Part shown: positions 1 through 64,000 of the stretch, piece after piece
Layout: the number at the start of each line of letters is the position of its first letter
How positions within the stretch are numbered: position 1 is the stretch's first letter
Origin: Vreelandella neptunia
GTDB taxonomy: Bacteria; Pseudomonadota; Gammaproteobacteria; Pseudomonadales; Halomonadaceae
NCBI RefSeq assembly: GCF_000712975.1
Contig: NZ_JHQL01000005.1
Location: forward strand, 186,001 to 250,000
DNA length: 64,000 bases
Direction of reading: 5' to 3'
Notes under the pieces: model-generated
What the model was told of the DNA's origin: nothing
Database searches by the model: none
The model's input: the letters and a program-made list of their open reading frames with translations, nothing else
Made by a program: the position numbers and the translations under genes

Positions 1-178
1 CTTTGAAGCAAGCTTGGAGCAAGTCCGCCAGCAAGGCTACGACGAGCGTTTCATCCGCATGTGGCGCTACTACCTGTGTTATTGCGAGGGAGGTTTTATT
101 GAGCGCTCTATTGGCACGTGCCACTTGTTGCTGGCGAAACCAGCCGCCAAACCTGAACCGCTAACAGGCGCGCTATAA
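1..178 (+). CDS. cfa: Cyclopropane-fatty-acyl-phospholipid synthase family, C-terminal fragment
   Basis: Only the last 58 codons are in the window (frame starts at base 2, stop TAA at 176-178). The visible part contains MWRYYLCYCEGGF followed by a short tail. This is the typical C-terminal signature of SAM-dependent cyclopropane-fatty-acyl-phospholipid synthases, which add a methylene bridge to cis double bonds in membrane phospholipids. The catalytic core and SAM-binding site lie upstream of the window, so the identification rests on the tail alone. The next gene starts one base after the stop and encodes a DUF2878 membrane protein, a known companion of Cfa-type genes, which supports the call. 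Confidence 0.75.
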   Translation, partial: FEASLEQVRQQGYDERFIRMWRYYLCYCEGGFIERSIGTCHLLLAKPAAKPEPLTGAL

Positions 179-697
179 ATGGCTAGCCCACGCTGGCAAG
201 GTTTGCTGTTCAACGCACTGCGCTTTGAAGCGGGCTGGCTACTGTGCGTATTAGGAGGGTCATGGATAGCGGCCATTACCGGGAGCATACTGCTCGGCTG
301 GCATTTTTGGCGCTGTGCCAAACCCGGCGAATGGCGCTTCATTGGTGTATTTGCACTACTTGGGTTGGCGCTAGACGGCGGCCTACATGTCGCGGGAGGA
401 TTCGACTTCGGTGAACAACCCCTGGTGGCAGGATTGTTGCCACTATGGCTTTGGATGCTGTGGCCTCTGTTTGCAACGCTGGTATTTCACTCACTTGCCT
501 GGCTGTGGCAATACCCACGCATTGCGGCGCTTTGTGGGGCGGTCAGCGGGCCATTATCGTATGTTGGTGGCGCTGCACTCACCGGCGTTAGCTTGGCCCC
601 CTGGCTATTGCCAGCACAAGCCCTTATTTGGGCAGTGCTCTGTTTTGGCATTAGCCGTTATGCCAATCAAAAAACCACTGTTTTTAACACTCGCTAA
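179..697 (+). CDS. DUF2878 family inner-membrane protein
   Basis: A 172-residue, very hydrophobic and Trp-rich protein with about five predicted membrane segments, for example around residues 18-38, 52-68, 84-110, 117-140 and 143-162. Its composition and pattern match the DUF2878 family, which has no established biochemical function and is often encoded beside cyclopropane-fatty-acid synthase genes. The ATG directly follows the stop codon of the cfa-like gene (TAAATG), so the two are almost certainly cotranscribed and coupled. The stop codon overlaps the stop codon of the convergent minus-strand gene. A role in modifying or handling membrane lipids is inference from context only. Confidence 0.75.
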   Translation: MASPRWQGLLFNALRFEAGWLLCVLGGSWIAAITGSILLGWHFWRCAKPGEWRFIGVFALLGLALDGGLHVAGGFDFGEQPLVAGLLPLWLWMLWPLFATLVFHSLAWLWQYPRIAALCGAVSGPLSYVGGAALTGVSLAPWLLPAQALIWAVLCFGISRYANQKTTVFNTR

Positions 698-2532
698 GAG
701 GCTTCTTCAGTCAACGTCTGCGGCACCCAACGCTGTTCAAGCTCGGCAGCAGGTAGCGGCCTCGCAAAATAGAAACCTTGTACCAAAGTGCAACCAGCGT
801 TAATAAGAAACTGACACTGCGCTTGGGTTTCGACACCTTCTGCTACCACCTCTAGCCCCATGCCCTCTGCCATCGCCAAGACAGCCGTGACAATAGCAGC
901 GTCGGCTTGATCGTTAGGCAACTCACGGATAAAGGCGCGATCCAGCTTAATCTTATCCACCGGCAGTCGCTTCAAGTAACCAAGCGATGAGTAACCTGTT
1001 CCAAAATCATCAATAGCAATGGCATAGCCTTGATCACGTAGCGCCTGCAAACGAGGCCCCATATCGCCTGCACGCTCATCTAATAAAACAGATTCAGTTA
1101 ACTCTAAGCCAATTTGGGATGGCTTTAACTGGTATCGCTCTAAACAGCTAGATAGCTGGGTTTCGAGATCTCCCTGAAAAAGTTGCAGCGCGGAAATATT
1201 AATCCACACCGTCACGTTTGGCATTCCGCTGTGCTGCCAATGCGCTTGCTGAGCACACGCTTTTTCAATCACCCAGCTACCCAGCTCAGGCATAAGCCCA
1301 TGCCGCTCTGCTAGTGGAATAAAATCTCCTGGTGAAATCATCCCATCCTGAGGGTGGCGCCAGCGCAGTAATGCTTCCATGCCTACTAAATCGCCAGTTC
1401 CTGGATGATGCTGTGTCTGATAGTGCAGCTCTAGTTGATCGCCTGATATCAGCGCTGCCCGCAAATCGCTCACCAGCGCGAGCTGGGGATTATCTTGTTT
1501 ATCTAACGCGGGGCGAAACCGCTGGCTATGGTTACGCCCCAGGCGCTTAGCACTATATAAGGCAGACTCTAGCCGCTGAAACAGCACGCCTGAGTCCCGC
1601 CCATCTTCTGGAGCACGGCAGCTGCCAATAGTTAATCCTAAGCGCAAAGATTGTTCATTGATTTCAAACGGGCGACTCATATGCTCGCGAAGCATGGCTA
1701 CCCACTTATCGTGATCATCGAAGGTAGTCGTACGAATCACCATAAACTCATCGCCACCGAGCCTACCTACGACGCTGCCTGCCATATAGCTGGTTAACCG
1801 CTGAGCAAAGCGCGCGAGCAGACGATCCCCCTGCTCTACACCTAAGCTATCGTTAACAGACTTGAGTCCATCAATATCAATCAGCGCCGTATCTAAACTT
1901 TCACCTGCACGCAAATGGCGCAGCCGAGAAGCCATCAGGTCGTGCAACCGCCGACGGTTTGGCAGACCCGTTAAAGGGTCTTCATAACCGATACGGCGCA
2001 AATCACGCTCACGGGTTTTCTGGGCAGAGATATCGGTAAATAAACTAATAAAATGAGTGATGTTGCCACGCTTGTCGGTAACAGCACGGACTTTTAGCCA
2101 CTCAGGGTATTCATCGCCATGTTTGCGACGATTCCACATCTCGCCTTCCCAACGGCCTGTCGCCTTTAACGTGCTCCAAAATGTTTGATAAAACGCTTTA
2201 TCATGACGCGCAGCGGCCAACGTTTCGAGCTTACGGCCAATCATTTCCTGGCTTTCATAACCGGTAATTTGGGTAAAAGCAGGATTGACCGTTAATACAC
2301 GGTTATGTACATCGCTGATCACAATGGCATCACCTGCCAAGCCTATCGCATCTTGCGAAAGACGCAGTCGCAACTGCTGCTGTCGCAGCTGCCTCCAAAC
2401 ATCCCACAAACCACAGGCAACCATACTGGCTGACACCATACGGAGTGCCGTATCAGGTATCCACACACAGGCGGGTAATGCCATTAATGCCATCCAAACC
2501 AATGGACGGTTAAGAGAAACAGACAGCCACAT
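694..2532 (-). CDS. Membrane PAS-GGDEF-EAL cyclic-di-GMP enzyme
   Basis: A 612-residue protein with two short hydrophobic segments at the N-terminus (about residues 8-24 and 30-43), a PAS/PAC sensor (about 55-180), a GGDEF domain with an intact active-site motif (RLGGDEF) and an EAL domain. The EAL domain keeps MEALLRW, ELTESVLL, DDFGTGYSSL and VVAEGVET, so both cyclase and phosphodiesterase chemistry look possible. In such hybrids one activity often dominates, which sequence cannot decide. It faces away from fabA and converges on the DUF2878 gene with overlapping stops. A sigma-28-like promoter lies about 160 bases upstream, suggesting coregulation with late flagellar genes, by analogy with the flagellar regulon phosphodiesterase PdeH of E. 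coli. Confidence 0.9.
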   Translation of the reverse strand: MWLSVSLNRPLVWMALMALPACVWIPDTALRMVSASMVACGLWDVWRQLRQQQLRLRLSQDAIGLAGDAIVISDVHNRVLTVNPAFTQITGYESQEMIGRKLETLAAARHDKAFYQTFWSTLKATGRWEGEMWNRRKHGDEYPEWLKVRAVTDKRGNITHFISLFTDISAQKTRERDLRRIGYEDPLTGLPNRRRLHDLMASRLRHLRAGESLDTALIDIDGLKSVNDSLGVEQGDRLLARFAQRLTSYMAGSVVGRLGGDEFMVIRTTTFDDHDKWVAMLREHMSRPFEINEQSLRLGLTIGSCRAPEDGRDSGVLFQRLESALYSAKRLGRNHSQRFRPALDKQDNPQLALVSDLRAALISGDQLELHYQTQHHPGTGDLVGMEALLRWRHPQDGMISPGDFIPLAERHGLMPELGSWVIEKACAQQAHWQHSGMPNVTVWINISALQLFQGDLETQLSSCLERYQLKPSQIGLELTESVLLDERAGDMGPRLQALRDQGYAIAIDDFGTGYSSLGYLKRLPVDKIKLDRAFIRELPNDQADAAIVTAVLAMAEGMGLEVVAEGVETQAQCQFLINAGCTLVQGFYFARPLPAAELEQRWVPQTLTEEAS

Positions 2533-2890
2533 GGCGATTAACGATGTCCTGTAAATAAGTTTAACGAGGCATGAAACGTTACTGGCATGCCATCATGCCG
2601 CTTAGCAAAAAACTTGGACACATAATATTACGTTTATAAGGCGTTTGTTGTACGAATTCGTAACTTATGGAATAACAGCGGCCATAGAAGGTTATCGGCA
2701 CATCATAAAAAAGCTGTAGATAACACGATAAATAACCGACAACGTGCATTCAGTGGTTTCGGGAAGTAGACTAGGGTTGGCCTTGTGGACCGTGCCTCGG
2801 CGCTCGACTCCTGTGCTATGCTCCGATGCTATGCCTCGGCTCTTGGTGCCGCACGCGGCCAACAACCATTTTGATACTCGGAACGATTCA
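2533..2890. other. Divergent intergenic region between the PAS-GGDEF-EAL gene and fabA
   Basis: No convincing gene is present in these 358 bases. The fabA reading frame stays open upstream to 2744, but that extension shows no similarity to FabA. The region must hold the promoters of both flanking genes. On the minus strand there is a sigma-28-like element at 2692-2718. A TATGCT-like hexamer near 2817 on the plus strand could be a weak -10 for fabA but lacks a good -35. Confidence 0.5.
2692..2718 (-). promoter_or_regulatory. Sigma-28 (FliA)-type promoter for the PAS-GGDEF-EAL gene
   Basis: Read on the minus strand the site is TACA-N15-GCCGATAA. The -10 is a perfect match to the sigma-28 consensus GCCGATAA, the spacer is the canonical 15 bases, and the -35 differs from TAAA at one base. 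It points to the gene starting at 2532, leaving a leader of about 150 bases. fliA is present in the same window. Confidence 0.55.
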
Positions 2891-3406
2891 GTGACCAAGC
2901 AACATTCCTTTGATCGCGAAGAACTGCTGGCCTGCTCGCGCGGCGAGCTATTTGGCCCTGGCAACGCCCAGCTTCCAGCTCCCAACATGCTGATGCTTGA
3001 CCGCATCATGCACATTCACGAAGAAGGTGGTGAGCATGGTAAAGGCGAGTTAATCGCTGAACTGGACATCACCCCGGACCTGTGGTTTTTTGATTGCCAC
3101 TTCCCAGGTGACCCAGTCATGCCCGGCTGTTTAGGGCTAGATGCCATGTGGCAGCTGGTAGGCTTCTACCTTGGCTGGCTTGGCCATCCAGGCCGTGGGC
3201 GTGCACTTGGCTGTGGTGACGTTAAATTCAGCGGCCAAATTTTGCCCGACGCGAAAAAAGTGACGTATCACATTAATGTGAAACGCATTATTACCCGTCG
3301 GCTTATCCTAGGCATCGCCGACGGCACCGTGTCCGTCGACGGACGCGATATATACCAGGCTAATGACCTGCGCGTTGGCCTATTCACCTCCACTGCGAAT
3401 TTCTAA
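2891..3406 (+). CDS. fabA: 3-hydroxydecanoyl-ACP dehydratase/isomerase FabA
   Basis: Dehydrates 3-hydroxyacyl-ACP and isomerises the trans-2 C10 intermediate to cis-3, the branch point of anaerobic unsaturated fatty acid synthesis. The protein carries [11 protein letters not shown] near residues 31-41, the catalytic His in [11 protein letters not shown], and the Asp in LGLDAMWQ, all as in E. coli FabA. I chose the GTG at 2891, giving 171 residues against 172 in E. coli. The open frame extends to an ATG at 2744, but the additional 49 residues are unlike FabA. fabB follows after 12 bases, the classical fabAB operon of gammaproteobacteria. Confidence 0.95.
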
Positions 3407-3418
3407 CAGGAGGCTTCC

Positions 3419-4636
3419 ATGCGACGAGTGGTAGTCACCGGCCTTGGCATCGTGTCGTGCTTAGGCAACGACCAGCAACAGGTCTTGGACGCGCTTAAAA
3501 ACGGGCGCAGCGGTATTCGTTTTAAGGAAGAGTATGCTGAACGCGGCTTTCGTAGCCATGTCGCGGGTAGCGTCGATATCGACCTTGATACACTCATTGA
3601 CCGTAAGCTGCGCCGCTTTATGGGTGACGCAGCTGCCTATGCGTATGTGTCGATGGCACAAGCAATTGAAGACGCAGGGCTTTCTGAGGAGCAGGTATCC
3701 AACGAACGTACTGGGCTTATTGCCGGCTCTGGCGGGGCATCTAGCGCCAATCAGGTAGAAGCAGCGGATGTCATGCGCGAGAAAGGCCTGCGCCGTGTGG
3801 GGCCTTACCGGGTTACCCGCACCATGGGCAGCACCGTATCGGCATGCTTGGCTACGCCTTTCAAAATCAAAGGCGTCAATTACTCTATCTCCTCGGCCTG
3901 TGCGACATCAGCCCACTGTATTGGCAGCGCTATGGAGCAGATTCAGCTGGGCAAACAGGATGTCGTGTTTGCTGGTGGTGGTGAAGAAGAGCATTGGACC
4001 CTTTCGTGCTTGTTCGATGCCATGGGCGCCCTATCGACCCATTACAACGATACGCCGGAAAAAGCCTCTCGCCCTTATGATCAAGCGCGTGATGGATTTG
4101 TCATCGCTGGTGGTGGCGGCATGTTAGTACTTGAAGAGCTCGAACATGCAAAAGCCCGTGGTGCCAAAATATATGGCGAACTGGTTGGTTACGGCGCTAC
4201 TTCCGATGGCCACGACATGGTTGCTCCTTCTGGTGAAGGTGCAACACGCTGCATGCGTCAGGCGATGGCAACGGTTCAGGGCGATATTGATTACATCAAC
4301 ACCCACGGTACATCCACACCAGTGGGCGATGTTGCAGAGCTAAAGGCAATCCGTGAGGTGTTTGGCAATACCACACCCGCTATGAGTTCAACCAAGTCGC
4401 TCACTGGCCACTCATTAGGCGCAACCGGTGTTCAAGAAGCGATTTATTCGCTGCTAATGATGCAAAATGACTTCGTCGCTGCCTCAGCTAACATCGAGCA
4501 CCTTGATGAACAGGCGGATGGCTTCGATATTGTTAAGGAGCGACGTGATGGCGTTACTATCGATCGCGTACTCTCTAACAGCTTTGGCTTCGGCGGTACG
4601 AATGCTTGCTTGGTCTTTCAGCGCTTTAACGCCTGA
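3419..4636 (+). CDS. fabB: Beta-ketoacyl-ACP synthase I FabB
   Basis: 405-residue condensing enzyme that elongates cis-3-decenoyl-ACP delivered by FabA. The Cys-His-His triad is visible: Cys in [12 protein letters not shown], the first His in [10 protein letters not shown], the second in [12 protein letters not shown] strong AGGAGG ribosome-binding site precedes the ATG by seven bases. Length matches the family (406 in E. coli). It is the last gene of the fabAB operon and is followed by a strong hairpin terminator shared with the convergent acyltransferase gene. Confidence 0.96.
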
Positions 4637-4671
4637 TTGCCAGTAATGCGATGCCCTTGCGATGCAAACAT

Positions 4672-4700
4672 AAAAACGGCGCCTTTTCGGCGCCGTTTTT
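4672..4700. terminator. Bidirectional rho-independent terminator between fabB and the plsC-like gene
   Basis: A perfect 12-bp stem AAAAACGGCGCC / GGCGCCGTTTTT with a five-base loop. The A-run and T-run at the stem ends provide a U-tract in both directions, fitting two convergent operons. Confidence 0.9.
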
Positions 4701-4735
4701 ATGTTAAGCATGAGGTTATTTAGCGCAAAAATGGC

Positions 4736-5470
4736 TTAACGAGAGATCGGCCGAGGCACTTCTGAAATCTCTTGCAGCTGGCCTTCAATCCAGGCTTCAA
4801 CATCGACTAACACTTCGTCTGGCGTACGGCCTGCGGTCTCTATAGGTGCTCCGATACGCACTCTCAGAACGCCAGGACGCTTTACCCAATGACGGCCAGG
4901 CCAGCGCTCACCAGCATTATGTGCCACTGGCAGCACCGGCACGCCTGCTCGGCAGGCCACTACGCTACCACTCTTGTTGTAGCGCTTTCGGACCCCTGGA
5001 TCGACCCGCGTTCCCTCTGGAAAAATAAGCACCGATAGCCCTGTCCCCAGTCGCGCGACACCTTGCGTTAGTACCTGTTTCATCGCGCGGGCAGGTTTCG
5101 AGCGATCTAGACTAATTGGCCGCAATAGGCGTAACCCCCAGCCAAAAATGGGTAGACGCAGGAGCTCTTGCTTTAACACCGTACAAACGGGTGGTTTCAT
5201 AACCTGCAGAAACACCGTTTCCCACTCACACTGATGATTCGCTTGAATCACACAAGGGCCAGAAGGAATATTCTCGCGCCCCTGAATGTCATAACGAACA
5301 CCGCAAGCCACTTTAAACCACATCATCAAAAAATGGTTATAGAGGTTCAATAAGCGATAACGGGCAGCCAACGGCAAAAACGGCGCAATTGGCAAAAAAA
5401 GGATGCCAATCAACAGCATGGCAGAAAAATATCCCGCGTAAAAAACCAAGCTGCGTACCAAATTGATCAA
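4736..5470 (-). CDS. plsC: 1-acyl-sn-glycerol-3-phosphate acyltransferase (PlsC family)
   Basis: 244 residues with N-terminal hydrophobic segments (about 6-30) and the acyltransferase motifs ANHQCEWE (catalytic His with Glu in the usual HxxxxD position, a known variant) and FPEGTRV. It should transfer an acyl chain to lysophosphatidic acid or a related lysolipid at the inner membrane, giving phosphatidic acid. It overlaps the upstream RmlD-like gene by four bases (translational coupling) and converges on fabAB across a shared terminator. Several PlsC paralogues are usual in this group, so the exact substrate is uncertain. Confidence 0.88.
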   Translation of the reverse strand: MINLVRSLVFYAGYFSAMLLIGILFLPIAPFLPLAARYRLLNLYNHFLMMWFKVACGVRYDIQGRENIPSGPCVIQANHQCEWETVFLQVMKPPVCTVLKQELLRLPIFGWGLRLLRPISLDRSKPARAMKQVLTQGVARLGTGLSVLIFPEGTRVDPGVRKRYNKSGSVVACRAGVPVLPVAHNAGERWPGRHWVKRPGVLRVRIGAPIETAGRTPDEVLVDVEAWIEGQLQEISEVPRPISR

Positions 5471-6357
5471 GCCAGCTCTCCTGTTTCGTCACCTTGCTGT
5501 TGATCACGCGTTAAGCACCAAGCGTCTAGCATGCGTCCTACCTCAAGCCGCCACGGTTTTTGATGTACGCCAAACACATCAAGTACACGTCGACAATTTA
5601 ATACCCGGCGCAGCTTGGCATCATGGTGATGGTTGAGTGCCTGTACATCGCCAAGCGTCACACTCTCGCCACGCCCTTCCAAATGGGTTGCTAGTTGAGT
5701 ACGCACCATTGAGGTAAACGTAAATGCACTCACCGGCTCGGTGCCCGCCAAGTGGTAAGCCCCCCAGGCATCTGCTCCGCAAACTTGCTGCTGCAACATA
5801 CCGATTAATGCCATGGCAACGGCGTCAGCGGACGTTGGGCAAAAAATGACGTCCTCCGCTGCACGAGCGGGTTGTCCTATCATCAAGCTATCGATTATTT
5901 CATTTAGCCACGCATGGCTGCCTTCCAGTGCAAACAAGGGGCCTAAACGAACAATTAAATGTCGATGATACTCAGCACGTATCCGGTCGCCTGCTTGCAC
6001 TAAGCGGCGCAGACTTTCATCTCGAGGAGCAGGCACGACATGCTCATCGATAGGTATTTCAAACCCGTCTTCATAAAGCTGGTCGGAAACACACCATACC
6101 AAGGCAATTCCTTGAGCCTGACAAGCATCCATACAGGCATCTACAGCATCAGCGTGAGCTGTCACATCGGCAGGTGCCATACTAAGCGGATGTGCCAACG
6201 GCGGAATAACGACCGCGTCAGGTGCTATCGCCTGGAGTTGAGTGGATGTAATTGTGTTGCCTTGCTCAATAACAAGCTCAGTGTCTGTTCGACGACTGGC
6301 TTCTCGGGCTAATGCCAAACTCAAACAGTGCCCTGCATCTAGTATCAGCAGCTTCAA
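5467..6357 (-). CDS. Degenerate RmlD-like sugar-nucleotide reductase family protein
   Basis: 296 residues with the overall layout of the extended SDR/RmlD (dTDP-4-dehydrorhamnose reductase-like) family: an N-terminal beta strand MKLLILDAG, a CVSDQLYEDG segment where RmlD has the ...TDYVFDG strand, and an LIVRLGPLF strand corresponding to LIVRTSWVF. The dinucleotide-binding GxxGxxG is not preserved (only one Gly remains) and I see no YxxxK catalytic pair at the expected place. It may therefore be a binding or regulatory protein rather than an active reductase. It is coupled to the downstream plsC-like gene by a four-base overlap. The substrate is unknown. Confidence 0.6.
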   Translation of the reverse strand: MKLLILDAGHCLSLALAREASRRTDTELVIEQGNTITSTQLQAIAPDAVVIPPLAHPLSMAPADVTAHADAVDACMDACQAQGIALVWCVSDQLYEDGFEIPIDEHVVPAPRDESLRRLVQAGDRIRAEYHRHLIVRLGPLFALEGSHAWLNEIIDSLMIGQPARAAEDVIFCPTSADAVAMALIGMLQQQVCGADAWGAYHLAGTEPVSAFTFTSMVRTQLATHLEGRGESVTLGDVQALNHHHDAKLRRVLNCRRVLDVFGVHQKPWRLEVGRMLDAWCLTRDQQQGDETGELA

Positions 6358-6409
6358 GACAGCCCTCCCCCCTCATCGAACCCTAGGACGAGGCGTACCC
6401 AGGGTTATG

Positions 6410-6428
6410 AAAAACTAGTCAGACTAGG
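6410..6428 (-). terminator. Possible weak terminator after ssb
   Basis: On the minus strand a short hairpin with CTAGT / ACTAG arms is followed by TTTTTC just after the ssb stop codon. The five-base stem is short, so this is a weak candidate. Confidence 0.4.
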
Positions 6429-6431
6429 CGA

Positions 6432-7064
6432 TCAGAAGGGAATTTCATCGTCAAAATCATCAAAGTTGCCAGGATCAGGGGCACCATAATTGCTGTTTTG
6501 GTTAGCAGGGGCTGGCTGATTTTGCTGCGGCCCGCGTGCAGGCTGCTGAGCAGCTCCACCATAGTTACCTTGGGGTGCACCGCCTTGGGGAGGATAACCA
6601 CCCTGCTGAGGCATACCGCCACCTTGCTGGTTCTGAGGAGCCGGGTGCTGCTGAGCAGGAGCACCTTGCCCAGGGTTATTTTGCGCGTACCCCCCCTGAG
6701 GAGCGCCGCCACCCTGGAAATCACCGCCACGGCTATCGAGCATTTGCATATCGTTAGCTACGATTTCCGTACTGTAGCGATCCTGGCCATTTTGGTCTTG
6801 CCATTTTCGGGTTTGCAGGCGACCTTCAATGTACACCTTAGAACCCTTTTTCAAGTACTGCTGGGCAATCTCAGCAGTTTTATTGAACAACACAATGCGG
6901 TGCCATTCGGTACGCTCTTGACGCTGGCCACTCTGGCGATCCATCCAAGTATCAGAGGTTGCCAAATTCAAGTTTGCCACCGCCGTTCCCGAAGGTGTAA
7001 ACCGTACCTCAGGGTCTTGGCCCAAGTTACCAATCAAAATCACTTTGTTAATACCGCGCGCCAT
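6432..7064 (-). CDS. ssb: Single-stranded DNA-binding protein
   Basis: 210-residue SSB. Residues 1-110 form the OB fold (starts [19 protein letters not shown]), followed by a long Gly/Gln/Pro-rich disordered linker and the acidic tip DDEIPF that recruits repair and replication partners. Family members in gammaproteobacteria are usually 165-200 residues, so the linker is somewhat long. It lies next to a YajR-like transporter and uvrA in the ssb-MFS-uvrA arrangement common in pseudomonads and relatives. An inverted repeat lies in its leader region (7099-7127). Confidence 0.95.
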
Positions 7065-7098
7065 AGCTCGCTCCTTTCAATAATCGGTCATCTATCAC

Positions 7099-7127
7099 TA
7101 TCAGTGCTGTCAAGGGTATCACTGATA
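7099..7127. promoter_or_regulatory. Inverted repeat upstream of ssb
   Basis: A perfect 8-bp inverted repeat, TATCAGTG and CACTGATA, separated by 13 bases, 35-63 bases upstream of the ssb start. It does not match the SOS box CTGT-N8-ACAG. It could be an operator or a leader hairpin; no binding protein can be named. Confidence 0.35.
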
Positions 7128-7241
7128 CGGCTGCTAGGCCTCGATGCCATACAGCAAATGTGTATAAAAGCGTCGGTAGCTACCCAAAGCCTAGGTGCTT
7201 AAACGTTTGCGGTAGCGAAGAATAAAAACACCCTACACGGG

Positions 7242-8621
7242 TTACGTTTTAGGTGGTGATAACAACCTCGTCAGCGCTGCCTGATCAAGCTCTTGGCGAT
7301 TCACTTTTAGGTACATCAAGCGCTCTTCCGGCACCACCATCACGTCTTCTACACCAACGACATCCGCCAGATGTTCCATCAACAGATTTAATGCATCAGG
7401 CTGAGTATCATGCAATGCAACGACTTCGCTAGAGAGAGGCGGTGGCGACGGCATACGTAACATTGCCAGCCACCACAGCAGCGCTAGCCCTGCACAGCCG
7501 AAAAACACTGCATCGAGTCCCCAAAGATTCGACAACAAGCCCCCCAGCGTGCCTCCTAAAAAGGCGCCTAAAAACTGGCTGGTAGAGTAAACCCCCATCG
7601 CCGTGCCTTTGGCTCCCGCGGGTGCCAGCTTACTGAGCATTGATGGCAGCGTGGCTTCGAGCAAGTTAAATCCTGTAAAAAAAACAAATAGCCATGCAAA
7701 CAGCCAGCTCTCTTGGGAGAATGGCAGGCCAAGGCTGCCCAAACTAATCACGATAGCGCTGATGGCCAGCAAGCACATTACTTTCATGCGTCGGCGTTTC
7801 TCTGCCACGATCACCAGCGGCACCATAGCAATAAACGACAGCGCCATAATCGCCAGGTAAGCCAGTCCGTGATACTCGATGGCGACCCCTGCATTTAACA
7901 GCCGAAACGGCACCGCCACAAAAATCGCCATTAACACCAGATGCAGCGAAAAAATCGACAGATCTAGCCGCCATAAATCTGGGCGTGTAATAACGCTTTT
8001 AAACTGCTGGCGATCCATCCCCACATCGCGGTGGCGCAAACGGCGAGGTGCGGGAGGCACCCACCGCCACAGCACCACTAAGCCGACGAGCGTTAACAGA
8101 GCCGTAAACCAAAAAACCCCCGCCAGGCCCGCCCACGCCGCCAGCCACGGCCCAAGAACCATAGCAACAGCAAATGACACGCCAATGGAGAGCCCAATCG
8201 TGGCCATCGCCGCCGTACGCACCTGCTCGCGAGTTTGGTCTGCCAGTAGTGCCATAATTGCTGCGGCAACGGCGCCACAGCCCTGTAGCGCACGACCCAC
8301 AATAACCCCGCCTATGGAGTCTGCCATGGCAGCGACCACGCTGCCTGCGGCGAAAATCAGTAAGCCCATGGCAATGACGCGCTTACGACCAATACGATCT
8401 GAAAGCAGACCAAAGGGTATCTGTAACATTGCCTGGGTTAACCCATAGATACCCAGTGCGACCCCTATTAACAGAGGGGTCGTGCCACTTAAGGTGTCGG
8501 CATAAAGCGCCAACACCGGCAACACCATAAACAACCCCAGCATACGAGACGCATAGAGCCCGGCTAAGCCGCTGATTGCACGGCGTTCAGTGGCCAGCAG
8601 CAGTGCGGAAACCTTGCGCAT
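7242..8621 (-). CDS. MFS transporter, YajR-like with C-terminal ferredoxin-like domain
   Basis: 459 residues from the preferred ATG at 8621, which has an AAGGG ribosome-binding site and matches the start of E. coli YajR by alignment from memory. An in-frame start at 8690 would add 23 unaligned residues. Twelve transmembrane segments are evident, with the MFS motif A GLLSDRIGRKR after helix 2 and YSTSQFLGAFLGG as in YajR. The soluble C-terminus (about the last 65 residues, with VEDVMVVPEERLMYLKV) corresponds to the YAM domain of YajR. The substrate is unknown. It is divergent from uvrA. Confidence 0.85.
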   Translation of the reverse strand: MRKVSALLLATERRAISGLAGLYASRMLGLFMVLPVLALYADTLSGTTPLLIGVALGIYGLTQAMLQIPFGLLSDRIGRKRVIAMGLLIFAAGSVVAAMADSIGGVIVGRALQGCGAVAAAIMALLADQTREQVRTAAMATIGLSIGVSFAVAMVLGPWLAAWAGLAGVFWFTALLTLVGLVVLWRWVPPAPRRLRHRDVGMDRQQFKSVITRPDLWRLDLSIFSLHLVLMAIFVAVPFRLLNAGVAIEYHGLAYLAIMALSFIAMVPLVIVAEKRRRMKVMCLLAISAIVISLGSLGLPFSQESWLFAWLFVFFTGFNLLEATLPSMLSKLAPAGAKGTAMGVYSTSQFLGAFLGGTLGGLLSNLWGLDAVFFGCAGLALLWWLAMLRMPSPPPLSSEVVALHDTQPDALNLLMEHLADVVGVEDVMVVPEERLMYLKVNRQELDQAALTRLLSPPKT

Positions 8622-8791
8622 AATACCCTTGTGCTCAATAAAGAGGCCGAACAGCCCGAGATAACCGTCCATTCTAACGCTTTGTATCAACGCTGGAAAC
8701 GCTAAGCGCAGCCGCCTATCGATATGGAGTTTTGCCGGGAAGGGTACTGCAAACGTATAATTGTACTTTTGCCACGCGATTCGAGGTGTTG

Positions 8792-11641
8792 ATGGACAGC
8801 ATTCTGGTCAGGGGTGCACGCACCCACAACCTCAAGCAGATCGATGTGGAGCTGCCCCGCGACAAACTTATCGTGATAACTGGCCTTTCCGGCTCGGGTA
8901 AGTCGTCGTTGGCGTTCGATACGCTCTACGCTGAGGGGCAACGACGCTATGTGGAGTCGCTTTCCACCTATGCGCGTCAGTTCCTTTCGATGATGGAGAA
9001 GCCCGATGTGGATCACATCGAAGGGCTTTCGCCTGCGATCTCTATTGAGCAGAAATCCACTTCCCACAACCCCCGCTCTACCGTCGGCACAATTACCGAG
9101 ATTTACGACTACCTGCGCCTACTGTTTGCCAGAGCAGGAACACCTCGTTGCCCAGAGCACGGCGAAGAACTGGAAGCGCAAACCATTTCCCAGATGGTCG
9201 ACCAGGTCATGAACCTGGCCGAAGGCACCAAATTAATGCTTTTGGCGCCGGTGGTGAGAGGTCGTAAAGGTGAGCATCTACAGCTACTGGCAGAACTGCG
9301 GGCTCAAGGCTTCGTCAGGGTTCAGATTGATGGACAGGTGCTAGAACTTGACGATATTGCCCCGCTCGATAAGCGCAAAAAACATGATATCAGCGTCGTG
9401 GTTGACCGCTTTAAAGTGCGCGATGATATTGCCCAGCGCCTAGCAGAATCGTTTGAAACTGCCATCAACCTCGCTGACGGCACGGCAATGATCCACTTTA
9501 TGGATGGCGAGCAGGAAGACCTCGCCTTCTCAGCACGTTTTGCCTGCCCAGTGTGCGGCTATTCGCTTTCTGAGCTTGAACCGCGGATGTTTTCGTTCAA
9601 CAACCCCGCTGGAGCCTGCCCTACCTGTGACGGCTTAGGTGTTCAGCAATATTTTGATCCTGATAAGTTGATCAGCCATCCCGAACTATCGCTAGCAGAA
9701 GGTGTGATTAAAGGCTGGGATCGGCGCAACATTTATTACTTTACCCAACTGCAAGCGCTCGCCAAACATTACCAGTTTGAGCTTGAAACGCCGTGGCTCG
9801 AGCTTGCCAGTCATGAGCGTGAAATTATTTTAAACGGCAGTGGCAGCGAACAGATTCCCTTTGTGTATGTGGGTGACCGGGGTCGAAAAGTGACGCGCGA
9901 GCACGCTTTTGAGGGTGTGCTTCCCAACATGCAACGTCGCTACCGGGAAACCGAATCCAACATGGTGCGTGACGATCTGGCTAAGTACATCGCCGTGCAG
10001 CCCTGCGCCACCTGTGGTGGCTCGCGGCTGCGCAAAGAGTCACGCCATGTATTTGTCGATGATCATAACATTGCCGATATAGTGCATTTACCGATTGGCG
10101 AAGCGTGGCGCTACTTTGCCGAGCTTTCCCTACCGGGCCGCAAAGGCGAAATTGCCGATAAAATCGTTAACGAAATCCATGCCCGTCTAGAGTTTTTGGT
10201 TAATGTAGGGCTCGACTACCTGAACCTGGAGCGCAGTGCTGACACGCTTTCGGGGGGCGAAGCCCAGCGTATCCGTCTCGCCAGTCAAATTGGCGCGGGG
10301 CTAGTAGGCGTCATGTACATTCTTGACGAGCCCTCTATTGGTCTTCACCAGCGGGATAACGATCGCTTATTGAAAACCTTGGAGCGCCTGCGGGATTTAG
10401 GCAATACGGTGATTGTCGTCGAGCATGATGAAGATGCGATCCGCGCGGCTGACCATGTCCTGGATATTGGCCCAGGAGCCGGTGTCCATGGTGGTGAAAT
10501 CGTTGCCCAGGGTACGCCTCAAGATGTGATGGACAATCCCAACTCACTGACGGGCCAGTACTTATCGGGAACACGGGAAATTGCCATTCCCCCCTATCGC
10601 ATTCCTGGTAATCCTGAAAAACAGTTAGTGGTACGCGGCGCGACCGGCAATAACTTGCAAGACGTCACCCTTAGCCTTCCGCTCGGACTATTTATCGCCA
10701 TCACCGGCGTGTCAGGCTCGGGTAAATCAACGTTAATTAACGGCACCCTAATGCCCATCGCCGCCCGTGAGCTAAACCGTGCGACCACGCTCACCCCCGC
10801 GCCTTATCAAAAAATCGAAGGGCTGGACCAGCTTGATAAAGTGATCGATATCGATCAAAGCCCTATCGGCCGCACGCCGCGTTCAAACCCAGCCACTTAC
10901 ACTGGTATCTTCACGCCGATTCGAGAATTATTTGCTGGCACCCAGGAAGCGCGTTCCCGGGGCTATAAGCCAGGCCGGTTCAGCTTTAACGTTAAAGGCG
11001 GCCGCTGCGAAGCATGCCAGGGCGAAGGCATGATCAAGGTAGAGATGCACTTCCTACCGGATATTTATGTGCCCTGCGATGTGTGTAAAGGCAAGCGCTA
11101 TAACCGCGAAACGCTGGATATCCACTACAAAGGCAAAACGATTCACGAAGTGCTGGCCATGACGGTAGAGGACGCCCTGGAATTCTTCAGCCCAGTGCCT
11201 GCTATTGCTCGTCGGTTGCAGACGTTGTTGGATGTGGGCCTCTCCTATATCCGCCTAGGGCAAAGTGCCACCACCCTTTCTGGTGGTGAAGCGCAGCGTG
11301 TCAAACTGGCCCGTGAGTTAGCCAAACGTGATACGGGTAAAACGCTTTATATTCTAGATGAGCCCACCACCGGGCTGCATTTTGAGGATATCCGCCAGCT
11401 TCTCACGGTACTCCACCGCCTGCGTGACCACGGCAACACCATTGTGGTCATTGAGCACAACCTGGATGTGATCAAAACAGCGGACTGGATTATTGATCTA
11501 GGCCCAGAAGGTGGCTCTGGCGGTGGGCAAATTATTGCCGAAGGAACGCCAGAACAGATTGCCAAACAGGACGTATCGCACACAGGTCGCTTCCTTGCCC
11601 CACTGCTCAAACGCGGCAATCGTGCCAAAAAGACATCCTAA
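8792..11641 (+). CDS. uvrA: Excinuclease ABC subunit A
   Basis: 949 residues, DNA damage recognition ATPase of nucleotide excision repair. Two ABC modules are visible with Walker [10 protein letters not shown] near residue 32 and GVSGSGKST near 650, signature motifs LSGGEAQR twice, and zinc modules CPVCGYSL...CPTCDG and CEACQGEG...CDVCKGKRY. The ATG at 8792 follows GAGGTG and gives the expected N-terminus [14 protein letters not shown]. The frame is open upstream to 8732, but those 20 residues are not family-like. No clear LexA box was found in the promoter region. Confidence 0.97.
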
Positions 11642-11805
11642 CACCGCTCCCAGGGCAAGCACGCCTTACCTGGGAACATAAAAACTAGCGAACCCTAACA
11701 ACAGAGAAAACCAGCGTTACGAAAAGAGCAAGCAACATTGGCTGTCTCTGTTTATATTTACTAGCAAAGCAGCCTTCGTTGCTAACCTTTTAGGAGAAGG
11801 AAGCT

Positions 11806-12543
11806 GTGGATCAGGATAAAAGCTGCATTATTAAGCACTTCAGTCACTATTGCTCGCTAACCGAAGAAGAAAAAGCGCTGTTGAACGAATTGGAAGAGAG
11901 CCCTACCGATATAAAAGCGGGGGCGCTGCTATGGGAAGTGGACTCACCCGCGAATGAGTTCTGCACCCTGCGCAGTGGCTGGGCTTATTCTTATCGCCAC
12001 CTGGAAAACGGCGACCGTCAAATTCTGGAAGTATTTCTACCTGGCGATATCATCGGATTGCGAGAGTTTGCGTTTTCTAAGCGACTGGAAAACGTCCGCA
12101 TGATTACCGATGGCGTAGTCTGCCACTTTCCCCATAAGCGCATGCTAGACCTGTTTAGGCAGTCACTGACACTCACGTCGGTGATGTTTGCCATTGGCAG
12201 TCGCCAGCAGGCCCTGCTAACCGAGCGATTGGTTAACTTAGCAAGACGTAGCGCTAGACAGAAAATGGCCCACTTCCTTCATGAAATGTACCTACGCTTA
12301 CGCCAAACCAATAAGGACATTGGCGGTCAGTTCCGCCTACCACTCTCCCAAGAACAGTTAGCCGATATTCTAGGTTTAAGCCCTGTTCATGTGAGCCGAA
12401 CGTTCAGTGCATTAAGTGAAGATGGCTTGGTATACCGTGACCGCCATCACGTCACAATTCCCGACTTAAAAGCGTTAGCTGCCGAAGGTGAATTCGATGA
12501 CTGCTACCTGACGGATAATGTCAGACCGCTACTTAGTGCCTAA
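11806..12543 (+). CDS. Crp/Fnr-family transcriptional regulator
   Basis: 245 residues starting at a GTG after TAGGAGAAGG. An N-terminal cyclic-nucleotide-binding-like beta barrel (about 25-145) is followed by a dimer helix and a winged helix-turn-helix with LSQEQLADILGLSPVHVSR near 183-201, a typical Crp_2 HTH. It lacks the CxxxCxxC-type iron-sulfur cluster of true FNR (Cys at 7 and 16 only in the N-terminal part) and the cAMP-contact motif of Crp, so the effector is unknown. It is monocistronic with its own terminator. Confidence 0.85.
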   Translation: MDQDKSCIIKHFSHYCSLTEEEKALLNELEESPTDIKAGALLWEVDSPANEFCTLRSGWAYSYRHLENGDRQILEVFLPGDIIGLREFAFSKRLENVRMITDGVVCHFPHKRMLDLFRQSLTLTSVMFAIGSRQQALLTERLVNLARRSARQKMAHFLHEMYLRLRQTNKDIGGQFRLPLSQEQLADILGLSPVHVSRTFSALSEDGLVYRDRHHVTIPDLKALAAEGEFDDCYLTDNVRPLLSA

Positions 12544-12576
12544 ATCAAACGCCGTGCTCCCTCATCTAAACGAACT

Positions 12577-12611
12577 CCGCCGCATGACCTGAAAAGCCAC
12601 GCGGCGGTTTT
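12577..12611 (+). terminator. Terminator after the Crp/Fnr-family gene
   Basis: Stem CCGCCGC / GCGGCGG (12577-12583 with 12601-12607) followed by TTTT, 33 bases after the stop codon. It lies in the convergent spacer before nrdJb. Confidence 0.8.
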
Positions 12612-12638
12612 GTTAATGTTCGACTTAGTGAGCCTAGC

Positions 12639-13427
12639 TTAGCCGCATTTAGACCAGCCACAACCGGCATAACAGGTTGGACAGCCATCCATCATAATGA
12701 GGTCACCACGACACTCAGGGCAGGTACCCACGGTAGCTGGGCCACTGCCTTCAGGCTTTTTTGCGGTGTTCTCTGTCTCAGTGGCACCGCCAATCGGTTC
12801 AACCGCACCAACGTGGCTTTCTGGTTCATCTACCGGCGGTTGCCAAGCATGGCCATGCTGCAAACGGTGCGCATAGCGCGCTACCAGTGTCTCTACCGGC
12901 ACTTGATTGCCATCTTGGTCCAAGAAACCGCGCCGATAGAGAATTTGCTGGATCGACCAGGCAATTGCCGCTACTTCTGAATCGTGGAACATGGGCTTGT
13001 TCCAGCGGTTCATTCCACAGCGCACCAACCCTTTATCCCACGCAACTTTGCGCAGATCAGCCACCGCCTGGGTGACGTACCCCCCACGCGCCGCCAGGGA
13101 AAGACTACGCATGGTCGCCGTAATCCACTGGTGCTCACTGGAAAGCTGCCCTGATGGGAAAAAGAACTCAACCGGACGCTCAATCACCACCCGTCGGCCA
13201 CCCACCACGCCTTCTACCGGCATAAACGAGACTAGCAGATAAACTTTTTTACGCCCTTCTGCACCTACATAAGAGATCTTTTCAGATACTGCTTCGAGCG
13301 TTCCTTCTGGGCGCGAGGGTATCCTTACCGTCAGCGGATCTTCTTCCGGAAGTTCAGGGGCAGGGGCTGCCTGCTCCTGCTGCTTAATACGGTAACCAAC
13401 TATTTTTGAAGTAATTTCTACAGCCAT
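12639..13427 (-). CDS. nrdJb: NrdJb, small partner of class II ribonucleotide reductase
   Basis: 262 residues from ATG 13427, which has TGGAG seven bases upstream (a GTG at 13439 overlaps that site and is less likely). The middle carries a TSCPD-like region (MRSLSLAARGGY, GLVRCGMNRWNKPMFHDSEV), followed by a low-complexity linker and a C-terminal Cys-rich tail with CPEC, CPTC and the terminal GCGWSKCG. Such tails provide redox cysteines or zinc binding. The same split, a large NrdJa followed by this protein, is known in Pseudomonas aeruginosa. It lies 59 bases downstream of nrdJ in the same operon. Confidence 0.85.
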   Translation of the reverse strand: MAVEITSKIVGYRIKQQEQAAPAPELPEEDPLTVRIPSRPEGTLEAVSEKISYVGAEGRKKVYLLVSFMPVEGVVGGRRVVIERPVEFFFPSGQLSSEHQWITATMRSLSLAARGGYVTQAVADLRKVAWDKGLVRCGMNRWNKPMFHDSEVAAIAWSIQQILYRRGFLDQDGNQVPVETLVARYAHRLQHGHAWQPPVDEPESHVGAVEPIGGATETENTAKKPEGSGPATVGTCPECRGDLIMMDGCPTCYAGCGWSKCG

Positions 13428-13486
13428 GATGTTCTCCACTTAGCAAAAGGTATTGGGCAATGTTCTTAACAAAGCGCATCCCATCG

Positions 13487-15598
13487 TTACCATTTGCCGT
13501 AGGTGCCCTCTTTTAAGGCATCAAACAGGTTCGCGGCGTTATGCTCTTCACCGTCGTAGACCACTGTTTCATCGCCGGCTAGCTCTATAGTTTCGCCATT
13601 TTCCAGCTCAAACACATAGGTAGTGTTTTTCAAGTCATCTTCACGCACCAGCACGCCCTGGAACGCTTCTGGATTAAAGCGGAAGGTGGTGCAGCCTTTC
13701 AGGCGACTCTCATAAGCCTGTAGGTAGAGATCCTGGAATTTCTCGAACGGGAACTCCGTCGGCACGTTGACTGTTTTGGAGATGGCAGAATCAATCCACT
13801 GCTGTGCCGCCGCCTGGACAGCCACGTGCTGCTCAGGGGTCACTGAATCAGCGGTAATAAAGTAGTCGGGCAAGTCGCTTTCCACTGCATCGGCGGCAAT
13901 AAAGTGGCGATAAGCAGCTAGTTCGAACGAAACAACCTCGACCTGCTCTTTGGTTTTCTTTCCCGATTGAATGATATTGCGGAAATAACGGTGTGAGAAC
14001 GAGGGTTCAATGCCGTTAGAGGCATTATTCCCCATCGACAGCGAAATGGTACCAGTGGGCGCAATAGAGCTGTGGTGAGTAAAGCGCGCGCCATGTTCCG
14101 CCAGCTGCGCAACTAACTCAGGCGCTAGCTCGGCAACTTTAGCCATGTACTGGCTATAGCGAGCATGCAGGATACGTCCTGGGACTTTATCGCCCACTTC
14201 ATAGCCATCAGCCGCTAGCTGAGGGCGCTCACGCATCATCTTCGGTGTAATCGTGTGCTCTTGCTCAAGCACCGGAGCCATGCCTTTTTCTTTAGAGAGT
14301 TCAAACGCTTGCTTCCAGCCTTCCAGCGCAAGATGACGGCTTACTTCTTCGGTAAAGGCCAGTGATGCTTGAGAGCCATAGGGAATTTTGAGCATGGTCA
14401 TCGTCGAACCCAGTCCCAAAAAGCCCATACCGTGGCGGCGTTTGGCTTCAATTTCGCGCTGCTGCTGCGGCAGTGGCAGGCCAGCGATTTCTACCACGTT
14501 ATCGAGCATGCGGGTAAAAATAGCGACCACTTCACGGTAGCGTTCCCAGTCAAAGCGCGGCTTGTCGCTAAACGGCTCAATCACAAATTTGGTCAGGTTA
14601 ACCGAACCCAGCAGACAAGCCCCTTCTGGCGGCAGCGGTTGCTCGCCACACGGGTTGGTCGCGCGAATATCTTCGCAGAACCAGTTATTGTTCATGCGAT
14701 TGACCTGATCAATCAAAATAAACCCAGGTTCGGCGTAGTCATATGTCGAGGACATAATGGTGTCCCACAGCTCACGGGCCTTAATGACCTCAACCACACG
14801 GCAAGCCACGCGACCTTCATCATCTACCGTATAGCCTTCTTCTATAACGGGCCAATCGCGGTAAATCAGATCACCAGCTTTTACATCGTCTTTTTCGCCC
14901 GGGTGTAATGGAAACGCTAGCGGCCAGTCGGCATTATGCTTCACCGCTTCCATAAATTCGTCGGTAATCAATAGACTTAGGTTGAACTGACGCAAACGAC
15001 CAGCTTCCCGCTTCGCTTGAATAAACTCACGAACATCAGGATGACCAACGTCAAAAGTGCCCATCTGAGCACCCCGCCGGCCTCCGGCCGATGCCACGGT
15101 GAAGCACATCTTGTCGTAGATATCCATAAACGCTAGCGGCCCGTTAGTACCGGCACCCGCGCCAAACACAAACGCCCCTTTATGGCGCAGGGTCGAAAAG
15201 TCGTAGCCAATACCAGCACCCGACTTTAGCGTCATGCCTGCATCAACGACCGAGTCGAGGATATCGCGCATAGAATCACGAATAGTGCGTGAGACTGTAC
15301 AGTTAATTAGACTAACGGCAGGTTTGTAGGCTTCAGCACCGGCGTTGGAAAGAATACGCCCAGCGGGAATGGCACCATTTTCTAATGCCCAACGAAATTT
15401 TGGCAGCCATTCATTGGCCTTGTCTCCTTCAACCGCCGCAAGCGCTCGCGCGACCCGTTCAAAGGTGGCATCCACATCCTGGTCAACAGGCTGGCTATGG
15501 CGATCTTTTAATCGATATTTAGCGTCCCAGATATCTTTTGAGGGAACCTGTAGCGGGACGTCATTCGAGGTTTTCATAGCCTTTGTTGCGGTGCTCAT
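13487..15598 (-). CDS. nrdJ: Adenosylcobalamin-dependent (class II) ribonucleotide reductase, large subunit
   Basis: 703 residues from ATG 15598, preceded by AAGGAG nine bases away (the GTG at 15616 overlaps that site). It reduces ribonucleotides using a B12-derived radical and is oxygen-independent. Visible are the substrate-site loop NPCGEQPLPPEGACLLGS with the Asn-Cys-Glu catalytic residues and the PTGTISLSMGN loop, as in all ribonucleotide reductases. The thiol-bearing C-terminal tail is absent here and appears to be supplied by the adjacent NrdJb. Two NrdR-box-like sites lie 90-136 bases upstream. Confidence 0.93.
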   Translation of the reverse strand: MSTATKAMKTSNDVPLQVPSKDIWDAKYRLKDRHSQPVDQDVDATFERVARALAAVEGDKANEWLPKFRWALENGAIPAGRILSNAGAEAYKPAVSLINCTVSRTIRDSMRDILDSVVDAGMTLKSGAGIGYDFSTLRHKGAFVFGAGAGTNGPLAFMDIYDKMCFTVASAGGRRGAQMGTFDVGHPDVREFIQAKREAGRLRQFNLSLLITDEFMEAVKHNADWPLAFPLHPGEKDDVKAGDLIYRDWPVIEEGYTVDDEGRVACRVVEVIKARELWDTIMSSTYDYAEPGFILIDQVNRMNNNWFCEDIRATNPCGEQPLPPEGACLLGSVNLTKFVIEPFSDKPRFDWERYREVVAIFTRMLDNVVEIAGLPLPQQQREIEAKRRHGMGFLGLGSTMTMLKIPYGSQASLAFTEEVSRHLALEGWKQAFELSKEKGMAPVLEQEHTITPKMMRERPQLAADGYEVGDKVPGRILHARYSQYMAKVAELAPELVAQLAEHGARFTHHSSIAPTGTISLSMGNNASNGIEPSFSHRYFRNIIQSGKKTKEQVEVVSFELAAYRHFIAADAVESDLPDYFITADSVTPEQHVAVQAAAQQWIDSAISKTVNVPTEFPFEKFQDLYLQAYESRLKGCTTFRFNPEAFQGVLVREDDLKNTTYVFELENGETIELAGDETVVYDGEEHNAANLFDALKEGTYGKW

Positions 15599-15687
15599 CT
15601 TGCGAAACTCCTTCACGACGGGGTGAATATAGCGCTCAAAACGCTGCGATTATACGGCCTGTGGCTATGAAGTATAGACATGACTTC

Positions 15688-15734
15688 ACACTATATGCGG
15701 CACTCTTATTGTTAACGACTACTACATATAGGAA
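15688..15734 (-). promoter_or_regulatory. Pair of NrdR-box-like sites upstream of nrdJ
   Basis: ACACTATATGCGGCAC at 15688-15703 has a perfect left half of the NrdR consensus. CTACATATAG at 15722-15731 matches the core CwATATATwG with one mismatch. The two 16-bp windows are 31 bp apart centre to centre, the spacing expected for NrdR box pairs that repress ribonucleotide reductase promoters. Confidence 0.5.
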
Positions 15735-15806
15735 AATCAGCGCGTTACCTTTTGCTTATCTTCAACAAACGATAGGCTAATATTTTTCTTGTGCGATGCC
15801 ACCCTT

Positions 15807-16361
15807 ATGCCTACTTTAAAGCCTTTTGCGTTAGCGGCCTTTAGCGCCACCTTGCTCAGTACCGCCGTGTCTGGTGTTGCGGCCACGTTTAATAGTGACG
15901 CGATACAGCCCCATGGTCACTGGCAATCAATGATGCTCTCATTAGGAGATGAACGGCATTTTCGCGCCGTGGAAACCCATAGTTATTCGGATGCCACGCT
16001 AAGCCTTAACGCAACCCAGGGGGTATGCGACTTACCGTGGTTGGAAATGCGCGTTACCTTGGATAAGCAGCAGGGCGAAAGCCGCGCGGTAAACTTAGTG
16101 CCCACCAGAATCCGGGTAGATGACACGCCGATCATAGACACCATGGCGGAATTTATTACCGAGCGTGGGGATGATGGGTTTTATGCACACTTCTACCTGA
16201 ACGACTTACCCACACTGATGGCGCAAATGAGCCAAGGCGAGCAGCTGTTTCTCGGCTTTGACCAACAAGATAGAGATCCGTGGTATATGACCTTTAACCT
16301 TGATGGTGCAGATGAGGCCATCGACAGAATGCAGCACTTATGCAGCTCTGCTGATAATTAA
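15807..16361 (+). CDS. Predicted periplasmic protein of unknown function
   Basis: 184 residues from ATG 15807 (an upstream in-frame TTG at 15789 is less likely). The N-terminus MPTLKPFALAAFSATLLSTA looks like a Sec signal peptide with likely cleavage after GVAA. The mature part has two cysteines (after GV and near the C-terminus) that could form a disulfide. I do not recognise the family. It is divergent from nrdJ and convergent with the phytochrome-like GGDEF gene, so context suggests no function. Confidence 0.7.
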   Translation: MPTLKPFALAAFSATLLSTAVSGVAATFNSDAIQPHGHWQSMMLSLGDERHFRAVETHSYSDATLSLNATQGVCDLPWLEMRVTLDKQQGESRAVNLVPTRIRVDDTPIIDTMAEFITERGDDGFYAHFYLNDLPTLMAQMSQGEQLFLGFDQQDRDPWYMTFNLDGADEAIDRMQHLCSSADN

Positions 16362-16364
16362 CAC

Positions 16365-16409
16365 ATGTGCAGACAATCAACAAAGCTGCTTGTTATTGCA
16401 CATTTTTTT
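16365..16409 (+). terminator. Terminator in the convergent spacer after the periplasmic protein gene
   Basis: Stem ATGTGCA / TGCACAT (extended by ACAA / TTGT after a bulge) followed by TTTTTT on the plus strand. It overlaps the last codons of the convergent GGDEF gene. Confidence 0.75.
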
Positions 16410-18447
16410 CAGCAATTTCAACACGATTACGACCATTACGTTTAGCACGGTACATCGCAGCATCGGCCCGGGCGATGATTGTTTTACAACTATCATCGGG
16501 TTGCCATACGGCAACACCAATGCTGACCGTCATCGGTTGGTTCAAACCTGTTACCTGAAGTGTGGCTACTAGGCTACGTAAACGTTCTGCAAGCCCCTCA
16601 GCAGCGTCCATACTGGAGTGGGTTGCCAACACCACAAACTCTTCACCGCCCCAGCGCCCTAAGTGGTCACAGCCGCGTAGGGAGCTTTCCACCATGCGCG
16701 CCAACGATATCAACACATCATCACCCACACTGTGGCCAAGAGTGTCATTAATCTGCTTAAAATGATCAACATCGAATAATAGCAGGGCGAACGCCGCTCC
16801 ATAACGCTTTGCCGCCACCAGCTCCGCATCAATGGCTTGCTCAATGCGGTAGCGGTTCCACACTTGAGTGAGTGGGTCAAAGTGCGCCAGCTGTTCTAAG
16901 CGTTGATTTGCGTCTGCCAGCGCCTTACGCTCACGCTCTAAGTGCATGTTAAGCGTACTAATTTCGTAAGCGGAAATAGCCAGCGTTAAATCTTCGCCTA
17001 GATCCATTGCAGCCAAACGTTCCACCCGCTGCCACGCTTCGCTTTTACCCGTGACTTCTTCGCACCATGCAGCAGAAGGCAGCATCATCATTGGTGTCAG
17101 TGGCGCTGAAGGGGGCTGCATTGCCCAGTAAAGGGTTTCTACTTGCTCAGGACGAAAAAATATCAGCCAGCCACGCTGAGAAGGGTCAGTAGGCAACGGC
17201 ACTGCCAACACACCACTTTGCTCTGACATGCCTAATGAGGACGTTAATGGCTCTTTAGCGGTCTCTTGGGTGCACCACGGACCACTATGGACATGTGCTT
17301 TTTCAATCCGCGTCACTAGCTGGCTAATGGCCTCAGGCTTAGGCGTATTGCCTGCTTGATAGACACTGCCTTTTACCCACAGTGCAACGCCATGGGCACG
17401 AAAGAGCGATTGCCATGTCTCCGCGTGTTCCGTAAATAGCTGATAAGGACTCTGTGGCTTTAACCGATTATTAGATGAAAGCACCAAGCTATCTTGTACC
17501 CGCTGCAAATAGCGTGCTTCCTGGCGGGCTCTCAGTAACAACAACCGTTGTGTAGCCATTTGTACTAAGGTGCGCACTGCATCGCGTACCGGGGGTGTTA
17601 CCGGATAGGCAGATGCCGAATGGCAGAATAGCAGGCCCCACAGGCCAGTATCGCCCTGCATAGCAACGCTTAGCGCACCGCGTACCCCTAGGCGCTGCAA
17701 ATACTGCTGCCGTTCAGGAGCAGGAGCACGTAAGAAGCAATCACTCAGGTCTACGACGGCTCCCCTTGGCAGCAAGTGCTCACAGGGTGCTGCAACGTCT
17801 TGAATAAGCCGTACCGGATGTCGCTCGTAGGCACGCCGCAGCGCAACCGGAAAGTCCTTGGCGGGAAAACGCTGACCCAGCAAGGCAGGTAAGCGGCCTA
17901 GTGGCACTTCTCTACCTGGACTAACGCTACCCGGTTTAACACTGCCTGTCGCCAACGATTCCGCGACAATTAAGCCATGCCAATCACTATCGAAATGGCA
18001 CACTGACACCCGGTCATGCCCCGTTAGCTCCTGCACAGCCATCACTAGATAGTCGAGCAACTCTTCTTGATGGGTGGCTTCCGCTAGGCGCATCAAGCGT
18101 TCATTCACCGTGCCGAGTAAACGCTGTTTGCCTAACGTGTGAAGAGGTTCTATCTCAATCACCACATGCATCCCTGAACGGTAAGCATGGAGTTGAAAAC
18201 GCTGAGAGCGGGTGGGGCATTTAAACGTCAGCGGCCCGGACAAGCGCTGCTTTCCCTGTAGTTCATAGCGTACGCGCTGGCTTAAACGCTTACCCAGCAC
18301 GCTCGTTAACGTTTGGGTACGCACGTCAGGGATAGGTATATTTAACAGCGATGACAAATTGCTACTAACGGCCTGGATGCGTCGACTATCAGCGTCGAGA
18401 ACCAGTAAGGCGCCGAACGCCTGCAGTAGCGGATGATGCTTCGACAC
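16393..18447 (-). CDS. Phytochrome-like diguanylate cyclase (PAS-GAF-PHY-GGDEF) lacking chromophore residues
   Basis: 684 residues. Residues 1-100 match the phytochrome PAS (FGALLVLDADSRRIQAVSSN), about 110-300 the GAF domain (KDFPVALRRAYERHPVRLI and GVRGALSVAM are hallmarks), about 310-500 a PHY-like region, then a coiled linker and a GGDEF domain with intact GRWGGEEF. The N-terminal segment that carries the bilin-binding Cys in bacteriophytochromes is absent. The conserved GAF His that follows SP in SPxHxxYL is replaced (APERQQYL). Light sensing through a covalently bound bilin is therefore unlikely. It follows motD by 23 bases and is probably cotranscribed with the stator genes. Confidence 0.85.
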   Translation of the reverse strand: MSKHHPLLQAFGALLVLDADSRRIQAVSSNLSSLLNIPIPDVRTQTLTSVLGKRLSQRVRYELQGKQRLSGPLTFKCPTRSQRFQLHAYRSGMHVVIEIEPLHTLGKQRLLGTVNERLMRLAEATHQEELLDYLVMAVQELTGHDRVSVCHFDSDWHGLIVAESLATGSVKPGSVSPGREVPLGRLPALLGQRFPAKDFPVALRRAYERHPVRLIQDVAAPCEHLLPRGAVVDLSDCFLRAPAPERQQYLQRLGVRGALSVAMQGDTGLWGLLFCHSASAYPVTPPVRDAVRTLVQMATQRLLLLRARQEARYLQRVQDSLVLSSNNRLKPQSPYQLFTEHAETWQSLFRAHGVALWVKGSVYQAGNTPKPEAISQLVTRIEKAHVHSGPWCTQETAKEPLTSSLGMSEQSGVLAVPLPTDPSQRGWLIFFRPEQVETLYWAMQPPSAPLTPMMMLPSAAWCEEVTGKSEAWQRVERLAAMDLGEDLTLAISAYEISTLNMHLERERKALADANQRLEQLAHFDPLTQVWNRYRIEQAIDAELVAAKRYGAAFALLLFDVDHFKQINDTLGHSVGDDVLISLARMVESSLRGCDHLGRWGGEEFVVLATHSSMDAAEGLAERLRSLVATLQVTGLNQPMTVSIGVAVWQPDDSCKTIIARADAAMYRAKRNGRNRVEIAEKNVQ

Positions 18448-18470
18448 AAAAATAGCCTCAAGAAATCTAT

Positions 18471-19142
18471 TTACCCCTCAGCCTGCTGCCGTAGCAACAA
18501 CTCAACGCGCCGGTTGGCAGACCTGCCTTCCAGCGTTGCGTTACTTTCCATGGGTTGGGTATCGGCATAGCCGACTGCCCGCATGCGTGAAACAGCCACT
18601 CCCTGACGCTCAAGGTGACGGACAACGGCAATCGCACGCCCTACCGACAGTTCCCAGTTTGAGGGGAAACGCGATGTGGCAATAGGAATGTTATCCGTAT
18701 GGCCTTCTACCGAAATTTGACCATCAAAGGAATCTAATACAGTCAGAAGGCTTTCTAACACATCTTGCCCTTGTGGCGTTAATACAGCGTCTCCACTAGG
18801 AAAAAGCAAACTATCGTCAATGCGCAGCGTAACACCTTCTTGTCCCTGAGAGACACTTACCCCTGGGATATTAACATCTGCCATCTGTGGCTTTAGTCCG
18901 CTGTAGCGAGGATGGATACCCGTTGCCAAGCTGGCCAATGGAAGCGAGGTAATAGCAGTGGCTGAGCGCATCCGGTCATTATCAGAGGCTTCGCCACCGC
19001 CCGGTGGCGTTAAGGCAAGCAGCAACACAAACAGCGTGATTAACAGCGTCAACACGTCTAGGTAGCTGGTAAGCCAGCTTTCATCTCCTTCACCGGAAAC
19101 AGGGGGTAGCTCTAATGCATGCCGTGAATCCCGATCAAGCAT
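18471..19142 (-). CDS. motD: Flagellar motor stator protein MotD (second MotB-type)
   Basis: 223 residues. One N-terminal membrane helix (about 24-45) contains the proton-pathway Asp in SYLDVLTLLITLF. A C-terminal OmpA-like peptidoglycan-binding domain has VEGHTDNIPIATSRFPSNWE and RVELLL. With MotC it forms a stator complex that powers rotation in pseudomonads, additional to MotAB, which is also present in this window. It is short compared with MotB (306 residues here), typical of MotD. It lies four bases after motC. Confidence 0.85.
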   Translation of the reverse strand: MLDRDSRHALELPPVSGEGDESWLTSYLDVLTLLITLFVLLLALTPPGGGEASDNDRMRSATAITSLPLASLATGIHPRYSGLKPQMADVNIPGVSVSQGQEGVTLRIDDSLLFPSGDAVLTPQGQDVLESLLTVLDSFDGQISVEGHTDNIPIATSRFPSNWELSVGRAIAVVRHLERQGVAVSRMRAVGYADTQPMESNATLEGRSANRRVELLLRQQAEG

Positions 19143-19146
19143 CGCG

Positions 19147-19962
19147 CTATCCTTTTGCCGCAGGGCTAGCCGTTGGTCGCGGCTTTACCGTGGCATCGCG
19201 AATTTCGTCATGATAATTGACGATAAAGGAGTTAAGCGTTTCTTCAATAAATGAGGGTAGGCGTCGTTTGGTAATCAGGGAAATGCCTTCCAACACCATG
19301 TTCATGGTGATGAGTCGCTCTTCCGTTCGCCGCTCTAGCTTGACGGCAATAGGCTTGAACACTAGGTTAGCCAGCAAAATACCATAGAACGTTGTCAGCA
19401 GGGCTACTGCCATACGCGGGCCAATAACATCAAGATCTCCCGCATCCATTACTTCCAGCATATTGACCAACCCCACCAATGTGCCAATCATACCGAAGGC
19501 GGGCGCGTAGGTGGCCATGGTACGAAATATCTGCGCCTCAGCATGCTCTCGCGCTTTTAATCGTGCGATGCGCCAGCGCAACATATCGAAAATTTCGTCT
19601 TCTTTTGTATTCGCAATTACTAATTGAATGCCGGTGCGCAAAAAGGGGTTTCGAGTATGCTCTAGCTCCTTTTCAACCGCCCTGACATCTCCTTTAAACC
19701 ATAGCCGCGCCATGGAAACCAGCTCGTTAATGTCATCGCGCACATAGGTATTTTCACGCCGAAAGACTAGGCCTACTAAGCGCACTACACGGAGCACTTC
19801 CTTCAGTGGATAACTGATAAAGGTCGCTGCCAAGGTACCCGTCACTACAATGGCTAACCCCGGTAAATTAAGAAAACTCTCAGGTGACTCTGCGGTAAAA
19901 AACAGCACGCTTACTAGCAATACCATGCTGGCAAAAATGCCGATCAACGTAGATGGATTCAT
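19147..19962 (-). CDS. motC: Flagellar motor stator protein MotC (second MotA-type)
   Basis: 271 residues from ATG 19962 (GAGGAG six bases upstream; a TTG directly before it is less likely). Four membrane segments are visible, at about 8-25, 32-50, 150-170 and 180-202, with the large cytoplasmic loop between segments 2 and 3 and the conserved PAFGMIGTLVGLV. As a MotA/TolQ/ExbB-family protein it forms the ion channel ring with MotD. It lies downstream of fliA as in Pseudomonas, where fliA, motC and motD belong to one flagellar cluster. Confidence 0.87.
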   Translation of the reverse strand: MNPSTLIGIFASMVLLVSVLFFTAESPESFLNLPGLAIVVTGTLAATFISYPLKEVLRVVRLVGLVFRRENTYVRDDINELVSMARLWFKGDVRAVEKELEHTRNPFLRTGIQLVIANTKEDEIFDMLRWRIARLKAREHAEAQIFRTMATYAPAFGMIGTLVGLVNMLEVMDAGDLDVIGPRMAVALLTTFYGILLANLVFKPIAVKLERRTEERLITMNMVLEGISLITKRRLPSFIEETLNSFIVNYHDEIRDATVKPRPTASPAAKG

Positions 19963-20001
19963 CAACGGCTCCTCGCCGGTTATTAGCGATTTAAATAGGT
20001 C

Positions 20002-20703
20002 TTAGGCGGCATCATACAAACGAGCACGAAGCCTGCTAATTGCTTGGCTGTGGAGCTGGGAGACGCGAGACTCAGTCACGCCCAGTACTGCTCCCACTTC
20101 TTTAAGGTTCAGTTCTTCTTGGTAATACAGCGCCATTAACAGCTTTTCGCGCTCGGGCAACGCCTCAATAGCATCAATTAACGACTGGCGCTGCTGGTGG
20201 TCTAACAGCTGATCGAAGGGCAAATTGTTTGCATCTTCTTTTGCTGGCTCACTCCCTTCGGCCACTAGCTCTTCAAAGGGCAGTAATTGACCACTATTAG
20301 TATCATTGAGTAATTGTTGATACTCATTCAGAGGCATTGCTAAATCCCGCGCAATTTCGCTCTCTTCTGGCGGGCGTCCTAACTGCTGTTCAAGGCGTCT
20401 CACTGTATTATCGACGGCCCTAGCAGAGCGACGGACGCTACGAGGCAACCAGTCACGCGTGCGCAACTCATCCATCATAGCGCCGCGAATACGCTGGCTT
20501 GCAAACGTGGCAAATGTTGCCCCCTGGGAAGCATCAAAACGCCCCAACGCTTCTAATAAACCCACCATGCCCGCCTGAATAAGATCATCTAACTCAATAC
20601 TCGCGGGTAATCTTACCTGCAGCGTTAAGGCCTGACGCCTTACCAGTGGCATGTATTGAGTTAACAGCTCGCTCTGTTTAATCCTGCCTTGTGCTGTATA
20701 CAT
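20002..20703 (-). CDS. fliA: Flagellar sigma factor FliA (sigma-28)
   Basis: 233 residues with sigma-70-family regions: region 2 (DLIQAGMVGLLEALGRFD, then ATFASQRIRGAMMDELR), region 3 (RSVRRSARAVDNTVRRLE) and region 4 (LKEVGAVLGVTESRVSQLHSQAI). It directs RNA polymerase to late flagellar and chemotaxis promoters of the TAAA-N15-GCCGATAA type, several of which are visible in this window. It sits between flhE and motC. Its antagonist FlgM is not in the window. Confidence 0.95.
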   Translation of the reverse strand: MYTAQGRIKQSELLTQYMPLVRRQALTLQVRLPASIELDDLIQAGMVGLLEALGRFDASQGATFATFASQRIRGAMMDELRTRDWLPRSVRRSARAVDNTVRRLEQQLGRPPEESEIARDLAMPLNEYQQLLNDTNSGQLLPFEELVAEGSEPAKEDANNLPFDQLLDHQQRQSLIDAIEALPEREKLLMALYYQEELNLKEVGAVLGVTESRVSQLHSQAISRLRARLYDAA

Positions 20704-20729
20704 CCTGATGCCTCACGGCTAAACACTGT

Positions 20730-21203
20730 TCACTGGTAGTTCACGATCACTTGCAATTTCTGCACTCGCACTGGTCGCTGGCCCGGTGCTAATGAGAAAC
20801 GAAAGTGCAGCGGCCCATCCACCTGTTTACCGGCTAATGCTGAAGTCATCCCCCGCATTGCCGTTAAGGGAACGCACTGTTCAGGATGACATAGCCACGC
20901 ATTCACTGGCGTATTGGCTGGCATTTGAAAGCGCCAATGAATACGCCCTATCACAGCACCTTCTACCTGTGCCTCCGTTGGTGGTTCAATAGGCTGGCTA
21001 CTGATTGCGCGGTCACTCATCGTGACAAACACGCTGGGTACCTCTGTACTCCAACTTCCAGTCGCGGCATAGACACTTCCGCTGACAACGCTTAGTGCCA
21101 CCATCGCTATGCTTTTGAGCAGTCGAGCGGGCGTTGGGCCAACGGCTAACCAGCCGATTTTAAAGCTAACATTTTTTGGGCTAGCATTTTTGAAACAAAT
21201 CAT
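20730..21203 (-). CDS. flhE: Flagellar periplasmic protein FlhE
   Basis: The mature part matches enterobacterial FlhE: GSWSTEVP near the N-terminus, WRFQMP, the Cys pair in WLCHPEQCVPL, LHFRFSLAPG and the exact C-terminus QVIVNY. FlhE acts in the periplasm during rod and hook assembly and limits proton leak through the export gate. I chose ATG 21203 (157 residues), which leaves a long N-region before the signal core SIAMVALSVVSGSVYA. The frame is open to a TTG at 21347 without support. The start codon overlaps the stop of a 22-codon ORF (TAATG). In enterics flhE directly follows flhA; here flhF and a FlhG-like gene intervene. Confidence 0.82.
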   Translation of the reverse strand: MICFKNASPKNVSFKIGWLAVGPTPARLLKSIAMVALSVVSGSVYAATGSWSTEVPSVFVTMSDRAISSQPIEPPTEAQVEGAVIGRIHWRFQMPANTPVNAWLCHPEQCVPLTAMRGMTSALAGKQVDGPLHFRFSLAPGQRPVRVQKLQVIVNYQ

Positions 21204-21271
21204 TAGGTGAAAACTTCTTGCGTCACATGTGTGTTGCGGCGGTGCTTCTTGAAACTGGTAGGCAGGTGCAT
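21203..21271 (-). CDS. Possible 22-residue leader ORF coupled to flhE
   Basis: ATG at 21271 is preceded by AAGGA seven bases upstream, a better ribosome-binding site than that of flhE. The ORF encodes a basic 22-residue peptide (MHLPTSFKKHRRNTH...) and stops in TAATG, sharing one base with the flhE start codon. It may be a translational-coupling leader. It could also be fortuitous, because 22 codons carry little statistical weight. Confidence 0.35.
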   Translation of the reverse strand: MHLPTSFKKHRRNTHVTQEVFT

Positions 21272-21336
21272 TGTTATTCCTTATAAAAGCACTGGATACC
21301 GCAGTTAAGACGCGGCCACATTGCGTCAGGCTAGCG

Positions 21337-21960
21337 TTATCGCGCAAGCAGTAAAAGCTCTATATCCAGATAGTAACGGGCTGCTTCTCGTAAGTTATCG
21401 AGCAGGCCTCTGCGCGACAAATGAGGCTCATGCAATGCTAACAACTGCCTTGGACCACCGTTTTCATGCACGTGTCGAAGAACACGATACATCTGTGCGA
21501 AGGCATCAGCATCGCTATTAATCCACAAGGCCCAGCGCGAGTAGCGAGCTTTCAGTTGGCTAAGGTCGTCGGCTTCAGCATTAACGATGCGAATGTCCCA
21601 ATCATCCGGATCACCAGCCCAGCGACGGCCTAATACCGACCACTGCGCCAAGCGACCTTTTACTTTTGCCACCTGCTGCTCTCCACCGTTAAGCAGACCA
21701 ACCACAATAAGCGGCTTTTGCGGAACTGGCGTTGGCGTTGGCGTTGGCGTTGGCGTTGGCGTTGGCGTTGGCGTTGGCGTTGGCGCAGCGATTAACGGCG
21801 ACATTATATGATCTGTCGTATTCTCCCGTGGCTCAACCGCCAACTTCTCTTCCACAGGCTCGCCCCCAGCAGGTTCGCCCTCTACTGATGGCACTTGGCG
21901 CTGCTGGCGCTGTAAATCTGCCCACTTGCGAAGGCCCGCCGCCTGATCGTCGGCGCTCAT
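21337..21960 (-). CDS. FlhG-like protein with FlhF-activator motif but no Walker A
   Basis: 207 residues, overlapping the flhF stop by four bases (ATGA coupling). Residues 5-11 read DQAAGLR, an exact match to the DQAxxLR motif with which FlhG/YlxH N-termini stimulate FlhF GTPase. Residues about 55-80 are a Thr-Pro repeat. The remainder (IVVGLLNGGEQQVAKVKG, then WINSDADAFAQMYRVLRHV and LREAARYYLDIELLLL) follows the strand-helix layout of the FlhG MinD-like domain. It lacks GKGGVGKT, however, and is far shorter than FlhG (about 280). The position between flhF and fliA is where fleN/flhG lies in Pseudomonas. I infer a degenerate FlhG that may keep the GTPase-activating function. Alternatively it is an unrelated protein that converged on the motif. 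Confidence 0.6.
   Translation of the reverse strand: MSADDQAAGLRKWADLQRQQRQVPSVEGEPAGGEPVEEKLAVEPRENTTDHIMSPLIAAPTPTPTPTPTPTPTPTPTPVPQKPLIVVGLLNGGEQQVAKVKGRLAQWSVLGRRWAGDPDDWDIRIVNAEADDLSQLKARYSRWALWINSDADAFAQMYRVLRHVHENGGPRQLLALHEPHLSRRGLLDNLREAARYYLDIELLLLAR
21728..21781. repeat. Hexanucleotide tandem repeat (GGCGTT)9
   Basis: Nine perfect copies of GGCGTT on the plus strand, encoding a Thr-Pro run in the minus-strand FlhG-like gene. Because the unit is six bases, copy-number change would lengthen or shorten the linker without breaking the frame. Confidence 0.95.
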
Positions 21961-24176
21961 ACCAGCCCCTCTCGGCTAACGCTGCTAAGTTGGCGAATAG
22001 CATCACGCGCCATAAACGCGTGGACAAGCGCATCTAACATCGCTGTATCGCGCCGTTTGCGCGCGGTGCCCAGTAGTCTTAATAGATCGGAACGCAGCGC
22101 TACCGACGCCTCATCGCTAGCAGCATCTAGGTGCCCCACTGTTGCAGCGATACCACTGGCCATCAACAAGCGCACTTCGGTACTTACCTCACCGTTATCC
22201 GCCTCTTTCAACTGCTGCCAAGCACGTTTGGTTAGGCTCGATAACCCTTCGCTTTGAAGCTGGATAACCAGCAGCGAAAGTACGTCTGCGCCTAATCGGG
22301 CAGGCGTTAGCCAGTAACGACGCGCGATACGTTTGCCATTTTCCGGATCACGAACATCACCAACCCATGCCAATAGCGGAGTGCCAGCGGCATCTTCCAC
22401 CTTGATATAAGTACCCCATAGCTGCATCGTTTGGCCACGAAAGCGCAGATCAGTGTGATGTGAAAGCGGGCTATCTGTGAATAGCTGGCGCTGGGTATAA
22501 CGTTCGCCCTGACAGTATACCCGCTGGGCAGCCGTTACTAGTGTGATCCAAGTCAGGTGTTGGTCTTCTAGCCACGCTAACGTGGTAGGGTCAGGGAATA
22601 CAGGTAGCAAATGTACTGCCGCTCCCATCGCTTCACCCTGGTGTAACAGCCGTGTGTGCCAACCCGCTGGTTGACGATGCTGCAAGCTGGTTAACGCAAG
22701 CCAACCACCGTCTGCATCTATTCCGACATCAGGCATCGTCCAGTCACAGCCGCGTTCGTTTCGGCGGGGAAACCATGCCATGCCTAGCCCCTTTCCCGCA
22801 CAAGGCACGCTTACTAATAGCGCATCGAGACGTTTATCTTGCAGCACGCCAGGCAAAGAGGCGATATCCCAGACAGACTCTAACGCTGAGAAGCCGACCA
22901 CCCTGTCACGTAGCCGCGTCAGTACAGAGCTAAGGCGTCGGCCTTGGCCAAGCACGTCGCGGGACCAGCGTGGCAAAGTTACCGACTGAGCACCCATTGA
23001 ATTCCCTGCAGCAGGGAAGCTGCGTGACTCTTTCCCTTGGTTTGGATGAGCGGTAAGCGCTTGGTCAATTAATGCAGCAGGGTCAGCAACCGCCATATCC
23101 TCAGGAACCTGCTGTCCGTAAGAACCGAATAGCACGCGCATGCCATGGCGCATGACGATATCAAGCACGGGCGCTAAACGTCCGGCTTCGTCCTGCTTGG
23201 TAATAATACAATCATCTAACTCAGCGCCTGCTGCCCGCGCCGCTTGGCGATAGCGCAATACGACCTCTTCCAGCGTTTCAGGCTGGCTGGCGGCATTCAG
23301 CAACAGCACTAATCGCACGGAGGCTTTCCCGCCTTGCAACTGAGCAATTTGCTCAATCACACGCTGGTCCCGCTGGCTCATACCAACGGTGTCGATAATC
23401 ACCCATTGCTTACCTTGCAAACGACCTACTAGCTCATCTATCGGTTGTTCGGTATCTAAGGCGTACATGGGGGTATCAAGCAACCGGGCATAGATTCGCA
23501 GCTGCTCGTGGGCACCAATGCGGAAGCTGTCGGTGGTGACAAGCGCCACGGGACGCGTCCCATGGCGCATCACAAAACGTGCTGCTAACTTAGCCGTGGT
23601 AGTCGTTTTACCCACCCCCGTTGGCCCCACCAGCGCCACAATACCCGCCTGATCAAAAAAGCCGTTCTCCTCTTTTAATACAGGCAATCGCGCCATTAGC
23701 TGGTCACGAAGCCATGCCATAACAAGCGTGCTATCAGCCTCTGGCTGAGCCAGTGCCGCTGGCAGTTCAGCGAGCACTTCGTCACTTAGCTCTTCGCTAA
23801 AACCAATGTTCAACAGCTGCTGGCGTAATCGAGCTTGAGGGGCGATGTAACCCTCTGTAGCAGGCAGCTCGGCAGCTGGCTGCCGCTGAGAAAGCAGCTC
23901 ACGCATCTCCTGCATCTCACGCAGTAAGCGCTCACTCATCACTTGAAGCGGATCAGAATCGCGTGGTGGGAATGCCACCTGAGAAACAGAAGTAGACGGT
24001 GGGAGCGCTGAGGGGGAAGGCTCGAAATGATCGACGGCTTCATCTGCCATCGCCAAAATTTCAACACCGCCCTCGGTACGACGATTGGCCACAATTAAAG
24101 CGTCCTCGCCCAATGCTTCACGCACTTGGCGCATCACATCACGACTGTTTGCTCCAACAAACCGTCTTACGCTCAT
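21957..24176 (-). CDS. flhF: Flagellar SRP-like GTPase FlhF with long C-terminal extension
   Basis: 739 residues. The N-terminal B domain (MSVRRFVGANSRDVMRQVRE) and NG GTPase domain have P-loop GPTGVGKTTTT at 184-194, TDSFRIGAHEQL near 215-226, DTVGMSQRD at 262-270 and TKQDEAG at 326-332. The GTPase ends near residue 375. The remaining ~360 residues are not part of known FlhF (usually 370-490 residues) and I do not recognise a domain there. FlhF places polar flagella and recruits FliF in polar flagellates. Here it follows flhA by about 50 bases and overlaps the FlhG-like gene. Confidence 0.92.
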   Translation of the reverse strand: MSVRRFVGANSRDVMRQVREALGEDALIVANRRTEGGVEILAMADEAVDHFEPSPSALPPSTSVSQVAFPPRDSDPLQVMSERLLREMQEMRELLSQRQPAAELPATEGYIAPQARLRQQLLNIGFSEELSDEVLAELPAALAQPEADSTLVMAWLRDQLMARLPVLKEENGFFDQAGIVALVGPTGVGKTTTTAKLAARFVMRHGTRPVALVTTDSFRIGAHEQLRIYARLLDTPMYALDTEQPIDELVGRLQGKQWVIIDTVGMSQRDQRVIEQIAQLQGGKASVRLVLLLNAASQPETLEEVVLRYRQAARAAGAELDDCIITKQDEAGRLAPVLDIVMRHGMRVLFGSYGQQVPEDMAVADPAALIDQALTAHPNQGKESRSFPAAGNSMGAQSVTLPRWSRDVLGQGRRLSSVLTRLRDRVVGFSALESVWDIASLPGVLQDKRLDALLVSVPCAGKGLGMAWFPRRNERGCDWTMPDVGIDADGGWLALTSLQHRQPAGWHTRLLHQGEAMGAAVHLLPVFPDPTTLAWLEDQHLTWITLVTAAQRVYCQGERYTQRQLFTDSPLSHHTDLRFRGQTMQLWGTYIKVEDAAGTPLLAWVGDVRDPENGKRIARRYWLTPARLGADVLSLLVIQLQSEGLSSLTKRAWQQLKEADNGEVSTEVRLLMASGIAATVGHLDAASDEASVALRSDLLRLLGTARKRRDTAMLDALVHAFMARDAIRQLSSVSREGLV

Positions 24177-24228
24177 GCTTTATCTGTGCCTCTATTTGAT
24201 GGCTTAAAACCAATGCTATGTATCACTC

Positions 24229-26313
24229 TCATGTCCGCCCTCCGACTACCGTGGTGACTCGCAACGTGCGGTCATCTGGCACTTCCGCCTGGGACATTAC
24301 TACCAAATGACGCATACGACGACGTAAGAAACGCGATAAAACAGCACGCAGCGAGTGCTGCACCACCAGCACCGGCGCTTCACCGCTACCTTCATGACGC
24401 TCTAGTGCTTGCTGCGCCTGGGTCATTAGCGTATCAGCAAGTCCTGGCTCCATCGCACCATTACCGTTCATTGCCTGCATCAGCACTTGCTCTAACTGAG
24501 CATCTAGTCCCATCACGTTGAGCATTTCCTGGCCAGCAAACCACTGTTGGGTAATTGCTCGACCCAAGGCAATGCGCACTAAGGCGGTCAGCTCATTGGC
24601 GTCTTTCTGCTGTCCTGCATGCTCTGCCAGGGTATCTAGCACGGAACGCATATCACGAATCGAGACATCTTCATCCAGCAAGTTTTGCAAAATGCGTTGC
24701 AGCACGGTGAGCGAAATAGCTTTGGGTACGACCTCTTCGACGAGCGATTTTTGATCTTCCCCCAGCTTGTCGAGCAGTTTTTGTACTTCTTGACGCCCCA
24801 GCATTTCAGGCGAATGACGATGGAGCAGGTGGTTTAAGTGAGTGGCAATCACCGTGCTAGCATCTACGACGGTGTAGCCGTACACCTGGGCATGTTCACG
24901 CTGATTGGCATCAATCCAAACAGCAGGCAAACCAAAGGCTGGATCTTGAGTAGGCGTGCCCTGCAGTTTCCCAGAAACCTGGCCTGGATCGATTGCTAAC
25001 CACTTGCCTGGCTGCGCTTCTGCTCGCCCGATTTCGGCCCCCTTCATAGAAAGGACGTAGGTATTAGGCGGTAGCTCCAAGTTATCGCGTATATGCACTA
25101 CTGGCGGCAAGAAACCAACTTCTTGAGCAAATTTCTTACGCACACTTTTTATACGCCCGAGTAGCTCTCCTTTCTGGCGGGAATCCACCAAGGGAATAAG
25201 ACGGTGCCCTACTTCAAGGCCTAGCGTGTCAACCAGTTGCACATCCTCCCAGCTGGCTTCTGGGGTTTCCTGTTGGGGAAGCGGTGTGGCCGTTATTTCT
25301 TCTTTTACTAGTGCCTGCTCTTTTTGGCGAATGAGGAACCACGCTAATCCCCCCAGCAGCGCTGTGAAAATAAGAAATACTAGGTTCGGCATACCGGGTA
25401 CCAAACCTAACAGCCCCATCACCATAGCAGACAAGATCATGACCTGTGGGTTTACGAACAACTGGCTGATCATTTGCTGGCCAACATCTTGATCAGTATT
25501 GACGCGCGAGACAGTGACACCCGCGGCGGTAGAGATAACTAGCGCAGGTATCTGGGCCACCAGGCCATCACCAATAGTTAATAACGTATAGGTACGCGCT
25601 GCATCCGCAAAGCCCATATCGTGCTGCATCATGCCGATCAATAACCCGCCGATAATATTGACCACCATAATGACCAAACCGGCCATGGCATCACCACGCA
25701 CAAACTTACTGGCACCGTCCATAGAGCCGTAGAAATCGGCCTCTTGAGCGACCTCAGCGCGGCGCTTTTTAGCATCTTCTTCGCCGATTAAACCGGCGTT
25801 GAGGTCCGCATCAATGGCCATCTGCTTACCGGGCATCGCATCCAGCATAAAGCGCGCCCCTACTTCGGCAATACGCCCAGCGCCCTTGGTAATAACCATG
25901 AAGTTGATGATCACAAGGATCAAAAAGACCACCAGGCCAACGGCGAAATTCCCGCCGACCAGGAAAGTACCAAACGCCTCAATCACCTTACCGGCCGCAT
26001 CGCCCCCTTCGTGGCCTTCCATAAGTACGACACGAGTCGACGCTACATTAAGCGATAGACGTAAGAGTGTTGTGAACAAGAGAACAGCAGGAAATGCCGC
26101 AAAATCGAGCGGTTTTTGCGCAAACATACTGACCAGTAACACCATAATGGCCAGCGCGATATTAAACGTGAACAGCAAATCGAGCGCAAAGGGCGGCAAG
26201 GGCAGAATCATCATGCCCAAAATCATCAAAATCAGCAGCGGCCCTGCGAGCAACTTCATGCGCACATCGCCCATCCAATCGCGCTGATTGATCAATTGGG
26301 TTAAGCCTTTCAT
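24229..26313 (-). CDS. flhA: Flagellar export gate protein FlhA
   Basis: 694 residues with eight N-terminal membrane helices (to about residue 320), the conserved FHIPEP-region loop with DADLNAGLIGEEDAKKRR and FYGSMDGASKFVRGDA, and a large cytoplasmic domain that docks chaperone-substrate complexes. It forms the nonameric ring of the type III export gate and couples the proton motive force to export. The start overlaps the flhB stop by four bases. Length is the family norm (692 in E. coli). Confidence 0.96.
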   Translation of the reverse strand: MKGLTQLINQRDWMGDVRMKLLAGPLLILMILGMMILPLPPFALDLLFTFNIALAIMVLLVSMFAQKPLDFAAFPAVLLFTTLLRLSLNVASTRVVLMEGHEGGDAAGKVIEAFGTFLVGGNFAVGLVVFLILVIINFMVITKGAGRIAEVGARFMLDAMPGKQMAIDADLNAGLIGEEDAKKRRAEVAQEADFYGSMDGASKFVRGDAMAGLVIMVVNIIGGLLIGMMQHDMGFADAARTYTLLTIGDGLVAQIPALVISTAAGVTVSRVNTDQDVGQQMISQLFVNPQVMILSAMVMGLLGLVPGMPNLVFLIFTALLGGLAWFLIRQKEQALVKEEITATPLPQQETPEASWEDVQLVDTLGLEVGHRLIPLVDSRQKGELLGRIKSVRKKFAQEVGFLPPVVHIRDNLELPPNTYVLSMKGAEIGRAEAQPGKWLAIDPGQVSGKLQGTPTQDPAFGLPAVWIDANQREHAQVYGYTVVDASTVIATHLNHLLHRHSPEMLGRQEVQKLLDKLGEDQKSLVEEVVPKAISLTVLQRILQNLLDEDVSIRDMRSVLDTLAEHAGQQKDANELTALVRIALGRAITQQWFAGQEMLNVMGLDAQLEQVLMQAMNGNGAMEPGLADTLMTQAQQALERHEGSGEAPVLVVQHSLRAVLSRFLRRRMRHLVVMSQAEVPDDRTLRVTTVVGGRT

Positions 26314-27476
26314 GATTGCGCCTCACTGCCACCGGTGTCCCGCTTGTAACGTTCCATGTCGGGGGGAACCGGTAAGTTGTCTGGGGTTGGGGGCACCTCG
26401 CCTCCTTGTTGTGCAACCTGTTTCAGGCGGTAGGCCCAGGCCATCACTTCAGCAACCGCAGTATATAGCTCTGCAGGCACTTCAGCGTCTAAGTCCACGT
26501 GATGATACAGGGCACGCGCTAAGGGCGCTGCTTCCAATAGCGGCACACCAGCCTCTCGCCCTATTTCACGGATACGCGCGGCCACTGCATCGGCCCCTTT
26601 GGCCACCATCCGCGGCGCACCCATGCTACCTTCCTGATACTTCAGGGCCACCGCATAGTGGGTAGGGTTGGTGATGATAACGTCGGCGTCAGGCACTTTG
26701 CTCATCATTCGTCCCCTCGCCATGGCTTGCTGCTGCTGGCGAATACGGCCTTTAACGTGGGGATCGCCTTCCGACTCTTTGTGCTCTCGCTTAACCTCTT
26801 CCTTGCTCATACGCAGCTTTTTCGCATTGCTCCAAAGCTGAAATGGCACGTCAATCAGAATAACCACAATTAACGACAAAACGATCAGACCCGCAGCAAG
26901 GGCCGACATATTCAATGCCGTGGCCAACGCTTGTTGGATGGGCTGATTCATTAGCCCCATAAATTTGCCGAGGTTGGCATACAGAAATGCTGACGCAATG
27001 CCGCCGACCAGAATTGATTTGGCAATCGCCTTGGCTAACTCAATCAATGCCTGCGTCGAAAAAATACGCTTTAACCCTTTAATTGGATTTAACTTTGACA
27101 GTTTAGGCTGCATCGACTTTGCGGAAACTAACCATCCTCCCAATAGGGCGGGGGCGACCAGCGCAATCACTGTCAACAGTAAGAACAGCGGCAGCATTGC
27201 AATCAGTGTGCGCTGGCCTAGATCCAACGCATTAACCAGCATCGGCATGCTCTCCATGGCGTGACGACGCTCGAATAAGAAAGCCTGCTCCATCACCATG
27301 CCTAACTGGTCATAGAGCATTTGTCCCATGCTCCATAGTCCAATGACGCCGCCTAATAGCAGCAAAAAGGTCGCCAGTTCCCGAGACCGGGGGACTTGAC
27401 CTTCCTCACGCGCTTTGTCTAAGCGTCGGGGCGTGGCCTCTTCTGTTTTTTCCTGATCGCTATCGTCATCTGCCAT
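26310..27476 (-). CDS. flhB: Flagellar export switch protein FlhB
   Basis: 388 residues with four membrane helices (about 30-50, 90-115, 145-165, 180-205) and the cytoplasmic autocleavage motif NPTHYAVAL. Cleavage within NPTH allows the switch from rod/hook to filament substrates upon the FliK signal. It starts an flhBA operon separated from cheZ by a hairpin with a UUCG loop. A second, truncated FlhB C-terminal homologue is encoded at 41922-42215. Confidence 0.95.
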   Translation of the reverse strand: MADDDSDQEKTEEATPRRLDKAREEGQVPRSRELATFLLLLGGVIGLWSMGQMLYDQLGMVMEQAFLFERRHAMESMPMLVNALDLGQRTLIAMLPLFLLLTVIALVAPALLGGWLVSAKSMQPKLSKLNPIKGLKRIFSTQALIELAKAIAKSILVGGIASAFLYANLGKFMGLMNQPIQQALATALNMSALAAGLIVLSLIVVILIDVPFQLWSNAKKLRMSKEEVKREHKESEGDPHVKGRIRQQQQAMARGRMMSKVPDADVIITNPTHYAVALKYQEGSMGAPRMVAKGADAVAARIREIGREAGVPLLEAAPLARALYHHVDLDAEVPAELYTAVAEVMAWAYRLKQVAQQGGEVPPTPDNLPVPPDMERYKRDTGGSEAQS

Positions 27477-27506
27477 GCGGCCATCCGGCGGTATCTTGCG
27501 TGGCTT

Positions 27507-27560
27507 ATCATAAATTCAGCCGCCCCGAAGGACGGCTGAATGGAAGCCTATACTGCCATA
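27507..27560 (-). promoter_or_regulatory. Candidate flhBA promoter with FlhDC-like half-site
   Basis: On the minus strand TATGGCAGTATAGGCT (27545-27560) keeps the ATGGCAG core of the E. coli FlhD4C2 box (10 of 16 positions), and TATGAT at 27507-27512 could be a -10. The second box is not recognisable. In E. coli flhBAE is a class 2, FlhDC-dependent operon. Confidence 0.3.
27514..27541 (-). terminator. Hairpin with UUCG tetraloop between cheZ and flhB
   Basis: On the minus strand ATTCAGCCGTCC-TTCG-GGGCGGCTGAAT forms a 12-bp stem (one G-T wobble) closed by a stable UUCG loop, followed by TTTATG. The U-tract is short, so termination may be partial. Confidence 0.65.
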
Positions 27561-27593
27561 GGTAGGGCGTTACAATGTCTTAATAACCACCCA

Positions 27594-28289
27594 TTAAAAG
27601 CCCAATTCGTCCAATAAGTCGTCTACTTGGTCCTGACCGGTAACAATATCAGGAGAATTTTCCTTCACCTGAGGACCGTTCAACAGCTCTTCATTGCGAC
27701 GCGCATTATCATTTTTCCACTGATCTTCTGCTTTGCGCTGCATCGACTCTCTTGCCTGAGCACCAGGCACATTATCGATTAATACCTGCACAAGCTGATG
27801 CTCAATCTCACGAATGACATCCATCATCTTCTTGATAACTTGGCCGGTAAGATCCTGGAAATCCTGCGCCATCATAATATCGAGCAGCTCTTTGTTCGTG
27901 GCGGCAGCGATAGTGGGTACGTCACTCAGATACGTTCGTGTCTCTTTTACCAACGCCTTGGCATCATCAAGCTCTTTTGGCGCTTCAAACCACTCAGACC
28001 AGCGCTTATCCAACGCTTCAGCACGATCTGAAAGCTGGTCTTGCAAGGGCTGCGCTCGGTCAATAGCATTTAACGCACGATCAGCCGCCTGCTCGGTCAT
28101 GGTCGCCACATAATGCAATCGATCACGCGCGTCAGGAATAGCTTCCGCTGCTTTTTCGATCTCTTTATCTAGGCCCAACTCGCGCATATTATCGCGCAAC
28201 ATGCGAGTAAGCTTACCGATGCGAAAGATCAAATCTTCCGCAGCATCTTCGGACAGCTGGGTATCGCTAGCCTGCTCATGCTGACTCAT
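27594..28289 (-). CDS. cheZ: Chemotaxis phosphatase CheZ
   Basis: 231 residues, mostly helical. It contains the catalytic segment [17 protein letters not shown], with the Gln that inserts into CheY (Gln147 in E. coli), and the C-terminal CheY-binding helix [12 protein letters not shown]. It dephosphorylates CheY-P. Encoded 42 bases after cheY, at the end of the chemotaxis operon, as in enterics. Confidence 0.93.
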
Positions 28290-28331
28290 CGTGTTATCTC
28301 CTCGTTAACCGAGTACTCAGGCGCTGCCGCG

Positions 28332-28721
28332 TCATTTACCCATTTTCTCGAAAATTTTGTTTAGCTTCTCTTCGAGTGTGGCAGCAGTAAATGGTTTTAC
28401 GACGTAGCCATTAGCACCCGCTTGGGCAGCCGCGATGATGTTCTCTTTCTTGGCTTCTGCGGTCACCATTAATACTGGCAAGCCTTTTAACGCCTCATCT
28501 TGACGAATTTCTTTAAGCATTTCTAAGCCGTCTAGATTGGGCATATTCCAATCAGATACGACGAACTCGAAGTTTCCAGCGCGCAGCTTATTTAAGGCAT
28601 CTTGGCCATCTTCCGCTTCATCGACATTGGTAAAACCTAGCTCTTTTAGCAAGCTACGAACAATCCGACGCATGGTGGGAAAGTCGTCAACTACTAAAAA
28701 ACTCATATTCTTGTCGGCCAT
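28332..28721 (-). CDS. cheY: Chemotaxis response regulator CheY
   Basis: 129-residue single receiver domain. The acidic pair is in [10 protein letters not shown], the phospho-acceptor Asp in [12 protein letters not shown], the switch Thr in [12 protein letters not shown] and Lys in VVKPFTA. It binds FliM when phosphorylated by CheA and reverses motor rotation. Length and motifs match E. coli CheY closely. A 189-base spacer separates it from the upstream MCP. Confidence 0.96.
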
Positions 28722-28760
28722 CGGTCATCCTCTCGTTCAAAGTATGTCGTCACAATCATT

Positions 28761-28781
28761 CTTAAAACAGGCTGTTTTAAG
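28761..28781. repeat. Perfect inverted repeat upstream of cheY
   Basis: CTTAAAACA and TGTTTTAAG, nine base pairs with a three-base loop, 40-60 bases upstream of cheY. It has no downstream U-run, so an operator or leader hairpin is more likely than a terminator. It lies in the 189-base spacer between an MCP gene and cheY. Confidence 0.4.
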
Positions 28782-28910
28782 CCAGTCGTCAAAGCAACGT
28801 TTATAAACAACATCCACAACATTCATAAAACAGCTTTAAAACCAAACCAAAAACCGCCTGCTAAGTAACTAATTAAACTATCGATTTAAGCTACTATTGG
28901 TGTTGTCCCA

Positions 28911-30599
28911 TTAAAATGCTTCCCAAGCGTCGTGATCGGCAGGTTCAGGCGTGCGGCGCGGCGTAGCCACGTGCTTAGCTGTCGGCTCACGTGATTGTTG
29001 AGGGCTGGGTGGCAGCGCTTGGCGCTGTGGTTCACCATGGTCAGTCAACAAAGCAAAGACAGCCACCGCCTCTTCTAGCTTGTTTGCCTGCTCCTCAAGC
29101 GACATCGCTGCGGCAGTGGCTTCTTGCACTAATGAGGCATTCTGCTGAGTTGTTTCATCCATCTGCCCCACGGCTTGGCTTACCTGCGTGATACCGTCGC
29201 TTTGTTCCTGAGATGCAGCGGAAATTTCATCCATAATATCGGTCACTCGACGAACGGCAGTCACCACATCAACCATCGTGGAACCCGCTTGTTCTACCAG
29301 CGTAGAGCCTTGCTTGATTTGGGAAACAGAGGCCTCAATCAGCGTTTTAATCTCTTTAGCAGCATCCGCACTGCGGCTAGCAAGGTTGCGTACCTCGCCG
29401 GCTACGACGGCAAAACCACGCCCTTGCTCTCCGGCACGCGCCGCTTCTACAGAGGCATTAAGTGCCAAGATATTGGTTTGAAAAGCAATAGAGTCAATGA
29501 CACTGGTAATATCGGCGACCTTCTGGGAACTGGTAGAAATACCGTGCATGGTGTTCACTACTTGCTCTACCACTTGCCCGCCTTGCTCAGCAGTGGTGGA
29601 AGCATCTGCTGCCAAGGTGCTTGCCTGGCGGGCATTATCGGCATTCTGCTTAACCGTTGCCGTCATCTGCTCCATGCTGGCAGCCGTTTCTTCAATCGAC
29701 GCGGCCTGCTGTTCTGTGCGCGCAGACAAGTCTGCGTTGCCTCTCGCGATCTCCTGAGTACCGTGATGAATTTCACTGCTACCTTCACGCACCCGGGTCA
29801 CAATCGCCGTCAGGTTTTGCTGCATCGTGCCCATTGCTGCAAACAACCGACCGACTTCATTATTGCCTGAGGCGGGGACAGGCTCCGTTAAATCGGCCTG
29901 GGAAATTTTGTCTAGACGTCTTACCGCGTCGTTTAGTGGTGCGATGACCGTGCGGCGTAAAGCAACGTAAATTATCAGCGTCACCAAAAGCGCGATGGTG
30001 ACGGCAAACACGTTGATTAGCATAAACCTATTGCCTTGGATCTCGGCTTCGCTACGAATGCTTTCTACACGTTGAAACCCATACTGCACGAAGGCGGTAA
30101 CACTATTGGACAACTTGCTGAGTGGTTCAACCAGCTCTCCTCTAAGCCGGTTAAAAGTATTAATGTCCATTGTTTCGAACGTTGCATGCTGCTGTTTAAC
30201 TAAGCCAATAACCTCACGGAAGTCTGTCTCTAAGGTATTGCCTAGGGCTTCACCCTGGTCAGTCCGAGGAGTTGCAACAAAGCTCTCAAAACGCTCTTCG
30301 GCGCGCTCAATTCGATCCAGAGCAATATCGACCTGGGCATTGGATTGACGTGTTTGACCGACCATTAAAAAGTTAGATGCTGTTTCCATGGCCAGCATCG
30401 CCTGGTTGAGCAACGAGTCTGCGCGATTAATCTCGTTGAGCTGACCATTACTGATGAGGCTATAGGTTGACAAATTAGCCTGAGCATTGCGATCTGACAG
30501 GAAGCTAATACTGGCTAACACCAGGATTAGGATGGCAAAGCAAGCAAGCGCGACGATAACCGCGGAATGAATATTGATCTGACGCAGTGAGCGTGTCAT
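28911..30599 (-). CDS. Methyl-accepting chemotaxis protein, Tar/Tsr-like topology
   Basis: 562 residues. Membrane helix 1 is at about 13-33, followed by a periplasmic four-helix-bundle-like sensor of about 160 residues, membrane helix 2 at about 193-215, a HAMP domain, and a cytoplasmic signalling domain with the hairpin-tip sequence [39 protein letters not shown] conserved (positions about 375-415). It ends in DAWEAF, an aromatic WExF-type pentapeptide like the CheR/CheB tether of Tar/Tsr. The ligand is unknown. It lies between cheB and cheY. Confidence 0.92.
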
Positions 30600-30634
30600 T
30601 TTTTGTGCCCCTTATAATAATCGTAATGGGGTGG

Positions 30635-31696
30635 TTATACCCGCTGAGCACGCCCTGAAGCGGCAATTAAGGCCATCAAGCGTGATGGAATATCCTCTAA
30701 AGCAACCACATCTACCGCTCCCCCTACTGCGATGGCTTCTCTTGGCATGCCAAATACCACACAGCTTTCTTCGTTTTGGGCAATGGTGGCAGCTCCCGCT
30801 TGACGCATTTCTAACAGTCCTGTGGCGCCGTCTTTCCCCATCCCGGTCAAAATCACCCCAATGGCATTTTTCCCTGCATGTTTTGCGGCAGAACGGAATA
30901 ACACATCCACAGAGGGGCGATGACGATTCACCGGTGGGCCATCATTAAGGCGCGCCACGTAGTTAGCACCGCTACGTACAAGCTCAAGATGTTGGTCACC
31001 CGGTGCAATATAGGCATGGCCTGGTAAGACCCGCTCGCCATCGGTGGCTTCTTTTACGCTAATACGGCACAGCCTATCCAGCCGCTCAGCAAAGGAGCGC
31101 GTAAAGCCTCCGGGCATGTGCTGAGTAATCAAAATGGCAGGCGCATTCGCAGGAAGCGGCTCAAGAACCGAACGAATCGCCTCGGTACCGCCGGTAGAAG
31201 CGCCGATAATAATGAGCTTCTCACTGGAGACCATAGGAGCTTTCAGCTGCGTGGGCGGTGGCGCATTTTTGTGACGGGCTTGGCGTGGACGCGAGCGAGC
31301 AGCCGCACGCAGTTTATCGGTAATTTCAGCCGCATATTCCATCATGCCATTACGAATACCCAAGCTTGGCTTGGCGACAAAATCCAACGCTCCTAGCTCT
31401 AAGGCACGCAGCGTAATTTCTGAGCCACTTTGGGTTAGCGATGACACCATGAGCACTGGCATAGGGCGGAGTCGCATTAGTCGCTCAAGGAAATCAAGCC
31501 CATCCATCCGCGGCATTTCCACGTCAAGTGTCAGTACATCAGGATTGTGCTGCTTGATTAAATCTCTAGCTGCAATGGGGTCAGGCGCCACGGCGACGAC
31601 TTCCATGTCTGGCTGTGAGTTGATTATCTCAGTCAACAAGTCTCGAATCAGCGCCGAGTCATCGACGCACAACACTTTGATTTTGGCTGCGTTCAA
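30635..31696 (-). CDS. cheB: Chemotaxis protein-glutamate methylesterase/deamidase CheB
   Basis: 353 residues: an N-terminal receiver domain (Asp in [15 protein letters not shown]) and a C-terminal methylesterase domain with Ser in [11 protein letters not shown], His in [17 protein letters not shown] and Asp in [14 protein letters not shown]. It removes methyl groups from the MCPs during adaptation when phosphorylated by CheA. It follows cheR after 88 bases, as in the enteric cheRBYZ order but with an MCP gene between cheB and cheY. Confidence 0.96.
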
Positions 31697-31784
31697 AGCA
31701 CGCCTCCTTTATACGGTAGCCACCTGTGTGCCAACCCACTCCGATAAGGCGATTGCCAAAAAGGAGTAAACGCACGTAACCGAT

Positions 31785-32666
31785 TTATCTTTTAGCGAGG
31801 GTGTAAACCGTCTGCCCACGCAGCTTGAATGCATCACTGATATACGAAAAGTTTTCCGAATGGCCGGCAAACAGTAACGCGTCCGGCTTCATCAACGGAG
31901 CAAACCGTTTTAAGATCTTTGCCTGGGTATCTTTATCGAAATAGATCATGATGTTGCGGCAAAAAACGGCATCAAAGGGACCTTTTACCGGCCACTGCGG
32001 CGCCAGCAGGTTAAGCGGTAGAAACTCTACCAACGACGACACTTCCGGCCGGATGCGCGCCAAGCCCGCATGGCCGCCGGTGCCTTTCTGAAAAAATCGT
32101 TTTACCCGCACTTCGTCTAACTTGCGCACTTGCTCAAGCGGATAAATGCCCGCGCGCGCTTTGCTAAGCGCGTCGGTATCAATATCGGTGGCAATCACCT
32201 TCGCCTGTGCAGCTTTTGGCCCTAGCGTCTCTAAGAGCGTCATCGCAATTGAGTACGGCTCCTCCCCGGTAGATGCTGCCGAACACCATATGGTGACAGG
32301 TGTTTGCTGCTGCTTAATATGCTCAGCTAATAGGGGGAAGTGGTGCGCCTCACGAAAAAAAGCGGTGAGGTTAGTGGTTAGCGCGTTAGTAAATGCTTCC
32401 CACTCTTTAGCGTCAGGCTGACGCTCTAAGCGCGTCAAATAGTCGGTAAACCGAGTGATGCCGTAATGGCGCAACCGCTTTGCTAAACGGCTATAGACCA
32501 TTTCACGCTTATGCTCAGCCAGCACGATGCCAGCGCGCAGATAAATAAGCTCTCTTATCCGCGCAAAGTCGGCATCCGTTAGCACTAGGTCGCGCTCAAT
32601 ACCTCCCGATGTCCACTGACCGGCGTCAACTCCTCGCTCGCGATGGTCTGTCAAAATTCTTCCCAC
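31785..32666 (-). CDS. cheR: Chemotaxis protein methyltransferase CheR
   Basis: About 293 residues: an N-terminal helical domain and a SAM-binding domain with [16 protein letters not shown] and [11 protein letters not shown], which are CheR signatures. It methylates glutamates of MCPs; the three MCPs encoded here end in WExF pentapeptides that can recruit it. The start is uncertain: the frame begins with GTG 32666, overlapping the upstream MCP by 16 bases, with TTG 32654 as an alternative. Confidence 0.93.
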
Positions 32667-34822
32667 TCCTCTGCTGAGGCCAGCTGCCGCGTGGTTGACA
32701 ACGAAGATGCTTTGTTCGGGCGTTCAATAGGTTGAACCGCATTAATACTGCGAACAGCAGCAGATATTGGTTTCAACTCGCCCTGCTCACACCGGTTATT
32801 TAAGCGGAAGGCTTCGACAGAGAGAGCCAGTAAACCGGCCTGTTGTTCTAATGCCACGGCGGCGCGTGCCGTTTCCTGAACACGTAAGGCGTTTTGTTGT
32901 GTTGCTTGATCCATTTCGGTAACGGCTTGGTTTACTTCCGCAATACCATGACTCTGCTCCTCAGATGCTGACGAAATATCGTGCATAATCTGTGTAACGC
33001 TGCGCGCCGCTTCGGCAACTTCACCAATGGCTTTTTCGGCTTTTTTAACTAGTCCAGCACCGGCATTGACTTCTTTGTTAGAGCCATCAATCAGCCCTCG
33101 AATCTCTTGCGACGCATTAGCACTGCGGCCCGCCAACTTACGCACTTCATCAGCCACTACTGCGAAGCCACGGCCATGCTCGCCCGCTCTGGCAGCTTCT
33201 ACTGAGGCATTAAGTGCCAGAATATTGGTTTGGAAAGCAATCGAGTCAATGACGTTAATGATATCCGTCATTTGTTGTGAGCTTTGCGTAATCCGTTGCA
33301 TATTCTCAACTAACTGCGCCATGAGCTCCCCAGTCTGCGCCACTTGCGTAGTATTGTTATCGGCAAGACGACGTGCTTCTTGAGCGTTATCGCTATTTTG
33401 ACGCACCGTGGTGGTCATTTCTTCCATGCTGGAGGCCGTTTGCTGTAATGATGCGGCCTGCTGTTCAGTGCGCGACGATAGAGCCTCATTGCCGCTGGCA
33501 ATCTCTTTAGCCGCAGGAGTGACCACATTGATACCGTCTTTAACTTCGCTGATGAGACTGCTCAAGCTTTTGCGCATCGTATTCAGCGATTCCATGAGTA
33601 GCCCCACCTCATCACGTTGATGCGGTGGAACTTTCGCCGCTAAGTTCCCTCCTGCTATCTGCAACGTGAAGCGAGACGCACTTTTTAGCGGCCGGACAAT
33701 GGAACGTAGCATCATCACCCCGAGGAAGATAAGTGCTAACAAACCAACGCCCAGAACAGTGGCTTGAGCATTGAGCATTCTGGCTTGACCTTGCTCGGCA
33801 TCGGCGGCCATCGCTTCAGCGGCGGCCTGCTTTTGGGCGATGAGCTGGTTCACCAGGGAAGAGAGTTCACGCCCTTCGTTATTCATCACGTTAATCACAG
33901 CGTCTAAGCCAGTAAACGCTAGATACGTTTCTTCCGCTTGTAATACATTGGCCGCCTGCAGCATGCCATTGTCTAAAAACGACTGCAGCCGCTCGTTGAA
34001 CGACGTCGCCAGCGCGTCAGTGTTAACATCACGGGAGTAATACTGCTGCCAGGCTTGTTCAACCGCTGCTGCGTTATCGGCAACCATTTCGCCCATTTCA
34101 AAGCGCTGTTTGATCAGCTCCATTCGCTCTGGCTCAATCATGGCTTGGCGGGTTTGAGCGATGGTTTGGTCAATTTGCTGCAGGCGGATAACGTCTTGCA
34201 GGCCATCATTATTAAGCACGGCGAGACGCTCTCCGGCCAGATTGAGGCTATATAATCCCAGGCCACCGCTCAGCAACAGTAGCGCACCAGCCACGACAAT
34301 CATGCCCGTTAACTTAGCTCGCAGGGTATCAAACCGTATCCGTTTTAAGCGCTGTACTAGGCCTTTTTTGCGCAGCTGGCCCTTCTCTAAGTAATACAGC
34401 TTGTTACGGCCCTCACGTATGTCAGCGTAGACCTGTTCTGCCTGTGCAATAGCCTCCCGCGAAGCCTGCACTCTGACGGAGGCGTAGCCAACCACGTCAT
34501 CCTCTTCGATGATCGGCGTCACACTGGCATTCACCCAGTAGTGATCACCATTTTTGCAGCGGTTTTTAACCAGCCCTCGCCATGTTTCACCGCTCTCTAC
34601 GGTTTGCCATAAGTTCTCGAACGCTGCTGGTGGCATATCCGGGTGACGAATCAGATTATGCGGCGCCCCCATCAGCTCTTCATAATCAAAACCACTGATC
34701 TGGATAAAGGCGGGGTTCGCATACGTAATACGCCCCTTAAGATCCGTCCGAGAAACAAGGAAGTCGTCACTGCGAAGCTCAACTTCGCGTTGAGTGACTG
34801 GCTGGTTATTACGCATTCGCAT
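32651..34822 (-). CDS. Aer-like methyl-accepting chemotaxis protein with N-terminal PAS
   Basis: 723 residues. An N-terminal PAS domain (about 15-125, with [20 protein letters not shown] and [18 protein letters not shown]) resembles the FAD-binding PAS of Aer. Then come membrane helix 1 at about 172-192, a periplasmic helical domain of about 150 residues, membrane helix 2 at about 355-375, HAMP and the MCP signalling domain. It ends in EEWEEF, a possible CheR/CheB docking pentapeptide. Unlike E. coli Aer it also has a full periplasmic domain, so it may sense both redox/energy state and an external ligand. Confidence 0.9.
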
Positions 34823-34875
34823 GCCTTATTGTTAGTAGTAAAGCCAAGGAAATGGTGATGCTCAAACCGCAAGGC

Positions 34876-36294
34876 TTAGAACGCTTCCCACTCATCTGCT
34901 GCTGCATGGCGAGCGGGTATTTTCTTTGTTGTCATGGCTGGGACAACCGCTGCTTGTTGAAGAGCACGAGGGGGATGAGAGTCTCGTGGCACATTAAAGT
35001 CTCGTGGTGGATTAGAGTCTTGTGATGTGCTGGACGCAATCTGGAAGCGCTCTACCGCCTCTCTCAGACGCGCTGCCTCACTTTCTAATTCATTGGCACT
35101 GCGTGCCGCCTGCTGAACCAGCTGAGCGTTTTGCTGCACCACTTGGTCCATCTGAGCAACTGCTTGGTTAACTTGGCCGATACCGTTACTTTGTTCTTCA
35201 GAAGCAGCTGCGATTTCATCCATAATGTCATTGACTCGCTGCACTGCAGCGACAAGATCCTGCATGGTTTGGCCCGCATGGTTCACCCGCTGCGTACCTG
35301 CATCTACTTTACCTAACGACGCATCAATCAGCGTGCGAATCTCTTTAGCCGCATTGGCGCTTCGGCTAGCAAGACTGCGGACTTCCTGGGCGACGACGGC
35401 AAATCCTTTACCATGCTCACCGGCGCGGGCTGCTTCTACTGAGGCGTTAAGTGCCAAAATATTAGTTTGAAAAGCGATGTTATCAATCACCGTAATAATG
35501 TCAGCGACCTGATGGGAGCTAGCGCTGATGTCTTGCATGGTTTCAATGATGTTGGCCACCTCTTCGCCACTGCGTCTTGCGGTGAGCGTTACTTCATTTG
35601 CGAGCTGACTGGCTTGCAACGCATTATCAGCATTATGGCCTACGGTCGAGGCAAGCTGCTCCATGCTAGACGCTGTTTCTTCCAGGGAAGAAGCTTGCTG
35701 TTCGGTGCGTGAAGAGAGATCGTTATTGCCACTGGCAATATGCTGGGAGCGCTCAAAAATTGACGCTCCGCTTTGGCGCACCACTCCAACAGTCTCAGAC
35801 AATGAGGACTGCATGTGTGCCATTGCGCTGTACAGCCGGCCAATTTCATTGTTACCTGGCGATACAATGTGTTGACTTAAGTCGCCTTTGGCCATCTTTT
35901 CAAAATAACCGACTAAGCGATCCAGCGGACGCAAAACATTAACCGTCACCCCCCAAATCACCACGGCAACCGTCAACCCCGTCATGATGACAACGCCAAT
36001 TAACACCCAGCGAACACGGGTGGCGAACTCGCTAAATACCACTTGCTGCGCCTGCAGATCGTTGGATGCCTGTACGATGGCAACGCCTTGATTAAGTGCA
36101 TATAGCCCGATTCCACAGGCGACGACCACCAATAGTGAGAAGGTAGCCAATACTAGCCCCCAGCTCAGGCGCACGGTCATATTGCTCATTATTTGACGCA
36201 TTAGCGATGTCACACGCGTTACTCCAAATACAGCTGTGTTGGCCGGTGTTGTCCATGACACCAGAGATGGCTGTTGTTTTGGCTGAAAAGGCAC
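34876..36294 (-). CDS. Methyl-accepting chemotaxis protein with minimal periplasmic loop
   Basis: Up to 472 residues. Membrane helix 1 (LATFSLLVVVACGIGLYAL) and helix 2 (IGVVIMTGLTVAVVIWGV) are separated by only about 35 residues, so no ordinary ligand-binding domain fits. HAMP and a complete signalling domain follow, with [20 protein letters not shown] and the C-terminal tail DEWEAF. The start is uncertain: GTG 36294 has a purine-rich AGGGAG immediately before it, while ATGs at 36201 and 36189 would begin just before helix 1. It lies 26 bases after cheW. Confidence 0.87.
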   Translation of the reverse strand: MPFQPKQQPSLVSWTTPANTAVFGVTRVTSLMRQIMSNMTVRLSWGLVLATFSLLVVVACGIGLYALNQGVAIVQASNDLQAQQVVFSEFATRVRWVLIGVVIMTGLTVAVVIWGVTVNVLRPLDRLVGYFEKMAKGDLSQHIVSPGNNEIGRLYSAMAHMQSSLSETVGVVRQSGASIFERSQHIASGNNDLSSRTEQQASSLEETASSMEQLASTVGHNADNALQASQLANEVTLTARRSGEEVANIIETMQDISASSHQVADIITVIDNIAFQTNILALNASVEAARAGEHGKGFAVVAQEVRSLASRSANAAKEIRTLIDASLGKVDAGTQRVNHAGQTMQDLVAAVQRVNDIMDEIAAASEEQSNGIGQVNQAVAQMDQVVQQNAQLVQQAARSANELESEAARLREAVERFQIASSTSQDSNPPRDFNVPRDSHPPRALQQAAVVPAMTTKKIPARHAAADEWEAF

Positions 36295-36320
36295 ACTCCC
36301 TGTGCCGGGTAGACAAACGG

Positions 36321-36821
36321 TTAGCGGTTACTGGTGCTGTCGACTAATGCCATCTCTTCGCTGGTCAGCAATTTATCAATATCCACTAGCACTAACATGC
36401 GGTCTTCAAGGCTACCTAGTCCGCTCAGGAAGTCAGAAGAGAGCGTAACGCCAAACTCAGGCGCGGGTTTGATCTGATCGGGCGTTAACGTCATCACATC
36501 AGAAACACCATCGACAACGATACCGACGACACGGTCAGCCACATTGACAACAATAACAACCGTTTGACCACCGTACTCAACGTTTTCCAAATTAAATTTA
36601 ATACGCAAATCAACAATCGGCACAATAACACCGCGCAGATTGGTCACTCCTTTAATAAAGTCAGGCGCATTGGCAATCCGAGTGACATTTTCGTAACCAC
36701 GTATTTCCTGAACCTTTAAAATATCAATGGCGTACTCTTCTTCTCCTAAAGAGAACACCAAAAATTCGCGATTATCCGCCTCTGCGGCGGCTAAAACCGC
36801 TCCATTGTTTGCTTGACTCAT
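36321..36821 (-). CDS. cheW: Chemotaxis coupling protein CheW
   Basis: 166 residues, SH3-like coupling protein that joins CheA to MCPs in the receptor array. Family hallmarks include [20 protein letters not shown] and [15 protein letters not shown]. It overlaps the cheA stop by four bases (ATGA), ensuring coupled translation. Length matches E. coli CheW (167). Confidence 0.96.
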
Positions 36822-38908
36822 GACGGCTCAGCCTCCTGGTAATAAGAGAGATGTGGATGATTCACCTTTTTTCCCGCTTCTTTCTTAGCACGGCTTAACC
36901 GGTGTAAGCCTGTGATGTCTAAAATGAGTGCCACGCTTCCATCGCCTAAAATAGTAGCCGCCGAAACGCCAGGCACTTTGCGATAGTTGTCTTCCAAGTT
37001 TTTTACGACGACTTGCTGCTGACCGACAAGCTCATCAACCAGCATGGCGTAACGACGCCCCTCGCCCTGAACAATCACGGCAATGCTTTTAGTTGGATCA
37101 GTGATCGCATTTTTGACGTCAAACACTTCATGAATAGCGATTACCGGTAGATACTCATCGCGCACCTTGAGCACCACATCGTCTCCTGCCATGGCATACA
37201 TATCGCCCTCGGCAGGCTGTAACGACTCAAGCACGGTGGAAAGTGGCAAAATAAAGGTCTCACCCCCCACTTTGATGGACATGCCGTCAAGAATGGCTAG
37301 CGTCAGCGGCAACACAATACGTGTATTAGTGCCCTCACCTTTCTTAGACTGAATTTCAACCCGGCCACCCATGCCTTGGATATTACGCTTCACGACATCC
37401 ATGCCAACGCCACGGCCAGAGACATCGGTGACTTCTTTTGCGGTAGAAAAACCAGGCGCAAAAATCAGCTGGAAAACTTCTTCGTCAGAGACGGTGTCAG
37501 GCACATTCAGACCGTTTTCACGCGCTTTCGCCAATAGCCTGTCACGGTCCATACCAGCGCCGTCATCACGGACTTCTATCAGAATATTGCCACCCTGGTG
37601 ACGCGCCGAGAGCACCAGTTTGCCAACCCGTGGCTTGCCTAACGCCTCACGCTCGTCGGGCATCTCAATGCCATGATCCAAGCTGTTACGCACCAAGTGC
37701 GTGAGGGGGTCAGTAATGCGCTCAACCAAGCTTTTATCCAGCTCGGTAGATTTACCTTCAGTAATCAGCTCAATTTCTTTATTCAGTTTACTGGCGGTGT
37801 CACGCACAACTCGGGGAAAACGGCTGAAGACAAACTCCATGGGGATCATGCGGATTGACATCACCGCTTCTTGAAGATCCCGTGCGTTACGCTGTAGCAG
37901 GCTCATACCATTTTGTAGCGAGCTGTTACCCACAGACGAGTCGTCAAGATCGCTAACGGTTTGGTCGAGCATCGACTGAGTAATAATGAGCTCACCGACT
38001 AAGTTAATAATCTGGTCAACTTTATCGACTGATACGCGAATAGAGGAGGATTCTGCAACGGCTTTTTTAGCAGCGGGTTTAGCCGGCTTGGCGGTGGCTG
38101 GGGTGCTATTGGCAGGCTTAACGGGCGCCGCTGGGGTCTCCGCGACGCCATTGGATGTGTCTGCCGACGGCGCTGGTGCCTCTGCCTTGAGACTAGCGCT
38201 TTCGTCATTAACAGCATCCACCACACTAATCTCGATTTGTTCAGGCTCAATAATGAAGCACATCACTGCTTCGATATCATCAGCACTGACCTCTCCGGCC
38301 AGCATGACATCGTAGCGCTTCTCATCACCCGAGTGGGACTGTACATCGCCCAGCTGTCCAAGCTCTTCAACCAGTAAAAGCCGGTCTTTTTCGCTGACAT
38401 TTAACAGCGCAACATTAAGGTGGCGCTCACTATCAGAGGAAGGCGCCGTCGTGGCAGCGTCAGATGGCGCTTGTTTTTCAACCACAGGTGACGGTGCGGG
38501 AGGTGCATCCAAGGTCTGGCCAATTTCTTCTAGCGCAATTTGCTGCAGAGTATGACAAATACGCTCATAGGCTTCTTGGTTGGGTTCTTCCTCGTTGCGA
38601 TAGGCATCGAGTTGCTCGTGCATGATGTCTTTTGCCTCTAAAAAGGTATCAACGAGGTCAGCTCGCAACGTCAACTCACCTTTGCGAGCATGATCTAGCA
38701 GGTTTTCAAAGATATGCGTGGTTTTTTGCAGCACACTAAAGCCAAAGGTTCCCGCGCCGCCCTTAATAGAATGAGCAGCGCGGAAAATAGCATTGAGTTG
38801 CTCGCTATCCGGATCATCGACATCCAGCTCCAACAGGTGCTGTTCCATATCGGCCAACAGTTCGTCAGCCTCTTCAAAAAAGGTGTCAAAAAAGTCCGCT
38901 ATATCCAT
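36818..38908 (-). CDS. cheA: Chemotaxis histidine kinase CheA
   Basis: 696 residues from ATG 38908 (TGGAG seven bases upstream; the GTG at 38920 overlaps that site). P1 Hpt domain with phospho-accepting His in [12 protein letters not shown] near residue 47, a CheY/CheB-binding region (about 170-230), a Pro/Ala-rich linker, P3 dimerisation, P4 ATPase with [17 protein letters not shown] and GRGVGMDVV, and a P5 CheW-like domain. It autophosphorylates in response to MCPs and passes phosphate to CheY and CheB. It follows motB by 43 bases. Confidence 0.96.
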
Positions 38909-38951
38909 GCACCGCTCCACATAAACGTCTTAGTGTTGTGATAAGCCCTGC

Positions 38952-39872
38952 TCATTCGTCTTCACCGCTCTGTGGCGTGCTTAGTGGCAACGCCTCTAGA
39001 GGCGCATCGTCATCGGGCAATGGGTTCTCAAGATTCATAATGCCTGGGTTGCGTATCGTCTCGGCAATTTCTGGCAGCAAGACAACAAGCTCAATACGCC
39101 GATTGATAGGATCAGTCGGCGAAGTGTCAGGCAACTTAGCACGATCAGCAAAGCCCGATACGCGTAGCAGTTGATCTGGGTCAAGCCCGCCGGTAACTAA
39201 TTCACGCCGAGAAGCATTAGCCCGATCGTTGGAAAGTTCCCAGTTGCTATAGCCGCGGTAGCCACCAGCATAAGGCACGCTGTCGGTATGGCCGCTGATA
39301 CTTAGATCGTTGGGTAACTCATTCAATAACGGTGCCATGGTGCGTAATAAATTACGCATGTAAGGTGCGACTTGATCGCTACCAAGTTCGAACATTGGCC
39401 GCTGCTCTGTATCTAATAGCTGGATACGCAACCCTTCGCGGGTTAAATCAAAGCGCATTTGATTACGTAACTGGCGCAGCTCTGGGTCTAGCTCAATGGC
39501 ACGCTCAATGCGCGCCTGCACATCGTTAAAGAAGCGCCGTTCCTGAGCGCTGGGGCGACTATACTGCAGCACATCCACGCGGGCGCGTTCGCCATCGCTG
39601 TGGGTGGGGTCTGGGCCGCCCCCCGGAATCACTTGAGTGCTGCCCGACCGATCGCCACTGGTCATTGCCGTTATGAGCGGCGTGCTGAAGTACTCAGCAA
39701 CTCCACGACGTGTTTCATCGTCGGAAACACTTAAAATCCACATCACTAGAAACAGTGCCATTAAAGCGGTCATAAAATCAGCAAGGGCAATTTTCCACGC
39801 ACCGCCATGGTGAGCATGCACCACTTTTTTGCGCCGAATAATAATCGGACGTTTATCGCCCCCCTTACTCAT
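38952..39872 (-). CDS. motB: Flagellar motor stator protein MotB
   Basis: 306 residues. A single membrane helix at about 28-50 contains the proton-binding Asp in LADFMTALMALFLVMWIL, followed by a plug/linker and an OmpA-like peptidoglycan-binding domain with ISGHTDSVPYAGGYRGYSNWE. It anchors the MotAB stator to the cell wall. It overlaps motA by four bases and precedes cheA, as in the enteric motAB-cheAW operon. Confidence 0.95.
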   Translation of the reverse strand: MSKGGDKRPIIIRRKKVVHAHHGGAWKIALADFMTALMALFLVMWILSVSDDETRRGVAEYFSTPLITAMTSGDRSGSTQVIPGGGPDPTHSDGERARVDVLQYSRPSAQERRFFNDVQARIERAIELDPELRQLRNQMRFDLTREGLRIQLLDTEQRPMFELGSDQVAPYMRNLLRTMAPLLNELPNDLSISGHTDSVPYAGGYRGYSNWELSNDRANASRRELVTGGLDPDQLLRVSGFADRAKLPDTSPTDPINRRIELVVLLPEIAETIRNPGIMNLENPLPDDDAPLEALPLSTPQSGEDE

Positions 39873-40738
39873 GCATTACCGCTCTTTTTGGCATCACGAA
39901 CGTACTCTTCTAACTCTGCAAAACTTGGCCGTTCAGCGGTATGTAGCGCTTTGCGACCAAATTCAACCGCTAGTTGCGGCGCATAGCCGTGTAAGCTAGC
40001 CAGTAAGGTGACACGTATGCACTGCAGCATCTTCTCTGCTTCTTTAGCTTGCCGCTCGGCGTAGCTAGCCACGGGGCTAATAAAACCATATCCCATTAAA
40101 ATACCAAGGAAGGTACCGACCAACGCGAGGGCAATCATCTCCCCCATTTGGGCAGGACTAGCATCAGCGTAAGTCAGTGCTTTAATAACCCCCATGACGG
40201 CAGCAACGATGCCAAAGGCAGGCATTGCATCGCCCACTTTGGCAATGGCATCGATAGGGATATGTGCCTCTTGCTCGAAGGCTTCAATTTCATGGAGCAT
40301 CAGCTCGTCAATTTCCATCGGCTCCATACCGCCACTCACCATCAAACGCAGATAGTCAGTTAAAAAGTCCATAATATGCGGATCAGCAAGTACGGTCGGG
40401 TGCTCTTGAAAAAGCGGGCTTTCTTGGGGGTTATCAATATCGCGCTCTATCCCCAACATTCCTTCGCGGCGAATTTTAGAGAGCAGCTTGTACTGCAGTG
40501 CCATCAGCTCCATATACAACGCTTTGTTATACTTTTTGGCGCGTTTGAGTCTGGGAAAGATTTTGAATGTTGCCTTAATGGCTTTGCCATTGTTCGCGGC
40601 AATAAATGCGCCTATGCCAGCGCCCCCAATCATAAGCAGCTCTGTTGGCTGATAGAGAGGGCCTAAGCTACCGCCTGCCAACACATAACCGCCGAAGACA
40701 GATAGCAGTACGACCAAATAACCCAGAGGAATCAGCAC
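39869..40738 (-). CDS. motA: Flagellar motor stator protein MotA
   Basis: 289 residues starting at GTG 40738, with AAGGAT eight bases upstream. Four membrane helices (about 3-22, 34-50, 170-190, 200-222), a large cytoplasmic loop, and VGDAMPAFGIVAAVMGVIKAL typical of E. coli-type MotA. It forms the torque-generating ring around MotB. It belongs to the enteric-like MotA subfamily and is clearly different from the shorter MotC at 19147-19962. Confidence 0.95.
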   Translation of the reverse strand: MLIPLGYLVVLLSVFGGYVLAGGSLGPLYQPTELLMIGGAGIGAFIAANNGKAIKATFKIFPRLKRAKKYNKALYMELMALQYKLLSKIRREGMLGIERDIDNPQESPLFQEHPTVLADPHIMDFLTDYLRLMVSGGMEPMEIDELMLHEIEAFEQEAHIPIDAIAKVGDAMPAFGIVAAVMGVIKALTYADASPAQMGEMIALALVGTFLGILMGYGFISPVASYAERQAKEAEKMLQCIRVTLLASLHGYAPQLAVEFGRKALHTAERPSFAELEEYVRDAKKSGNA

Positions 40739-40963
40739 AAGCAGTATCCTTGCGATATCAGTTTTTGTATCAGTGGAGCGCTATTCCTGTGTTTCAAAAA
40801 GAGAACACAGAGCGTTGGTTCCACGCGTTTCTTAGCCATAGCTTACTCAGGCGCTGGCGGTGTTAATGAAAAAGTACCAACCCCTTTTGGTGCTATCTAT
40901 ACGTTAAAGACGCATTTTATTGGCTATATACCTGACCGCACCGGGCAAGATAATTTTTGTAGT

Positions 40964-41488
40964 TCAACACCGCGCTTTACGCGTCTTCCCAGCCCGCGAA
41001 GGCGGCTGACAAATGCCACAGACATACTCGTGGGTTGGACTATGAGCATGGGCAACAAAGTGCCCACCACAGCGGGTACACGTATTAAGCTGCAGTAAAT
41101 CGCTTTCAAAAAATCGTACTAGCGTCCATGCGCGGGTTAGGCCCAACACCGGCTCAACGCCTTCTAAATTTATCTGCTCTTCATACAAGCGATAGGCTTT
41201 GACAAAGGCATCAATACGTTCACAACGGGTGTTGTTTTGTACGCTGTGATAAATGTTATAAAACAGCGACGAATGTACGTTAGGCAACCATGTCACGAAC
41301 CAGTCAGCAGAGAAGGGCAGCATCCCTTTGGGTGGCGACATACCGCGTACTTCCTTGTACAGCTTGATCAGGCGCGTGCGACTTAGCTCTGTTTCTGTCT
41401 CCAATACTTGTAACCGTGCACCTAATTCAATCAGCTCTATGGCCAGCTGTACTTGGTGCATTTCATCAACCAAGCTTTTCTGGCTCAC
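40964..41488 (-). CDS. flhC: Flagellar master regulator subunit FlhC
   Basis: 174 residues starting with GTG, overlapping the flhD stop by four bases. The zinc-binding site CTRCGGHFV...YVCGIC near the C-terminus (CxxC...CxxC) and [24 protein letters not shown] are as in E. coli FlhC. With FlhD it forms the heterohexameric activator of class 2 flagellar operons. It lies upstream of motA, as in enterics, separated by 225 bases. Confidence 0.95.
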
Positions 41489-41817
41489 ACTGACTCTCCT
41501 ACAGGCAGTGTTTCAAACGCCTCACCAGCTGACAACAATGACGCATGTAAGCCTGAAAGCCCTTGATCCCGAGGGTTTTCGGTGATTTTTCGCAGCTGAT
41601 GGGCACTGGTTTGGCTCAGACGACATATTAGCTGATTGTTACGTGCCAACTTTGTCAGCTGTCGAGCGTTAAGAGACACGAGCAAATCTGCAAGCTCGCT
41701 ATCTACTTTTAGGCGAAACATTGCCGCCTCACGGTCTTCGACCAATAATCGCTGCGCAAGAAGTAAATACGCTAAATTAATTTCCTGAATTTCATCGAGA
41801 AAGCTTGTTTGACTCAT
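41485..41817 (-). CDS. flhD: Flagellar master regulator subunit FlhD
   Basis: 110 residues (116 in E. coli). Family features are [17 protein letters not shown] at the N-terminus and the DNA-contact region [12 protein letters not shown]. It forms the FlhD4C2 complex that activates class 2 flagellar genes, replacing the FleQ/FlrA hierarchy of Pseudomonas and Vibrio. The start is preceded by TGGA. Upstream, 104 bases separate it from the FlhB-like gene and must hold its promoter. Confidence 0.94.
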
Positions 41818-41921
41818 AGTGTTCCATCGAACGACATGGGCGTTTCATTATGACTTTATACTGACGCCTTAAAAGTTGTTTACATTTCTCAGCACATGGT
41901 TGCATACAACGTTGGTATTGG

Positions 41922-42215
41922 CTACCGACGCCCCTGTCGAGGAGTTAACCCCTCTTCGGATAACTCAAATACCCATACCAGCAGTTCTGCCACCACCTGA
42001 TATAAACTGGTAGGGATCTCGGCATCGAGATCTAACTGCATCAGCAGTGCCACAAGTTCAGGGGCATCGTGTACATAAATTCCTTGGCGTTGAGCCTCAG
42101 CCATGATTCTTTCCGCCAATTCTCCGTAACCTTTTGCCACGACACGCGGTGCTTGCTCCTTATTCTGGTAGGCAAGCGCGACAGCTTGGCGACGGTGATC
42201 AGCCGACGTCGCCAT
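41922..42215 (-). CDS. FlhB C-terminal-domain homologue (FlhX/YlqH type)
   Basis: 97 residues corresponding to the cytoplasmic domain of FlhB without membrane helices: AVALAYQNKEQAPRVVAKGYGELAERI, then DAPELVALLMQLDLDAEIPTSLYQVVAELLVWVF. The NPTH autocleavage site is absent (the protein starts just after where it would be). Such FlhX proteins can partially replace the cleaved FlhB C-terminal fragment in some bacteria. It overlaps the end of the FliK-like gene by 17 bases, suggesting that the two act together in the export switch. Confidence 0.85.
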   Translation of the reverse strand: MATSADHRRQAVALAYQNKEQAPRVVAKGYGELAERIMAEAQRQGIYVHDAPELVALLMQLDLDAEIPTSLYQVVAELLVWVFELSEEGLTPRQGRR

Positions 42216-43407
42216 GATGACTCTCCACGGTGATATGACGGGCGTTTACCTGAACACTACGAAAATCTAACGCCGCCAGACGGCTTTCTAAACGCCCAAT
42301 TCCTTGTTCTAGGCGGGCATGGGTTGAAGCATCATCCGTAGTTAAGTCAATACTCAGTGTTGACTGATAAAGCCTTAGCGACGCGCTGAAGGCGCCTAAA
42401 TTAGGCACATCAAGCTGCATATCCGAACGCCAGCCCTCTTCCGCATCAGCATCCTTTTGAGCATTTTCTTGTTCACCTTCGCGTGAGGGCAGGTTAACCA
42501 CTAACGCCATAAAAATCCCCGCCCAAACGTCGCCCTCCCAACGAATGGTAGGCATCACCAGTAGCTCAAGCTGCTGGCGCACTAGCCCCTGTAAGCTTTC
42601 ATGGACAATATCGCGGCCACCGCGCAGAACCGCACTCTCGTCCAGTGCTCGTGCACTGGTCATATCAACGCTGGCCGACGCTAGGTCACGCGCAGCCCCT
42701 ACCGGCAGAGTGGTATTCGCAAGCATTGGGGTGCCAGATCCCGTTACGCCATTTTGATGACTGGCCACAGGTAGCAACAGCGAATTCGGCAGTATGGCAA
42801 CGTTTGCATTGCTGGCATTCAGCGCGGCATTAGACGCGAAAGGTGGCATTGCAAACGTTGCAACACTGGCTGGCAACATCATAGGGCGTGGCCCTGGCTG
42901 CATTTGCGGCTCTCGCAGCAGTTGCTGACGAGAAGCGTCGCCTTGAAACCAACGTTTTAGATGAGCTTCGTAAAAAAGACCGCTATCACGAATGCTGCCT
43001 TCTAAGCGATTTGCCAACGCTGGTGCAGAAGGCGCTTCTTGCTGCCCCATCAATGGCGTTTGTGGGCGTATCACGGCGGGAGGCGCGGGAAAACGTAACA
43101 AGACATCCGCAATGGTCCGGGCAGCTGGGCTAAAATGGGTTTGGGTAGAACCTGGAGGCGCATTGGAGGCATCTCCCGAAAGAGGCTGCCGCTGCTGGCC
43201 ATCAAGCGATGGTGGTAGCCGCCTAAGATCGCCTAAGGGCGATGATAAAGGTCGCCCATCAAGGCTTGAGTCTCCTTGCAGTGCACGCGGGCCGTCACCT
43301 GACGGAACCGGTTGCACGGGAGCATTAAGCGGTCGCTGGGATAGCTCGCCCTGACGCCCAAGCACTTGATGCATGAGCGTATCAATAAGCGGCGTAATGC
43401 CACTCAC
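42199..43407 (-). CDS. FliK-like protein paired with the FlhB-like gene
   Basis: 402 residues starting with GTG and overlapping the fliT stop (GTGA). The N-terminal two thirds are Pro/Ser/Gln-rich and low complexity. The C-terminal ~120 residues (with RWEGDVWAGIFMALVV, DVPNLGAFSASLRLYQSTLSI and ALDFRSVQVNARHI) follow the pattern of the FliK/Flg_hook substrate-specificity domain. It is distinct from the fliK at 52989-55674. With the FlhB C-terminal homologue downstream it forms a FliK-FlhB-like pair. The exact role is unknown. Confidence 0.65.
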   Translation of the reverse strand: MSGITPLIDTLMHQVLGRQGELSQRPLNAPVQPVPSGDGPRALQGDSSLDGRPLSSPLGDLRRLPPSLDGQQRQPLSGDASNAPPGSTQTHFSPAARTIADVLLRFPAPPAVIRPQTPLMGQQEAPSAPALANRLEGSIRDSGLFYEAHLKRWFQGDASRQQLLREPQMQPGPRPMMLPASVATFAMPPFASNAALNASNANVAILPNSLLLPVASHQNGVTGSGTPMLANTTLPVGAARDLASASVDMTSARALDESAVLRGGRDIVHESLQGLVRQQLELLVMPTIRWEGDVWAGIFMALVVNLPSREGEQENAQKDADAEEGWRSDMQLDVPNLGAFSASLRLYQSTLSIDLTTDDASTHARLEQGIGRLESRLAALDFRSVQVNARHITVESHHGDVG

Positions 43408-43811
43408 GTTAACCCCTTCTCCTGATCGCTAGGCACGTCGAAGCCCGCCACTTCGCCTTGTTGAGGCGCATAAGCACGATGTAAATTACGTTGGCGCTGA
43501 GAGACGCTGATTAATTTTCCCAGCTCATCCCGCCTGGCCACCAAACGACGGCGAATTTCCACATCATGCTCAAGAATACCCTCTAACAGCTCTGCCTTGC
43601 GCTTCCTTGCCGCCTCATCAAGCACCGTTTCGGCATCACGCGAGCGCAACGCCTCAACGGACATCACATAGTGGGTGCGTTGCTCAATCAGCTCTGCCCA
43701 CTGCTCCGCATTGGCGAGTTCGTGCATTTGTCTAACACACGTGAGTAGCTTGGCGTACGCATCGATGAGCGTTTGCTGGGCATTTTCACGAGCAGTTTCA
43801 GAAGCCGACAT
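43404..43811 (-). CDS. fliT: Flagellar export chaperone FliT
   Basis: 135 residues from ATG 43811, which has GAGG six bases upstream (an in-frame GTG at 43823 is less likely). It is small, helical and highly charged, with the FliT-like order after fliS. In enterics FliT chaperones the filament cap FliD and inhibits FlhDC. Sequence conservation in this family is weak, so the call rests on size, helical pattern and position between fliS and the FliK-like gene. Confidence 0.7.
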   Translation of the reverse strand: MSASETARENAQQTLIDAYAKLLTCVRQMHELANAEQWAELIEQRTHYVMSVEALRSRDAETVLDEAARKRKAELLEGILEHDVEIRRRLVARRDELGKLISVSQRQRNLHRAYAPQQGEVAGFDVPSDQEKGLT

Positions 43812-43819
43812 GCTTTGCC

Positions 43820-44236
43820 TCACGCACTTTGCTGTTGACCGATTTCACGCCATGCAGAGGCGATATCTTCAAGCAAGCGCTCTGCCTGATTGAGACTGTC
43901 TTCATCGTTTCGAAGGTTAGCCGCTAATAGTAAGCGGGCAATATAGTCATAGAGCGACGCTAGACGCTCTGCGATATCCCCCCCTTTTTCTTGATCTAAT
44001 GCAGCTGCCAGGCCGTTATTGATGATATCCAGCGCCTTGGAAATCGACTTTCCTTTTTCAGCCGTATTGCCCGCTTGCATATGAATACGCGCCGCGCGGA
44101 TGGCTGCCTGGGCACCATCAAACAACATAACGATGAGCTGATGAGGATCAGCTGACATAACGCCGCTTTCCACGCCAACGCGAGCGTAGGCGTTGGCACC
44201 TCGGCCATAAACAGTGCCGCCGCGAGAGTATGTCAT
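43820..44236 (-). CDS. fliS: Flagellin export chaperone FliS
   Basis: 138 residues from ATG 44236, preceded by AGGAGAG at eight bases (the frame is open to 44335, but the extra residues are unlike FliS). FliS hallmarks are NAYARVGVESGVMSADPHQLIVMLFDGA and LYDYIARLLLAANLRND. It binds flagellin C-termini and holds them unfolded for export. It begins a minus-strand operon with fliT, the FliK-like gene and the FlhB-like gene, under a near-perfect sigma-28 promoter. Confidence 0.93.
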   Translation of the reverse strand: MTYSRGGTVYGRGANAYARVGVESGVMSADPHQLIVMLFDGAQAAIRAARIHMQAGNTAEKGKSISKALDIINNGLAAALDQEKGGDIAERLASLYDYIARLLLAANLRNDEDSLNQAERLLEDIASAWREIGQQQSA

Positions 44237-44253
44237 AAGCGGGTCTCTCCTAT

Positions 44254-44289
44254 ATTGATGCGAATAACAGCATTGATGCGAATAACAGC
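44254..44289. repeat. Perfect 18-bp tandem duplication in the fliS leader
   Basis: The 18-mer ATTGATGCGAATAACAGC occurs twice head to tail at 44254-44271 and 44272-44289, between the sigma-28 promoter and the fliS start. Confidence 0.95.
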
Positions 44290-44358
44290 GACCACAACCG
44301 CCGACACGCGCTGTTCTATTATCATTCAGAAACAAGCTTATTAGCTCAGTTACAACAT

Positions 44359-44385
44359 ATATCGGCGTCTCGCTAATAGACTTTA
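44359..44385 (-). promoter_or_regulatory. Sigma-28 promoter of the fliS operon
   Basis: On the minus strand TAAA-N15-GCCGATAT: perfect -35, canonical 15-base spacer, seven of eight -10 bases. It is 123 bases upstream of the fliS start. Confidence 0.85.
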
Positions 44386-44404
44386 ATATTTAACCTATAT
44401 TTCA

Positions 44405-44431
44405 CTCAGAAAATTTTACGTCTTTTCTGAG
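44405..44431. terminator. AT-rich hairpin downstream of the PilZ/HD-GYP gene
   Basis: CTCAGAAAA and TTTTCTGAG form a perfect 9-bp stem with a nine-base loop, 13 bases after the stop of the minus-strand PilZ/HD-GYP gene. There is no following U-run, so it may be a weak or rho-assisted terminator. Confidence 0.35.
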
Positions 44432-44443
44432 CAGGCTAGCCGA

Positions 44444-46135
44444 CTATGTGGACACCGCCACTTCACGTTTTGGCTTACCTAATCGTTCAAGTACATCGCC
44501 TCGCAGAGTGTTGCCCAATGTCTCGCGCATGGGCGACTCTGCCTGATTTGTCAGCGTCACTTCAGCAGGAGCACCCTGCGCATCAAGGCGGATAATCCAC
44601 GCCATCTGCTCACTGGAAAAGTGCGCAAGCGACCCCACCGGTAGTGGTTTGAAGTGCTCGATATAGCGCTTGGTCCAACGGGGGTCAAATTGATGCGGAT
44701 GGCTCAGTAAATGCCGATAGATTTGTTGCGCTGTTTTGGCAGGACGATCTGCCCGATCGCGCCGCATTGCCTCTACCACATCTACCACTGCGCTCGCTTT
44801 GGCAAGTTCGTTAATGTCACTACCGGTTAAGCCATCAGGATAGCCACTGCCGTCCAGGCGTTCATTAATGCCGCCTATGACCGCTTGGGCAACGGCAGCG
44901 GAAAGCCACTGGCAATGCTGTAAGCGGCCTAGTAACAACGACACATGCTCACTCATAGCTTGGCGATGAGTAGCTTCAAAATGCGGGGCCTTAAACAGTA
45001 TTTGCGGAATAAGTGCCTTACCAAGGTCATGCACCAAACCACTCGCGACGATCGCCTTACGTACGTCACGAGGCATATTTGCACCAACCAAATCAAGCAA
45101 ATGCACCGCTACCGCGATTCCATGGCGAACTAATAGCGGCTCTGGCGATAGACATCGTGTCGCAAACAGCAATGCCTCGCGATCCTCTTCATGCAGCTGC
45201 AAAAGACGATCTGCGTTGCGTGACAGCTGGCGAGAGTCAATGTCACTCCCTTGCTGTAAAAGCAGCAACTGAGCATCTAAATAAGCCGCTATTTTCACCA
45301 ACCGCCGTGCCATAGGCGTGGCATAGCGACGGATATCTCGCCGCCCCACGTGCTCGTTTCCTGGCGCGCGCTTGCTTGGTTGTTCAAACAGCGGCGATGG
45401 CTGACGATCCTCTTGCGCTTCTTTGCTGTAACGGGCAGCTTCGCGCTCAATTTCACAAACAAAATACCAAATTTGTCGCTCTTGCTCGGACGAGCAATTG
45501 GCGAAATGGAAACCTACCCGCAATAAGTGTCGCTCAGGATCGGTTTTTTGATGGCGCGGCACCCCTTGCACTTCAAAATAGGTGCCATCTGGAAACGTAA
45601 AAGCAAGTGCAAGGGGCCTATCAGCTTCAGAAAGCACACCGCTGGCGGTTAGCGGTAGCTCTATTTGGCAGCCATCCTGGGAAAGGTCTCGCAGTTCCCC
45701 CACAATATGTTCGCCACTTTCACCGCTCAACGAGGCTGGTACGGCCATACCAAACCGCAGCTCGGCGCGAAACGATTCGCGGCGTTGCAGCACGTCTAGA
45801 GTGGCGGGGTAATCGCTGCAGCATAAAAAGCGTCCACCCGCATGACGAGTCTCTGTCAGCGATAAAAGCGGCGTGCGCACCACCTTACCCTGGGATTGGC
45901 CACGTAGAAAAAACGACTCACCTTGCTGTAAGCGGCTTAACAGATGATCAACTGAAGATAAGTCCATCACCAATGTCTTCCCAGCGTGTTGCTCCATCAA
46001 CACGATAGGCTCTGGGCGAGCGTCCTCGGTAGCTAAACAAAGCGATACGCCCCCCCCTTCAATCAAGGTAGTTAAAAGAGAGCTGACTGCTGCAGGACTG
46101 GTAACACTTTCGTATTCATCTGGTCGGACTGACAT
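44444..46135 (-). CDS. YcgR-like PilZ protein fused to a degenerate HD-GYP domain
   Basis: 563 residues. Residues 1-105 resemble the YcgR N-terminal domain. About 115-230 is a PilZ domain with the c-di-GMP motifs RRESFR (119-123 RxxxR) and DLSQDG (150-155 DxSxxG). About 330-500 is an HD-GYP domain with HDLGK at 369-373, a conserved His at 397 and DGSGYPDGL at 428-436. The two adjacent metal-ligand His normally found before ERxDGxGYP are replaced by Ile-Asn (423-424). It can plausibly bind c-di-GMP and act as a flagellar brake like YcgR. Whether the HD-GYP part still hydrolyses it is doubtful. It lies between fliS and flaG. Confidence 0.85.
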   Translation of the reverse strand: MSVRPDEYESVTSPAAVSSLLTTLIEGGGVSLCLATEDARPEPIVLMEQHAGKTLVMDLSSVDHLLSRLQQGESFFLRGQSQGKVVRTPLLSLTETRHAGGRFLCCSDYPATLDVLQRRESFRAELRFGMAVPASLSGESGEHIVGELRDLSQDGCQIELPLTASGVLSEADRPLALAFTFPDGTYFEVQGVPRHQKTDPERHLLRVGFHFANCSSEQERQIWYFVCEIEREAARYSKEAQEDRQPSPLFEQPSKRAPGNEHVGRRDIRRYATPMARRLVKIAAYLDAQLLLLQQGSDIDSRQLSRNADRLLQLHEEDREALLFATRCLSPEPLLVRHGIAVAVHLLDLVGANMPRDVRKAIVASGLVHDLGKALIPQILFKAPHFEATHRQAMSEHVSLLLGRLQHCQWLSAAVAQAVIGGINERLDGSGYPDGLTGSDINELAKASAVVDVVEAMRRDRADRPAKTAQQIYRHLLSHPHQFDPRWTKRYIEHFKPLPVGSLAHFSSEQMAWIIRLDAQGAPAEVTLTNQAESPMRETLGNTLRGDVLERLGKPKREVAVST

Positions 46136-46160
46136 TCTCGTTTCGCTTCCCTACCACGTT

Positions 46161-46199
46161 GTTATTACAGCACGTTATTACGCCAAGTTATTACGCTAC
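46161..46199. repeat. Three GTTATTAC direct repeats, 13-bp period
   Basis: GTTATTAC starts at 46161, 46174 and 46187. The three 13-bp units differ in their last five bases. They lie 26-64 bases upstream of the PilZ/HD-GYP start, so they overlap its probable promoter. Confidence 0.85.
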
Positions 46200-46375
46200 G
46201 TCTATATACCCATCACAACGCGGCAAAGCATACCAGAAGGCCTCTGGCTGCCGTACGCTCATGAAAAAACTAACTCCCCCTCCCATTTCATCTATAGTAA
46301 AGGAGCAACAACGGCGGGAAGCGACCGCTAGTGTGATAGCCTGCACCGATAAGCAGCCCTGCGCTTTATAAACAA

Positions 46376-46402
46376 TGACATTAATTATACGTTTGCCGAT
46401 AA
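46376..46402 (+). promoter_or_regulatory. Sigma-28-like promoter for flaG
   Basis: A perfect -10, GCCGATAA at 46395-46402, with TGAC in the -35 position at the canonical 15-base spacing (two of four matches to TAAA). About 90 bases upstream of flaG. Confidence 0.5.
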
Positions 46403-46493
46403 AAATGAAAGAGGCTCATAGCGGCATGATGAATGGCCTCGTCACCTTTTCTTTGCTGCCTCTTGCGCAGCTTTTTTTAAAGGATTAACTATT

Positions 46494-46886
46494 ATGGGCC
46501 CACTCTTCATTGACGACCTTGCCTCTACGGCATCAATACCTTACCAACCAATGCCCGTCCAACCCGCGCACACCCTAAAAGCTCAGTCTCTGCAGCCACC
46601 ACTTAGCACGTTGACAAGCACCTTACCAGGTACGCCGAGCAGCCAACCAAATGAACCTAGCCTGCTGTCTAAAGAAGCGCTCTTAGCCCCTATACAGCGC
46701 ATCAATGAAACACTACGGCCACGTGGGCTGGAATTTGCCCTAAGCGAGCAGTCTGAGCGGATTATCACGAAAGTCATCGACCGTGAAACGGGGGATGTTA
46801 TTCGCCAAATACCAGCAGAAGAAGTACTGCTCGTTGCAGAGCGACTGGAGGAATTACAAGGCCGACTTATTTCTCTAGAAGCCTAA
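46494..46886 (+). CDS. flaG: FlaG family flagellar protein
   Basis: 130 residues. A variable Pro/Ser-rich N-terminal half is followed by the conserved FlaG domain: RGLEFALSEQSERIITKVID and GDVIRQIPAEEVL. FlaG influences filament length and is usually encoded near fliC/fliD; neither is in the window, so this is an isolated copy beside fliE. It is preceded by AAAGGA and a sigma-28-like promoter. Confidence 0.88.
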   Translation: MGPLFIDDLASTASIPYQPMPVQPAHTLKAQSLQPPLSTLTSTLPGTPSSQPNEPSLLSKEALLAPIQRINETLRPRGLEFALSEQSERIITKVIDRETGDVIRQIPAEEVLLVAERLEELQGRLISLEA

Positions 46887-47015
46887 TCGAGTGATGGGAG
46901 AGGAGACGTCGCTACCGCTGGCTTGGCACCCTCTCTTACTCCCCCACTTCGTTTCTTTGTTTCTTTCGTAAGCGTTTTTATCAATTCCGTATTAACGCCA
47001 GCGAATAAGTGTTAT

Positions 47016-47348
47016 TTATACCTGCATATTCATTACGTCGCGGTAGGCGGTTACCAGGCGATTACGCACTTGCAACCCCATCTGAAAAGCGACGCTCGCT
47101 TTTTGCATATCGACCATCACATCACTCAGCTCAATATTCGGCTCACCTGCCTGAAACGCCATCGCCTTGGTATTCGCAGCCTGCTGCAAACGGTTGATGC
47201 GCTGAATAGATGCTTGTAGCTCACTACCAAAACCGCCTTGCCCCACCGCTGTGGCAACATGCTCTCCCTTAATAGGTTGGGCTGCTTGGGTAGCTAAGCC
47301 TTGCATTTGCTGTAGCGCTGACTGTATGGCAGGTGAACTCATAAACAC
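47016..47348 (-). CDS. fliE: Flagellar hook-basal body protein FliE
   Basis: 110 residues. It joins the MS ring to the rod. The family pattern is clear: FGSELQASIQRINRLQQAANTKAMAFQAGEPNIELSDVMVDMQKASVAFQMGLQVRNRLVTAYRDVMNMQV (positions 40-110). The gene is divergent from fliF with a 250-base spacer, as in enterics. Confidence 0.93.
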   Translation of the reverse strand: MFMSSPAIQSALQQMQGLATQAAQPIKGEHVATAVGQGGFGSELQASIQRINRLQQAANTKAMAFQAGEPNIELSDVMVDMQKASVAFQMGLQVRNRLVTAYRDVMNMQV

Positions 47349-47598
47349 GCCTCATCCAAAGGAAGGTGGAGTAATACCAAAAGCCTACCATTGGTAGTAG
47401 AACACTCATACGTACAAATACGCATTAAAAGCCGACCTGTTCGTTCATTTATGCTCGACTTGCCCCAGGATAATGGCGTTCATCACAATTCCGCTTCATT
47501 TTTTAGCGGATAACCGCGATTGACGGATATCAGCCTATGCTTTCTTTGGTGATGCGCCTGAGCCGTCATCAGTTTTGCCTGCCTTTATGGAGGCACGC

Positions 47599-49350
47599 AT
47601 GAGCGAAACTGATGCTACGGCAGGCCGTCAGAACAGCACGACACAACAGACACCCCGCAGTGGAACGCCAGAAAATGACACTAAAAGTCCCTCAACGGTT
47701 GAGCGCACGTTAAAGCAACTGCGCGGTAACCCATTGGTTGTGCTATTGGTCGCTGCGGCGGCTTCTATTGCGATCATTGCTGCGCTTTTCATGTGGGCTA
47801 ACAGCCCAGAGTATCGGGTTCTGTACAGCAACCTGAATGAAGCCGATGGCGGCCGTATTATTGCGGAGCTGGATAGTCGCGGCGTGCCCTACCAATTTAG
47901 CGAAGGTGGTCAGGCGCTGCTAATCCCTAGCGAACAAGTGCATACGCTAAGATTACAACTTGCTGAGCAAGGGCTCCCCCGTGGCGGTAACTTGGGCTTT
48001 GAGCTGATGGAGAATCAAGCGTTCGGTATCAGTCAATTTGCTGAGCAAGTTAACTTCCAGCGCGGTCTTGAAGGTGAGCTGTCCCGCTCCATTGAATCAC
48101 TGGGTCCCGTTGATAAGGTCCGCGTACACCTTTCAATGGCCAAGCCTTCCGTTTTTATTCGTGACCGAGAGCCTGCCAAAGCATCCGTTGTTCTGACACT
48201 GCTACCTGGACGCGTACTAGGTGAAGGGCAAGTCAGCGCCATCGTTCATATGGTCTCCAGCAGTGTTCCTGAACTAGCGGCGGAAGACGTCACCATTGTC
48301 GATCAAAATGGACGACTGCTTTCCGCTAACACATCACAAGGTAATGACCTAGACGGCTCTCAACTTGAGTATATAGCGGAAGTTGAACGCTCCTATCAAC
48401 GGCGTATCGAAAACATCCTTTCACCCATACTGGGTAGTGATAACGTCCGCGCGCAGGTGGCCGCACAGATCGACTTTTCGCGCCGTGAACAAACCTCTGA
48501 GCGCTATGCACCCAACCAGGCGCCCAATGAATCTGCGGTTCGTAGCCGCCAGCTTAGCCTATCTTTCGATGGTGAAGACCCGCTGGCAACCGGTATCCCA
48601 GGAGCCTTAACCAACACCCCTCCTGGCGTAGCACCCGCGCTGATCAATCAGCCCGACGCTGATGAAGAGGAAGAGGATGTCCCTGAAAACGCCCTCCAGA
48701 ACCTGCGCCAAGAAGATGTCGTTAACTATGAAGTTGACCGCAGTATTGAACACATTCAGCATCGGCTAGGCCAGGTAGAGCGTCTATCGGCAGCGGTCGT
48801 CGTAAACTTTCGCCGTGTTATCAATGAAGAAGGCGAAGCAGAACAAGTTGCCCTAAGCCCTGAAGAAGTTGCTCAGCTTGAACGCTTAGTCCAACAGGCA
48901 ATGGGCTTTTCGCAAGCGCGTGGTGATCAGGTAGAGGTCGTCAATACACCGTTCGCTACTACTGATGACAGTGCGTCTGACGTTGTTTGGTGGCAGCAGC
49001 CAGAAACACTCGCCATTGCTGCTACCTTGGGTCGCTATTTGCTAGTTGCCCTTGCGGCCTTGTTGCTTTACCTGCTGATTTTACGGCCTCTGATCAAGCG
49101 TTACACCCAGCCGCCGGTGATGGCTGCCGCAATGCCTGGCAGTACCTTTAGCGCTAGTGTCGGGGGTGAAGAAGATGAGCAAGAGAGTGGACAGTCTGCA
49201 GAGGCTGAAGACACCTATAGCAATAAACCTAAGCGTCGTCGTAAAACCTCGTTGTACGAACACAACCTCAACGACCTACGCGAAATGGCCCAGGAAGACC
49301 CCCGCATGGTCGCAATGATTATCCGCAGCTGGATGAACACCCATGAGTAG
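47599..49350 (+). CDS. fliF: Flagellar MS-ring protein FliF
   Basis: 583 residues from ATG 47599, which follows TGGAGG (the frame opens at 47575 but without a ribosome-binding site). Membrane helices at about 45-65 and 480-500 flank the periplasmic ring-building motifs ([32 protein letters not shown]-like [12 protein letters not shown]). The C-terminal tail [24 protein letters not shown] binds FliG. It is the base of the motor and export apparatus. It overlaps fliG by eight bases. Confidence 0.95.
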
Positions 49351-50350
49351 CCCGATTGCCGAGATGACCGGCGCACGTAAAAGCGCCATTCTCTTGCTTG
49401 CGTTGGATGAGGATAGCGCCGCTGAGGTGTTCAAGTACCTTAGCGCCAGCGAAGTACAAGACATCAGTATGGAAATGGCTCGCTTACATCAAGTCTCACA
49501 CGAGGATATGAAAGCCGTACTAGAAGCCTTCCATAACGAAACAGAAGAGTTTGTGGCGCTTAACCTCAACTCCAGTGAGCATATTCGCTCTGTGCTTACA
49601 AAAGCACTGGGTAGCGAACGTGCGACGAGCCTTATTGAGGATATTCTCGAGACCACCGGTGGCAACTCAGGCATTGATGCGCTGAACCTTATGGAAGCCA
49701 ACATGGTGTCTGAACTGATTCGTGATGAACATCCGCAGATCATCGCCACTATTTTGGTTCACCTGGATCGGCACCAAGCCGCTGATATTCTTGAGTTGTT
49801 TGAAGAGAAACTGCGTAACGATGTGGTACTACGGATTGCGACGTTCAGCGGCGTTCAGCCCGCCGCGCTGCAAGAACTGACGGAAGTACTAACCAGCATG
49901 CTAGATGGTCAAAACCTCAAACGCAGCAAGATGGGTGGCGTAAGAACGGCGGCCGAAATTCTCAACTTGATGAACTCGTCTCAGGAAGAAGTAGCCATCG
50001 AAACCGTTCGCTCTCACAGCGAAGACTTGGCTCAAAAAATTATCGACGAAATGTTCCTCTTCGAGAACCTACTCGACCTGGACAACCGTGCCATTCAGAT
50101 GGTGCTTCAAGAAGTCGAAACCAATTCCCTGGTGGTGGCCCTCAAGGGTGCCCAGGACGCGTTGGTCGACAAGTTCCTGCGCAACATGTCACAGCGGGCA
50201 GCAGACCTGGTTCGCGAAGATATGGAAGCCCGCGGCCCTATTCGCGTGTCACAGGTAGAAACCGAACAGAAAGCTATTTTGCAGGTAGTCCGTCGACTGG
50301 CTGATTCCGGCGAGATCGTCTTAGCGGGCGGAGACGATGAGTATGTCTAA
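49343..50350 (+). CDS. fliG: Flagellar motor switch protein FliG
   Basis: 335 residues. The N-domain binds FliF, and the middle domain contains the EHPQ motif ([14 protein letters not shown]). The C-domain has the charged torque helix ([22 protein letters not shown]) that interacts with the stator. It overlaps fliF at its start and fliH at its end, so the five genes fliFGHIJ are one coupled transcript. Confidence 0.96.
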
Positions 50351-51107
50351 CGCCAAAACGCCGGAGTTTGACCGGCACGGCAGCTGGCGGCGTTGGCAGA
50401 TGGATGAATTGGCGCAGCAACCGAAAAACTCCCAACCGAGTGATGCGCCAACACCTTCCGCTCAGCAGCGCAAAGTAGAAGCAGCGAAGAAAGCCGCTGA
50501 ACAGGCTCGTCAGCGTGAGGAAAAAGAGCGTCAAGCGTTCTACGAACGCATTCGTCAGGAAGCAGAGGAAACCGGCTATCAGGCTGGCTTAGCACGCGGC
50601 CATCAAGAAGGGCTTGAACAGGGTCTTAGCGAAGGGCGCGCCCAAGCAGAGAAAGAGCTTGAGCAACAGGTGCGTAAAACCGTGGCTCCGCTGCGTTCAC
50701 TTGCCAAGCAATTTTCTGATGCACTAGAGCGTATTGATGAGACAGTGGCACACGATCTTGCTGAACTCGCACTGGCTACCGGCAAACAGTTAGCCGCAGA
50801 TGCACTGCGAGAACGCCCTGAGCAAGTATTAGAGATTGTCCGTGAGCTGCTCCACACCGAGCCTCCGCTTGTGGGCCAGCAACGCCTTTGGCTTAACCCG
50901 CAAGATCACACGCTAGTCAAAGAGCATCTTGGCAGCGAGCTACTGGCGGCCAGCTGGACCTTACAGCCCGATGACCAACTTGCGCGGGGCGGGTGCCGAA
51001 TCACCAGTGCCCAAGGGGAGCTAGATGCTACGTTTGAAAGCCGCTGGCAGTCGATCGTTGCACAGTTACGCAAGCGCCATCATAGCCATGAACCTCCATC
51101 CTCTTAG
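50337..51107 (+). CDS. fliH: Flagellar export ATPase regulator FliH
   Basis: 256 residues. An N-terminal conserved Trp region ([11 protein letters not shown]) contacts FlhA/FliN, then a long charged coiled coil with GxxxG-type repeats ([28 protein letters not shown] at about 80-107), and a C-terminal domain that binds FliI. It starts at ATG 50337, overlapping fliG by 14 bases; ATG 50343 is an equally possible start. Confidence 0.92.
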
Positions 51108-51121
51108 TCACAGGTAATGCC

Positions 51122-52510
51122 ATGAGCGACGCGACGTGCCCTCATCTATACCGCTGGCGCAAAGCCCTGCACCGAACAACGCAGCGCGTTAGTCAGTTGC
51201 CTCACTACCGTACCAGTGGCCGTGTGATACGTGCTACGGGCATGGTCATTGAGGTAGTGGGGTTACGCGTGGCAGTAGGAAGTGCTTGTCGCATCGAATT
51301 ACCTGGCGCGGATGGGCGGTTGAACGATAGCGACAAACATGCAGAAGCAGAAGTTGTCGGGTTTTCTGGCGACAAGCTGTTTCTGATGCCGTTAGAAGAA
51401 ATTTCTGGCCTTATGCCAGGTGCCAGAGTCTCTCCGCTTAGCGATGGCAGTGGTCACAGCGCTCGCCGTTTTCCAATTGGCGATGACTTGCTAGGGCGAG
51501 TGCTCGATGGCAACGGCAACCCGTTGGACGACCGTGAAAGCGTTGAAGATACGCCGCGAGCAACCCTTAAAGCAACGCTGCTTAACCCGCTTTCCCGCGC
51601 GCCTATTGAGGAGCAAATCGATGTAGGCATTCGGGCTATTAATGCACTACTAAGCGTCGGCCGAGGTCAGCGCATGGGGCTATTTGCCGGCTCTGGGGTG
51701 GGTAAATCAGTTTTACTAGGCATGATGGCTCGCTACACCCAAGCGGATGTCATTGTGGTCGGACTCATCGGCGAGCGTGGCCGTGAGGTACAAGACTTCA
51801 TCGACAACATTCTGGGGCCTGAAGGCCGCCGGCGTGCGGTGGTAGTGGCGGCACCTGCTGACACCTCACCACTGCAACGCTTACAAGGGGCCGCTTACGC
51901 GACGCGGCTTGCTGAAGGGTTCCGCGATGCAGGGCGAAACGTGCTGCTGATTATGGATTCGCTGACACGCTACGCCATGGCCCAGCGTGAAATTGCCCTC
52001 GCCATTGGGGAGCCACCGGCTACCAAGGGGTACCCACCTTCGGTATTCGCTAAGTTACCCGGCCTTGTTGAGCGTGCCGGAAACGCTGAGCGTGGTGGCG
52101 GTTCCATCACCGCGTTTTATACCGTGCTAACCGAAGGCGATGACCAGCAAGACCCCATTGCCGATTCAGCCAGGGCGATTTTGGATGGCCACATCGTACT
52201 TTCTCGAACACTAGCCGAGGCAGGGCACTACCCGGCAATTGATATTGAGGCCTCGATCAGTCGTGCGATGACCGCTATTAGCTCGCCTGAACAGCTACAA
52301 GAGGCGCGCACTTTTAAACAGCTTTTTTCACGCTATCAGCGCAATCGTGACTTGATCAGCGTAGGGGCTTATAGCCCAGGACATGATCCAAGACTGGACG
52401 AAGCGGTAAACCGCTTTCCATCATTGGAGCGATTTCTTCAGCAAAACATTGATGAGTGTGCAACGCTTGAAGCATCACGCCAAGCACTGCACGCGGTAGT
52501 GGGAGGTTAG
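51122..52510 (+). CDS. fliI: Flagellum-specific ATPase FliI
   Basis: 462 residues, F1-beta-like ATPase of the export apparatus. Walker A is [11 protein letters not shown] near residues 181-191, Walker B is [20 protein letters not shown], and the [23 protein letters not shown] segment is typical of FliI. It energises unloading of substrates from chaperones at the FlhA/FlhB gate. Length equals the family norm (457 in Salmonella is close). Confidence 0.96.
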
Positions 52511-52512
52511 CG

Positions 52513-52965
52513 ATGAGTCATTCACAGCTCGACATGCTGACAGGCTTAGCCCGTGATGCCCGAGATAAAGCCGGGAAATTACTGGCTGAAGAACGCCAAA
52601 CACAGCAGCAAACAGAAGCACAGCTTCAATCACTTAACCGCTATCGCGCTGAATATGCCGAGCGTTTACAAAAGGCGATGAGCGACGGCATCGACCCCGC
52701 CACCATGTACAACTACCAGCAATTCCTAGGGTCATTAGATGCCGCTCTCAGCCGAGCACGGCAAGCACTTGTGGCCCAGCAAAAACGTGTGCAGCAAAGC
52801 CAACAGCATTGGCAGCAGGAACAGCGTAAGCTCTCCTCCTACGACACGCTGACCTCGAGACGCGTATCAGAAGAGCATCGCCGTCAAGAGCGTTACGAGC
52901 AGAAAACTAACGATGACTTTGTAACTAACCGTTTAGCCCGCCAGCCGAATGATCAGTCGCATTAG
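52513..52965 (+). CDS. fliJ: Flagellar export protein FliJ
   Basis: 150 residues, almost entirely an antiparallel coiled coil rich in Gln, Glu and Arg (for example ERQTQQQTEAQLQSLNRYRA). It is the central stalk that couples the FliI ring to FlhA. It is separated from fliI by two bases. The primary sequence is weakly conserved, but size, composition and position make the call secure. Confidence 0.93.
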   Translation: MSHSQLDMLTGLARDARDKAGKLLAEERQTQQQTEAQLQSLNRYRAEYAERLQKAMSDGIDPATMYNYQQFLGSLDAALSRARQALVAQQKRVQQSQQHWQQEQRKLSSYDTLTSRRVSEEHRRQERYEQKTNDDFVTNRLARQPNDQSH

Positions 52966-52988
52966 CGCCGCGCCGAGGAGCTGTATCT

Positions 52989-54761
52989 ATGACTATTGAG
53001 CTATTGCTAACCATGCAGGGTCAGGGGGCGAGCGCGTCATCAAGCCACCCTGCCGCCTCTAGCTCCCCGCGTGCGACACATGGCATGTTCCTTCAGGCGT
53101 TGACCCAGGCTGCAACAAGCCAACATCAGGCACGCACGCCCACTAACGCTCAGGCAGAAAACACGTCAACCGTTCCATTGAGCGATATCGTTGACCAGAT
53201 AGCATCTCTCGATAGTGAGCTGGATGGGGAAGCGTTGGCGAACGTAGTGGCAAACGTAGCAGCAAATGTCGTGGCGAATGTAAACGCACACAAACAGCCT
53301 GCTGATAACCGCGCCACTAGTATCGATACCCAGGCATCTAGCCAATCGCTAGACATAGCACCAGCAGCGCCAGAGCAAGCGCTGACATCTGAACACGCTT
53401 CCGCGTTACTGGCCAACGACAGCGCTGAGACCTCGACACCGATAACTATTGAAGAGGTCGCTGCGCGCTTAGCCCTTATCGCTTCGTATTCTGCGCCGTC
53501 ACCGGTGCGCAACGAAGCGGTTTCCAGTGCCAGCACTAACAGTGCAGCGCCAAAAGCAGCCTCAAGCCTAGAAACGGCGACTACTCAAGCGTCGTCGGAT
53601 AATCCTTCAGATAGCCATTCAGATAGCTATTCAGATAGCGTGAAGCCTGCTAACGCTTCACCTTTCGCAGCTTCTTTTTTTGAGCACACAGCACTACCAA
53701 TGCACACGGCGTTAGCTGATCGCGCGTTAGCCACGGAGCCTACTCCACTGGCACGGACACAAGGTCAGAATCAGACTCAAACACTGAGCCCTAACCAGCT
53801 GCCGTCTGTGCCAACATCTTTTACGGCGGCAAATAGTGGCGCTTCCTCTGTAGCGCCACAGCCAGCAGCACAGGCAGCGGCTAATACTAGCTCGCCACCG
53901 GTGGCGTCTTCCACGACGAATCTTGCCACGCCTGAGGCACTGTCAGCAGCTGCGCCCAGTGCCAACGCCGCACCAGCCGCGCCGCCGTTGACTGCTAATG
54001 GCGGCACGACTAGCGCTACTATGCCTATCGTTACTATGCCTACCGTTACGATGACCAACGCTAGTACGGCCACCGCGCTGCAGGACACTCCCACCAGCGC
54101 TATCCCACGTGAGGTGCAGATAGCACTCACTGGCGAAAGCGCCGTGGCAAACGCACCGCAAGCGGCACAAGCGCTAACACAGGCCACAACACAGGCAGCA
54201 GCTAATACTGGTTCGCCACCGGTGGCGTCTTCCACGACGAATCTTGCCTCGCCTCAGGCACTGTCAGCAGCTGCGCCCAGTGCCAACGCCGCACCAGCCG
54301 CGCCGCCGTTGACTGCTAATGGCGGCACGACTAGCGCTACTATGCCTACCGTTCCTAGGCCCACCGTTACGATGACCAACGCTAGTACGGCCACCGCGTT
54401 GCAGGACACTCCTACCAGCGCTATCCCACGTGAGGTGCAGATAGCACTCACTGGCGAAAGCGCCGTGGCAAACGCACCGCAAGCGGCACAAGCGCTAACA
54501 CAGGCCACAACACAGGCAGCAGCTAATACTGGTTCGCCACAGGTGGCGTCTTCCACAACGAATCTTGCCTCGCCTCAAGCACTGTCAGCAGCTGCGCCCA
54601 GTGCCAACGCCGCACCAGCCGCGCCGCCGTTGACTGCTAATGGCGGCACGACTAGCGCTACTATGCCTATCGTTACTATGCCTACCGTTACGATGACCAA
54701 CGCTAGTACGGCCACCGCGCTGCAGGCTGCAAGACACTCCCACCAGCGCTATCCCACGTGA
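52989..54761 (+). CDS. fliK: FliK N-terminal (ruler) fragment upstream of the frameshift
   Basis: 590 residues. It starts MTIELLLTMQGQGASASSSH after GAGGAGC and contains the secretion and ruler part of FliK. Short internal repeats occur near residues 78-98 (ANVVANVAANVVANV) and 206-218 (SDSHSDSYSDS). Then come three 107-residue repeat units from about residue 299, the last broken. After the shifted segment the peptide ends ...AARHSHQRYPT. It lacks the Flg_hook domain, so by itself it could be secreted but could not terminate hook growth. Confidence 0.8.
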   Translation: MTIELLLTMQGQGASASSSHPAASSSPRATHGMFLQALTQAATSQHQARTPTNAQAENTSTVPLSDIVDQIASLDSELDGEALANVVANVAANVVANVNAHKQPADNRATSIDTQASSQSLDIAPAAPEQALTSEHASALLANDSAETSTPITIEEVAARLALIASYSAPSPVRNEAVSSASTNSAAPKAASSLETATTQASSDNPSDSHSDSYSDSVKPANASPFAASFFEHTALPMHTALADRALATEPTPLARTQGQNQTQTLSPNQLPSVPTSFTAANSGASSVAPQPAAQAAANTSSPPVASSTTNLATPEALSAAAPSANAAPAAPPLTANGGTTSATMPIVTMPTVTMTNASTATALQDTPTSAIPREVQIALTGESAVANAPQAAQALTQATTQAAANTGSPPVASSTTNLASPQALSAAAPSANAAPAAPPLTANGGTTSATMPTVPRPTVTMTNASTATALQDTPTSAIPREVQIALTGESAVANAPQAAQALTQATTQAAANTGSPQVASSTTNLASPQALSAAAPSANAAPAAPPLTANGGTTSATMPIVTMPTVTMTNASTATALQAARHSHQRYPT

Positions 54762-54851
54762 GGTGCAGATAGCACTCACTGGCGAAAGCGCCGTGGCAAA
54801 CACACCGCAAGCGGCACAAGCGCTAACACAGGCCACAACACAGGCAACGGC
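53882..54851. repeat. Three tandem 321-bp repeats inside fliK
   Basis: Units at 53882-54202, 54203-54523 and 54524-54851. The first two are exactly 321 bp (107 codons) and the third is 328 bp because of the 7-nt insertion at 54726-54732. Copies differ by only a small number of substitutions, several concentrated in the ATGCCTAYCGTTMCTA segment. Sequence similarity ends at ACAGGCAACGGCTC near 54849. Confidence 0.93.
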
Positions 54852-55674
54852 TCATTTAGGCTCCTCATCGCTGGCCAGTGCCTTGGCAGCTGCAACACAG
54901 CAAACGGTTAGCAATACCTCTCTACGCCCAACCACACCAACTGCTAACGCGCGGTCTGCGGAAACAGTCAGCTCTCCAGCCAATGCCCCGACCTTAATAG
55001 CATCGCTGGAAACTATTCCAACCCAGCCGTTTACTACCATGCCACCAGGCATGCACGCGCTTTCTCCACTCAATACTGCACTCGCATCAGCACCTGCCAT
55101 GAGCGCTGACGCGATGGTCGGTTTGCCTGCTGATGCAGAATCAGCGAATACAATCAACAGCACTAGCAAAGGCAGCGAGCAATCGTTGCCTACATCGCTA
55201 ACTTCTCAACCTCAACCAATGCCTAACAGCCCAGCATCAGCCACGTTAAACACGCCGTTTACCAGTCCCGCATGGCCTTCTCAGCTAGGGCAACAGCTGA
55301 TTCAATTTGCTCAGCGCGGTGGAGAGCATCAGGTTAAAATGCAGCTGCACCCTACCGAGTTAGGGCCTTTGTCGATCACTCTTAAGGTGACTGAACAGGG
55401 CACCCAAGCGCACTTTTTATCGTCACATGCCCCCGTTCGTCAGGCGATTGAGCAAGCTATTCCTCAATTGCGTGAAGCACTTGCTGAGCAGGGTATTTCA
55501 CTAGGTGAAACCTCAGTAGGTGAGCAGCAAACTCCCAACGAGCAGGCCTTTGCTCAGCAAATGCCTAACCAAACCGCTGGTGATCGCCTCACTGAGTCAG
55601 GCGGCGAAAGCGTGCCACTTAAAGAGACAAGCACTCTCTCGTTGCAGGATGGTCGTGTCGATCTCTATGCCTAA
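54763..55674 (+). CDS. fliK: FliK C-terminal fragment with Flg_hook domain
   Basis: Open frame of 303 residues beginning at a GTG one base after the upstream TGA. The FliK C-terminal switch domain is at about residues 160-255 (QLIQFAQRGGEHQVKMQLHP, ELGPLSITLKVTEQGTQAHF, APVRQAIEQAIPQLREALAEQGI). No proper ribosome-binding site precedes the GTG, so separate translation would depend on reinitiation. Its first ~25 residues (ALTGESAVANTPQAAQALTQ) are the end of the third repeat unit, showing that this frame was once continuous with the N-terminal fragment. Confidence 0.8.
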   Translation: MQIALTGESAVANTPQAAQALTQATTQATAHLGSSSLASALAAATQQTVSNTSLRPTTPTANARSAETVSSPANAPTLIASLETIPTQPFTTMPPGMHALSPLNTALASAPAMSADAMVGLPADAESANTINSTSKGSEQSLPTSLTSQPQPMPNSPASATLNTPFTSPAWPSQLGQQLIQFAQRGGEHQVKMQLHPTELGPLSITLKVTEQGTQAHFLSSHAPVRQAIEQAIPQLREALAEQGISLGETSVGEQQTPNEQAFAQQMPNQTAGDRLTESGGESVPLKETSTLSLQDGRVDLYA

Positions 55675-55773
55675 AAAGCGCTATGTCTGAGAATCGCTAT
55701 GCCCGAAATAAAGTGTTGGCATTCAGTATGACAACACTGACTATTACGGCATCACGTAACTAAACCAAAAGAT

Positions 55774-55792
55774 AGGCTCATCCAATGAGCCT
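55774..55792. terminator. Hairpin between fliK and fliL
   Basis: AGGCTCAT and ATGAGCCT form an 8-bp stem with a three-base loop, 100 bases after the fliK stop, followed by GTTCATTTC. The U-tract is poor. A further inverted repeat, AGTGTTG / CAACACT, lies at 55712-55738. Together they suggest that fliLMNOPQR starts a separate transcript. Confidence 0.5.
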
Positions 55793-55868
55793 GTTCATTT
55801 CATCATTTGTAACAGCGTTAGGCATAATGCTTAGCGAGCGTTACGGGTGACATTGATGGGAACAGCAA

Positions 55869-56345
55869 ATGGCAGAAGCAAGCAGCGGGTCTAAAAAACT
55901 GCTTTGGATAATGATTGTACTAGTACTGCTATCGTCGGCGGGTGCCGCGGCAGCAATCTATTTAGTGCTTGATCAACGTAGCGGAAGTGCTGAAAACGAT
56001 GAAACACAGCAAAGCGTTGAACATGTACCGCCTGTTTTCACACGCATTGACCCGTTTACTGTCAATCTAGCCGATGACCGTTATGGCTCCCGCTTACTTT
56101 ATACCGGCATTACGCTTCGGGTTGGCAACGAACAAAGCAAGACGATTATTGAAGAGCACATGCCCCAGGTACGTAGCCGCTTGCTTATCTTATTATCAGG
56201 CAAGCAAGCCGATGAATTAACGTCTACTGAGGGTAAAGAAGAGCTAGCTCAAGCTATTATCAGCCGCTTGAACGTTCCTCTTACCGAAAATCAGCCTCCC
56301 TTAGATTTACGGGAAGTGCTGTTTACCGAATTTATTGTGCAATAA
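55869..56345 (+). CDS. fliL: Flagellar basal body-associated protein FliL
   Basis: 158 residues: one N-terminal membrane helix (LLWIMIVLVLLSSAGAAAAIYLVL, about 11-34) and a periplasmic domain ending in VLFTEFIVQ, the FliL hallmark. It associates with the stators and supports torque under load. It is the first gene of the fliLMNOPQR run after a 194-base spacer that contains hairpins. Confidence 0.93.
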   Translation: MAEASSGSKKLLWIMIVLVLLSSAGAAAAIYLVLDQRSGSAENDETQQSVEHVPPVFTRIDPFTVNLADDRYGSRLLYTGITLRVGNEQSKTIIEEHMPQVRSRLLILLSGKQADELTSTEGKEELAQAIISRLNVPLTENQPPLDLREVLFTEFIVQ

Positions 56346-56366
56346 CCCCGGGAACTGGAGCCGTTC

Positions 56367-57422
56367 ATGTCGCAGGACGATCTACTGTCCCAGGAAGAAA
56401 TTGATGCCTTGCTAAAGGGCGTTAGTGGAGATGATGAGCCTGCCACTTCGTCATCATCTGCGCAGGATGAAAACCGCGTTCGTCCCTACGACCCAGCAAC
56501 ACAGCATAGGGTCATCCGTGAACGCTTACATGCATTAGATTTTATCAATGAACGTTTCGCTCGCTACTTCCGTAATGGCTTGTTTAATTTGATTCGTCGT
56601 AGTGCGGACATCACCGTTGAGTCGATGCGGTACCAAAGCTTTAGCGATTTTTCGCGTAACGTTCCGGTACCCACTAACTTAAACCTTGTATCAATGAAGC
56701 CGTTACGCGGATCAGCACTCGTTGTTTTTCCACCAAACTTGGTATTTATGGTGGTAGATAACCTGTTTGGTGGCGACGGTCGTTTTGTGACAAAGTCAGA
56801 TGGTCGCGAGTTTACCAACACCGAACAGCGTATTATCCAGCGTCTGCTCAACTTGGCTATTGATGCCTACCAAGAAGCCTGGAAGGTAGTTTATCCCCTG
56901 GAAGCGTTCTTTTTACGCTCCGAAGTTCAGTCTAAGTTTGCCAACATCACCAACTCGCCCAACGAGATTGTGGTGAATACCAAATTTAATATCGAAGTGG
57001 GCAACCTATCGAGCAACTTTCAGATTTGCATGCCCTACGCCATGATTGAGCCGCTTAGGGATCTACTCGCCAACCCCATTAACGACAGTAACCATGATCA
57101 TGACGGCACATGGTCACGGCGTATGGCGAGCGAGCTTCGTCAATCAGAAGTTGAGCTAGTCGCTGAGTTTGCACAAATACCCAGCCGCATTGCCCATGTA
57201 ATGGGGCTAAAAAAGGGCGATGTATTGCCCATGGATATCCCCAACACAATCACCGCTCGTGTCGACGGTGTTCCGGTGATGGAGTGCGAGTACGGGAGCC
57301 AACAGCAGCAACGCGCATTACGCGTGCTACGTATGATCGACCATGCCGCTATGAACAACCTATCGTCCAAGGACTTTATTAAAGGTTCAACGCGACAGAA
57401 AGCCAAGGAACCCAAAGCATGA
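56367..57422 (+). CDS. fliM: Flagellar motor switch protein FliM
   Basis: 351 residues. The N-terminal CheY-P-binding segment LSQEEIDALLKG is followed by the middle domain that contacts FliG (with DLLANP) and a C-terminal SpoA domain shared with FliN. It forms the C-ring and receives the CheY signal. It overlaps fliN by four bases. Confidence 0.96.
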   Translation: MSQDDLLSQEEIDALLKGVSGDDEPATSSSSAQDENRVRPYDPATQHRVIRERLHALDFINERFARYFRNGLFNLIRRSADITVESMRYQSFSDFSRNVPVPTNLNLVSMKPLRGSALVVFPPNLVFMVVDNLFGGDGRFVTKSDGREFTNTEQRIIQRLLNLAIDAYQEAWKVVYPLEAFFLRSEVQSKFANITNSPNEIVVNTKFNIEVGNLSSNFQICMPYAMIEPLRDLLANPINDSNHDHDGTWSRRMASELRQSEVELVAEFAQIPSRIAHVMGLKKGDVLPMDIPNTITARVDGVPVMECEYGSQQQQRALRVLRMIDHAAMNNLSSKDFIKGSTRQKAKEPKA

Positions 57423-57934
57423 CTGATCCAAACAACCCCGATCAAAAAGTCTCTGATGACGATTGGGCGGACGCCATGTCTGAGCAAGAAGAACCCACAA
57501 GTGCCGATGCCACAGGTGAGGAGGATCCTTGGGCAGCGGCGATGGCCGAGCAAGAAGCTGCGGAAGAGATCGATTCCTCAAGCAACGAGCCAGAGCAAGA
57601 AGCGCCTGTCGCTAAACCGGCAAGTGATGAAGTATTTCGCCCATTAACTGCTGAGAGTGGCCATTCTGAGTCTCGCGACTTGGAAATGATCATGGACATC
57701 CCGGTCAAGTTGACGGTGGAGTTAGGTCGTACAAAGCTGACCATCAAGCAACTCCTTGAACTTGCCCAGGGTTCGGTGATTGAGTTGGAAGGTCTCGCTG
57801 GCGAGCCTATGGATATTTTGATCAACGGCTATTTAATCGCCCAAGGGGAAGTCGTCGTGGTGGATGATAAATATGGCATCCGAATCACCGAGATTATCAC
57901 TCCCTCTGAGCGCATTCATAAACTCAACCGATGA
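57419..57934 (+). CDS. fliN: Flagellar motor switch protein FliN
   Basis: 171 residues. The acidic N-terminal ~85 residues (DDDWADAM, EEDPWAAAM repeats) are a variable extension, followed by the SpoA domain (MDIPVKLTVELGRTKLTIK, EPMDILINGYLIAQGEVVVV). It builds the lower C-ring and docks FliH. FliN in E. coli is 137 residues, so the acidic tail is long. Four-base overlaps with fliM and fliO imply coupled translation. Confidence 0.95.
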   Translation: MTDPNNPDQKVSDDDWADAMSEQEEPTSADATGEEDPWAAAMAEQEAAEEIDSSSNEPEQEAPVAKPASDEVFRPLTAESGHSESRDLEMIMDIPVKLTVELGRTKLTIKQLLELAQGSVIELEGLAGEPMDILINGYLIAQGEVVVVDDKYGIRITEIITPSERIHKLNR

Positions 57935-58383
57935 GCGCCGTACCCTCTTCTTCATCAAACTCTTCACTTGATGCCATAAGCGGCAGTGGTGATGCCTTAA
58001 TAGGCATGGCAGCACTCGGCAAAACAGCAGCGTCACTCGCGCTGGTCATTGCCATTATTTTGCTGTGCACAGCGGTACTGAAACGCTGGCAAACCGCGCG
58101 TCATCAACACGGAGCCCACTTAAAAATTGTGGGTAACACTGCGGTAGGCAATCGCGAACGTATTGTCGTGGTTGAAATAGAGGATACCTGGCTGGTGGTC
58201 GGCGTGAGCAGTGGGCGGATAACCAAACTGCATGAACGACCTGCGCCGACTGACCGCCCTAACTCGCCCCCCCCCGAGGCGCCTTCGCGTTTTTCTCAGC
58301 GTTTAGCCCAGGCACTTGCCGGCCACCGGGGCAAACAGGATAGCCCGCCTTCTACCGCCCCCGATTCAAACCACACATCATGA
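57931..58383 (+). CDS. fliO: Flagellar export protein FliO
   Basis: 150 residues with one membrane helix ([22 protein letters not shown], about 29-50) and a FliO-type cytoplasmic domain ([29 protein letters not shown]). It assists assembly of the FliP ring in the export gate. It overlaps fliN and fliP by four bases each. Confidence 0.9.
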
Positions 58384-59159
58384 GATACAAGATGCATGTC
58401 GCTTGGCCTGTTGGGCGGCGTTGGTGGCTAATACTTGCCGCTATCGCCTGCTGCTTATTTATTCTACCTGCTCACGCTCAACAGCTGCCTGGGCTGGTGT
58501 CTCAACCGTTGGATAATGGCGGCCAACAGTGGTCGCTGTCGTTACAAACGCTCCTGTTCTTAAGCTCTTTGGCCTTTTTGCCAGCCATGCTACTAATGAT
58601 GACCAGTTTTACGCGCATCATTATTGTACTTAGCTTGCTGCGGACCGCCATGGGCACCCAGGCAACGCCACCGAACCAAGTTTTATTGGGTATCGCGTTG
58701 TTTTTGACGTTTTTTATTATGTCGCCTGTTTTAAACCAAGTGTATGACGCCGCTTGGCTGCCGCTCACGAATGAAACAATCAATTTTGAAGAGTTCTTAC
58801 TGCGGGCTCAGCAACCGTTTCGAGAATTCATGCTCGCCCAAACCCGCGAGCCTGACTTAGCGCTATTTGTTCGCCTTGCCGATGTTGGCCCGATGCAAGG
58901 CCCCGAAGAGTTACCTATGCGGGTCTTACTACCCGCCTTCGTTACCAGTGAGCTTAAGACTGCGTTTCAGATTGGTTTTACGATTTTTATTCCTTTTCTG
59001 ATTATTGATTTAGTCGTGGCGAGTACGCTAATGGCACTCGGTATGATGATGGTGCCACCAATCACAATTTCACTACCTTTTAAGCTCATGCTGTTTGTGT
59101 TGGTAGATGGCTGGCAGTTAATTATAGGCTCACTTGCAGAAAGCTTTTACATGATTTGA
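58380..59159 (+). CDS. fliP: Flagellar export gate protein FliP
   Basis: 259 residues with a cleavable signal peptide (ending LPAHA, near residue 34) and four membrane helices. Conserved segments are [37 protein letters not shown] (about 81-117) and [19 protein letters not shown]-like [19 protein letters not shown]. It forms the pore with FliQ and FliR. It starts at an ATG that overlaps the fliO stop. Confidence 0.96.
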
Positions 59160-59187
59160 GCGTCGCGTTCAGCGGCCAGGAGTATCT

Positions 59188-59457
59188 ATGACCCCGGAAA
59201 TGGTGATGAGCATTGCTTACCAAGGTATGCGGGTAACGCTTTTGCTTGCAGGCCCCATGCTGCTGGCCGCCCTTTTCACTGGCCTAATCATTAGCTTGTT
59301 CCAGGCGGCCACCCAAATAAATGAAATGACGCTAACCTTTATTCCTAAAATATTAGCCGTCTTTGCCGTTCTGGTACTTGCTGGGCCCTGGCTAATTGGT
59401 TTGATCACCGACTTCACGCATCGCCTCTTCACTAATATCCCCAGCATGGTGATGTAA
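59188..59457 (+). CDS. fliQ: Flagellar export gate protein FliQ
   Basis: 89 residues with two membrane hairpin segments and the family sequence LFTGLIISLFQAATQINEMTLTFIPK. It surrounds the FliP/FliR core of the export gate. It is 28 bases after fliP and four bases before fliR. Confidence 0.96.
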   Translation: MTPEMVMSIAYQGMRVTLLLAGPMLLAALFTGLIISLFQAATQINEMTLTFIPKILAVFAVLVLAGPWLIGLITDFTHRLFTNIPSMVM

Positions 59458-59461
59458 CGCC

Positions 59462-60253
59462 ATGGTGGAGGTGACATTCGCCCAGTTACAGGCGTGGTTA
59501 GTGGCGTTTCTTTGGCCGTTTACTCGCATTACTGCCTTTATGGCAGCCTCGCCCTTATGGGGCCACTCCAGCGTTCCGAATCAGGCTAAGGTGGCACTAG
59601 CGGCTATTATTGCCATTGTAATTGCCCCGATATTGCCTGCCATGCCTGACGTTCCCATCATGTCGTGGGCGAGCCTGGGCATCATGATTGAGCAGCTGTT
59701 GATAGGCGTTGCTATTGGCTTAGTCATGCATATTATTTTCGCCGTGGTTCAAGCTGCCGGCGAGTTTATCGGCTTACAGATGGGGTTGGCGTTTGCCAGT
59801 TTTTTCGATATGTCGAGCGGCACCAACATTATGGTGCTATCACGTATTCTTTATATGATTACGCTGTTGATGTTTCTTGCCTTGAATGGCCACCTGATGG
59901 TGTTAGAAACATTAATAATGAGCTTTGAAACACTGCCTATCGGCATTGGTGCCTTAAACCCGAATGCGTTTGAGCTGCTGGCACGCTATGCGGGAACTAT
60001 TTTTGCCTCCGGCATGTTACTCGCGCTACCGCTGGTCGGCTCACTGTTAATCATTAACTTAGCGCTCGGCATCCTCAACCGTTCAGCACCACAATTGACG
60101 GTATTCAATATCGGCTTCCCTGCCTCATTAACCGTGGGACTAATTCTGTTGATGGTGCTAATGACCGATATTGGCCGTTTTTTACAGCACCTTTTTAGCC
60201 AAGGGCTCGCCTTTATGCAGAGCTTGATCGAAACGATGGCTCCCTTGGGCTAA
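59462..60253 (+). CDS. fliR: Flagellar export gate protein FliR
   Basis: 263 residues with about six membrane segments and the FliR signatures LWPFTRITAFMAASPLWG and GEFIGLQMGLAFASFFD. It completes the FliPQR pore. It is the last gene of the operon and converges on flgL with only 11 bases between stops, with no visible terminator in that gap. Confidence 0.95.
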   Translation: MVEVTFAQLQAWLVAFLWPFTRITAFMAASPLWGHSSVPNQAKVALAAIIAIVIAPILPAMPDVPIMSWASLGIMIEQLLIGVAIGLVMHIIFAVVQAAGEFIGLQMGLAFASFFDMSSGTNIMVLSRILYMITLLMFLALNGHLMVLETLIMSFETLPIGIGALNPNAFELLARYAGTIFASGMLLALPLVGSLLIINLALGILNRSAPQLTVFNIGFPASLTVGLILLMVLMTDIGRFLQHLFSQGLAFMQSLIETMAPLG

Positions 60254-60264
60254 GTCATAAACCA

Positions 60265-61518
60265 CTACATATAATCGAATAGCGACATGCCGCGAATATC
60301 GACGAACGCTTTCTGAGCGGCCTGTAGTCCTACTTGCCGCAGGCTATATTCAGAAATCGCGTCGGCATAATCCAAATCGACTAAGTCAGACAGCGTTTGC
60401 TCATAGTTAAGCATTCGGTTGCCGCCTACCGCATCAACCACATCTAGTTCATTCAGCCGGGCACCCGCCGATGCACGAACGGTCAGTACGTTATCAAGGG
60501 CGTTATCAAGGTCGCGCATTGACGTGTTTAGTGTATTACGCAACGCGGCTTTATCCGTCGCACTTTGAGCTGGCGTTTCTAGTACGCTAATAGCCGCTTC
60601 CATGGTGCGAAACAGGTCAGCACCGCGCTGTTCACTGCCCGCTTGGGCGATCAGAATTTCATCATCAGGCTCAGCGCTGCCGGTTAGCGTGACATTAATA
60701 CCACCAAAGCTAAGCTGCTGACCGTCGCCGACATATTCGCCACTGGCCACTGCGCTCGCCGCATCCTCTTGCCACGCACCTCCACTAAAGCGCTGTACGT
60801 GATAGCTGATGCCGCTGTCCAGCGACGTATCTTCTTTGAACACGACACGGTAGCTATCGCCATAGCCGGAAGCGTTAACGTCCGTCAGCTGGGGGCCGCT
60901 GAAAGTAACGCTTCCTTGATTCTCTGCATTGGCTTCAGCGATATAGCCGGCGCCACTGGGTACGCCCTGAAAAACGGTGACACCATTTTCAGCAACTGGC
61001 ATCAAGCGGGAGGCATCAACACGCTGCTGGCGCACACTACTGTCACCGTTATACTCCACGCCGCCTTCCGCGGATTTTACAAATGGCGGCGCATTATCTT
61101 TGTAACCACCGAACAGGTAGCGACCATTACCATCGGTGGCATTCGCCTGCCCCAACATGGTTTCGTAGATACCTTTTAGCTCACTGGCAATGGACTCACG
61201 GTCCACATCACTAAGCGTATCGCTCGAGGCTTGGATTAATAGTGTTTTTGCACTAGTAACCGCATCACTGACGCTGTTCAGAATGCTCTCTGTCTGCGAT
61301 AGCGAATTGCGTGCCGTCACCCGAGCATCGGCAAACTGTTGGGTCATCGCTTTGGATTGATCAACGCCCACGGCACGCGACGCAGCTTGGGGGTCATCAG
61401 AAGGATTAACCACGCGACGACCGCTGGCAATCTGTTGACTAACTTTTAAGAAATCACTTTGCTGACGGTTAATAGAAGCCGTGCTCTGCTCAAACATGGT
61501 GACCGTGCTGATACGCAT
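60265..61518 (-). CDS. flgL: Hook-filament junction protein FlgL
   Basis: 417 residues (317 in E. coli, so it carries an enlarged variable middle domain). The flagellin-like N-terminus is MRISTVTMFEQSTASINRQQ with QIASGRRVVNPSDDPQAASRA, and the C-terminus has LRQVGLQAAQKAFVDIRG. It joins FlgK to the filament. It is 15 bases downstream of flgK and shares its sigma-28 promoter. Confidence 0.94.
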   Translation of the reverse strand: MRISTVTMFEQSTASINRQQSDFLKVSQQIASGRRVVNPSDDPQAASRAVGVDQSKAMTQQFADARVTARNSLSQTESILNSVSDAVTSAKTLLIQASSDTLSDVDRESIASELKGIYETMLGQANATDGNGRYLFGGYKDNAPPFVKSAEGGVEYNGDSSVRQQRVDASRLMPVAENGVTVFQGVPSGAGYIAEANAENQGSVTFSGPQLTDVNASGYGDSYRVVFKEDTSLDSGISYHVQRFSGGAWQEDAASAVASGEYVGDGQQLSFGGINVTLTGSAEPDDEILIAQAGSEQRGADLFRTMEAAISVLETPAQSATDKAALRNTLNTSMRDLDNALDNVLTVRASAGARLNELDVVDAVGGNRMLNYEQTLSDLVDLDYADAISEYSLRQVGLQAAQKAFVDIRGMSLFDYM

Positions 61519-61533
61519 CGCCTAAGCTCCTTA

Positions 61534-63192
61534 TTAATTCCGCAGGTTCAAAATGGTGTCCATCATCGCGCCTGCGGTATCAATCACACGCGCATTCGCT
61601 TGGTAATACTGTTGGTAGCGAATCAGGTTAGCTGCTTCTTCATCAAGGTTAACGCCCGACTCAGATTGCTGAACGGCTTTCAATTGATCGGTTAACCCTT
61701 GGCGTGCATCTAAGTTCACCTGCGTAATATTAGTACGGTTACCCACATCGCTGACAATCACGCCATACGCGCCACTCACCGATGCGCTACCTCCCACAAT
61801 GGGTTTTTGCTGTAGGTCCTGTAACGCCAAGGCATTGCGGTTATCACCAGCGCCCGCCGTTACCCAATCCTCAGGATTGTCTTCAGGGTTTGATGGCTTA
61901 CCCGCTGCGATACGGTCTAGGTCATTGACCGCCACATTCATATCGCTAGCACCACGGCGTACTGGTTGCACTTCAAACCGGTCGCCATTGGCAGGTGTGT
62001 TGCTAAACGTGAGAGCGACTCCACCAAACGTCAGCGCGCCGGTTCCCGCATTCCAGTCAACATCGTCTACCGTCTCGCCGTTATCGTTGCGCGTTACCGT
62101 TGGCGTATTGCCTTCAAAACGAACGGTATAATCTGTTGCGCGAAGCTGATCTAGCGTGTCGATATCAAACTCAGCAGACTCAACGATGGCAACACCGCTG
62201 TTATCATCATGGCTGATCGTCTGAGGTGATCGTACAGTGAAGAAGTCTCCCCCTTGCTCACCATTCAGGTCGACCCCCTGCTTGTGCTGCTCATTAAACG
62301 CCACAGAAAGTGACACTGCCAGTTGGCCAATTTGATTCTGCGTTTTATCCAGAGTTTCTGAGCGAAACGTCATTAAACCACCCAACGCACCGCCTTTAAT
62401 CGTTGACTCTTCCAGCTGAGTCACTTTTCCTTGGCCATCGCGATAGCCCACCACCGTTCGCTGTGGATCAGCCTCAGAAGGTATGGCTTCCAGCCTAAAC
62501 GCATTGGTACCTGTTACCAGCGGCTGACCGTTTGGTAGGCTGAGATTGTAGCTTTTTCCATCTTGGATATTTAAACGTATATCCATGCGCTCATTAAGTT
62601 CAGAAATAAAATGATCGCGCTGGTTTAAAAGGCTATTTGGGGCTTCTCCACTGCGAGCACGAGCCAGAGCAATCTCACGATTTAGTCCAGCAATTTGCTC
62701 TACGGTGTTATTGACCTGGGTAATTTCGTCCCTAATCTGACTATTAACGTTGCTCTGCATGTCTTGCAGGTAACCATCAAAGGAACGGAACTGAGCGCTA
62801 AGTGTATTGGCATTACCTACGACCCCTTGGCGGGCCGCTGGGTCCGATGGTGCGCCGGCTAAATCTTCTAGCGATGAGAAAAACGACTGCATCAATGGCG
62901 ACAAACCCGCTTCACGATCCGCGAGCAAGTTATCAATTTGGGTCACTTGGTTATTGTAAGTGTTCAACGCACTTGATTGCGTTTTGGCGTTGTTAAGCTG
63001 GTTCGAGACATAGGTATTGAATTGGCGTTCGATACTGTCAACTTTAACGCCGCCCCCAACCGGCCCTTGGCCAAGCTGAGCCAGCTCACGGTTATACCCA
63101 GGCGTATAAACGTTACTGATATTGTTGCTGGTAGTACTGAGGGCATTCTGCGCCGCATTGAGGCCGCTTAAGCCGATTGAAAACATGCTCAT
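61534..63192 (-). CDS. flgK: Hook-filament junction protein FlgK
   Basis: 552 residues from ATG 63192, preceded by AAGGA at seven bases (a TTG two codons upstream is less likely). The N-terminus has MFSIGLSGLNAAQNALSTTSNNISNVYTPGYNRE (residues 3-36), the C-terminus VNLDEEAANLIRYQQYYQANARVI, both classical FlgK/axial protein signatures. It sits on the hook before FlgL. It is transcribed from its own sigma-28-like promoter downstream of flgJ. Confidence 0.95.
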   Translation of the reverse strand: MSMFSIGLSGLNAAQNALSTTSNNISNVYTPGYNRELAQLGQGPVGGGVKVDSIERQFNTYVSNQLNNAKTQSSALNTYNNQVTQIDNLLADREAGLSPLMQSFFSSLEDLAGAPSDPAARQGVVGNANTLSAQFRSFDGYLQDMQSNVNSQIRDEITQVNNTVEQIAGLNREIALARARSGEAPNSLLNQRDHFISELNERMDIRLNIQDGKSYNLSLPNGQPLVTGTNAFRLEAIPSEADPQRTVVGYRDGQGKVTQLEESTIKGGALGGLMTFRSETLDKTQNQIGQLAVSLSVAFNEQHKQGVDLNGEQGGDFFTVRSPQTISHDDNSGVAIVESAEFDIDTLDQLRATDYTVRFEGNTPTVTRNDNGETVDDVDWNAGTGALTFGGVALTFSNTPANGDRFEVQPVRRGASDMNVAVNDLDRIAAGKPSNPEDNPEDWVTAGAGDNRNALALQDLQQKPIVGGSASVSGAYGVIVSDVGNRTNITQVNLDARQGLTDQLKAVQQSESGVNLDEEAANLIRYQQYYQANARVIDTAGAMMDTILNLRN

Positions 63193-63219
63193 GGTCAATT
63201 CCTTAGGCCGATAACAAGT

Positions 63220-63246
63220 CTATCGGCAGTGCGCAGAAAAACTTGA
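63220..63246 (-). promoter_or_regulatory. Sigma-28 promoter of flgKL
   Basis: On the minus strand TCAA-N15-GCCGATAG: three of four -35 bases, canonical spacer, seven of eight -10 bases, 28 bases upstream of the flgK ATG. The -10 is half of a perfect inverted repeat GCCGATA-N7-TATCGGC (63207-63227). Confidence 0.75.
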
Positions 63247-63254
63247 ATCGTGCG

Positions 63255-64000
63255 TTAGCGGGAATCTGCAAGAAAATCGCGTCCTGGTGCAATCGGCCCC
63301 ATGGTATTCATAACGGCGACCAGTTTGTCAGCGTATTGGGGGTCCGTCGCATAACCGCCTCGTTGTAACTCGTGAGCGGCTTGATGCGCATCAGCGGCCT
63401 GGACTACGCCCGCGTAACGAGGGTTATTGCCAATCAAATTGGCATAGTCGGTAAACGCATGTTCAAACGAATCATACACGCGGAAAGAGTCCACAATTTG
63501 AGTTCGACGGCCGTTAATGTATTCATGAGTCACGATATCGGTCGTCTTGCCTTGCCAGTGGCTGCCCGCTTTAATACCAAACAAATTGTGGCTATTACCA
63601 CCGTGTTGGGTGGCAATTTCATGGCGTCCCCAGCCTGTTTCCAGTGCTGCTTGTGCCAAAATAAGCTCAGCCGGAACGCCGGTGGCATGACTTGCCGCCT
63701 GAGCTGGAGCCGCTAATGTCGTTAAGAAGCGCTGAACGTGATCAGGCGCATGGCTGAAACTAGCAGGTGTCGCGGCGGACGTAGGCGTAGCAGAGGAGAG
63801 CGCTGTAGAGGACGTGCTGGTATTGCTCACCTCAGCGGCTGACCGTTGGCTTATCGCGTCTAGCTCAGCTAAGAAGCGTCCATTACCCGGCTCGGGGGCA
63901 TAACCATGATTAGTCGGCTGCAGCGGATCATCCAGCACTTTAGGAGTACCACGGGGTATCCCAGCAATTAACGCCTGTAGTTCTTGATCGCCACCCTCTA
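63255..64000 (-). CDS. flgJ: Flagellar rod-assembly protein/muramidase FlgJ, C-terminal part
   Basis: The gene runs off the window end: the frame is open from the stop at 63255 to base 64000. The visible part holds a linker and the glucosaminidase/muramidase domain with LAQAALETGWGRHEI (catalytic Glu), NLFGIKAG and YINGRRTQIVDSFRVYDSFEHAFTDYANLI. FlgJ cuts peptidoglycan to let the rod pass and caps the rod with its N-terminal domain, which is outside the window. A GTG at 63938 is only an internal codon. Confidence 0.9.
   Translation of the reverse strand, partial: EGGDQELQALIAGIPRGTPKVLDDPLQPTNHGYAPEPGNGRFLAELDAISQRSAAEVSNTSTSSTALSSATPTSAATPASFSHAPDHVQRFLTTLAAPAQAASHATGVPAELILAQAALETGWGRHEIATQHGGNSHNLFGIKAGSHWQGKTTDIVTHEYINGRRTQIVDSFRVYDSFEHAFTDYANLIGNNPRYAGVVQAADAHQAAHELQRGGYATDPQYADKLVAVMNTMGPIAPGRDFLADSR

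Follow-up and report, generated by a model that had tools for sequence, protein, structure and literature searches.

A putative FlhG-derived pseudo-ATPase of the Halomonadaceae that keeps the DQAxxLR motif next to an extended FlhF

The window, meaning the whole stretch of 64,000 nucleotides that was analysed, carries on its minus strand a series of flagellar genes in the order flhB, flhA, flhF, mini-FlhG gene, flhE, fliA and a motA/motB-like pair (flhB, flhA and the mot genes being named by reading of their open reading frames). The mini-FlhG gene (21337-21960, minus strand, stop codon included) encodes a protein of 207 amino acids, mini-FlhG, which we regard as a probable FlhG-derived pseudo-ATPase. 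Its coding part, with an ATG start, occupies 21340-21960 and its stop codon 21337-21339; the plus-strand frame at this place is rich in stop codons. The gene starts within the last codons of flhF (21957-24176, minus strand), with an overlap of four bases at 21957-21960. FlhF, the partner GTPase, has 739 amino acids and scores 224.5 bits against TIGR03499, above the cut-off. On the other side lie flhE (20730-21347, minus strand; Pfam FlhE, E 1.8e-17 over residues 113-205 of the open reading frame, the true start of which is probably internal) and the flagellar sigma factor gene fliA (20002-20703, minus strand), which matches Pfam sigma-70 regions 2, 3 and 4 and is named by position and reading. 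The window also holds the master regulators flhC and flhD (40964-41817, minus strand; Pfam FlhC, E 1.3e-87, and FlhD, E 4.2e-30). Two motA/motB-like pairs recognized by reading of open reading frames (18471-19965 and 38952-40738) suggest two stator sets. A fliK-like frame, also named by reading (52989-55674), contains long internal repeats and is split within the repeat region into frames of 590 and 303 amino acids.

A preliminary description of this locus had reported a product of 207 residues overlapping flhF by four bases, with DQAAGLR at residues 5-11 and no P-loop; all of this was confirmed, and the strand is minus. The DQAAGLR motif (21928-21948, minus strand) begins an enhancer-helix region formed by residues 5-21 (21898-21948, minus strand). 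It is followed by a disordered, hypervariable linker at residues 22-80 (21721-21897, minus strand) and by a shrunken FlhG/MinD-like domain without a P-loop at residues 81-207 (21340-21720, minus strand). The Thr-Pro linker of the preliminary description is real: a hexanucleotide array of 9.8 perfect copies of a six-base unit at 21727-21785 codes for (Thr-Pro)n. It is not conserved, being missing from short members of the family and four residues longer in a genome marked as the same species (L007), so linker length differs between strains. Neither Pfam nor NCBIfam recognized a domain in mini-FlhG, giving only weak matches of which most lie over the Thr-Pro tract, and PHROG matches (E 2e-4) that overlap the same tract were set aside.

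The AlphaFold2 model of mini-FlhG (mean pLDDT 83.6) consists of a helix at residues 8-21, a linker of low confidence (blocks of pLDDT 55-85) and alternating strand and helix elements from 82 to 204, the last being a strand at 201-204. Most blocks of the domain exceed 90, and the domain is modelled as a complete five-stranded alternating alpha/beta fold. By reading of the translation, the 207 residues contain neither a Walker A motif nor a DADLG stretch. The canonical Walker B motif is likewise absent: IRIVNAEAD, the sequence aligned with the Walker B strand, lacks the [VI]DTAAG of canonical FlhGs. There is no C-terminal membrane-targeting sequence, for the aligned part stops at position 208-221 of FlhG profiles of 286-291 positions, and beyond it mini-FlhG has only a few further residues, its chain ending where FlhG continues to the membrane-targeting sequence. 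Provided that the structural alignment is correct, FlhG strand 1 and helix 1 appear to be retained while some 80 middle residues are missing, among them the A' segment, which has presumably been deleted. The evidence for a retained strand 1 is the model, since the sequence-profile match falls short of that strand: it begins at position 90 of the FlhG profile for the long clade and at 133 for all members.

The closest named relatives of mini-FlhG come from Vreelandella (formerly Halomonas) species, and the family is taken from the records of these relatives to be the Halomonadaceae. Matches to mini-FlhG were found in 70 of 82 genomes of the same genus and, by single-sequence search, in 76 of 151 genomes of the family, some of these being short repeat matches; flhF is present in 124 of the 151. 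Loci were fetched for all 18 flhF-bearing genera of this 151-genome sample, 14 of which possess an extended FlhF of about 720-870 amino acids. With the window's genus excluded, and with L069 and L092 uncounted as having no usable flhF, 31 fetched loci from 13 genera have an alignable extended FlhF. In 29 of these, from 12 genera, the next gene encodes DQA(A/S/Q)GLR (24 DQAAGLR, three DQASGLR and two DQAQGLR), in proteins with as little as about 21% identity to mini-FlhG. The motif is thus kept in orthologues, and, with the window's own genus counted, 13 of the 14 sampled genera that possess an extended FlhF have the gene. The two exceptions belong to genus g8 (L079 and L080), where extended flhF is directly followed by flhE, without a mini-FlhG gene, and where FlhF has DTVGVGQRD as its G3 motif and SKTDE as G4. 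Seven loci of four other genera (L075-L078, L088, L089 and L094, of g3, g5, g22 and g24) have a short FlhF of about 420-470 amino acids, and no FlhG gene was seen behind flhF in any of the seven. In ten genomes searched with the FlhG profile (seven of these four genera and three of g8), the best matches scored 92-109 bits, a level like that of MinD.

The 78 motif-bearing proteins collected from the family range from 135 to 295 amino acids, and none contains GxxxxGK[ST]. An alignment of 43 members has nine invariant positions: D5, Q6, A7, G9, L10 and R11 of the motif, and L104, W114 and L202. Eighty named loci were also retrieved with a pattern built on DQA[AS]GLR, by which construction the motif is present; its frame is open in 79, with Walker A in none and GxxxxGK[ST] in none of the 79 frames. 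The eightieth, L241 of Halomonas olivaria TYRC17, encodes the DQAxxLR start and has its frame broken in the linker. Records labelled Stutzerimonas stutzeri K1, Aliidiomarina shirensis and Pseudomonas linyingensis (L276, L277 and L279) contain a long flhF and a mini-FlhG of this type, which suggests that the flagellar module has been transferred.

The origin of the C-terminal domain was addressed by profile comparison with hhalign, the motif having been removed from both sides. The most informative reference was a set of FlhGs that we label Burkholderiales-type; the label is inferred from tblastn of two of the proteins, whose best named matches, at no more than 43% identity, were Burkholderia and Cupriavidus plasmids. 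The domain of the long clade matched this set with a probability of 96% (E 3.3e-9, score 61.1), in keeping with the FlhG ancestry proposed in the preliminary description. The short clade (g2, g4 and g15), compared separately, matched the same FlhG region with E 1.2e-8, and a combined profile of all members scored 65.0. In 100 column shuffles the best scores were 17.2 for the long clade and 16.7 for the combined profile, and the reversed profile scored 13.7. The Burkholderiales-type profile in turn matches canonical FlhG with E 7e-63. Compared with canonical FlhG directly, the long clade scored 22.6 (E 0.012), and two of 100 shuffles scored higher (25.1 and 23.8); this match is weak, so the claim of ancestry is not rested on it alone. 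All members combined scored 29.4 against canonical FlhG (E 0.001, probability 21%, best shuffle 18.2). The link to FlhG is thus mainly transitive, by way of the Burkholderiales-type proteins. When 177,635 PDB sequences were searched blindly by profile, FleN took the first three places, with E 0.012-0.014.

The fold itself discriminates less, and it leaves some room for an origin outside FlhG, a DQAxxLR helix having been attached to another Rossmann-like fold (of the receiver or the flavodoxin type). VIA-align ranked FlhG first (Z 7.2 and 7.0), superposing model residues 80-206 on FlhG residues 21-224, but a Z of 7.2 is common by chance and receiver domains (6.8) and EF-Tu (6.7) come practically level with it; a fold match alone was therefore rejected as proof of FlhG ancestry. 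Foldseek placed flavodoxin first (E 7e-4) and FleN thirteenth. Such an origin is nevertheless very improbable, as the sequence profiles pick out FlhG, each of two subclades matches the same region of FlhG, and the gene sits in the flhG position beside flhF. The profile comparisons indicate that residues 81-207 descend from FlhG. The preliminary description had likened this part to the second half of FlhG; the derivation from FlhG stands, but the model aligns from FlhG residue 21 to 224 and so is not confined to the second half.

The Burkholderiales-type FlhGs are also informative in their own right, as they share with mini-FlhG a retained DQAxxLR motif and a decayed P-loop, and two of the loci (L147 and L148) have an extended FlhF as well. 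Twenty-two such flhF loci were examined, namely L137, L143 and 20 chosen, with preference for long FlhFs, from the 82 of 120 genomes of the order that possess flhF. Nineteen (L137, L147, L149-L159 and L161-L166) have a gene encoding DQAxxLR. The full GKGGxGK[ST] is found in none of these 19 proteins, and only its GK[ST] end is kept in four (L154, L157, L162 and L164). Their alignment is invariant only at five motif residues (D, Q, A, L and R) and at one lysine. Eighteen of the 19 have 231-307 amino acids, with the P-loop decayed to differing degrees. The remaining one, L158, has 117 amino acids, below any Halomonadaceae member, and its helix is joined directly to the C-terminal part; it parallels mini-FlhG in keeping the helix within a shrunken protein. 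Elsewhere, L143 and L160 have the gene without the motif, and no DQA gene was found within 1.3 kb after the extended flhF of L148. This series may represent intermediate stages of ATPase loss. The closest annotated match to one of these FlhGs, at 43% identity, is from Burkholderia glumae, which has multiple polar flagella according to PMC3885665, so decay of the ATPase may not be strictly tied to peritrichous cells.

Selection on mini-FlhG was estimated from 94 pairs of sequences of the window's genus and near relatives, only pairs with unsaturated synonymous change being kept. The ratio dN/dS was 0.10 for residues 1-24, 0.35 for the linker (residues 25-80) and 0.09 for the domain. Helix and domain are thus under similar purifying selection, and neither looks like decaying sequence. 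Because the dead domain is constrained as strongly as the helix, mini-FlhG is probably more than an activator peptide. The preliminary description had proposed an FlhF activator stripped of ATPase control: the motif is indeed kept and the ATPase motifs are lost, but a reading as nothing more than an activator peptide does not fit the dN/dS of the domain.

These ratios bear on two alternative explanations. Mini-FlhG might be a relic that does little and is near loss, the ATPase having decayed first and full loss following, as in g8 and L148. The two g8 loci with flhE straight after flhF, the lack of a DQA gene in the 1.3 kb inspected at L148, and the genes without the motif at L143 and L160 could be read as the last steps of such a process. 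A ratio of about 0.1 in both helix and domain over the 94 pairs argues against it, as does the presence of the gene in 13 of 14 genera with extended FlhF and of a match in 70 of 82 genomes of the same genus, and we consider a relic improbable. Alternatively, mini-FlhG might be an adaptor first, its domain tethering FlhF to the C-ring, the export gate or the FlhF extension, and its helix serving mainly as a binding tag. The constraint on the dead domain would be expected of an adaptor, canonical FlhG binds C-ring proteins according to PMC12826062, and L158 has kept the helix together with only the C-terminal part of FlhG. However, the domain differs greatly from genus to genus whereas the motif residues D, Q, A, L and R are fixed, and an invariant glutamine would be needless in a mere tag. 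An adaptor role remains a sizeable minority possibility, and we favour activation of FlhF as the main function of mini-FlhG.

The genome that contains the window is 100% complete, and a search with the canonical FlhG profile found no canonical FlhG in it, which settles for that class of protein the matter of a second flhG raised in the preliminary description. Three matches were obtained, identified by reading as MinD, ParA and a Mrp/NUBPL-family protein; again by reading, MinD has MinE-like and MinC-like genes as neighbours and ParA has a ParB-like gene. The best match scored 97 bits, versus 349-434 bits for held-out canonical and FleN-type FlhGs. An FlhG as decayed as those of L137 or L150 (14 and 34 bits) would escape this search, and the exclusion therefore applies to a canonical FlhG alone.

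A full-length FleQ is likewise absent from this genome. The FleQ domain was found in frames of 498-536 amino acids in all four sampled FleN-type genomes, versus a frame of about 500 amino acids in none of 16 other genomes, 15 of which gave no match at all. The genome of the window has one FleQ-domain match, in a frame of 240 amino acids (32.5 bits, the Pfam cut-off being 22); it was rejected as FleQ because FleQ-type frames have about 500 amino acids, and is taken to be another regulator. The flagella of V. titanicae, which has a mini-FlhG orthologue (L211), are peritrichous according to PMC5907407, and other Halomonas species are likewise described as peritrichous (PMC4148996, PMC8014003). 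Given the peritrichous flagella of a relative that bears the gene, and the lack of a full-length FleQ, the earlier proposal that FlhF placement is uncoupled from FlhG counting is plausible. The flagella of enteric bacteria are thought to have been transferred from betaproteobacteria, flhF and flhG having either not come along or been lost (PMC12826062), and the Halomonadaceae could be a stage related to that transfer.

FlhF itself appears equipped for GTP hydrolysis. Its SRP-type GTPase domain (23055-23642, minus strand; Pfam SRP54, E 7.4e-30, residues 179-374) contains GPTGVGKT, DTVGMSQRD and TKQDEA, and the corresponding GPTG[VIA]GKT, DT[VL]GMSQRD and TKxDE are intact in FlhF of all 29 motif-bearing loci, which is consistent with an active GTPase. 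In g8, the genus without mini-FlhG, FlhF breaks 15 of 60 otherwise invariant columns of the G domain, versus 0-3 in the 12 other genera. The g8 FlhA fragment has also diverged (13 of 67 columns, only nine of the 31 loci holding this fragment), and in the same nine-locus subset g8 breaks 43 of 111 columns of the FlhF G domain and 24 of 47 of the extension. Because g8 has diverged in FlhA too, covariation between FlhF and the helix is at most suggested by these counts. The tract [SG]QRD of FlhF occurs in 29 of 29 motif-bearing Halomonadaceae loci and in one of 20 order-level loci (16 having been dropped for lack of an FlhF match). It was rejected as an FlhF mark of the helix, since it is also present in g8 and in several class-level loci without DQA, and lineage explains its distribution equally well.

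The C-terminal extension of FlhF, residues 388-739 (21960-23015, minus strand), is shared with the Burkholderiales-type FlhFs of L147 (E 5.8e-13) and L148 (E 1.5e-6), both tested by profile, and a single-sequence search with it found matches in two of 274 genomes of the class, both of the family. Its model (pLDDT 92.7, pTM 0.90) resembles Tn5 transposase: Foldseek gives Tn5 transposase or the Tn5 inhibitor in each of its first six places (E 5.9e-7 to 5.6e-6, the next match being at 0.047), and VIA gives Tn5 structures Z scores of 14.9 to 11.4, the next row being 7.0. Sequence comparisons are fainter. The extension profile A4 scored 25.6 against seven Tn5-like frames (E 0.027, probability 1.8%; the highest of 60 shuffles reached 23.1), a Halomonadaceae-only profile scored 18.6 (E 0.21), and no Tn5-type Pfam match was found in 30 members. 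Four columns of A4 are invariant (W49, W156, A286 and R308), and none of them is D or E. The 352 C-terminal residues of FlhF are thus predicted to have a Tn5-transposase-like fold, and may possibly be an exapted transposase fused to a flagellar GTPase. No description of a transposase-like FlhF was found in the titles and abstracts of the open-licence literature.

FlhG has two activities: its helix stimulates the GTPase of FlhF, and an ATP-driven cycle of the protein limits the number of flagella. The DQAxxLR helix is reported to stimulate FlhF through its glutamine, a co-catalytic element (PMC12826062). With a probability of roughly 70%, we interpret mini-FlhG as an ATP-independent activator of the FlhF GTPase, derived from FlhG, that has kept the helix and a collapsed MinD-like domain. 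It would be made in step with FlhF from the overlapping genes, and its helix would dock on the GTP-bound FlhF homodimer, giving Q6 as the co-catalytic glutamine. FlhF would then hydrolyse GTP and the dimer would fall apart, resetting the system. Having neither a P-loop nor a membrane-targeting tail, such a brake could not be gated by an ATP and membrane cycle; it may be constitutive, or it may be steered by a partner of the dead domain, such as the C-ring, the export gate or FlhF. The binding to FlhF, the stimulation of its GTPase, the constitutive action, the partner of the domain and the reason for the loss of the ATPase are all what we infer from sequences and models.

ATPase control may have become dispensable in these bacteria because they rely on FlhDC rather than FleQ and keep no count of polar flagella; the reliance on FlhDC is thus a possible reason for the loss. 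A broader and rather doubtful interpretation is that the whole FlhF-FlhG switch was rebuilt in the Halomonadaceae, with an ATP-independent activator, and with the Tn5-like fold of FlhF and the dead domain of mini-FlhG replacing the spatial cue once provided by ATP and membrane. If this were true, peritrichous flagella would be placed by GTP alone. Mini-FlhG would represent a natural separation of the two jobs of FlhG, the helix motif being frozen and the ATPase erased in a lineage with peritrichous members, and it predicts that activation of FlhF is useful even without ATP-driven counting.

No description of an ATPase-less FlhG that keeps DQAxxLR was found in the open-licence full-text literature, nor any of P-loop decay in Burkholderiales-type FlhGs in the literature searched. 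Mini-FlhG is thus apparently undescribed, although such a search is not proof of absence. With FlhG, YlxH, FleN and MinD2 it shares a gene position after flhF and a homologous alpha/beta domain, and the N-terminal DQAxxLR helix occurs in that family; class-level FlhGs with both DQAxxLR and a P-loop exist, and DQAxxLR was found in none of 22 order-level FlhGs (from 30 loci, the FlhGs being picked by their P-loop). Unlike FlhG and YlxH, mini-FlhG lacks Walker A and a canonical Walker B, has apparently lost the middle segment, ends before the membrane-targeting C-terminal part, and has a variable linker between helix and domain. The preliminary description had noted that the gene sits where fleN/flhG lies in Pseudomonas. 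The parallel holds for gene position and for the MinD-like fold, but Pseudomonas FleN has a P-loop and, according to PMC12713375, lacks DQAxxLR. A more distant likeness is to the SRP RNA that acts on Ffh-FtsY (PMC12826062): it too is an external activator of an SRP-type GTPase dimer, but it is an RNA, not a protein.
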